NCBI GenBank assembly: GCA_030017955.1
Contig: JASEGR010000027.1
Coordinates: 1-35,050, forward strand
DNA: 35,050 nt
From: Candidatus Eisenbacteria bacterium
GTDB lineage: Bacteria > Eisenbacteria > RBG-16-71-46 > JASEGR01
Direction: 5' to 3'
A model generated the notes under the pieces. That model did no database searches. It was not told the origin of the DNA and saw only the letters and a list, made by a program, of their open reading frames with translations. The translations under genes and the position numbers were made by a program. Below, piece by piece: positions 1 through 35,050 of this stretch (the stretch's first letter is position 1; every line of letters starts with the position of its first letter).

Positions 1-1
1 A

Positions 2-55
2 AGTGTCGTGTCCCGGGGCAAAGACATAGACAAGGAATTTCCGGGACACGACACT
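2..55. repeat. Perfect 15-bp inverted repeat at the left edge, hairpin downstream of coaX
   Basis: Positions 2-16 (AGTGTCGTGTCCCGG) and 41-55 (CCGGGACACGACACT) are exact reverse complements separated by 24 nt. The element begins about 15 nt after the coaX stop, so it could end that transcript. It also resembles an insertion-sequence end or a short mobile palindrome. A similar motif, AGTGT-GCC-GTCCC-A-GAAAT, occurs at 34997-35015 near the other edge. No transposase is visible, and the element may continue outside the window. Confidence 0.75.
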
Positions 56-70
56 AGCCGACCCGGCTGA

Positions 71-850
71 TCAGACCCTGGCACTGGGTCTGTTTCTCTC
101 GTGCAGAATCCTCAGACCCGCGAGCGTAAGGGACACATCAAGTGTGTGAGGAGTCTTGAGAAGAGGGCTCACTATCGGCGCGTTCCCTCCGGTCAGGATG
201 ACCTTCGGAGAAAGACCCATCTCTTTTGTGATCTTCTCGACCAGGCCGTCTATCTGGCTTGCAGTACCGTGAACTATTCCCGACTGCAGGCTCTCTTCGG
301 TCGTCCTTCCGATGACCTTTGCCGGCGCTCTGAGCTCAACTCGCGCGAGCCGGGCACCTCTGCGAAAGAGCTCCTCTGCAGATGTGCCCATTCCGGGAGC
401 TATGACGCCACCGGCATAACTTCCATCCTCGGAAACCACATCAAAGGTCGTTGCTGTTCCAAGGTCAACTATGACGGCCGGCTTCCCATAGCACTCCATG
501 GCCGCGACTGCGTTTGCGATTCTATCGGCGCCGACCGATGACGGATCGAGGTAAAGTATCTTGATCCCGAGTTTGAGGCCGGAACTGATGGTGACGGGGC
601 TTACATTCAGGAAAGTTCTTGCCATTTCTTCGAATCCCGGCGTAAGGGAAGGAACCACCGACGAAATCACGACTCCTTTTATCGATTTCACATCGATACC
701 GCATCCATCGAGGAGGTTTGTTATGGTGAGCGCATCCTCATCGGCAGTTCGCTGGGGCGAGGTAGAGAGTCTCCACTCCTTCGTGAGCTTCTCTCCGTCA
801 AAGACCCCGATGACTATGTTTGTATTCCCTACGTCAATCGCCAGAAGCAT
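71..850 (-). CDS. coaX: Type III pantothenate kinase
   Basis: CoaX phosphorylates pantothenate with ATP, the first step of coenzyme A synthesis in the cytosol. The protein has the ASKHA-type phosphate motif DVGNTN near its N-terminus, then GADRIANAVA, a second phosphate loop VDLGTATTFD, and GGVIAPG, in the order usual for type III enzymes. About 259 residues is normal for the family. I place the start at the ATG at 850: the strong GGAGGTGA ribosome site ends 8 nt before it, whereas the upstream in-frame GTG at 862 lies inside that site. It is the last gene of the minus-strand housekeeping run, 48 nt after tatC. Type III kinases are insensitive to CoA feedback in characterised members (family knowledge). 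Identification is firm. Confidence 0.95.
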   Translation of the reverse strand: MLLAIDVGNTNIVIGVFDGEKLTKEWRLSTSPQRTADEDALTITNLLDGCGIDVKSIKGVVISSVVPSLTPGFEEMARTFLNVSPVTISSGLKLGIKILYLDPSSVGADRIANAVAAMECYGKPAVIVDLGTATTFDVVSEDGSYAGGVIAPGMGTSAEELFRRGARLARVELRAPAKVIGRTTEESLQSGIVHGTASQIDGLVEKITKEMGLSPKVILTGGNAPIVSPLLKTPHTLDVSLTLAGLRILHERNRPSARV

Positions 851-898
851 TTCTTTCGTCACCTCCTCAATCTCAAATCATCCGGTTGGCAATCATAC

Positions 899-1675
899 CT
901 ACCGCAGACCCTCCTGAGAAGCATTAGGTGCGAGTGCGGTTTTTCTCTTTCTCGCCCACACAAATCCAGAGAAAGCTATGCTGATGCCGTACAGAATCAG
1001 TATCGGGATGACCATTGCAATTTGTGAAATCACGTCGCCGCCGGGAGTCAGAACTGCGCCGAGAATGAAGATGATAACAATTGCATAGCGCCACTTTTCC
1101 ATCAGGAACCTGGGAGAAAGGATACCGAACCAAGTCAATGTTGACGCAACTATTGGAAGCTGGAAGAGAATTGCCGCGGCAAGGCAAAGCCTCATCACGA
1201 ATCCAAGATAGTTCGATACCGAAATCATAGGGGTCACCGAAGGCCCGCCGAAGCCAATCAGGACTTTCACGATTATCGGCACAAGAGCGAGGTATCCGAA
1301 CAAAACGCCCAGGAGGAACAAGACTGTCGAAAGAACGACCAAGGGAAAGAGGAGCGCCCGTTCGTTCTCAAGAAGTCCCGGGACAATGAACCCCCATGCC
1401 TTGTAGCTCACGTACGGAAGCGAAACCAGAATTCCGATAATGATTGAAAGCTTGAATCGCGTGGCGAAGGCCTCGGCCGGCGACAGGAAAACTGCTTTTC
1501 CGATCGGCCTCACAAGGAAATTCATCAATTCCCTTGAGAAGACCCAGCCGAAAATGGTGAAGACTGCGACCGCCGCGATGCTGAGTAGAATTGCCTTTCT
1601 CAGCTCCTCGAGATGCTCGAGAAACGGCATCTCGACCTCTCCCGTTTTCTTTTTTCTAAAGCTGAAGATTCCCAA
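899..1675 (-). CDS. tatC: Sec-independent (twin-arginine) translocase subunit TatC
   Basis: TatC is the inner-membrane receptor that binds twin-arginine signal peptides and, with TatA-type proteins, exports folded proteins. The protein shows the N-terminal signature FLEHLEELRK followed by about six hydrophobic segments, the usual TatC topology, ending in a basic tail (WARKRKTALAP). At 258 residues it is typical. The listed start is TTG at 1675, giving a lysine-rich cytoplasmic N-terminus. An ATG at 1630, preceded by GAGAGG at good spacing, would give a 243-residue version and is a real alternative. No tatA or tatB gene is adjacent, so the partners must be encoded elsewhere. It lies between nrdR and coaX on the same strand, separated from nrdR by an inverted-repeat element. 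Confidence 0.93.
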   Translation of the reverse strand: MGIFSFRKKKTGEVEMPFLEHLEELRKAILLSIAAVAVFTIFGWVFSRELMNFLVRPIGKAVFLSPAEAFATRFKLSIIIGILVSLPYVSYKAWGFIVPGLLENERALLFPLVVLSTVLFLLGVLFGYLALVPIIVKVLIGFGGPSVTPMISVSNYLGFVMRLCLAAAILFQLPIVASTLTWFGILSPRFLMEKWRYAIVIIFILGAVLTPGGDVISQIAMVIPILILYGISIAFSGFVWARKRKTALAPNASQEGLR

Positions 1676-1699
1676 TCAGGGTATCCAGTTGATAGGGGT

Positions 1700-1785
1700 A
1701 AAGGGTTCGAGGGTTCAAGAAAAACAGATTGCATCACTCAACACATTCTTCAAGCATTCGGGCGCCTGGAACCCTAGAACCCTTT
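1700..1785. repeat. Inverted-repeat element between nrdR and tatC
   Basis: Arms 1700-1716 (AAAGGGTTCGAGGGTTC) and 1769-1785 (GAACCCTAGAACCCTTT) are reverse complements at 16 of 17 positions, with a 52-nt spacer. Each arm itself contains a repeated GGGTTC unit. The element starts 5 nt beyond the nrdR stop. It could fold into a hairpin in the nrdR transcript, or be a non-autonomous miniature element. It carries no gene. Confidence 0.7.
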
Positions 1786-1789
1786 CTTT

Positions 1790-2245
1790 TCACTTCTCGC
1801 CAAGTATGGATCTAAGTTCGTCCATGAACTGGTTTATGTCCTTGAAGTGACGGTAAACAGAAGCGAAACGCACATATGCCACCTCATCCAGCTCCGAAAG
1901 CTCCTCCATTACCATCTCGCCAATCTTTGCGGAGGCGGCTTCTGACTGGAGCTCCTTCTGAAATTCAGTCTCAATCTTGTCAACGATTGCCCATATGGAA
2001 TCCTGCGGAACCGGCCTTTTCTCGCAGGCCTTCTGTATGCCACGGAAGAGTTTGTCCCTCGAGAATGGCTCCCTCCTCCCGTCTTTCTTCACAACTACGA
2101 TTTGTGCATCTTCGACGTACTCGTAGGTAGTAAACCTCCTCTTGCAGGCCTTGCAGGCGCGCCTTCTTCTTACGGCCCTCCCGTCTCTCGTGGCTCGTGA
2201 GTCAATGACTTTGTTGTCACTGTTCCCGCAAGAAGGACAATTCAT
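1790..2245 (-). CDS. nrdR: Transcriptional repressor NrdR
   Basis: NrdR represses ribonucleotide reductase operons by binding NrdR boxes, using an ATP-cone domain to sense ATP and dATP. The 151-residue protein has the N-terminal zinc ribbon with C3, C6, C31 and C34 (CPSC and CKAC), the basic DNA-binding stretch RAVRRRRACK, then the ATP-cone beginning VVKKDGRREPFSRDKL. The C-terminal motif YVRFASVYRHFKD is the family's. The ATG at 2245 gives the canonical MNCPSCG start, although its ribosome site is weak. It follows birA across a 98-nt gap holding a palindromic repeat. No ribonucleotide reductase gene is in the window, so its targets are elsewhere. Identification is firm. Confidence 0.96.
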   Translation of the reverse strand: MNCPSCGNSDNKVIDSRATRDGRAVRRRRACKACKRRFTTYEYVEDAQIVVVKKDGRREPFSRDKLFRGIQKACEKRPVPQDSIWAIVDKIETEFQKELQSEAASAKIGEMVMEELSELDEVAYVRFASVYRHFKDINQFMDELRSILGEK

Positions 2246-2288
2246 GTTTCCCTATCCTTGGCATCGCCTCGATTGCGCTAACCACACC

Positions 2289-2335
2289 CGCTCACCAACC
2301 TCTCCCCTCTGGGGAGAGGAATAAGGTGAGGGGAT
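2289..2335. repeat. Dispersed palindromic repeat, copy A
   Basis: A core palindrome CTCTCCCC-TCT-GGGGAGAG is flanked by outer arms CTCACC and GGTGAG that also pair. It sits in the birA-nrdR gap. The same unit recurs in seven other places in this window. Confidence 0.8.
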
Positions 2336-2343
2336 TTCGTCTT

Positions 2344-3180
2344 TCACACGAAACCGACGTCGCCAGAAAGTATGCGCTCCTGGATGCCGGAGTCAAGCCT
2401 GACAATGAGGGCTCCGCTTTCGTCCACGTCGTGCGCGATGCCCTCGATAACTCTTCCTCTGCACCTGACAGAGATTCTCTTCCCCCACATGTCCGTCATC
2501 CCTTTCCATTCCTCAAGGAGCGGATCGAGTCCCGACCTGCAAAAAGTAAGGTAGAGGGATTCAAGCTCGCAAAGAAAAGAGAGGAGAACATCGTAACGGT
2601 CAACCCTTCGCCCAAGTTCCAGACCCAAAGAGGTGGCAGATGCCCCCACCGCATCAGGTAGCGAAGCATTATCCTGATTCACGTTGATGCCGACTCCGAG
2701 CACTATGAACTCTATCTTGTCGGGCTCCGCCGCCATCTCTGTAAGAATCCCGGCGACCTTTTTTCCTGAAACCAGAACGTCGTTTGGCCACTTCACAAAC
2801 GCAGAGAGTCCGGTGACCCTTCGTATTGCCTTTACCACAGCGACCGACGCTACGAAACTCAAGCCGGGCGCGAGAGCAGCAGGAACGTCCGGCTTCAAAA
2901 GAATGGACATCCAGATGCCGACTCCCCGTGGCGAATACCACTTCCTCCGGAGTCTCCCCCTGCCCGTCGTCTGTTCCTCAGCAATGACAAGCAGGCCTTC
3001 TTCTTCTCCTTCCTCAGCAAGCGCAAGGAGGATATCGTTTGTTGAACCCACACGGTCATAGACCCTCACATTGCGTCCGAGCTTCACAGTCTCGAGGCGA
3101 GAGAGGATTCGCTCCTTTGACCAGAGGGCATGCTCGGATGCACCCGGTTTGCTTTCTCCGGCGCCTTTCATACGCCCCAT
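2344..3180 (-). CDS. birA: Biotin--[acetyl-CoA-carboxylase] ligase
   Basis: This enzyme activates biotin as biotinyl-AMP and transfers it to the lysine of biotin carboxyl carrier proteins. The catalytic signature GRGRLRRKW, the substrate region GSTND, the stretch VKWPNDVLV and the KKVAGILTE / GVGINVN motifs are all present in order. The C-terminal small domain (residues about 235-278) is also present. The N-terminal region before GSTND is only about 45 residues and shows no clear helix-turn-helix repressor domain of the E. coli BirA type. It therefore looks monofunctional, although a short helical segment (SKERILSRLE) might be a remnant. The ATG at 3180 directly follows the nadC stop, so translation is probably coupled. 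Identification is firm. Confidence 0.94.
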   Translation of the reverse strand: MGRMKGAGESKPGASEHALWSKERILSRLETVKLGRNVRVYDRVGSTNDILLALAEEGEEEGLLVIAEEQTTGRGRLRRKWYSPRGVGIWMSILLKPDVPAALAPGLSFVASVAVVKAIRRVTGLSAFVKWPNDVLVSGKKVAGILTEMAAEPDKIEFIVLGVGINVNQDNASLPDAVGASATSLGLELGRRVDRYDVLLSFLCELESLYLTFCRSGLDPLLEEWKGMTDMWGKRISVRCRGRVIEGIAHDVDESGALIVRLDSGIQERILSGDVGFV

Positions 3181-4049
3181 TCAATCTTCCCAGGTTTCAT
3201 CGATCTCGAGGGAGAGGTCAATGGCTTTGGGAGAATGAGTAAGCGCTCCGACAGAAATGAGATCGACTCCGGCGAGCGCAATTGTCCTCACATTCTTGAG
3301 CGTTACGCCTCCGGAGGCCTCAATATCAGGCACCCTTCCTTTCTTACCCTCCCTGATCATTCCTACCGCCTTCCTCATCTGACCGGCATCCATGTTATCG
3401 AGCATGATTCTGTCAACTCCCTGATCAAGGATCTCTTTCAATTCATCAAGGGTCCTAACCTCAACCTCAACCGGAAGCTCCTGCTTCTCTTCTTTCATCC
3501 GCTCGTTTATCTTCTGAACGGCTTCCTTGATTCTCTTCATTGCCCTGACATGATTACCCTTCACAAGGTACATGTCGAAAAGTCCGAACCTGTGGTTCAC
3601 TCCTCCCCCAACCTTGACAGCATACTTCTCAAGTATTCTGATTCCGGGCGTTGTCTTCCTTGTATCGGCTATCTTCGCGCCGGTTCCCTGAATCTTGTCA
3701 ACGAATGCTCGTGTCAGCGTGGCAACACCGGACATCCGCTGGAGGAAATTCAATGCGACCCTTTCGGCCGTGACAATCGATCTCGCTTTCCCGCTTATCC
3801 CGCATACCCTTTTCCCACTTTCAAGTTTCTCCCCGTCCCTCATGAGGGGGTTGAATTCCAGGTTTTTGTCGACGGTTGAGAATACGAGCCGTGCCACGTC
3901 TAATCCCGCAAGCACGCCCTCCCCCCGGGCGACAATATATGCAGTCGCCTTGAGGCCTTCAGGGATTATCGCCTCTGTCGTCACATCTCCCTCACCGACA
4001 TCTTCGGTTAAAGCCAATCTCACAAGGGGCTCGGCAATTGTTTCGATTT

Positions 4050-4053
<4 letters not shown>
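3181..4053 (-). CDS. nadC: Nicotinate-nucleotide pyrophosphorylase (carboxylating)
   Basis: NadC, also called quinolinate phosphoribosyltransferase, converts quinolinate and PRPP to nicotinate mononucleotide in de novo NAD synthesis. The protein has the family landmarks in order: [12 protein letters not shown] near the start, [43 protein letters not shown], and the C-terminal barrel motifs [24 protein letters not shown] and ISVGALTHS. The length of 290 residues is normal. Its ATG overlaps the uvrB stop by 4 nt (ATGA) and its own stop abuts the birA start, so the three genes are translationally coupled. No nadA or nadB is nearby. Identification is firm. Confidence 0.96.
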
Positions 4054-6089
<2,036 letters not shown>

Positions 6090-6104
6090 GAGGTTTTGGA
6101 ATCC

Positions 6105-6150
6105 CCCTCACCCCTTGTCCTCTCCGGAAGGGGAGAGGAAGATTGAGGAT
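6105..6150. repeat. Dispersed palindromic repeat, copy B
   Basis: The core CCTCTCC-GGAA-GGGGAGAGG (6119-6138) has CCCTCACC on its left side. It lies just upstream of uvrB, so it would fall in the 5' leader of uvrB or in the 3' tail of the DUF4139 gene. Confidence 0.7.
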
Positions 6151-6215
6151 GAGATCCTTGCTAGCTCCCCACTCTACCGTCTGGATGAAGCATAGGAGGC
6201 TGTGAGAGAGATTTC

Positions 6216-7583
6216 CTAGCTCCTGATTCGCACTGTGTAGGATACAGTCACTGAATCGTCTTTCGCAACCGTCACCGGGAACTCGATAGTTGATGCATCT
6301 TTCTTCACGAACTCATGGGATTTCTTGATGATCTCCCAGTCTCCGCCGAAATGCTCAACAGCCAGAACGTCGGCGCTCCCGCTCTTATGATTCCTCAACA
6401 CTATCTCGATGTTCTCTTCCCTCATCCTGTCGGTGATCCTGCTCGACGACTTCAAGGTTCTTTCGCCGACAAGATCAAAAGCAAACCCCGGGAAAAGTGT
6501 TACCTTTTCGTCTTTTGAGGTATGAGAAATTCTGTCTTCGCCAACGAACTCCGAGAAGCCGTCAGGAGATTCCTTGTAAACCTTGATCTTTCCGGCAGGA
6601 AGCGGAATTCCGAGCCCATCCTTTTCACTGTTCATGAATTCCAGATTGACGGCGACTTTCTGTCCGTACCTTGCCCCGTCATATCTGAACAGCTTCTTCA
6701 CTGCTACCGTCTGTGGGTCGAAGAGCGAAACGAGCTTTGTCTCCTGCTGGTCGATTGTTACAACTCTTTGCAGCTTGTAGGTGCGGTACTCGAAAACGGG
6801 CTCCTCTTCCATCCCGGAATCCAGGGCAGGCGCCATTCCCATCGCACGTGCTTCACCAACGAATCTTGGCCGCGGCCCTGCTTCCTCCGCCCTCCTGACA
6901 TCTCCGGCGATAAACTTAACTTTTGCATTCTGAAACCGGGCGCCCGCCATATTCTCGAGCGAGACGGAACCGGAAAGAATGAGCTTTTCCTCAGTCCCGT
7001 CAAGTTTCGCGGCATATTCGCCACGCCAGGTTATTCCACTCGCGAGATAACTGATCTCCAGGTCCTCCTTACCCGCCCTATCGGAGTTTACCTGAATGAA
7101 CAACGTCGGTTTCAGAAGAAGCTCATCAGGAACTGAAGCGAAATTTATCTCGCGCACCTCGTCTTTGCTCACAAACCTCGCACCCTGCGCATCCGAGAGA
7201 ACAATGCCCGAGCCGTCAGAGGAGAAAAGCTGCCCTCTCAGGACTTTCTCGCCTTTCGTGAGAATCTCAACCTCCTGTCCGATGTATTTCTCAAGGAGTT
7301 TTCCGATTCCCATCGTCGCCGGCTCGTATCTCTTCTCGATGATGCGAAGCTGGGCGCCGCCCTTTGCTCCCACCAGGATCGAGCCCGGCTCAATTGTCGC
7401 AGGGATATCTTCCAGCGAAACCTCGCTTCTTCCCCTCTCGAGGGTCACATTCCTCACCTCTTTGACAAGAACAAGGCCTCTGGGATAGATAGTCAGAGAT
7501 AGTTCATTTCCGTAAGATGGGACAGCCAGAACGAGGCAGAGAATCATAAAAGACAGGAGCATCACCCTTCTATTTGTCATCAT
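6216..7583 (-). CDS. Secreted DUF4139 domain-containing protein
   Basis: A 455-residue exported protein of unknown function. An N-terminal signal peptide (MLLSFMILCLVLAVPSYG, cleavage near residue 25) precedes a region built of beta-rich repeats. Typical DUF4139 features are SLTIYPRGLVLVKEVRNV near the N-terminus, DIPATIEPGSILV, the central ISYLASGITWRGEY, and the C-terminal part ending TVSYTVRIRS. A short segment around residues 235-260 is rich in Ala, Gly, Pro and Met and may be a flexible linker. The GGGAGGTG ribosome site fits the second of two adjacent ATG codons (7580) slightly better than the first. It lies 56 nt after valS and may be cotranscribed with it. No substrate can be inferred; members are usually annotated as periplasmic or surface proteins. 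Confidence 0.85.
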   Translation of the reverse strand: MMTNRRVMLLSFMILCLVLAVPSYGNELSLTIYPRGLVLVKEVRNVTLERGRSEVSLEDIPATIEPGSILVGAKGGAQLRIIEKRYEPATMGIGKLLEKYIGQEVEILTKGEKVLRGQLFSSDGSGIVLSDAQGARFVSKDEVREINFASVPDELLLKPTLFIQVNSDRAGKEDLEISYLASGITWRGEYAAKLDGTEEKLILSGSVSLENMAGARFQNAKVKFIAGDVRRAEEAGPRPRFVGEARAMGMAPALDSGMEEEPVFEYRTYKLQRVVTIDQQETKLVSLFDPQTVAVKKLFRYDGARYGQKVAVNLEFMNSEKDGLGIPLPAGKIKVYKESPDGFSEFVGEDRISHTSKDEKVTLFPGFAFDLVGERTLKSSSRITDRMREENIEIVLRNHKSGSADVLAVEHFGGDWEIIKKSHEFVKKDASTIEFPVTVAKDDSVTVSYTVRIRS

Positions 7584-7639
7584 GGAACACCTCCCAATCC
7601 CGCAGCGAAAATCGAAGCTCGAGAACCGGCGGCTTGCCT

Positions 7640-10273
7640 TTAGCTGCCGTTTAGTGATGAAAGGCTCTTCTCGAGATTTTCCTTGGTCTGCCCGAGAGTC
7701 TGAAGTTTCGTCTTTTCTTTTTCCACTACTTCCTTACGGGCTTTGATGAGGAAGTCTTCATTCGAGAGCTTCTTCTTCGAGGCTTCAAATTCCTTAAGGA
7801 CCTTCTCAAGTTCCCTTACCAGTCTTGTTCTTTCAGCCTGGACATCTATCAGCCCTTCCAAAGGAAGGAATATCTCTGCAAACGGAATCACCGAAGTGGC
7901 GGCGACCCCGGGGCGCTCGATGGAAGCTCCGGCTTCGAGTTTATCAACCTTGCCAAGGAGTTTCACATAATCAGTGCATCTTTCGATAATCTCCTTTTCC
8001 TCTCCGGCCATCCTGATGAAGCATGAGGCTTTCTTGCCCGGAGGAACATTCATCTCCGATCTGAGATTCCTGATTGCAGTGACCACTCTTTGCACAGTCT
8101 CCATCTCATGCTCTGTTTTCTTGTCAAGCCAGCCCCGCTTTCCCTTCGGCCATTCCGACACGACTATGCTCGAATCGTTTTTGTGGAGAGTCTGCCAGAG
8201 CTCTTCGGTGATGAATGGCATGAACGGATGGAGCAGCCGGAGAATTCCAGAGAGAGCCCAAATCATGGTCTTCTTTACAGACTCGGAGGACGAAGAGCCG
8301 TCCGTGAGATGGTGCTTGGCCATCTCAAGGTACCAATCGCAGAAGTCGTGCCAGACGAATTCATAAAGCCGCGATGAGGCGTCATTCAATCTGAAAGTCC
8401 TGATGAGACGTGTAACGTCTTTGCTCGCGCCTGCGAATCTACTGAGGATCCACCTGTCGGGAAGGGAGAGGTCCTCGATTTCCGGAAGCTCATCGACAGG
8501 TGTTCCATCAACATTCATGAGCACAAACCGTGAGGCGTTCCAGAGTTTGTTGGCGAAGTGCTTTCCTGTATCAAGTCTTGATTTCGAGAAAAGAATATCC
8601 TGGCCCTGGGGCGTGAGCAGGCACATCGAGAACCTGAGCGCATCGGCGCCAAACTCATCAATCACTTCTAACGGGTCAGGGGAATTTCCAAGAGACTTGC
8701 TCATTCTTCTACCAAGCTCGTCGCGCACCATTCCAGTAAGGTACACGTTCTTGAAAGGAACCTGCCCTGTAAACTCCAGCCCTGCCATGACCATCCTTGC
8801 GACCCAGAAAAAGATTATGTCGTGTCCCGTGACAAGGACGGAGGTCGGATAGAACGCCTCTAGATCTTCTGTCTTCTCAGGCCACCCGAGAGTCGAGAAT
8901 GGCCAGAGCCACGAGGAAAACCAGGTGTCAAGGACGTCTTCATCCTGGTGCATGGAAGATCGGCATTCCGGGCAGCCATCCGGTTTCTCCACTCCGACAC
9001 AGATTCCTTTGCACTTTGGATCATCGCAATACCAGACAGGAATTCGGTGTCCCCACCACAGCTGTCTTGATATGCACCAGTCTCTAATGTTCTCAAGCCA
9101 GTGAACGTAGACTTTTTCCCATCTTTTCGGAAACAACTTGGGCGTGCCGTTTCTGAACATCTGAAGGGCTGGCTCGGCAAGCGGCTTCATTTTCACAAAC
9201 CACTGAAGCGAGAGATAAGGCTCTGTCACAGTCTCGCATCTTGAGCAGTGTCCGACAGAGAAGTCGTGCTCCTCAACCTTGCTCAGGAATCCTCTGTCCC
9301 TCAAACCCTCAACTATCCTTTCCCTGCACTCGTATCTGTTGAGACCCTGGAAGTCTCCTGCATTCTCGTTCATCATCCCGTCTCCGCGCATGACACTGAT
9401 CGGCGTGAGCCCGTGTCTCTGTCCCATATCAAAGTCATTCGGATCATGCGCAGGAGTGACTTTCACAGCGCCCGTGCCAAACTTCGGATCAACATAATCA
9501 TCAGCGATTATGGGAAGCTCCCTCCTCATGAAAGGAAGCATGACTGTCTTTCCGACCAGGTGCTTGTATCTCTTGTCCTTTGGATTCACCGCGACGGCCA
9601 CATCTCCCAGCATTGTCTCCGGCCGGGTAGTCGCAACAGTCATGAACTTCTTTGAGCCCTTTATCGGGTACTTGAGGTAGTAAAGGCTTCCCTTTGTTTC
9701 TCTGTATTCAACTTCTTCGTCGGAGAGCGCGGTCTCGCATCTCGGACACCAGTTTATGATGTAGTTCCCGCGATAAATCAGACCCTTTTCGTAGAGACTC
9801 ACAAAAACCTGGATGACTGCTTTTGAGAGCCCTTCGTCCATCGTGAAACGCTCCCGCTCCCAGTCGCAGGAACAGCCGAGCTTCTGAAGCTGCTTCACGA
9901 TTGTTGCGCCATATTGCGCCTTCCACTTCCAGACCTCTTCAACGAATTTCTCTCTCCCGAGTGAGTTTCTCTTGATGCCTTTCTCGAGAAGTCTTCTTTC
10001 AACCACATTCTGGGTGGCGATTCCGGCGTGGTCAGTGCCCGGGAGCCACAACGTTTCGAATCCTTCCATCCTGTTCCACCTGACAAGAATGTCCTGGATC
10101 GTATTGTTCAGAACATGCCCCATGGTAAGGCTGCCGGTGACATTCGGAGGCGGGATTACGATGGAAAACACTTCCTTCCTGGTGTTGGCGGAAGCCCGGA
10201 AATATCCCTTTTCGAGCCAGCTGGCGTAACACTTGGCCTCAACAAGTCTAGGATCGTACGATTTTTCGAGCAC
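7640..10273 (-). CDS. valS: Valine--tRNA ligase
   Basis: This class I aminoacyl-tRNA synthetase charges tRNA-Val. The HIGH-type motif lies in GSLTMGHVLNN near residue 50, and the KMSKS-type loop is RRMSKSLGN. An editing (CP1) domain sits between them, with TTRPETMLGD and GTGAVKVTPAHDPNDF. Zinc-binding pairs are visible (CPRC, CSRC, and CDDPKCKGIC with CPEC). The C-terminal helical arm typical of ValRS is present (LIDVQAERTRLVRELEKVL to the end). The 877-residue length is normal. The GTG start at 10273 has GAGGG 8 nt upstream. A candidate promoter lies at 10340-10369. I saw no T-box leader. Identification is firm. Confidence 0.97.
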   Translation of the reverse strand: MLEKSYDPRLVEAKCYASWLEKGYFRASANTRKEVFSIVIPPPNVTGSLTMGHVLNNTIQDILVRWNRMEGFETLWLPGTDHAGIATQNVVERRLLEKGIKRNSLGREKFVEEVWKWKAQYGATIVKQLQKLGCSCDWERERFTMDEGLSKAVIQVFVSLYEKGLIYRGNYIINWCPRCETALSDEEVEYRETKGSLYYLKYPIKGSKKFMTVATTRPETMLGDVAVAVNPKDKRYKHLVGKTVMLPFMRRELPIIADDYVDPKFGTGAVKVTPAHDPNDFDMGQRHGLTPISVMRGDGMMNENAGDFQGLNRYECRERIVEGLRDRGFLSKVEEHDFSVGHCSRCETVTEPYLSLQWFVKMKPLAEPALQMFRNGTPKLFPKRWEKVYVHWLENIRDWCISRQLWWGHRIPVWYCDDPKCKGICVGVEKPDGCPECRSSMHQDEDVLDTWFSSWLWPFSTLGWPEKTEDLEAFYPTSVLVTGHDIIFFWVARMVMAGLEFTGQVPFKNVYLTGMVRDELGRRMSKSLGNSPDPLEVIDEFGADALRFSMCLLTPQGQDILFSKSRLDTGKHFANKLWNASRFVLMNVDGTPVDELPEIEDLSLPDRWILSRFAGASKDVTRLIRTFRLNDASSRLYEFVWHDFCDWYLEMAKHHLTDGSSSSESVKKTMIWALSGILRLLHPFMPFITEELWQTLHKNDSSIVVSEWPKGKRGWLDKKTEHEMETVQRVVTAIRNLRSEMNVPPGKKASCFIRMAGEEKEIIERCTDYVKLLGKVDKLEAGASIERPGVAATSVIPFAEIFLPLEGLIDVQAERTRLVRELEKVLKEFEASKKKLSNEDFLIKARKEVVEKEKTKLQTLGQTKENLEKSLSSLNGS

Positions 10274-10339
10274 TGACTATACCCTCGGGTTTTTCTGAAC
10301 TCGGGGAAAAACACTTCCAGCCAGGAGGCACTTTTTCCA

Positions 10340-10369
10340 AACCTATCACAAGTGCGCCGCTTCGGTCAA
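10340..10369 (-). promoter_or_regulatory. Candidate housekeeping promoter for valS
   Basis: On the minus strand TTGACC (10369-10364) is followed after 18 nt by TAGGTT (10345-10340), with an extended TG one base before the -10. It would give a leader of about 60 nt before the valS GTG. That leader contains a small inverted repeat GTTTTTC / GAAAAAC at 10289-10312. Confidence 0.45.
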
Positions 10370-10404
10370 CCGCCTGCCGTGAAATGTACAGCCGGCGTGT
10401 TATG

Positions 10405-10433
10405 TTGACAAGATCGCATATAAGAGCGATTAT
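10405..10433 (+). promoter_or_regulatory. Candidate promoter for the interrupted methyltransferase
   Basis: A perfect -35 TTGACA (10405-10410), a 17-nt spacer and GATTAT (10428-10433, 4 of 6 matches). The predicted start site lies about 45 nt before the GTG start, with the ribosome site AAGGAGGG (10467-10474) in between. It points away from the valS promoter. Confidence 0.55.
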
Positions 10434-10483
10434 CCTGGAAACTGTATAAGCAGTAGCTAGCCCGTGAAGGAGGGCCTGGAACC

Positions 10484-11431
10484 GTGATGACCCGCATCCG
10501 CAGAGGACTGAAACGATTGTCCTTCTCGCTGTATTCAGCCGGGTGCCGGGCGGGTATATACATCCTGCCGGCACATTACTATGTTCCAATCGCCAACGTC
10601 CGCGAGCTTGCCAAGACTCGCTCACAGTGGGCAAGGAAATCGCTCCTTCCTGGCATATCCGTCACCCTGAATGAGCAGGTCGTTGTGTTAAGAGACGTCT
10701 GTCTCCCCTTTCAAAGTGAATATGCCGGGAATCCCTTCTACCACGATGCCGTCAAGCACAACTTTGGTCCAGGGTTCGGTGCAATCGAAGCCTAGGCACT
10801 TCACGCAGTCGTCAGGTATCTCAGGCCCGCCACCATCATCGAAGTTGGCGGGGGGGTGACAACTGCTTGCATGGCCGCCGCTGTCGCCCAGAACACACGC
10901 GAAGGCGCCCCCCCAGCCAGGCTAGTTTCGATCGAGCCGCATCCCTCGAGGCCACTCCTCGCGTTGCGGGACGTCGAAGTTCGGAAGACTCACGTCCAGG
11001 ATGTCTCGCTTGAGACTTTCCAGCAACTGTCTGCGGGCGACTTGCTCTTCATCGACTCATCACATACCGTCAGGCCAGGCAGCGACGTAAACTTTATCAT
11101 CCTCGAGGTGGTTCCCCGTCTCGCTACCGGAGTCGTCGTGCACTTTCATGACATATTCCTCCCATTTGACTATCCGCGAGACGTACTCCATACCTACTTT
11201 CATTGGCAGGAGACATCGCTCCTGCGAGCCTACCTCACAGAGAACCCAAGCACGCGAATTCTGTTCTGTATGAGCCAACTCCATTACGATCGCCCAGATG
11301 TCCTGAAGGAAGTCTTCCCTGACTATCGCCCAGCCCCCGGTTGCGACGGCCTTGCGGTTGATCCAAGAGCAGAGCAGGGATCCCCCGAGCGTGTCCACTT
11401 CCCGGCTTCGATATATGTCCAGCGCCTATGA
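10484..11431 (+). pseudogene. Class I SAM-dependent methyltransferase interrupted by an in-frame TAG
   Basis: One reading frame of 316 codons runs from GTG 10484, behind a good AAGGAGGG site, to TGA 11429-11431. The only break is a TAG at about 10793-10795, after codon 103. Both halves read as one protein: an N-terminal cap, then the SAM-binding motif TIIEVGGGVTTACM, the acidic loop LLFIDSSHTVRPGSDVNF, and VVVHFHDIFLPFDYPRDVL. These features match a methyltransferase family often found in polysaccharide and lipopolysaccharide clusters (Methyltransf_24-like). By analogy to relatives the stop replaces a residue usually followed by a leucine-rich helix, and GAG-to-TAG would be one substitution. 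The gene is GC-rich with runs of C and G unlike its neighbours, suggesting transfer. The distal half could restart only at the ATG at 10868 or the GTG at 10856, losing part of motif I. Confidence 0.75.
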
Positions 11432-11512
11432 CGCACGTGACCTGTTCCACCAATTAGATCAAGCATACCTTGCTTCTTGACTGAGGGATTTAAGTGGAAT
11501 AGCGTGAGTTGC

Positions 11513-13132
11513 ATGTTCCGCATAGCTTTGCTTTGCCTTTTCACGCTCTTCGCATTCCCGGTCTATTCGTACCCTCTTTACCCTGAGTATCTTCCGACTG
11601 ACAGTTGGATCTATGAAGAACTGGAAGATCTCTGGGCAGAGGGGCACGTTGATTCGATTTTCGTTTTCACAAAGCCGCTCACGAGAAAAGAGATAGCTCT
11701 TTCACTTCTTAAATCACTGAGGGAAGACCCTGAGTTGAAGAAACACATTGGAATGTCACGGCTTCTCAGGGAGTTTTCAAGAGAGCTCGATGACATTGGG
11801 ATCGATTCGGGATACAAGAGAACGCTTCCGGCCATCGAGATTAGAGAACCGGATATGGGCGCGCGCGTTTTCCTGAAGGGAGACCTTGTCGCATCAAAAA
11901 CAACCGATGACCGCATCAGACTTGATGAAGGATCTCGGCTTGCCGGTGATGTTTCTGTCGGGATTCCTCCCGGCTTCTTCCTCCATGAAGAGCTTTCTGT
12001 CGGGAGAGTCATCAATCCCGACAGGTTTGGGGCCGAGAAACTTTTCAACATACCGGATTTTGCAATGAGCGTATCACGGCCATATCTCAGCATTGATACA
12101 AGATACATGGGACTGCTTCTGGGTAGAGAAAAACTCAGGTGGGGACCGGGAGTCACAGGTACACTTCTTATTTCGGACAATGCGCCCGACTACTTCATGG
12201 TTCTTGCATCAAAAGGAATAAAAGGAAGGATAAGAGGAACAGCCATGACAGGTGTCCTCGACCAGCTTAATGGAAGCTACCTCAGCGCTCACAGGGTGGA
12301 TTTCGCAGTCACGAAGAAGTTCCAGTTCAGTCTTTCTGAGGCAGCAAGATACTACTCGCCAAGCCCGGATCCGGTTTATCTGATTTCGATTGTGCCTTAC
12401 TCTTTCGTACCAAGGTTCCTGTACCTTGATAGCGGGATTCCTGCCGGCCACACGCTTGGCGATCCTCAGAGAAACAACGTGATGATGGCTGCCGACTTCA
12501 ACTGGAGGCCGGTGAAAGGAGCCCACATATACGGAGAAATCCTCGCAGACGACCTTATATTTGAGAAAGCAGATGCTCCAAACAGGTTTGGCGTTCAGCT
12601 CGGTATGAGAAAAGTGGAGAGCCACGGCAAGAGAAGGGTGACCGTCAACTGGGAGCTCACAAGAATTACGAACTACACTTACAGCGTTCACTACAGTCTC
12701 GATACACTTGCAACCGGAAAGACCGCAAACAGAGACTTCATATACGGAGGTAGATGCCTAGGCTACGCTCTGGGACCCGATGCTGAAAGTTATCTCGTGT
12801 CAGTCACTCTGGACCATTCAATTGATTTTAGTACGATGCTTTTCGTGAACTTCGGCGGGTTTGGTCAGGGAAGACTTGGAATGCCCTGGCTTCCTGCCAT
12901 GGGAAGGGTAAGCACTGCAGGACTCTCGGGCGTCTCGCTCGACGTATACGAAGCCGGCATGGAATTAAGTTTCATGCGCAGCGATAGTTTCAGGGCAAAG
13001 ATGCGGGCAAGTTACGTAGGCTCATTGGCCGGCGATGCAAGGCCTTTTTTTGCCGGTCAGTGGGTAGGTGGTGGTCAATCGCTGAGCGGCAGCGAGTTCA
13101 TGGTTAGATTTGAGGCTTCCTTCAGGAAGTAG
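11513..13132 (+). CDS. Wzi-like capsule assembly outer-membrane protein
   Basis: This is a predicted outer-membrane beta-barrel related to the capsule assembly protein Wzi family (PF14052-like), which in characterised members helps attach capsule at the cell surface. A signal peptide (MFRIALLCLFTLFAFPVYS) is followed by YPLYPEYLPTDSWIYEELEDL, a helical N-terminal domain, then a long stretch of alternating strands rich in Gly, Tyr and Phe. It ends with the barrel-like strand FMVRFEASFRK. I chose the ATG at 11513 because the signal peptide begins there. GTG 11504 and TTG 11477 are in-frame alternatives, the latter overlapping a possible -35 (TTGACT). Its last 58 nt overlap the convergent HgdB-like gene. 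The neighbouring export and glycan genes support a surface polysaccharide role; the assignment to Wzi is by overall character. Confidence 0.75.
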   Translation: MFRIALLCLFTLFAFPVYSYPLYPEYLPTDSWIYEELEDLWAEGHVDSIFVFTKPLTRKEIALSLLKSLREDPELKKHIGMSRLLREFSRELDDIGIDSGYKRTLPAIEIREPDMGARVFLKGDLVASKTTDDRIRLDEGSRLAGDVSVGIPPGFFLHEELSVGRVINPDRFGAEKLFNIPDFAMSVSRPYLSIDTRYMGLLLGREKLRWGPGVTGTLLISDNAPDYFMVLASKGIKGRIRGTAMTGVLDQLNGSYLSAHRVDFAVTKKFQFSLSEAARYYSPSPDPVYLISIVPYSFVPRFLYLDSGIPAGHTLGDPQRNNVMMAADFNWRPVKGAHIYGEILADDLIFEKADAPNRFGVQLGMRKVESHGKRRVTVNWELTRITNYTYSVHYSLDTLATGKTANRDFIYGGRCLGYALGPDAESYLVSVTLDHSIDFSTMLFVNFGGFGQGRLGMPWLPAMGRVSTAGLSGVSLDVYEAGMELSFMRSDSFRAKMRASYVGSLAGDARPFFAGQWVGGGQSLSGSEFMVRFEASFRK

Positions 13133-14220
13133 CCGCGGGTTGCGCAGCTTCTCCGCTTTTTTGTCTCCAGCAGATCCCTGAACGCTTCAAGCCGCGTGAG
13201 AAGTGCTCCATCGTCTGAATGCTCATCCAGAATCACGGTGAGAACAGGTATTGAATGCTCGGCGCTCACCTTCATCATGAGACTCTGGCTCAAGACCTCC
13301 GGCATGCAGGTAAAGGGCATAACAAGGATCACACCGTCGAAACCATCCTTCTTCGCAGCTATAGTCTCGCCGATTGAAAGCGCGCCTGTGCAGAGCTCAG
13401 GATATCTCATGTACGGATAAGCGTATGTTTTGGCCATCTCGTGGTGCCTTCGGCCGTCCGGCGAGAGCCGCAGCGCCCTCAGGATTCGCTCTCCCAGCCA
13501 GTAGCTTCTCTCTGCATGGATCCCCAAATCGCCAAGCTTTGCCATGAGGTTGAAATTTACGTTGGGCTCAACAATCATGTAAGTCTCACCGACAATCATC
13601 ACACGGAGTGGCTCACGGCCTGGTGACTTTTCAATTCTCTGAAACTCGCTTAGGGAAGCCTCTTTCGAATGTGCAAGCTCCTTCTTCGTTGATGCGAGAT
13701 CTACGCGCTCAAATGCACTTCTCAGAATTCTGTCCGTGTCTCCCCTTCTTCTTTCGAGCGGACGGATCCTCATGGCCTCTTTTTCCAGAGATTCAAGCAC
13801 TCTCTGCTTTTTCACTCCAAAAAGAAGAGCATTGAAGACTTTAAGCCAGCTCTTCCCCCCGCCAAATTTCTTGAATTCCGCCATGAAGCCGAGCGGATTG
13901 TCGTAGTTAATCGCCATCATCTTGAACTTGTAGCCGAGCTCCTTCAGGATAATCTCCTGGGCAGGCCAGTAGAATCCCAGCCTGCAGTTTCCGCAGCTTG
14001 TTGCGGTGACAACCGTGTCAGCGCCAAGCTCGAGAGCTTCAATCATGTTCCCAAGCGTAATCTTGAAAGGAAGACAAACAAGCTCCGGAGAATGCTTCAC
14101 GCCGAGTTGAACCGTCTTTCCGCTTATCGGCGGAGGGACAATGAACTCCTGATCGAGTTTCGTGAAGACGGACTTCATCGAGGTCGTGAGTGTCCCCATG
14201 TGCGGGAATGCGATCTTCAA
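13075..14220 (-). CDS. HgdB-like (2-hydroxyacyl-CoA dehydratase D-component family) iron-sulfur protein
   Basis: A 381-residue protein of the 2-hydroxyglutaryl-CoA dehydratase / double-cubane-related superfamily. Conserved cysteines are visible at 49 (PELVCLPFK), 76 and 79 (SCGNCRLGFYWP), 277 (PELCTGA) and 305 (MPFTCMPEVL), the kind that hold Fe-S clusters. The C-terminal half has VMIVGETYMIVEPNVN and the tail ILDEHSDDGALLTRLEAF, which is shared with the DUF2229 protein encoded just upstream. TTG at 14220 is the start, with AAGGAG 5 nt before it. It is the third gene of a trio with an activase and a DUF2229 protein. In related long activases these parts are fused in one chain (family knowledge). 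Substrate unknown. Its 3' end overlaps the Wzi-like gene. Confidence 0.8.
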   Translation of the reverse strand: MKIAFPHMGTLTTSMKSVFTKLDQEFIVPPPISGKTVQLGVKHSPELVCLPFKITLGNMIEALELGADTVVTATSCGNCRLGFYWPAQEIILKELGYKFKMMAINYDNPLGFMAEFKKFGGGKSWLKVFNALLFGVKKQRVLESLEKEAMRIRPLERRRGDTDRILRSAFERVDLASTKKELAHSKEASLSEFQRIEKSPGREPLRVMIVGETYMIVEPNVNFNLMAKLGDLGIHAERSYWLGERILRALRLSPDGRRHHEMAKTYAYPYMRYPELCTGALSIGETIAAKKDGFDGVILVMPFTCMPEVLSQSLMMKVSAEHSIPVLTVILDEHSDDGALLTRLEAFRDLLETKKRRSCATRGYFLKEASNLTMNSLPLSD

Positions 14221-14251
14221 GTCATCTCCTTACATTGGCCGCAGGTGGTCC

Positions 14252-14284
14252 GGAAACAGGTGACTGTAGGAAATAGGTGACTGT
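14252..14284. repeat. Tandem 16-nt duplication with a palindrome at the DUF2229 gene end
   Basis: GGAAACAGGTGACTGT (14252-14267) is repeated as GGAAATAGGTGACTGT (14269-14284) with one mismatch and a 1-nt spacer. The second copy continues into CACTATTTTC, making an imperfect palindrome (AAATAGGTGAC / GTCACTATTT) that includes the stop codon of the DUF2229 gene. It lies in the short gap between two genes of the same operon. Confidence 0.7.
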
Positions 14285-14286
14285 CA

Positions 14287-15273
14287 CTATTTTCTCCTTT
14301 TGAGCATGTCGAGGAAGGCCTCGAGCCTTGTGACGATTCCGGATTCACCAGTGTGCTCATCGACGACGAGCGGCATGAACGGAATTCCGCGGGCCTCTCT
14401 TGCCTTTCCGGAAACCAGGACCGAAAGAAGCGCATCCGGGCCGCACTGAAATGGAATAAGGTAAATTATTCCATCAACTGCTTTTTCCTTGAGCCACAGG
14501 TAGGCGCCGCCAACTATCTCCCTTGCACTCAGCCAATAGAGAGAAAACGGAAGAGTAGCCGCCTCGCGCTCAACATCCTGATAACTGAAACAGTCAATCG
14601 TAGTCGTAGATAGCCCTTGAGCAGCCAGTCTCTCCAGAAGGTCAAGACTCAACACAGAGTCGTACAGACAATAAGGTCTTCCAAGGACTCCGACCGTGAG
14701 TTTTCTTGCTTCTCCAGTGCCAACTCCATTCATGTTCCTTCCTCGTTTTGAGAAGCCGAGCATTCCCCTCTTTCTCAACGAGTGAATAGGACCTTCCGAT
14801 ACGAGTTCTTCTTTGAAGAGCCCTTGAGAAACCTTTGCGCCCTCTAGTGCCTCTCTTATTGACCGGCCCTTTGCACCCAGGCTTTTCCCCAACTCAAAAA
14901 AGGCTTTCTCGCCTGAGTTGCCTCTTTTCCTCAGGTCAATGACAGGGTCAAGTATTGGAGGCAAATTCTCAATCGTCCCTTTGGCCATATCAGTGAATGC
15001 AATGATCTTCGGGCAACTGTATGTTCCTGGCTCAAGACTCAAATATCTCGGAAGGAATATGCGGTCGGCGCTATTGGCAAGCTCGATGACGTGACCGAGA
15101 GCAACTTTGATGGGAAGGCAGACATCCGGCACGGATGCCTTCACGCCCTCATCAAGCGTCTCCTTCGTGCTCGGTTTTGAGACAACGACATCATATCCAA
15201 GAGCAGAAAAGAAGCTCTCCCAGAAGGGAAAGTACCTGTAGAAAAGAAGACTCCTTGGAATGGCGATTCTCAC
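14287..15273 (-). CDS. DUF2229 (activase-associated, HgdB-related) protein
   Basis: A 328-residue protein of the DUF2229 / CoA-substrate-specific enzyme activase-associated family. The N-terminus MRIAIPRSLLFYRYFPFWESFF and the following SVPDVCLPIKVALGH (C52) and GTYSCPKI (C87) are characteristic. The C-terminal half has LTVGVLGRPYCLYD, YLIPFQCGPDALL and a final DEHTGESGIVTRLEAFLDML. Its conserved cysteines and tail make it a paralogue of the HgdB-like protein encoded next. The GTG start at 15273 has AGGAG 5 nt upstream, inside the end of the activase gene, and only 8 nt separate the two frames. In long activases this domain sits between the ATPase and the HgdB-like part. No precise reaction can be stated. 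Confidence 0.82.
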   Translation of the reverse strand: MRIAIPRSLLFYRYFPFWESFFSALGYDVVVSKPSTKETLDEGVKASVPDVCLPIKVALGHVIELANSADRIFLPRYLSLEPGTYSCPKIIAFTDMAKGTIENLPPILDPVIDLRKRGNSGEKAFFELGKSLGAKGRSIREALEGAKVSQGLFKEELVSEGPIHSLRKRGMLGFSKRGRNMNGVGTGEARKLTVGVLGRPYCLYDSVLSLDLLERLAAQGLSTTTIDCFSYQDVEREAATLPFSLYWLSAREIVGGAYLWLKEKAVDGIIYLIPFQCGPDALLSVLVSGKAREARGIPFMPLVVDEHTGESGIVTRLEAFLDMLKRRK

Positions 15274-15281
15274 GGCTTCTC

Positions 15282-16268
15282 CTAGGCGCCTACAAGCTCC
15301 TCTCTACTTCCCGTCGCAGACCATCTCCCACACCTATCACCCCACCCGCAGATCCTCTCTCCTTCGATCAGCACTTCCACAACCTCGCAAAGGTTTGAGC
15401 ATTCCTGACACTCGAAGCTTGTCGTTCGCAGGTCTCTCCTTGAAATGTGGAATCCACGGAATCTTGTGCGACCATTCTCCCCTGCCAATTCGGCAGCAAG
15501 AATGGCCACGCCGATTGCCCCCATGACATTGAAGTACCTGGGAACTATGACTTTCGTTTCAAGCTCCTCCTCGAATGCTCTCCGTATCCCAGAGTTTGCA
15601 GCGACTCCACCCTGGAAGATCACTGGTGATAGAATCTGTTTTCCTTTTGCAACATTTGTCAGATAATTTCTGACCAATCCCTTGGAGAGTCCCCTCACAA
15701 TGCTTGATGGCGGATGGCCCATCTGCTGTTTGTGGACCATGTCCGATTCGGCAAAGACAGTACACCTGCCTGCTATCCTTACCTCATACTTGGCGGAAAG
15801 TGAAAGTTCTCCAAATCTTTCAATCGGAATGCCGAGCCTGCTTGCCTGCTGGTCGAGAAACGAACCCGTCCCGGCTGCGCAAACGGTATTCATTGCAAAA
15901 TCGACGGCCACCCCGTCTCTCACGATTATTATCTTCGAATCCTGCCCACCGATTTCGAGCACAGTCTGAACATCCGGCACTTCGTGTATGGCTGCAACCG
16001 CATGAGACGTGATCTCATTCCTCACCACATCGGCTCCGAGCACCTCCCCAATCAACCTTCGCGCGCTCCCGGTTGATCCGACGCCGCAGATAGTGACGGA
16101 ATTCCGGCAGAATTTTTCTGCCTGCAAAAGGGCTTGCTTGAGCGCACTGAGGGGTTCGCCCTGAGTTCTGGTGTAGAGGTGAAACACAACTTCGAGGTCT
16201 TCGTCTATGAGAGCGAGATTAGTGCTGACAGAGCCTATGTCCACACCCAGGAAAGTTTTCATCGTCAA
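15282..16268 (-). CDS. Acyl-CoA dehydratase activase (BadF/BadG/BcrA/BcrD ATPase family)
   Basis: A 328-residue ASKHA-fold ATPase of the activator type, which binds a [4Fe-4S] cluster between two subunits and uses ATP to drive an electron onto a partner iron-sulfur protein. Phosphate-binding motifs GVDIGSVSTNLAL and EIGGQDSKIIIV are present. The two cluster cysteines known from HgdC-type activators are at C130 (NTVCAAGTGSFLDQQ) and C169 (GRCTVFAESDMVHKQQMG). An unusual extra C-terminal cysteine-rich tail (CQECSNLC, then CGWGDRCG) could hold a second metal site. The start is TTG 16268 or, more likely, ATG 16262 (MKTFLGVDIG); neither has a clear ribosome site. It is the first gene of the trio, behind a candidate promoter at 16334-16362. 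The natural partner is probably the HgdB-like protein encoded downstream. Confidence 0.88.
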   Translation of the reverse strand: MTMKTFLGVDIGSVSTNLALIDEDLEVVFHLYTRTQGEPLSALKQALLQAEKFCRNSVTICGVGSTGSARRLIGEVLGADVVRNEITSHAVAAIHEVPDVQTVLEIGGQDSKIIIVRDGVAVDFAMNTVCAAGTGSFLDQQASRLGIPIERFGELSLSAKYEVRIAGRCTVFAESDMVHKQQMGHPPSSIVRGLSKGLVRNYLTNVAKGKQILSPVIFQGGVAANSGIRRAFEEELETKVIVPRYFNVMGAIGVAILAAELAGENGRTRFRGFHISRRDLRTTSFECQECSNLCEVVEVLIEGERICGWGDRCGRWSATGSREELVGA

Positions 16269-16333
16269 GGTTTGTACACTCTAAGTCTGGAGGGGTTTCT
16301 TCATGTGAGTCTCAATGCAAGCCTCAAGAACTC

Positions 16334-16362
16334 AAGCTATCACCGTGCCGTATCGGTGTCAA
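16334..16362 (-). promoter_or_regulatory. Candidate promoter for the activase trio
   Basis: On the minus strand a perfect TTGACA (16362-16357), a 17-nt spacer and TAGCTT (16339-16334), with TG one base before the -10. The predicted leader is about 65 nt. Confidence 0.5.
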
Positions 16363-16543
16363 GAATAGGGAAGGAACTTGTGCTCGATCGAGATCGCCAA
16401 GTCCGTTTGCCCGGGTACTGGGTCCAGTGCCAACGCCTGACCTGTTCTGGTAATGTCACGAATAGTGAGAGGACATCTCGAAGAGCAACGGGCTGGCGAG
16501 CGCCGGAAGCGCAGCCAAGACGATTCCACGAATGCGAAAAGGT

Positions 16544-16572
16544 TTGACAAAGTCTGGGAATCCTAATATCTT
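16544..16572 (+). promoter_or_regulatory. Candidate promoter for the polysaccharide export operon
   Basis: A perfect TTGACA (16544-16549), a 17-nt spacer and TATCTT (16567-16572, 4 of 6). It lies 31 nt before the ATG of the SLBB export gene. Confidence 0.55.
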
Positions 16573-16603
16573 ACAGGTCTGACGAAGGGGTCTGGTAAGA
16601 ATA

Positions 16604-19048
16604 ATGCTAGCAAAACATCTATCCATTGCCATCCTGTTTCTGGCTACACTGTCTCTTGCATCTGCGTTTTATGCCCCGGAAGCCGATTCGGCCGAAAGAG
16701 CGCAACAGTTTCAGTTTCAATCTCCCACCCCTGAGCAGGTCCAGAAAGCTAGAGAAAGGCTGAAGGAGACGAGTCCGCGGGGAAAGCAGGAGGAGACGCT
16801 TGCCCCGGCTGAGGCAGCCCCAACGCCGGTTGAAAGGCCGCTCTCTCCTTTTGAGCAATATGTCCGGGGAATAAGTCCTCTCACTGTCTCCACCGAATTG
16901 AGACAATTCGGCTATGACCTGTTTGAACAGCCTCCCTCCACCTTTGCCCCGGTTGAAGCCGTCCCGGTGGGTCCGGGCTATCTTCTTGGACCCGGGGACG
17001 AATTGAGGATAAACCTTTGGGGCAAGGTTACCGCCGAGCACACTGTGACAATTGACCGGGAGGGGAAGATATCGCTCCCCGAAACAGGGGTATTGCATTT
17101 ATCCGGACTCACGTTCCTGGAGGGAAAGGAGTTCCTGGAGAGGGAGTTCGGCCGCTACTACAAACCTGGCGAGGTCAAGTCAAACGTAGGCATGGGCAGG
17201 CTCAGAACAATAATGGTCTATATTGTGGGAAAAGCAGAGAAACCAGGAAGCTATACTCTCTCTTCACTCTCCAGTCTCATCAATGCCCTTTTTGCAGCCG
17301 GCGGACCGAGCAAGATTGGCTCAATGAGGGATGTTCAAGTGAAGAGACAAGGGGCGACCATTGTCCACTTCGATGTGTATGATTTTCTCATGAAGGGCGA
17401 CAAGAGCAAGGATATCCGGTTGATGCCGGAAGATGTGATCTTTGTTCCGGCAAACGGCCCTCTTGTGGGAATTGCGGGAAATGTCAAGGCGCCAGCGATC
17501 TATGAACTTGAGGAAGAGACAAGGCTCACGTCCTTTCTGGAGATGGCCGGGGGAGTGACTGCAAGCGGGTACCTCCAGCGGGTTCAGGTGGAAAGGGTTT
17601 TTGAAAATCGGGCAAAGGTGACCCTCGATGTCAATCTCGAAGAGCTGACGGAGGAAGACAACATCGTGCTGAGAGATGGCGATCTAGTCAGGGTCTTCTC
17701 CATCACTCAGGCCGTAACTAATCCGATCGAGCTGAGAGGAAACATCCTGAGGCCTGGAACCTACCAGTGGAGGGAAGGGATCAAGGCAAAAGACATCATA
17801 AGAAACTCTGACGAGCTTCTGCCTGATGCATTCTTGGACTTTGCCCTTGTAGAGCGGCTAGTCCCACCTGACCTCCACAAGGAGTATTTGTGGATCAGCT
17901 TAGGGAAGCTTCTGCTTGAGGGTGATGAGAAAGAAAACTTGAAGCTAAAGCCGTACGATACGATTACAATCTTCAACAAATGGGATTTGATAGACAGGGA
18001 ACATGTCCGCGTAACGGGAGCGGTAAACAAACCCGGGGAATATGAGTATCGCCCGAACATGAAACTTTCGGACCTTGTGAAACTCGGAGGAGGCCTGAAG
18101 AGGCACGCATACGCAGGTGAGGCAGAGATGACCAGGGTCACTCCGACGCCCGCCGGGCCGAAGACCGAGAAGATCATAGTTAATCCTGAGAAGGCCATTG
18201 ATGGAGATCCGGTATACGACGTCGAGCTCACGCAGGACGATTACCTTTTTATCAGGACTGTTCCTGAATGGGAACTCTACCGGGTGACCAGCATCACGGG
18301 CGAAGTTAAGTTTCCAGGGCAGTACACAATCAAGAAAGGCGAGACGCTGTCATCCCTGATTGAACGCGCAGGAGGTTTTACTGACAAGGCATACTTGAAA
18401 GGTGCAGCCTTCACCAGAGAGTCAACAAGAAACCTCCAGCAGCGGCACATCGATGAGTCTATAGACCGGCTGGAACAGCAGATACTTTCCTCATCAACTG
18501 CGGCTGCTGAGGCAGCCCTCACAGCAGAGGCGGCACAGCAAGCGAGGACAGTTATGGAGCAGAGGCGTGCCCTCCTCTCAAAGATGCGGGCGGCCAGGGC
18601 CCAGGGCAGAATCGCCATTAGGTTGGATGTTCTAGAGAAGTTCAAGGGATCCTCCTCAGACATTGCCTGCGAAGCCGGTGATTCTCTGAACATCCCCAGG
18701 ATGCCGAGCCAGGTTCAGGTCATCGGCTCCATCTATAATCCGACCGCCTTTGTGTATGATTCCGGTGCATCAATCTCGACCTATGTCGAAAAAGCAGGCG
18801 GCTTGACCAGGGATGCCGACAAGAGAGAGATGTACGTGCTCAAGGCAGATGGGACAGTCCAGAGCAACAGGCAGGAAGGCGGATTTCTGGGCCTCGGAGG
18901 ATTCATGTCCTCCAAGCTCGACCCGGGAGATACAATTGTCGTACCCGAAAAACTTCAGAGAATTGTCTGGTTGAGAGAAATAAAAGACATAACTACCGTG
19001 CTTTATCAGATTGCAGTGACAGCAGGAGTCTTGATCGTAACATTCTAG
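16604..19048 (+). CDS. Polysaccharide export protein with multiple SLBB domains (Wza-like)
   Basis: An 814-residue secreted protein for capsule or exopolysaccharide export through the outer membrane. A signal peptide (AILFLATLSLASAFYA) is followed by a helical, Gln/Glu-rich segment. The polysaccharide export domain comes next (about 125-200, GYLLGPGDELRINLWGKV and VTIDREGKISLPETG). At least five SLBB-type beta-grasp units follow, marked by GKAEKPGSYTL, GNVKAPAIYEL, GNILRPGTYQW, GAVNKPGEYEY, GEVKFPGQYTI and GSIYNPTAFVY. A helical Ala-rich insertion (about 610-670) interrupts the series. It is much longer than E. coli Wza (about 380 residues) and ends in a hydrophobic helix (TVLYQIAVTAGVLIVTF). 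The start is the ATG at 16604. It heads an operon with the chain-length protein and a membrane glycosyltransferase. Confidence 0.92.
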   Translation: MLAKHLSIAILFLATLSLASAFYAPEADSAERAQQFQFQSPTPEQVQKARERLKETSPRGKQEETLAPAEAAPTPVERPLSPFEQYVRGISPLTVSTELRQFGYDLFEQPPSTFAPVEAVPVGPGYLLGPGDELRINLWGKVTAEHTVTIDREGKISLPETGVLHLSGLTFLEGKEFLEREFGRYYKPGEVKSNVGMGRLRTIMVYIVGKAEKPGSYTLSSLSSLINALFAAGGPSKIGSMRDVQVKRQGATIVHFDVYDFLMKGDKSKDIRLMPEDVIFVPANGPLVGIAGNVKAPAIYELEEETRLTSFLEMAGGVTASGYLQRVQVERVFENRAKVTLDVNLEELTEEDNIVLRDGDLVRVFSITQAVTNPIELRGNILRPGTYQWREGIKAKDIIRNSDELLPDAFLDFALVERLVPPDLHKEYLWISLGKLLLEGDEKENLKLKPYDTITIFNKWDLIDREHVRVTGAVNKPGEYEYRPNMKLSDLVKLGGGLKRHAYAGEAEMTRVTPTPAGPKTEKIIVNPEKAIDGDPVYDVELTQDDYLFIRTVPEWELYRVTSITGEVKFPGQYTIKKGETLSSLIERAGGFTDKAYLKGAAFTRESTRNLQQRHIDESIDRLEQQILSSSTAAAEAALTAEAAQQARTVMEQRRALLSKMRAARAQGRIAIRLDVLEKFKGSSSDIACEAGDSLNIPRMPSQVQVIGSIYNPTAFVYDSGASISTYVEKAGGLTRDADKREMYVLKADGTVQSNRQEGGFLGLGGFMSSKLDPGDTIVVPEKLQRIVWLREIKDITTVLYQIAVTAGVLIVTF

Positions 19049-20227
19049 GTGCGGATGAACGGCACTCCCCAAGAAAACTTTGAAAAGGATGAGATTAATC
19101 CCGTCGAGTACTTCCGTATCTTGATGAAACGGAGGCAGCTCATCGGGATGATTGTCGGTATTGCCTTCCTCGTTTCCCTTGTCTACAGCCTCTGGCTCGT
19201 CAAGACATATGATGCAACAGCGAGTATTCTTCCGCCGCAGCAGGAAGTTACTGGAGCATTCCAGCTGCCTGGCGCCATCAGCAGTCTGGGAGGAAGCTTT
19301 TTGGGAATAAAGACTCCTGCCGATTTATGGGTCGGGATCCTGAGGAGCCAGGTGATAAAAGATGCAATCATAGACCGTTTTAACTTGATGAAGGCCTTTG
19401 GAGTCGAAACCAAAGACGACGCCAGGGGCGCGCTGAACGGGATGGTTAGAGTCACCAAATCCAAGGAAGACATCATATCCATCACCGTAGTGGACACTGA
19501 TCCCAAAAGAGCGGCAGCACTTGCCAACGCTTTCGTGGAGGAGTTGGACAGAATCAACAAGAGCATTCTGACGACGTCCGGAAGGAGAATGAGAGTCTTT
19601 GTGGAAGCGAGGGTGAAGCAGGCAAGCGAGGAGCTTGCGACAGCAGAGGACGCGGTCAAAGCATTTCAGGAGAAAAACAGGGCTGTGAAACTGGATGATC
19701 AGTCCAAGGCCATCATTGAGGCCTTCGCCAATGTCAAAGGCCAGCTGATGGTGCGCGAAGTCGAACTCCAGACTCTCCTCTCATATGCAACACCGACCAA
19801 TCCTCAGGTAGAGCTTTTGAAAACGCAGGTGGAAGAGCTGAAAGAAAAGCTGAGGGAGCTCGAAGAAGGTAAAGGAAAGATCCTGAACCCGTCATCAAAA
19901 GACATCTTTATTCCGACATCCAGACTTCCGGATCTAAGCCTTCAATATGCTCGGCTTCTGAGGGACGCCAAGGTTCAGGAAACAGTCAACGGACTTCTGA
20001 CCCAGCAGTACGAGATGGCCAGAATACAGGAAGCAAAAGATAGTCCTACTGTGCAGGTGCTGGACACGGCTCAGGTGCCGGAGAGGAAGGCAGGACCGAA
20101 TAGGAAGAGAATTATTCTGGTCTCCACCTTCGCTGCCGGAGTGTTTGGCGTGTTCCTGGCTTTCTTTCTGGACTATCTCGAGAAGGTTAAAATGCAGCAG
20201 CCACGGCTGCAAGGCAAGATAGCCTAA
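19049..20227 (+). CDS. Wzz-type chain-length determinant protein
   Basis: An inner-membrane polysaccharide co-polymerase that sets glycan chain length and contacts the export channel. The Wzz domain begins at NPVEYFRILMKRRQLIGMIV, with a first membrane helix at about residues 33-53. A long periplasmic coiled-coil region follows (about 170-280, containing KEKLRELEEGKG). The C-terminal motif VPERKAGPNRKRIILVST leads into a second membrane helix near 350-372. There is no BY-kinase domain after the second helix, so no tyrosine autokinase is fused. GTG 19049 directly follows the previous stop; ATG 19055, with AGGTG close upstream, is equally plausible. The stop abuts the next gene's ATG, so the three genes form one transcript. 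Confidence 0.9.
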   Translation: MRMNGTPQENFEKDEINPVEYFRILMKRRQLIGMIVGIAFLVSLVYSLWLVKTYDATASILPPQQEVTGAFQLPGAISSLGGSFLGIKTPADLWVGILRSQVIKDAIIDRFNLMKAFGVETKDDARGALNGMVRVTKSKEDIISITVVDTDPKRAAALANAFVEELDRINKSILTTSGRRMRVFVEARVKQASEELATAEDAVKAFQEKNRAVKLDDQSKAIIEAFANVKGQLMVREVELQTLLSYATPTNPQVELLKTQVEELKEKLRELEEGKGKILNPSSKDIFIPTSRLPDLSLQYARLLRDAKVQETVNGLLTQQYEMARIQEAKDSPTVQVLDTAQVPERKAGPNRKRIILVSTFAAGVFGVFLAFFLDYLEKVKMQQPRLQGKIA

Positions 20228-21778
20228 ATGCTTTCTGAAAAGTTTCGTGACATTCTCATCCTTTGCGCAGCCGCCGTCTTCACATGGATCATGTTCGCCG
20301 CTCTTCTCCCAGGGCCGAGCTTCTCGCTCTTTTCTGACTATTGGGACTACCTTCAAATCGGAAGAGAAATCGCAGACGGCCACGGCTTCACCTCAAAATT
20401 CACCTACCCTGCGCTTCTCAAGTACGCAGAACCGGGAGACAGCACTTTTCCGGTCCTCTGGCGGGGACCTGCCTATCCATATTTCCTCGCCATTCTCTAT
20501 TCTTTTGTTGGCCACAGGGCAGGCATACTTCTTCATGTGAATGCCCTTTTCTTCGTTCTGACAATTCCTTTCATCTATCTCATCGGAAGAACTCTCTTCT
20601 CAAGAGGGGCCGGAGTAGTCGCTTCTCTTCTGTTCATGCTCTCCTCCGAAATCCTCGATGTGACCACATTAGGTTATCCGACAACGGAACTGGTGTTCTT
20701 CTTCGTGCTATCGACGTTCCTTCTTTCGGGAACGCCTTCGGCGCGCCGAGCACTGTTGAGCGGATTTTGGTTCGCACTTGGCGTTCTGACGCAGATCTCC
20801 TTCATCATTTACCTCCCCGTTCTATCCGTTTATGGGTTTTACCAGGCAGAGAAGAAGAGGGGACTGGTTCTTGCGGCTCTGCTCTCCTTCCCGGTAATCA
20901 GCTTCCTTGCCTTTCAAGCAAGGAACTGGATTGTCACTGGGAACCCTGTTTTCACAACAGCAAGCTTCCACATGAGTTTTTATCCGATCATTCCGCTGTG
21001 GAAGATTGCAAGGAGCGTAGACCCTGCAATGCAGTTTTCGGCGTCGTTCCTTTTCTCCAACTTCCTCACTGTGGTTTCACAATGCGCGATAAATTTCCAG
21101 CGATACATATGGGCCTTTCCGGGCTTCCTGGGTACATTGGGACTTTCATTCTTTATTCTATCCTTCTTCCTGAGATGGCCAAAGAATGAAACGGCACGCT
21201 TTGTCAAATTCGTTCTCGTCTCGCTTGTTGTCGGCGTTCTTGCCCTGGCTCCGTTCGTTTTCGACACGATGCTCCTCCTGCCGCTGATTCCTTTGTGCTT
21301 CATTCTTGCTTCGGGCGCATGTTTCTCTCTGCTCAAGAAACTCGGGAGGGAGGTCTTTTTCCTCAGGAACACGCTTCTGATAGTTGTTTCTCTTATGCTT
21401 CTCGCGCAGATGAGAACCGTGTCGCTCAAACTGAAACACGGGGCGCTGGACCTTGATCGGGTCTCTGTTGAGGAAGACATGAAGGCAATCGGGAGAGACC
21501 TGAAGGAGGGAGACTTGGTAATTTCCGATATCCCGGATTTCGTGGCTTGGTACACGGGAATGAGTGGACTCTGGCTCCCAGATTTCGACCAGCTTGACAA
21601 GGCCCTCTCCATGGTTCACGCAGAGGCGATATATCTTTCTCCGCAGTACGGGAAGATTCTGTCGACGTCCGGGGATTCGTGGTGGAACAGGGTCGCTTCC
21701 GGGACAAGAGTTCTGCCTGAATTTCCGGTTCGAAAGAAATTTGGGAGCGGCGGCATTCTCTTACTCAAAGGCGCATGA
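20228..21778 (+). CDS. ArnT/PMT-like multi-spanning membrane glycosyltransferase (GT-C fold)
   Basis: A 516-residue integral membrane protein with about ten or more hydrophobic helices, followed by a soluble C-terminal part (about residues 400-516). Features of the GT39/ArnT-like GT-C group are an acidic loop after the first helix (FSDYWDYLQIGREIADGHGF), RGPAYPYFLAILYSFVG, ALGVLTQISF and ARNWIVTGNPVF. Such enzymes transfer a sugar from a polyprenyl-phosphate donor on the outer face of the inner membrane (family knowledge); this donor and acceptor are unknown. The ATG at 20228 follows the stop of the Wzz-like gene with no gap, so it is cotranscribed. No Wzx or Wzy homologue is visible in the window, so a polymerase role cannot be excluded. 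Confidence 0.78.
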   Translation: MLSEKFRDILILCAAAVFTWIMFAALLPGPSFSLFSDYWDYLQIGREIADGHGFTSKFTYPALLKYAEPGDSTFPVLWRGPAYPYFLAILYSFVGHRAGILLHVNALFFVLTIPFIYLIGRTLFSRGAGVVASLLFMLSSEILDVTTLGYPTTELVFFFVLSTFLLSGTPSARRALLSGFWFALGVLTQISFIIYLPVLSVYGFYQAEKKRGLVLAALLSFPVISFLAFQARNWIVTGNPVFTTASFHMSFYPIIPLWKIARSVDPAMQFSASFLFSNFLTVVSQCAINFQRYIWAFPGFLGTLGLSFFILSFFLRWPKNETARFVKFVLVSLVVGVLALAPFVFDTMLLLPLIPLCFILASGACFSLLKKLGREVFFLRNTLLIVVSLMLLAQMRTVSLKLKHGALDLDRVSVEEDMKAIGRDLKEGDLVISDIPDFVAWYTGMSGLWLPDFDQLDKALSMVHAEAIYLSPQYGKILSTSGDSWWNRVASGTRVLPEFPVRKKFGSGGILLLKGA

Positions 21779-22118
21779 ACGCTGTCCAGCAAAGCTCCCA
21801 CCGCCATTCTTCCGTCGAACCATTTGATTATCGTATCCGGCAAGAAATGCGCAAAGAAGATGCTTGAGGCTCTGAAAAGACTGTGGAGTACAACTTTTGT
21901 CTTGACACTGGGGTGAAATCTGCTAAAAATGCCATCAAGTTTCTTGACTGTGGACTTGGTTTTGTGTCTCACCGGAAGCCTAAGGTGAGATTCCGGACAG
22001 ACTAGCAACGAATCCCCGGCTTCATTTGGCCGGAGTTTCCAGAATAGATGTAATTCTGCATCTGGGCTGGTTGCACCTGGATGTCCGGGGTTTGAAGAAT
22101 GCTTTGGGAGGAGGTGCA
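21779..22118. other. Gap before the sugar transferase, with a candidate promoter
   Basis: 340 nt without a convincing gene. A plus-strand promoter candidate, TTGACA (21902-21907) with TAAAAA after 16 nt and a TG before it, could drive the sugar transferase. The region has none of the membrane helices expected at the N-terminus of a full-length initiating transferase. Confidence 0.45.
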
Positions 22119-23135
22119 ATGCCGAAGCTCAGGGTTGAAGCACAAAGAAAATTAAGCGGGAAAAAAGCCCTCATAATACACGATGGAATCCTGAGAGTCC
22201 CTCTTCCTGATGACTTCACGAAGATTGCCCTTCCCTACAGAATAATCGGCTCAGTCAATCACAACGGCACCAGACTCAATGAATCCATACCCTTCAGATT
22301 CCCTTTCCTCGGCCCTCTTGAAGAGCTTGAGGAGATTGTGAAGAGGGAATCTGTGGATGCGATCATCCTTCCTGGGACCGGCCCCGTTGACCCGGACCTC
22401 GGCAGCGCCCTGGCGCGCTGCGGCAGTCTGGGAGTCGAACTGAGGACGCTGCCAGGGATTTACGAAGAAGCGACTGGAAAGGCATTACTCTCCCCCACCG
22501 ACCACGGATGGTTCGTTTCTCAGGTGGCCGGCACGACTGATTCGCCCCCCTACCTAGTGATCAAGAGGATTCTTGACGTAGTCTTTTCGTCAATCGCTCT
22601 CTCGGCTTTTTCCTTGCTTCTACCTTTCATCGCTGCCGGGATACGGTTGAGCTCACCCGGTAGTATTTTCATCAGGCAGGACAGGGTTGGGAAGTCAGGA
22701 AAGCTACTCAAGATGTGGAAGCTGCGCACGATGATCTGGGATGCCGAAGGTGATGGACAGCCGGTCTGGGCTCAAGCAGACGACAAGAGGGTCACTTCGT
22801 TCGGCAAGTTCTTGAGGAGGACAAAGTTGGATGAGGTGCCCCAGTTCTGGAATGTCCTCAAAGGCGAGATGAGTATCGTCGGTCCGAGACCGGAAAGACC
22901 ATACTTCGTGGAGCAGTTGGAGACATCTGTTCCTTATTATGGTTGGAGGCATTCGATAAAGCCGGGCATCACCGGCTGGGCTCAGATTCATCAAGGATAT
23001 GCATCCAGTGAGGAGGAGTCCTTCGAGAAATCCCGGTATGACCTCTTCTATCTCAAGCGAAGGGGTATCTTGATGGACTTCTTGATACTTGCAAAGACGA
23101 TCCCGGTTGTCCTAAGGGGCAAGGGTTCAAGGTAG
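22119..23135 (+). CDS. Initiating sugar transferase (undecaprenyl-phosphate sugar phosphotransferase), short form
   Basis: This protein transfers a sugar-1-phosphate from a nucleotide sugar onto undecaprenyl phosphate, starting glycan assembly. The C-terminal catalytic domain (PF02397) is complete: membrane segment in YLVIKRILDVVFSSIALSAF, FIRQDRVGKSGKLLKMWKLRTM, KFLRRTKLDEVPQFWNVLKGEMSIVGPRPERP, GITGWAQI and YDLFYLKRRG. Before it is a Rossmann-like region (KKALIIHDGI to LPG) resembling the nucleotide-binding part of WcaJ/WbaP proteins. The usual four N-terminal membrane helices are absent. I chose ATG 22119 because a strong GGGAGGAGGTG site lies just upstream. The in-frame TTG at 22026 would only add a poorly conserved extension. 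It has 338 residues and is convergent with the aminotransferase gene, 32 nt away. Confidence 0.9.
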   Translation: MPKLRVEAQRKLSGKKALIIHDGILRVPLPDDFTKIALPYRIIGSVNHNGTRLNESIPFRFPFLGPLEELEEIVKRESVDAIILPGTGPVDPDLGSALARCGSLGVELRTLPGIYEEATGKALLSPTDHGWFVSQVAGTTDSPPYLVIKRILDVVFSSIALSAFSLLLPFIAAGIRLSSPGSIFIRQDRVGKSGKLLKMWKLRTMIWDAEGDGQPVWAQADDKRVTSFGKFLRRTKLDEVPQFWNVLKGEMSIVGPRPERPYFVEQLETSVPYYGWRHSIKPGITGWAQIHQGYASSEEESFEKSRYDLFYLKRRGILMDFLILAKTIPVVLRGKGSR

Positions 23136-23167
23136 CGCTGCGTTCTTTCCCTGACCGTGTTCTCCAG

Positions 23168-24301
23168 CTAACCACCGGATTTGACCTCGCTCACTATTTC
23201 CTTCAAACTGGCTGCGACATAACTTCTCTGCTCGGGCGTAAGTTCTGGAAAAACGGGCAGCGCAAGGGATTCGATCGAGGCCTTCTCAGCCTCGGGAAAA
23301 TCCCCCTTCTTATTCTTCAAGCCCGCAAAACACTCCTGAAGGTGAAGTGGAAGCGGATAGTAGATGGCCGTGCCGATGCCTTTTTTCTTGAGTAGGTCCT
23401 TCACCTTGTCTCTTTGGGGAACTCTGACAACGTACTGGTTATAGATACAGACATTCTCATTCCGGACGACTGGGGTGGAAACCGGAGTGCCCCGGAATTC
23501 ACGGTCATAGAACATTGCATGTTCTTTTCTCTTTCTGTTCCATTCCTCAAGAGACTTGAGCTTCACTCGAAGGACAGCCGCCTGGATCGCATCAAGCCTG
23601 CTATTCGTGCCGACTATGCTGTGAAGATATTTCTCCTTCCCGCCGTGGACCCTGAGAAGTCTTATTCTCTCTGCGGCTCTGTCATCGTTCGTCACTACCA
23701 TTCCGCCGTCACCAAAACCTCCAAGATTCTTGCTCGGGAAGAACGAGGTGCAGCCGGCACTGCCGATACTCCCGGCCTTCCTTTCCGTCCCGGCGGAATC
23801 TTTCTGGCGGGCGCCCAGAGATTGGGCTGCATCTTCGATGACAGCCAGTCCCTTCCTTCTTGCGATATCCATGATGGGATCCATCCAGGCGATCTGGCCA
23901 AAGAGATGTACCGGCATTATTGCCTTCGTTCTCTTGGTGACAGCCGCCTCGACAAGCTCAGGATTCATGTTGAAACTTCCGGGCTCTATGTCGATGAAAA
24001 CAGGGGTTGCGCCGGCATTCCAGATGGTCCCGGCAGATGCGAAGAAGGAGTACGCAGAGGTTATGACCTCATCCCCTTTTCCCACTTCAAATCCCTTAAG
24101 TGCCAGAAGGAGTGCATCAGTCCCTGAGGCAACTCCGATCGCGTGCTTTGTCTGGCAGTAGCCCGCAATCTCCTTCTCGAGATTCGCAACATTCGCTCCA
24201 AGAATGAACTCCTGCGACTCGAGAACGGAATTGATGGCCTGCCCTATCTCGCTTTTCAGAGACGCGTATTGAACCTTCAAGTCAAGAAGTGGTACTTCCA
24301 T
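23168..24301 (-). CDS. DegT/DnrJ/EryC1/StrS-family sugar aminotransferase (WbpE-like)
   Basis: A PLP-dependent aminotransferase that places an amino group on a keto-sugar nucleotide. The family pattern is clear: LDLKVQYASLKSEI, GVASGTDALLLAL, the PLP-binding acidic motif VIEDAAQSLGA (D157), and the Schiff-base lysine K191 in SFFPSKNLGGFGDGGM. The C-terminal IYNQYVVRV, YYPLPLHLQ and SLALPVFPELT complete it. At 377 residues it is full length. GGAG lies 6 nt before the ATG at 24301. With the oxidoreductase and acetyltransferase upstream it matches the WbpB-WbpE-WbpD set that makes UDP-2,3-diacetamido uronic acids, in which WbpE aminates the 3-keto sugar. The set suggests that substrate but does not prove it. 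Confidence 0.9.
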   Translation of the reverse strand: MEVPLLDLKVQYASLKSEIGQAINSVLESQEFILGANVANLEKEIAGYCQTKHAIGVASGTDALLLALKGFEVGKGDEVITSAYSFFASAGTIWNAGATPVFIDIEPGSFNMNPELVEAAVTKRTKAIMPVHLFGQIAWMDPIMDIARRKGLAVIEDAAQSLGARQKDSAGTERKAGSIGSAGCTSFFPSKNLGGFGDGGMVVTNDDRAAERIRLLRVHGGKEKYLHSIVGTNSRLDAIQAAVLRVKLKSLEEWNRKRKEHAMFYDREFRGTPVSTPVVRNENVCIYNQYVVRVPQRDKVKDLLKKKGIGTAIYYPLPLHLQECFAGLKNKKGDFPEAEKASIESLALPVFPELTPEQRSYVAASLKEIVSEVKSGG

Positions 24302-24326
24302 GTTTTACTCCGGGGTTGTACTTCAC

Positions 24327-24354
24327 ACTATCCCTCTCCCGGACGGGAAAAGGA
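24327..24354. repeat. Dispersed palindromic repeat, degenerate copy H
   Basis: CCTCTCCCGGACGGGAAAAGG-like sequence, with core TCCCG-GA-CGGGA, in the gap between the acetyltransferase and aminotransferase genes. It is the most diverged member of the family. Confidence 0.4.
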
Positions 24355-24387
24355 AGTCTTGTATGCCCGATGAGATGCGCACCGCCG

Positions 24388-24419
24388 CGTGCTTGCCGCG
24401 GTCAGGGAATTCCCGTGAC
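24388..24419. repeat. GC-rich palindromic segment at the acetyltransferase stop
   Basis: The palindrome GGGAATTCCC (24405-24414) is flanked by GTCA and TGAC, which pair with one bulge. A second imperfect GC-rich hairpin (ACCGCCGCG / CCGCGGT) lies just to its left. In the minus-strand transcript these would fold directly after the acetyltransferase stop codon. Confidence 0.5.
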
Positions 24420-25162
24420 TATTGATTCTCGAGAAGCTGCTCCTTCGGAGTATCCCGCCACACGGAGGCAGGAGCCCCTTTGACTATCTTCGAAGGAGGA
24501 ACATTCTTAGTGACAACCGAGCCGGCGGCTACAACCGCGTCCTCGCCAATTACGATTCCAGGCAGCAAGGTTGAGTTTGCAGCAATTCTTCCTCCCTTTT
24601 TTACGGTTGCCCCTCTTGTGTGTTTGAATCTCTCCTGCGTCCTTCCCATGAAGTTGTCGTTTGTAGTTGTCACCATTGGAGCGACAAAAACTCTATCTTC
24701 TATGGTGGAGAAGGCTGTTATGTAGCTCCCTGTCTCGAGCTTTACATAGCTTCCGATCGTTGTCTTGTTCTCAATCGCTACGCCCCTTCCAACAATCGTT
24801 CCCTCGCCGATCGTGACGTCCTCCCTGACTGAAGCCAGGTCGGCAACAAGAACCTTCTTTCCCACCATTGCTCCACGGTAGACAACTGTGAAGCAGCCAA
24901 CAAGGCAGTCATCTCCTATGCTTGCAGGCGGAAGGGTATCCGGCACTTTCAGTGTGCTGAAAACAGCTCTCATCGGAAGTTTTCCAATGACCACATTGTC
25001 GTCAATCCGGACACGCGCGCCTATTTTCGTTCCGTTGTGGATGACAACATATGAACCTATTGTTGTGCCTTCTCCAATCTCAACGTTGTCCTCAACTATG
25101 ACACCCTTTCCAAAACTGACGCCCTTCCCAATTTTCGCACTTGGAGCTATGCAATTCTCCAC
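24419..25162 (-). CDS. Left-handed beta-helix acyltransferase (WbpD-like N-acetyltransferase)
   Basis: A 247-residue hexapeptide-repeat protein, almost entirely of repeating isoleucine/valine-rich turns (IGKGVSFGKGVIVEDNVEIGEGTTIG and onward). The catalytic section FVAPMVTTTNDNF and the closing GIVIGEDAVVAAGSVVTKNVPP resemble the WbpD/WlbB acetyltransferases, which transfer acetyl from acetyl-CoA to the 3-amino group of a UDP-sugar uronic acid. It is longer than typical WbpD (about 190 residues) because of extra N-terminal coils and a break around residues 60-75 (KLPMRAVFSTLKVPDTLPP). The GTG at 25162 has AGGAGGG just upstream. It sits between the oxidoreductase and aminotransferase genes on the same strand. 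The general class is certain; the precise substrate is inferred from neighbours. Confidence 0.85.
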   Translation of the reverse strand: MENCIAPSAKIGKGVSFGKGVIVEDNVEIGEGTTIGSYVVIHNGTKIGARVRIDDNVVIGKLPMRAVFSTLKVPDTLPPASIGDDCLVGCFTVVYRGAMVGKKVLVADLASVREDVTIGEGTIVGRGVAIENKTTIGSYVKLETGSYITAFSTIEDRVFVAPMVTTTNDNFMGRTQERFKHTRGATVKKGGRIAANSTLLPGIVIGEDAVVAAGSVVTKNVPPSKIVKGAPASVWRDTPKEQLLENQ

Positions 25163-25242
25163 AAGACCCTCCTCATTTTGAGATTCTGACCGTCTCCAAT
25201 CGGCACGGCATCAGAAACGCCGTTGATATTGAGAACGGCTCT

Positions 25243-26259
25243 TCAGTGGGACTCCAATTTCACGGGGGTTCCGCCGTTCCTGAGCGAGAGCTGGGCAGCT
25301 TCCAGCACTCTCAATACCCTCATCCCGTCTTTCCCGTCGGTCAAAGGAGTCTTTCGTTCTTTCACACACTCAAGAAAGTGCAGCGCCTCACTTCTCAGAG
25401 GCTCAACCATCCTGATCCAGGGAACATAAATGTCACCCATTCGGATAGCGATCGCTTCGCCGTAGGACGCATAACTCTCGGGCGCACCCTCGACACCCTT
25501 ATCGTATATCTTCATCTTCTCCGTGGCTTCCATGTCATCGAAAACAGCCATCTTCTTACTGCCGACAACGATGAACTCCCTTATCTTGTGAGGATCGAGC
25601 CAGCTTACATGCCCGTGACACATCTCTCCGGAGGAAAAGTAGAGGGCGAAGAAAACAACGTCTTCTATTCCTTTCTGAATATAAGATTGTCCTGTGGCGG
25701 CAACCATGACCGGATCGCGGTCGAGGAGATAGAGCATGACGGATATGTCATGCGGTGCGAGGCTCCAGAGGGCATTTTCGTTTGCCCTGACCACGCCCAG
25801 GTTCACTCTCTTTGAGCAAATGTAGAAGACTTTTCCAAGAGCACCTGATGTCGCAAGTTCCTTGAGCCGTATCACGGCCGGATGATACTTGAGCAGATGC
25901 CCGACCATGAGAATGCGGCCTTTTGATTCTGCAAGGCTTACCAGCTCCTCGCCTTCCTTGATCTTGAGAACAAACGGCTTCTCGATCAGGATATCCTTGT
26001 TGTGTTCGAGAGCTTCTTTGGCAATTGGGAAATGAGTCTCTGCACTGGATGAAATAACGACTGCATCCACTTCATCACTCGCGAGGAGTTCGCTATGATC
26101 TTTCGTGGTTCTTACGGACGGCTCAATTCTCTTCGAGGCTGCAAGGCTTTTGTCAGAGAGATCGGCTACCATCGTCAGTTTGCAGACAGGAAGCTGCGCG
26201 AATGTTCTGACGTGGTTGATGCCCCACGAACCAGCTCCGACTACACCTATTCTTATCAT
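25243..26259 (-). CDS. Gfo/Idh/MocA-family sugar-nucleotide oxidoreductase (WbpB-like)
   Basis: A 338-residue NAD(P)-dependent oxidoreductase. The N-terminal Rossmann motif is GVVGAGSWGINHV, and the family motif EKP lies at residues 93-95 (DILIEKPFVL). The C-terminal alpha/beta domain contains MVGHLLKYHPAVIRLKEL and HDISVMLYLLDRDP. In the WbpB/WlbA branch the enzyme oxidises C3 of UDP-N-acetylglucosaminuronic acid. The adjacent acetyltransferase and aminotransferase make this the likely role. WbpA, the dehydrogenase that makes the uronic acid, is not in the window. The ATG at 26259 is 35 nt after the hybrid kinase stop, so the trio may be read from the regulatory operon's transcript. Confidence 0.88.
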   Translation of the reverse strand: MIRIGVVGAGSWGINHVRTFAQLPVCKLTMVADLSDKSLAASKRIEPSVRTTKDHSELLASDEVDAVVISSSAETHFPIAKEALEHNKDILIEKPFVLKIKEGEELVSLAESKGRILMVGHLLKYHPAVIRLKELATSGALGKVFYICSKRVNLGVVRANENALWSLAPHDISVMLYLLDRDPVMVAATGQSYIQKGIEDVVFFALYFSSGEMCHGHVSWLDPHKIREFIVVGSKKMAVFDDMEATEKMKIYDKGVEGAPESYASYGEAIAIRMGDIYVPWIRMVEPLRSEALHFLECVKERKTPLTDGKDGMRVLRVLEAAQLSLRNGGTPVKLESH

Positions 26260-26294
26260 CGTGCGGTAATCCTATGCTTTCGAGGTCAATGTTG

Positions 26295-28094
26295 TCAAGT
26301 CAGAGGAACTATTTCCTTGATGGCCGCTTGTCCCTCGGCCCCAGGCTGCTTGAGTGGAATTGCGAAGGCAAACAGGCTTCCTTTCCCAATCTCACTTTCG
26401 ACCCATATCCGGCCATGATGCTGCTCGATTATGCCTTTCGAGATCACAAGACCCAGCCCGGTCCCTCCGACCTTTCTCGTCATTGAGCCGTCGAGCTGTT
26501 GAAACTTCTTGAAGAGTTTCTTTATGTCTTGGACCGCGATTCCTGACCCCTGGTCTCTGACCCCGACTTCAATCTCGTTCTCTCTGGCTGTAAAGGAGAG
26601 GGACACCTTGCTCTGTGCCTCAGAGAACTTGATGGCGTTGCCGAGAAGGTTTGTCACCACCTGTTCGATCCTGGCCCCGTCTGCTTCAACAATCACCTCT
26701 TGTCCAGGCAGATCGGCCAGAATGCCCAAATTCTTCTGTTTCGCGAGGCCCTCTATGTTCCTGATGCATTGTCTGAGCACCTCAACGACATCAATCGGCT
26801 CGAAATCCATAGACAATTTCGAAGAGTCCATCTTGGAGAAATCAAGTATGTCCGATACAAGCTTAATAAGCCGTGTGGCATTGGCGTCGCAGATACCGAG
26901 CAGTTCCTTTTGAGTTTCGGATGGCTTGAAAAGCCTCTCGTCCTGCAGAAGATCGATTGAACCTTTCATGGATGTGAGCGGAGTCCGCAGCTCATGCGAT
27001 ACAACTGCCACAAACTCGGACTTCAATCTGTCAAGCTCCTTCGTTTTCTCATAGAGCCTTGCGTTCGAAAGCGCTATCGCCGCCTGCCTCCCGAACAAAG
27101 ACAACATTTCCATATCCTCTTGCGAGAACGGCTTCTCCTCTGCCCTTGCAAGAAGAAGCCCGCCTATTCTTTCTCCCAGAGTCGAAAGTGGAACAACAAG
27201 GCACGCGCCTGGTCCTTTCGTAGGAGCGTACTCTCCGTTTACGCCCAATATCTTCGGCCTGGTGTGAACAGTGGGAGTTTCCAGCGAGAGAGCCGTTCCC
27301 GGGAAGCCATCAGAGGGTGAGCACTTGACCTCTGAAATCCCGAGATTCTCAACCCCGCTTCCTGCTACAGTGGAATATTGACTCGAATTCTCGTCAAAAA
27401 GAAAAAGGAAGACCGTGTCGCACAGAATCAGTGCTCTTGCTTTCTCGGTAATGGAACTACAAGTGTTTCCAAGACTAAGGCTTGATGTAATTTCTTTGCC
27501 GAACTCGTAGAGGGTCCTCAGTCTTCGCGTTGCCAACTCTATCTTTTCGATCAGCGTTTCCTTGTGCTGTTTGAGTTCCTCATTGGCCACTTTCAGTCTC
27601 TGGAGCAGCAGCTGGTTTTCGGCAGTCAGCCTGCAGCTTGACAGACCCCTGTCTATTGTCTGGGCTACTTCCCAGAGATCGAAGGGCTTTGTCACGTAGT
27701 CATACGCACCGTGTCTGAGAGCATCTATTGCAGTTCTTGTGGAGGCATAACCAGTGATGACAATCACGCAGGTCGTTTCGTTTTTCGCCTTTACAGCTTT
27801 GACTACTTCGAGGCCATCGACTCCGGGAAGGTTAATGTCCGTGAGAACAAGGTCGTACTCCGTCTCATTTATCTTCCTTAATGCTTCCTCGCCGGTGTTG
27901 GCCGAATCTGCCTCGTGGCCCTTCTCCCTGAAGAGTTCCAGGAAGATCTCCCTAACATTTTCCTCATCATCAACCACAAGGACTCTTGTGGGACTCTGCG
28001 AAACCTCGTCCAGCAGCGCCCGGGAGTCAAGTTCTTCTGGTGTGTCAAGTTCAGCTTTGACTGTGACGGCTGCCGTTTCAGTGGATGAGTTCAA
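26295..28094 (-). CDS. Hybrid sensor kinase with N-terminal receiver (REC-GAF-HisKA-HATPase)
   Basis: A 599-residue soluble signalling protein. An N-terminal receiver (about 36-150, phospho-acceptor D86 in LVLTDINLPGVDG, TKPF lysine near 136) is joined by a coiled coil (about 155-195) to a GAF sensor domain (about 195-345). HisKA and ATPase domains follow, with H367 in VVSHELRTPLTSMKGS, N-box GNAIKFSE, G1 RDQGSGI and G2 GGTGLGLVIS. No membrane segment is visible. The TTG start overlaps the sigma factor stop by 4 nt (TTGA), so synthesis is coupled to the FliA-like sigma. A receiver ahead of the kinase suggests it is itself a target of another kinase. Its output partner could be the lone receiver encoded upstream. 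Confidence 0.93.
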   Translation of the reverse strand: MNSSTETAAVTVKAELDTPEELDSRALLDEVSQSPTRVLVVDDEENVREIFLELFREKGHEADSANTGEEALRKINETEYDLVLTDINLPGVDGLEVVKAVKAKNETTCVIVITGYASTRTAIDALRHGAYDYVTKPFDLWEVAQTIDRGLSSCRLTAENQLLLQRLKVANEELKQHKETLIEKIELATRRLRTLYEFGKEITSSLSLGNTCSSITEKARALILCDTVFLFLFDENSSQYSTVAGSGVENLGISEVKCSPSDGFPGTALSLETPTVHTRPKILGVNGEYAPTKGPGACLVVPLSTLGERIGGLLLARAEEKPFSQEDMEMLSLFGRQAAIALSNARLYEKTKELDRLKSEFVAVVSHELRTPLTSMKGSIDLLQDERLFKPSETQKELLGICDANATRLIKLVSDILDFSKMDSSKLSMDFEPIDVVEVLRQCIRNIEGLAKQKNLGILADLPGQEVIVEADGARIEQVVTNLLGNAIKFSEAQSKVSLSFTARENEIEVGVRDQGSGIAVQDIKKLFKKFQQLDGSMTRKVGGTGLGLVISKGIIEQHHGRIWVESEIGKGSLFAFAIPLKQPGAEGQAAIKEIVPLT

Positions 28095-28879
28095 CTTTGA
28101 GCGACCTCGCCAAGCTTTCTTCCCAACCTCGTCTTCAATTTCTTCATCGCTTCTCCATGAATCTGCGAAACTCTCGATTCTGATATCTGAAGCGCCTCTC
28201 CGATCTCTTTCAGAGTCAGATCCTCGTAGTAGTATAGTGCCACCACAAGCCGCTCCTGCTCCGGAAGTTTCTCAATTGACTCTTCAAGCAGCTTCACCGT
28301 CTCCTCTTTTTCAAGCAGCGCTTCCGGGTCGGGCGAGTTCTCGTCCTCGATAGTCTCCTCAAGCCCTCCTTGTTCGAGTTCCAGATCCTTCGAGACAGTG
28401 CGTTCGATCGGGATAAGGAGAGAACCTCTTATTTCCTCCATCAACCTGCCGTGCTCACCGGGAGTCATTCCCAGCGCATTGGCCAGCTCTGCCTGCGTCG
28501 CGGCCCGTCCGAGCTTCTGATCAAGTGTCCTCGCCGCGGCTTCGGCGAACCGGGCCTTTCTTCTGGTAGTTCTTGGCACCCAGTCCATCGCTCTGAGCTC
28601 GTCGAGAACGGCTCCCTTCACTCGCCAGACAGCATAGGTCTCGAACTTGATTCCCTTGCCGGGATCGAACTTCTCCAGCGCATCCATAAGCCCGATCACG
28701 GCGGCGTCCAGAAGGTCGTCAACATCCACGCATCTAGGGAGACCTGATGCAATCTTCTCGACGACATACTTCACGAGTCCTGCGTACTTTCTTAGGGCAA
28801 CCTCTTTCTTCTTCTGGCTGCCCTTGATGCATGCCGGCACGTCAGGGTTTAAAGAGGACAACAGTTGAACAGACGACAT
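28091..28879 (-). CDS. FliA/WhiG-family RNA polymerase sigma factor (sigma-28 type)
   Basis: A 262-residue alternative sigma factor. Region 2 is unmistakable: LRKYAGLVKYVVEKIASGLP, DVDDLLDAAVIGLMDALEKFDPGKG and KFETYAVWRVKGAVLDELRAMDWVPR. Region 3 (about 105-150) and region 4 (about 205-255, LPEQERLVVALYYYEDLTLKEIGEALQISESRVSQIHGEAM) follow. This group recognises TAAAG...GCCGATAA-type promoters and is usually held by FlgM. A FlgM-like gene behind just such a promoter lies at 33139-33324. An acidic linker (ETIEDENSPDPEALLEKEE) before region 4 is prominent. No flagellar structural gene is present, so its regulon here is unknown. The ATG at 28879 follows the lone region-4 gene by 15 nt. Confidence 0.94.
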   Translation of the reverse strand: MSSVQLLSSLNPDVPACIKGSQKKKEVALRKYAGLVKYVVEKIASGLPRCVDVDDLLDAAVIGLMDALEKFDPGKGIKFETYAVWRVKGAVLDELRAMDWVPRTTRRKARFAEAAARTLDQKLGRAATQAELANALGMTPGEHGRLMEEIRGSLLIPIERTVSKDLELEQGGLEETIEDENSPDPEALLEKEETVKLLEESIEKLPEQERLVVALYYYEDLTLKEIGEALQISESRVSQIHGEAMKKLKTRLGRKLGEVAQS

Positions 28880-28894
28880 GAATTCCCCCTTTCA

Positions 28895-29206
28895 CTAGGC
28901 TCTCTTGAGGCGGCACTTGGGCCACTCGAAGGACTGGGCAAGTCTGGACTTTATGAACGAAAGCCCGTTGGAGTGGAGGCCGACAACCCTGGCAAGCGGA
29001 ATATCAAGTACTGCCGCAATGTCCCGGAAGCTCATCCGTTCAAGGTAACGAAGTGAAAGAACCATCCTTTCATCTTCGGAAAGTACGAGAAGGAGTGATT
29101 CCACGAGGCGAGAATTCGACGTGACACGCTCCCCGGATTCGAGATCCTTCTCCCGAGTCTTTCTCGGACGTTCTTCCACTGTGCTTCCTGATTTCATCCG
29201 TTTCAC
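28895..29206 (-). CDS. Small stand-alone sigma-70 region-4-like helix-turn-helix protein
   Basis: A 103-residue protein. After a charged N-terminal tail (about 1-35) it has one domain that reads like sigma region 4: LSEDERMVLSLRYLERMSFRDIAAVLDIPLARVVGLHSNGLSFIKSRL. Regions 2 and 3 are missing, so it cannot act alone as a normal sigma factor. Residues usually conserved in the recognition helix (S-x-x-R-V) are altered to LARVV, which may change binding. Its GTG start overlaps the stop of the response regulator (GTGA), and the FliA-like sigma gene follows 15 nt downstream. It could be a DNA-binding regulator, a partner of another sigma factor, or a modulator of the neighbouring sigma. I do not recognise a named family. 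Confidence 0.75.
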   Translation of the reverse strand: MKRMKSGSTVEERPRKTREKDLESGERVTSNSRLVESLLLVLSEDERMVLSLRYLERMSFRDIAAVLDIPLARVVGLHSNGLSFIKSRLAQSFEWPKCRLKRA

Positions 29207-29589
29207 CTCCCTTTGGAGAGAGTGCTGCTTTCGAGGAGCGCAGCTATCTTCTGCTTGAGTTCACGAACGTTGAACGGCTTGACAAACCAGGCATCTGCTC
29301 CAGCTTTGGCAGCTTTTTCTTTGAGTTCTTGCGTTCCGTAAGCAGTAATCACGATTGCGGGCGGAGAAGGCGGGTCTTTCCTGAGAGCTCTTACGAGGTC
29401 GACCCCGTTCATTCCCGGAAGTCGAACATCGGTGACGAGCAGGTCACAGTCCCTTTTTGAGAGATGCTTGAGCGCATCCTCGGAACTCCCAACGACGGTA
29501 GTTTCGTATCCATCTTCTTTGAGAGTCTGGGCGAGTGCCCACCCTGTCGCTTTCTCGTCTTCAACGATGAGAATTGATTCTCCCGGCAT
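29203..29589 (-). CDS. Stand-alone response regulator receiver protein
   Basis: A 128-residue single-domain receiver (CheY-like fold). The acidic pocket is ED at 10-11, the phospho-acceptor is D54 (LLVTDVRLPGMNG), the threonine is in IVITAYG and the lysine in WFVKPF. There is no output domain, so it must act through a partner protein, perhaps one of the two kinases or the sigma pair. It is the first gene behind the sigma-54 promoter at 29620-29634 and overlaps the next gene by 4 nt. The ATG at 29589 follows an AAGGGGG site. Single receivers commonly work in phosphorelays (family knowledge). Confidence 0.92.
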   Translation of the reverse strand: MPGESILIVEDEKATGWALAQTLKEDGYETTVVGSSEDALKHLSKRDCDLLVTDVRLPGMNGVDLVRALRKDPPSPPAIVITAYGTQELKEKAAKAGADAWFVKPFNVRELKQKIAALLESSTLSKGR

Positions 29590-29619
29590 GATGTGCCCCC
29601 TTTGTTGCAGCGTGATTAC

Positions 29620-29634
29620 GCAATGGACGGGCCA
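29620..29634 (-). promoter_or_regulatory. Sigma-54 (RpoN) promoter driving the receiver-sigma-kinase operon
   Basis: On the minus strand the sequence is TGGCCC-GTCCA-TTGC, against the consensus TGGCAC-N5-TTGC. Only one base differs, and the GG and GC doublets are exactly 10 nt apart. Transcription would begin near 29608, about 20 nt before the receiver ATG. An NtrC-type activator gene lies immediately upstream, which supports a real promoter. Confidence 0.75.
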
Positions 29635-29767
29635 AACCTGTCTCGGGAGAATGAAAGCCTGGAATTTTCAGGAAGGAAAAGAATGGGGGCGGGAATTGCC
29701 TTTTATTTCAGTGAGTTAGAGATTCAAGTTTCCGGGCTGAGACGGGCGCGGTTGGGAGGTAAGAACG

Positions 29768-29780
29768 GTTCTAGGAGAAC
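29768..29780. promoter_or_regulatory. Candidate enhancer (activator) site upstream of the sigma-54 promoter
   Basis: GTTCT-AGG-AGAAC is a perfect 5+5 palindrome, with a further GAAC at 29763-29766 beside it. It lies about 135-145 nt upstream of the sigma-54 promoter, a usual distance for an NtrC-family binding site. A second dyad, TTGCC-N7-GGCAA, lies at 29795-29811. The sites are inferred from symmetry and position only. Confidence 0.4.
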
Positions 29781-29809
29781 TCGGGGTTAGATAGTTGCCA
29801 GGAGACGGC

Positions 29810-29838
29810 AAAAATCTTACCGGGTCTGGTAAGTTTTT
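29810..29838 (-). terminator. Rho-independent terminator of the NtrC-like gene
   Basis: CTTACC (29833-29828 on the minus strand) pairs with GGTAAG (29821-29816) around a 6-nt loop. The stem is flanked by AAAAA on one side and a TTTTT run on the other, so it can extend. It overlaps the stop codon of the NtrC-like gene and separates it from the sigma-54-driven operon. Confidence 0.7.
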
Positions 29839-31208
29839 GACCGTTCTTCATGAGGAAGGAGACCGCATTCCTTCAGCTTCGCTCTCAGGGTCTGTCTGGA
29901 GATCCCAAGAATCGCCGCGGCTTTCGTTTTGTTGCCTCCAGACTTTTTCAGCGCATCCTGTATGGCAAGAAGCTCAATCTCCTTGAGCGAATTGGGACCG
30001 CCCTGGGTGGGTGTAGAATCAGGACCTCTTTCGCCAGGTCCGCGAGACGGATTTCTAACCTCCGGCGGGAGATGCTCGGGCAGGATGCGGTCGTCATCTT
30101 CAAGCAGTATTATTCTTTCGACAAGATTCCTGAGCTCTCTCACGTTGCCGGGCCATGGGTAGCTTATGAACAACTGCATTGCCTCCCCTGAGACTTCCAC
30201 CCTCTTTCTCAATTCCCTGCTGAAGATTGCAGCATAGTGCTCAATGAGGACTGGAATGTCCTCGACTCTCTCCCTGAGTGGCGGGACATAGATGGGGATC
30301 ACTATCAGTCTGTAGTACAAGTCTTCCCTGAACTTTCCCTGCTCAGCAAGGCTCTTCAGGTCTGTGTTGGTGGCAGCGATCACCCTGGCATTTATCCTCA
30401 CTTCCTCTGTTCCGCCCACCTTGCGAAAACTCTTGTTCTCAAGGACACGAAGGAGTTTGGATTGGAGGCCCAGACTCATTTCTCCAATCTCGTCAAGGAA
30501 AAGTGTACCCGGGCTTGCAAGTTCAGCAAGCCCCCTTTTCGACTTCTTGGCATCAGTGAAGGCCCCCTTTTCGTAGCCAAAAAGCTCGCTCTCAAGAAGG
30601 TTCTCAGGGACTGCGCTGCAGTTCACCTCAACAAACATGCCGCGACCTGCCATGTTGTGAATCTGCCTTGCTATCAGTTCTTTCCCGACACCTGTCTCGC
30701 CTTCTATGAGCACGGTGGCCGCGCTTGGCGCTATTCTCCTCAGCTTCTCCAGAATCTCATTCATCTGCCGGCTCTTTCCGATGATTTCAAACTTCTCGTT
30801 CTCCTGCTGCTTCCGGCGCTTAATCTCATCGGAGAGTTGGACAGGTTTGATGGCATCTTCAATGTTCCTCAGCATGTGATCCATTTCGAAAGGCTTCTTC
30901 ACATACCGGAAACAGTCGTATTTCCCGGCTTCAAAGGCTGAATCAAGTGTGGTGAACGCCGTCATCATAATCACCTGGATGTCTTTCTCGGGGAACCTGC
31001 TCCTTAATTCTTTCAAGACATTTATCCCGTCTTCAGTCTTCAACCTCACGTCGAGAAGGACTACGTCAACGTCCTCTTCGTCAATGACCGTCATGCACTG
31101 CTTTCCATTCTCAGCAATGAATACGTTGTATCCCTTGTCCTTGAGAAACTCGCCCAGAGGCCAGCGGAATCCTTCTTCGTCATCGACTATGAGAACGGTA
31201 TTCCTCAA
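29817..31208 (-). CDS. NtrC-family sigma-54-dependent response regulator
   Basis: A 463-residue activator with three domains. The receiver (1-120) has D53 in VVLLDVRL. The AAA+ domain (about 140-375) has Walker A GETGVGKE (170-177) and Walker B LFLDE. A C-terminal Fis-type helix-turn-helix (about 415-455, GGNKTKAAAILGISRQTLRAKL) completes it. The sigma-54 contact loop reads GAFTDA (215-220) instead of GAFTGA, a variant known in many functional members. It would activate sigma-54 polymerase once phosphorylated, most likely by the kinase encoded 125 nt upstream. A matching sigma-54 promoter lies downstream of its own stop. Two palindromic repeats fill the gap between it and the kinase gene. Confidence 0.95.
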   Translation of the reverse strand: MRNTVLIVDDEEGFRWPLGEFLKDKGYNVFIAENGKQCMTVIDEEDVDVVLLDVRLKTEDGINVLKELRSRFPEKDIQVIMMTAFTTLDSAFEAGKYDCFRYVKKPFEMDHMLRNIEDAIKPVQLSDEIKRRKQQENEKFEIIGKSRQMNEILEKLRRIAPSAATVLIEGETGVGKELIARQIHNMAGRGMFVEVNCSAVPENLLESELFGYEKGAFTDAKKSKRGLAELASPGTLFLDEIGEMSLGLQSKLLRVLENKSFRKVGGTEEVRINARVIAATNTDLKSLAEQGKFREDLYYRLIVIPIYVPPLRERVEDIPVLIEHYAAIFSRELRKRVEVSGEAMQLFISYPWPGNVRELRNLVERIILLEDDDRILPEHLPPEVRNPSRGPGERGPDSTPTQGGPNSLKEIELLAIQDALKKSGGNKTKAAAILGISRQTLRAKLKECGLLPHEERSKTYQTR

Positions 31209-31230
31209 CTTCTTGCTCCTATTCTCTCAG

Positions 31231-31260
31231 CCTAATCCTTTCCCCCTTGGGGAGAGGTCT
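31231..31260. repeat. Dispersed palindromic repeat, copy C
   Basis: CCTTTCCCCC-TT-GGGGAGAGG at 31237-31257, in the kinase/NtrC-like gap. It is slightly diverged in the left arm. Confidence 0.65.
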
Positions 31261-31283
31261 CAACGACAACAGCGGGCGTTGGG

Positions 31284-31330
31284 CTCATCCCTTGATCCTC
31301 TCCCCTCTGGGGAGAGGGCAGGGTGAGGGG
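31284..31330. repeat. Dispersed palindromic repeat, copy D
   Basis: Core CTCTCCCC-TCT-GGGGAGAG (31298-31316) with the right outer arm GGTGAGG, identical in its core to copy A. It lies 24 nt from copy C, between the kinase stop and the NtrC-like start. Confidence 0.8.
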
Positions 31331-31332
31331 TC

Positions 31333-33000
31333 TCAACTTCGCGCCTTTCTTTTTTCAAGAGGAAGCTCCACAGTCGCAACCGTCCCTCTTCCCTCTTCAC
31401 TCGAAACGGCTATCGTACCTCCGTGCTCCCTGATAATGGATTGGGAAATTGAAAGTCCCAGGCCGGTTCCCTCCGGCCTGGTCGTGAAGAATGGATCGAA
31501 GAGCCTGTCGACAATCTCTTTCGGGATTCCACATCCGGTGTCTATGATTTCAAGTCTCAGAAACTCTTTCGGCTGAAGTCTTATGCTCTCCAAATCCCCT
31601 TTTCTCCTCCGGTGGGGCCCTGCCTTCTTCAGACTGAGAAGCCTGAACGTGAGTGTGCCCCCCTGCGGCATGGAATGTAGCGCATTTGTCACAAGGTTGT
31701 GGATGACCTGAACCATCTGATCCTGGTCAATGTAAACCATCGGAATCGGCTCTTCATACTGCTTGACCACGCTTATGCCGTTGCTCCGGATAAGATCTCC
31801 GGACAATGCAAGCACCCTTTCAATCGATTCTCTCAAGTCTGTGAAGGAAAGACTCGGAGCAACCGGCTTCGCGAAAAGAAGGACTCTTTCAACAATCTTG
31901 TCCAGTCTCTCAACTTCTTCAAGAATGATGTCGATGAACTTTGTTCTCTTGTCATCTTCCTCAAACTTGCTCTTCAAGACCTGCGCACTGGTGGCAATGC
32001 CGGCAAGCGGATTTCTTATCTCATGTGCGACCCCGGCCGAGAGCTCGCCCAGGGAGGCAAGCTTCTCGGTTCGTCTGAGCTGATCTTCAATCCTCCTGGA
32101 TTCACTCAGATCATTGAAAATTCCCACTGCGCCCGTTATTCCGCTCTTTTCATCCCTGATGCAGGAGACTCTCATGCTTACCGGGATTTCGGCCCCGGAG
32201 CTGTTCTTCAGATACACCTCTTCCTCCGCGGCTCCGCCCTTCAGAACTCCTTTGAGCACTGAGCCTCCGGAACCGGCACCGAAAACCTCCTCCACTTCTT
32301 TGCCGACAATGTCTCTCGTTTCGTAACCAAGCAACTCCTGGGCGGACGTGTTGAAGTACATGACTTTTCCATCAAGCCCTATCGCTATGAGACCGCTGTT
32401 CATGTTTCTGAGAATGCTTTCAGTAAACTCAGTCAGTCTCACCTGATCTCTCATGAGTTTTACGTTCGCCAGTCCCTCGGAGAGTATGGCCTTCATGGCC
32501 TTAAATAGTTCGATGTGTACGTTGAAATCCTCCTCTGACCGGAATTCTTTTGCTATAAGGAGTATTCCAAAAAGACCAGAGTAGTGATCGAGCGACAAAC
32601 AGTAGAGAGAACTTCCACAGTCACATGCCCCTGAAAAGAAAGCCGGGAATCTTCCCTTCAACGTGTCCATCGAGACAAGATCGAAACTCTCGAAGACACC
32701 TGACCTGCAGATTTCGTCAAAAGCACGCAGTGCTTCTTCGACGACCTGGCGGTCCAAACCCGATGAGGCCTTTTCAACGAGTTTCCCGTCTTCCATGAGA
32801 AGGAGCGAGAAACCGGAAGCGTCGAAGTCTTTGGTTAGTACATCGCCGATTGATGCCAGGAATCCGGGGAAATCGAATGCGGATGCGGAAGCTTTCCCGA
32901 TCTTGTACAGAATCGAAAGTTCCTTGAGTTTCTCGCTAGTACCTTCCACAGAACGCGCCCCCTCAAAGCTGGTTCTAGCACTTTGGCTGGAAGCTGTCAA
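31333..33000 (-). CDS. PAS-domain sensor histidine kinase (NtrB-like)
   Basis: A 555-residue cytosolic kinase. An N-terminal GAF-like domain (about 25-180, ILYKIGKASASAFDFPGFL onward) is followed by a PAS domain (about 188-305, ILRNMNSGLIAIGLDGKVMYFN). HisKA has H326 in GELSAGVAHEIRNPLAGI. The ATPase domain carries NLVTNALHSMPQGG, DTGCGIP and GTGLGLSIS. The NPLAGI type of H-box is usual in NtrB partners of sigma-54 activators. Two cysteines close together in the GAF-like part (CDCGS) could sense redox or metals, but this is only a guess. The listed TTG start at 33000 is weak; a later start near codon 18 is possible. It lies upstream of the NtrC-like gene on the same strand, so the two form a two-component pair. 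Confidence 0.93.
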   Translation of the reverse strand: MTASSQSARTSFEGARSVEGTSEKLKELSILYKIGKASASAFDFPGFLASIGDVLTKDFDASGFSLLLMEDGKLVEKASSGLDRQVVEEALRAFDEICRSGVFESFDLVSMDTLKGRFPAFFSGACDCGSSLYCLSLDHYSGLFGILLIAKEFRSEEDFNVHIELFKAMKAILSEGLANVKLMRDQVRLTEFTESILRNMNSGLIAIGLDGKVMYFNTSAQELLGYETRDIVGKEVEEVFGAGSGGSVLKGVLKGGAAEEEVYLKNSSGAEIPVSMRVSCIRDEKSGITGAVGIFNDLSESRRIEDQLRRTEKLASLGELSAGVAHEIRNPLAGIATSAQVLKSKFEEDDKRTKFIDIILEEVERLDKIVERVLLFAKPVAPSLSFTDLRESIERVLALSGDLIRSNGISVVKQYEEPIPMVYIDQDQMVQVIHNLVTNALHSMPQGGTLTFRLLSLKKAGPHRRRKGDLESIRLQPKEFLRLEIIDTGCGIPKEIVDRLFDPFFTTRPEGTGLGLSISQSIIREHGGTIAVSSEEGRGTVATVELPLEKRKARS

Positions 33001-33123
33001 TCGAGGGATTCAGGAACCCTGGCGGCATACTGAATGTTCACCGTGCATGATGACTGAAATGTGGGGGAGTGTGACATGCTAAAGATTTCTTGGGATCAAA
33101 AGGGAACTGGTCGGCGGGCGAAA

Positions 33124-33146
33124 AGCAGTGCTTGCTGCCTACTGCT
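33124..33146 (-). terminator. Hairpin at the end of the FlgM-like gene
   Basis: AGCAGT (33146-33141 on the minus strand) pairs with ACTGCT (33129-33124), followed by a short T run. It overlaps the FlgM stop codon. The stem is only 6 bp with an 11-nt loop, so it may be a weak terminator. Confidence 0.4.
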
Positions 33147-33324
33147 CTTTCTCAAGAAACTCAGCAAGCAGCACTGCAAGAGATCTCTTCACTTCGGGAA
33201 GGTCGTAGTAGCCGGACTTCACCCTATCTCTCACTCTCTCGATCTTGGCTTGAGCCGTTTCTCCCCGTTCGAAAGAAGGAGCCTTGCCACAGCTTTTCTG
33301 TCGCGCATTCCTCTCGACTGTCAT
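33139..33324 (-). CDS. FlgM-like anti-sigma-28 factor
   Basis: A 61-residue protein. The C-terminal half AKIERVRDRVKSGYYDLPEVKR plus the helix SLAVLLAEFLEKE (residues 26-59) follows the FlgM pattern: a helix, then SGxYxxxPEV, then a helix that binds sigma-28. The N-terminal part is basic and probably disordered, as in FlgM. It is somewhat shorter than most FlgM proteins (about 90-100 residues). Two further facts support the call: a near-consensus sigma-28 promoter directly upstream (33336-33362), and a FliA-type sigma factor 4.3 kb away in the same cluster. In known systems FlgM holds sigma-28 inactive until secreted through the flagellar export apparatus. No such genes are present here, so release may differ. 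Confidence 0.75.
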   Translation of the reverse strand: MTVERNARQKSCGKAPSFERGETAQAKIERVRDRVKSGYYDLPEVKRSLAVLLAEFLEKEQ

Positions 33325-33335
33325 CTCACTCTGAA

Positions 33336-33362
33336 AAATCGGCCTAATATCCCAAAGCTTTA
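33336..33362 (-). promoter_or_regulatory. Sigma-28 (FliA-type) promoter upstream of the FlgM-like gene
   Basis: On the minus strand TAAAGCTT (33362-33355), an 11-nt spacer and GCCGATTT (33343-33336). The enterobacterial consensus is TAAAGTTT-N11-GCCGATAA, so 13 of 16 defined positions agree and the spacing is exact. The -10 ends only 11 nt before the ATG at 33324, so the leader would be very short. Confidence 0.75.
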
Positions 33363-33381
33363 CACATAATCTATCCCACGT

Positions 33382-33416
33382 TGTCCTCCTCTCCCCTGCG
33401 GGGAGAGAATCAAGAG
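33382..33416. repeat. Dispersed palindromic repeat, copy E
   Basis: CTCTCCCC-TGC-GGGGAGAG (33389-33407), preceded by TTGTCCT and followed by AATCAAG. It is the first of three consecutive copies between the FlgM-like gene and uppP, about 20 nt upstream of the sigma-28 promoter. Confidence 0.8.
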
Positions 33417-33421
33417 TCTCG

Positions 33422-33463
33422 TTGTCCTCCTCTCCCCTACGGGGAGAGGATCAAGGTGAGGCC
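33422..33463. repeat. Dispersed palindromic repeat, copy F
   Basis: CTCTCCCC-TAC-GGGGAGAG within 33429-33449, with the same TTGTCCT prefix and ATCAAG suffix as copy E, then GGTGAGG. Copies E and F form a direct repeat with a period of about 40 nt. Confidence 0.8.
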
Positions 33464-33474
33464 AGCAACAACCC

Positions 33475-33527
33475 CTTCCCTGATCTTCCTCTCCCGCGTG
33501 CGGGAGAGGACTGAGGTGAGGGTCCCG
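33475..33527. repeat. Dispersed palindromic repeat, copy G
   Basis: CCTCTCCCGC-GT-GCGGGAGAGG (33488-33509) is a perfect palindrome whose arms differ from copies A and D-F by compensating changes. GGTGAGG follows. It lies 10 nt past the uppP stop. Confidence 0.8.
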
Positions 33528-33536
33528 GGAGCAGCT

Positions 33537-34331
33537 TCATCTCAGGAAATAGAGTGAGGCAAGAACTCCCGCTACCAGGCAGTACACTCCGAAATATTCA
33601 AAGGCGCCCCTCCTCACAAGACGAAAGAGCGCCAACACAGAAAGGCACCCGAATAGAAAAGAGGATATGGCCGAGGCAATAAGGTACGCCGGAGCTATTA
33701 CCTCCGCCTGCGAAATCTTTGGAAGCTCAACAACGGCGGCACCAGCGATGGCAACAATCGAAAGGAGAAAGGACATCTTGAGCGCTGTCTCCCGCCGCAA
33801 TCCCAAGAGAATACCGGTTCCAATCGTCGAGCCGGAACGCGAAATCCCAGGCAATATCGCGACAGCTTGGGCAAGCCCGACGTAAAGCCAGTCCCGCTTT
33901 CTCGCTTCCCTTCCCTCTCCTGATTTCCGTCTTGTCACGAGAAGGAACACACCGGTGAGAAAAAGAGCTATTCCCGCGAAATCCGGCTTCGAAAAGGTAC
34001 TCTCCAATGCTGATTTGAATGTAAGCCCTATGATTACCGCAGGCAGTGTGCCAACTATGATTCCAAGGACTCTCTCCCGTTCATCGATTCCATGCGCGCG
34101 TTTTTTTCTCCTGGAAGAGAAAAGATAGGCGAGAATCCCCACAACATCCTTCCTCAGCAGTACAAGAACAGAGAGAAGGGTGCCGAGATGCAGTGCCACC
34201 TCAAGGCTTGCACCCGCTGTTCTAATTCCAAAGATTGATTTTGCAAAAACCAGATGAGCTGAACTGCTCACCGGGAGGAACTCGGTTGTCCCCTGGATTG
34301 CTCCGAGAAGCAGGCCTTGAAAAAGTGTCAT
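33537..34331 (-). CDS. uppP: Undecaprenyl-diphosphatase
   Basis: UppP (BacA) removes a phosphate from undecaprenyl pyrophosphate to recycle the lipid carrier used for peptidoglycan and surface glycans; the window's sugar transferase would draw on the same pool. The 264-residue membrane protein has about seven or eight hydrophobic helices. Both family motifs are present: QGTTEFLPVSSSAHL near the N-terminus (catalytic Glu, Ser and His region) and LPGISRSGSTIG around residue 170. The ATG at 34331 gives the usual MTLFQGLLLGAIQG start. It follows an unknown acidic protein gene by 64 nt on the same strand, and three palindromic repeats follow its stop. Family members can confer bacitracin tolerance. 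Identification is firm. Confidence 0.96.
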   Translation of the reverse strand: MTLFQGLLLGAIQGTTEFLPVSSSAHLVFAKSIFGIRTAGASLEVALHLGTLLSVLVLLRKDVVGILAYLFSSRRKKRAHGIDERERVLGIIVGTLPAVIIGLTFKSALESTFSKPDFAGIALFLTGVFLLVTRRKSGEGREARKRDWLYVGLAQAVAILPGISRSGSTIGTGILLGLRRETALKMSFLLSIVAIAGAAVVELPKISQAEVIAPAYLIASAISSFLFGCLSVLALFRLVRRGAFEYFGVYCLVAGVLASLYFLR

Positions 34332-34395
34332 CTCTTGGTCTCCATGAGAGGCAGCTGATTTGCGGAGTCAGGCGAGGGTTTCTTCAACGGCAATC

Positions 34396-34845
34396 TTATG
34401 ATCTGAAAGGGAGAACTTCTTCTCTCCCGACAGACTCTGGGGAATCACTTCTTTCCAGGAGCCTTCTTACCCACACACCTTTCTTTGTGGCAACCGTCAG
34501 GTTGACGTCCTTGCCCTTGCTGAAATGGGAGACAAGGTTCTCCTTGAGCTGCTCGGCTTCACTCGAAAGGAAATACCGGCAAATTCTCTTGAACATGCCG
34601 CGCTCTTCTTCAAACACAAGTAGGATGACTTCATCAACCTCGTCAACTTTCTCTTCCGAAGAAATCACGCCTTCCGCTTCATCATTATCCATCCAGAGTG
34701 AAGAAACCGGGCTCTCAATGTCGAAGCCGTGTTTTTCAGTCATGAGGTACTGCCACAGCTCAAAGACTTCACTGGGCACATACCTCACACTTCGAGAGGA
34801 GCCTTTCTTCCTGACTTCACACCTGACTAACTTCTCGCTCGCCAC
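34396..34845 (-). CDS. Acidic protein of unknown function
   Basis: A 149-residue soluble protein I do not recognise. It starts with a basic segment (VRCEVRKKGSSRSVRYVPSEVFELW). The middle is acidic (SSLWMDNDEAEGVISSEEKVDEVDEV), followed by helices rich in Glu and Lys (FEEERGMFKRICRYFLSSEAEQLKENL), and it ends in a mixed tail. There is no signal peptide or membrane segment. The GTG start at 34845 has only a distant GGGAGG site. A promoter TTGACA-N17-TAGACT lies at 34888-34916. Its place directly upstream of uppP suggests cotranscription, but no functional link is evident. Confidence 0.7.
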   Translation of the reverse strand: MASEKLVRCEVRKKGSSRSVRYVPSEVFELWQYLMTEKHGFDIESPVSSLWMDNDEAEGVISSEEKVDEVDEVILLVFEEERGMFKRICRYFLSSEAEQLKENLVSHFSKGKDVNLTVATKKGVWVRRLLERSDSPESVGREEVLPFRS

Positions 34846-34887
34846 AGGTTAGTTTTCCTCCCGATTTGGAATGAACCTTCGAGCGGC

Positions 34888-34916
34888 AGTCTATTGGGAG
34901 GTGCCTGTCATGTCAA
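34888..34916 (-). promoter_or_regulatory. Candidate promoter for the acidic protein and uppP
   Basis: On the minus strand a perfect TTGACA (34916-34911), a 17-nt spacer and TAGACT (34893-34888, 4 of 6). The predicted leader before the GTG at 34845 is about 35 nt. Confidence 0.5.
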
Positions 34917-35017
34917 TCAATAAAGATGTTGGTACGGCCGTGCGCGCAGTACATGGAGGGGTGCGACGGCGCAGGGATGCAAATCTCCACATCCTTAGTG
35001 TGCCGTCCCAGAAATAA
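34910..35017 (+). CDS. Possible small 35-residue ORF
   Basis: An ATG at 34910 follows a strong ribosome site GGGAGGTG by 6 nt and opens a 35-codon frame, ending TAA at 35015-35017. The peptide is basic in the middle (GGVRRRRDANLHIL). It resembles no family I know. Its 3' end coincides with the AGTGTGCCGTCCC motif that echoes the left-edge repeat, so it could belong to a mobile element or be chance. Confidence 0.25.
   Translation: MSINKDVGTAVRAVHGGVRRRRDANLHILSVPSQK
34997..35015 (+). repeat. Motif related to the left-edge inverted repeat
   Basis: AGTGT-GCC-GTCCC-A-GAAAT. On the minus strand the left-edge repeat reads AGTGT-CGT-GTCCC-G-GAAAT, so two 5-nt blocks and the GAAAT block are shared in order and spacing. 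No inverted partner is seen before the window ends. Confidence 0.4.
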
Positions 35018-35050
35018 CTTGACGAAATGCAGGGTGTTTCATAAGGCACA

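Follow-up and report, generated by a model that had tools for sequence, protein, structure and literature searches.

Genes and promoters of the module

The window, by which we mean the whole stretch of 35,050 nucleotides that was analysed, carries on its minus strand a gene for a stand-alone sigma-70 region-4 protein (R4). The order of the genes on that strand is FlgM-like, PAS histidine kinase, NtrC-type activator, REC, R4, FliA and RecHK, and this set is referred to as the module. The features are:

33337..33362, minus strand: sigma-28-type promoter TAAAG-N14-GCCGATT, 12 nt before the FlgM-like start
33139..33324, minus strand: FlgM-like anti-sigma-28 protein, 61 aa (profile-profile match of the module homologues)
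31333..33000, minus strand: PAS histidine kinase of an NtrC-type pair (Pfam)
29817..31208, minus strand: NtrC-type sigma-54 activator with receiver, AAA+ and Fis-type HTH (Pfam)
29620..29635, minus strand: sigma-54 promoter-like site TTGGCCCGTCCATTGC, 30 nt before REC
29203..29589, minus strand: REC, single-domain response regulator receiver (PF00072, E=2.8e-28)
28895..29206, minus strand: R4, stand-alone sigma-70 region-4 protein (Pfam, NCBIfam, AlphaFold2, Foldseek)
28091..28879, minus strand: FliA/WhiG-type (sigma-28) sigma factor, complete with regions 2, 3 and 4 (TIGR02479, 252 bits, cut-off 189.6)
26295..28094, minus strand: RecHK, receiver-GAF-histidine kinase, overlapping the FliA stop (Pfam)

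The R4 reading frame comprises 103 aa if counted from the GTG at 29206. This GTG falls within the Shine-Dalgarno-like run AGGGAGGTG, and an ATG is found 6 nt further on (GGGAGGTGAAACGGATG). Because the GTG sits in the ribosome site, the ATG at 29197 is the more likely start, giving a protein of 100 aa. The translational coupling to the receiver described in an earlier note on this DNA was thus retained in a modified form, the tight coupling of R4 to REC being likely to involve overlap of the ribosome site and not of start and stop codons. The complete FliA gene starts 15 nt downstream of R4, at 28879, as the same note had it, and is the sole copy in the genome at E≤1e-20. The acceptor residues of REC are intact (Asp in TDVRLPG, Thr in ITAYG and Lys in VKPF); RecHK, which lies near FliA in most relatives, is a candidate kinase or phosphatase for this receiver.

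The FlgM-like sequence of the window did not by itself match PF04316 in Pfam, and three homologues scored 0.0022–0.12, below the cut-off. A profile of 15 module homologues aligned by hhalign with 8 FlgM-type proteins, several of which are encoded beside flagellin genes of relatives, gave an E-value of 9.6e-10 and a probability of 96.5%; FlgM was not among the matches of the profile in the PDB. The C-terminal motif (AKIERVRDRVKSGYYDLPEVKR) is retained, and the gene was present in 16 of 16 R4 loci whose contig extends upstream of the histidine kinase.

The site TTGGCCCGTCCATTGC was the sole match in the window at up to one mismatch, and at least one match was obtained in 23 of 100 shuffles. In nearly all loci a sigma-54 site (TGGCAYGC-type) sits between NtrC and the gene that follows it, with scores reached by at most 2.5% of shuffles except at L100, L104 and L080, and RpoN is encoded in the genome of the window. 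The sigma-28-type promoter of the FlgM-like gene is one of 8 relaxed matches in 3.1 Mb (3 for the control), which is too few to assign targets beyond flgM; the strict flagellar promoter pattern gave no match. Comparable sites precede the FlgM-like gene at L087, L092, L093, L094 and L106, those in the remaining loci not being convincing. Two further features were noted in the window. REP-like palindromes, CTCTCCCC-N3-GGGGAGAG, occur at 2300, 31298, 33389, 33430 and 33489; three lie immediately upstream of the FlgM-like gene, and one variant has CTCTCCC arms. With 9 strand matches against 0.01 expected, they are far more frequent than by chance. At 34396-34845 a 149-aa protein without family assignment is encoded; several relatives (L084, L104, L106) have homologues of it upstream of the module.

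Fold, distribution and sequence conservation of R4

Sigma70_r4 was the sole domain detected in R4 by Pfam (PF04545, E=1.3e-9; PF08281, E=1.1e-8), with scores above the curated cut-offs (37.8 versus 24.1 bits and 35 versus 25.7 bits, respectively). The best NCBIfam match was to the C-terminal part only of FliA_WhiG (1.5e-10). AlphaFold2 yielded a confident four-helix region-4 fold, with helices at residues 20-41, 44-54, 60-67 and 71-92 (numbered from the GTG), a mean pLDDT of 80 and values above 90 across the domain. Foldseek retrieved almost exclusively sigma factors or their region 4 in isolation; no match fell below E=0.001, which is what a domain of this small size would be expected to give. 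Matches in the PDB included PhyR sigma-like domains and, weakly, the DNA-binding domains of FixJ and DosR. When family models were run against the R4s of 21 genomes (see below), two sigma region-4 models matched 17 and 13 of the 21, and ECF and FliA models also gave matches. The PhyR models NF006623 and PF22233 matched 8 (best 2e-7) and 2 of them, respectively. Assignment to a plain LuxR- or TetR-type family, which the earlier note had named as the alternative to a region-4-only protein, was not obtained: GerE matched 1 of 21 R4s and TetR none in the family profiles.

A direct sequence search returned only full-length sigma factors and no R4 orthologues, and these were located by gene order, from the FliA loci of relatives. 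R4 is carried by 21 genomes of three families: 19 of family f8, one of f10 and that of the window. Since a small region-4 gene fills the equivalent place in 20 other genomes, the R4 reading frame is not a chance one, and its conservation beside the sigma gene, on which the earlier note had let its proposal depend, was borne out. The order NtrC, sigma-54 promoter, REC, R4, FliA is kept in 19 of the 20 genomes of f8, which belongs to the same class as the window but to a different family; there the REC stop and the R4 start share a 4-nt overlap in 16 of 19 cases, and in the remaining three the start lies within 5 nt of this position. REC and R4 are separate genes in all loci read. The f10 locus (L068) has no REC, and R4 comes after the sigma-54 site; in G042, which lacks R4, the next gene comes directly after REC. 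Family f6 has the FlgM-like gene, REC and FliA, with REC overlapping or abutting FliA, and no R4; f5 has neither REC nor R4. R4 is therefore not essential, as judged from f6 and G042. Outside the class, no R4 was detected near 80 FliA loci of named genomes, the single listed match (L178) being poor. The window R4 and those of f8 are probably orthologues; the gene order supports this, sequence alone being no proof.

The f8 loci (L096:8275-8505, L085:8364-8594, L089:5551-5802 and others) also encode a conserved protein of 76-92 aa of unknown family, absent from the window, which is coupled to R4 (in L094 directly to REC) and is followed by an FlhG/MinD-like ATPase before FliA. In L068 the gene after R4 (2547-3542) starts receiver-like and resembles by eye a CheB-type methylesterase; an FlhG-like gene and then FliA come next. 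The REC and R4 proteins of f8 have conserved RRAA ends, which were considered as degrons, an idea that was dropped since the same DNA forms the ribosome site of the next gene, a simpler explanation.

The region-4.1 core is kept across the 21 R4s. In an alignment with region 4 of 42 FliAs, R18, L21, L23, E27, L29 and E33 are retained, and a G35 to A change is invariant. The block ISESRVSQxH, the part of FliA that reads the -35 element, is invariant in the neighbouring FliAs and lost from the R4s. Among FliA-invariant columns, R4 retention was 15% at DNA-contact columns, which we assigned from E. coli sigma-70 residues, versus 44% at the others (permutation p=0.0095). No part varies more, even among R4s, than the recognition helix (mean entropy 2.19 bits versus 1.35 in 4.1), in which Glu is common at the central position. 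R4 thus differs from a functional FliA-type sigma factor both in consisting of region 4 alone and in having lost this block. R4 evolves faster than REC and FliA, yet is constrained between close relatives: dN/dS was 0.28–0.36 in the two closest pairs and 0.5–0.86 for more distant ones. In a domain tree the R4s of the window and f10 were placed near ECF sigmas; a single R4 clade was neither shown nor rejected (p-AU 0.385), and the tree is compatible with an ancestry from either FliA or an ECF sigma.

Sigma-28 factors and flagellar genes in R4 carriers

Neither flagellin nor FlhA was detected in the genome of the window, which is 97% complete, and the FliA-type sigma is therefore not flagellar here. 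Flagellin is encoded by 9 of the R4 carriers and lacking from 12. A second sigma-28, 35–42% identical, was found in the flagellated f8 and f10 carriers and in G004 (of the class of the window), mostly on the same contig as flhA, whereas in f4, f7, f9 and f11 it is the closer FliA that has flhA nearby. The sigma of the module therefore looks like a repurposed flagellar sigma.

Proposed sigma mimicry and alternative functions of R4

Because its promoter-reading residues are lost, R4 is probably a decoy for the inhibitor of the sigma factor and not a working sigma factor. The parts list of the module, the residues for DNA reading that R4 has lost and its matches to PhyR suggest a PhyR-like sigma mimic of split type, with R4 titrating the FlgM-like anti-sigma, a reading to which we assign a probability of about 0.45. 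It draws on gene order, coupling, promoter motifs, FlgM homology, the loss of the residues that read DNA and conservation in three families. The FlgM-like protein would hold FliA until activation of the HK/NtrC pair fires the sigma-54 promoter before REC, whereupon REC, R4 and FliA would be made together. R4, with the protein-binding 4.1 core kept and the -35 element presumably no longer read, would occupy the helices with which the FlgM-like protein binds region 4, and would free FliA; the phosphorylation state of REC may gate the availability of R4 or supply a second input. Transcription of flgM by FliA would close a negative loop. The R4–FlgM binding, the control of R4 by REC and the direction of the effect are what we infer from the module.

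In PhyR the promoter- and core-contacting regions are degenerated and the protein titrates NepR (PMC8103513), and FlgM blocks the RNAP-binding determinants of sigma-2 and sigma-4 (PMC4598750). The module resembles the PhyR/NepR/EcfG system of Alphaproteobacteria in linking a receiver to a sigma-like domain without promoter contacts, R4 showing the corresponding degeneration in its 15% versus 44% retention, with anti-sigma and sigma genes alongside. It differs in that it contains sigma-28 and FlgM instead of ECF and NepR, is preceded by a sigma-54/NtrC promoter and has the receiver and the sigma-like part in separate genes, whereas PhyR is one protein that engages its anti-sigma upon phosphorylation of the receiver, and in that R4 lacks a region-2-like part. 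Four points speak against mimicry: R4 is dispensable, as its lack in f6 and G042 shows; FlgM contacts other sigma domains too, so region 4 alone may bind weakly; the PhyR matches may come from general similarity to ECF region 4; and the net charge of R4 is basic (+1 to +20), which may leave room for DNA binding.

The earlier note had suggested a switchable partner or competitor for the -35 contact of the neighbouring sigma factor. The coupling to a receiver is supported, but a role at the -35 contact is not: the -35-reading residues of FliA are what R4 has lost, and an anti-sigma decoy fits better. Close to that suggestion, minus the -35 contact, is a role in which R4 would compete for the beta-flap of RNA polymerase against FliA or the housekeeping sigma, acting as an inhibitor or modulator under the control of REC. 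The 4.1 core being the best conserved part of R4 agrees with it, as does the co-expression with FliA predicted by the gene order; R4 has, however, no linker or region 2 to stay on the polymerase, the same flap is contested by many sigma factors, and the constant linkage to the FlgM-like gene is left unexplained, making this role unlikely. We consider a split DNA-binding response regulator made up of REC and R4 similarly doubtful; in this reading R4 would bind a DNA site of its own via the diverged recognition helix. The HTH is retained, the protein is basic and coupled to REC, and FixJ and DosR appear among the weak PDB matches, but the variability of the recognition helix, the Glu common at its central position and the single GerE match argue against such a function.

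A decaying remnant of a sigma gene duplication would agree with the rapid evolution of R4 (dN/dS as high as 0.86 in distant pairs) and its lack in f6 and G042. The intactness of R4 in 21 genomes of three families, with coupling kept, core residues invariant and dN/dS low in the two closest pairs, makes decay improbable. R4 shares with SigO/RsoA of Bacillus subtilis, in which SigO is a published split sigma-4 protein, the property of having a sigma-4 part only. The sigma-4 part of that system works with a sigma-2 protein, whereas R4 adjoins a full sigma and has lost the -35 residues; no separate region-2 protein was seen among the annotated module genes. With the neighbouring FliA complete, we regard it as very improbable that R4 is a SigO/RsoA-like half of a two-subunit sigma.

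The classical way of removing FlgM is to secrete it through the flagellum, a route closed to non-flagellated bacteria, and receiver-controlled sigma mimicry is known from PhyR. If sigma mimicry by R4 is true, a FlgM decoy would explain how a sigma-28/FlgM pair is switched without a flagellum, and R4 would represent an independent origin of such mimicry. More tentatively, the module could be an undescribed sigma-28/FlgM partner switch in Eisenbacteria, a little-studied group of bacteria. As a split counterpart of PhyR that arose by convergence, it would use a free region-4 mimic and a separate, co-translated receiver to release a flagellar sigma repurposed for non-flagellar genes. Neither a FlgM decoy nor the sigma factors of Eisenbacteria turned up in the part of the literature that was covered. 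With the flagellar FliA/FlgM circuit the module shares the FliA-type sigma, the FlgM-like anti-sigma, the sigma-28-type promoter before flgM and the upstream sigma-54/NtrC-type activator, as well as, in f8, the FlhG-like ATPase before fliA. Unlike that circuit, it adds REC and R4, occurs in genomes without flagellin or FlhA and accompanies a second sigma-28 in flagellated carriers. A FliA-type sigma about 200 nt after an NtrC-type gene, without REC or R4, was also observed in a Gemmatimonadetes MAG (L145:4594-7280).
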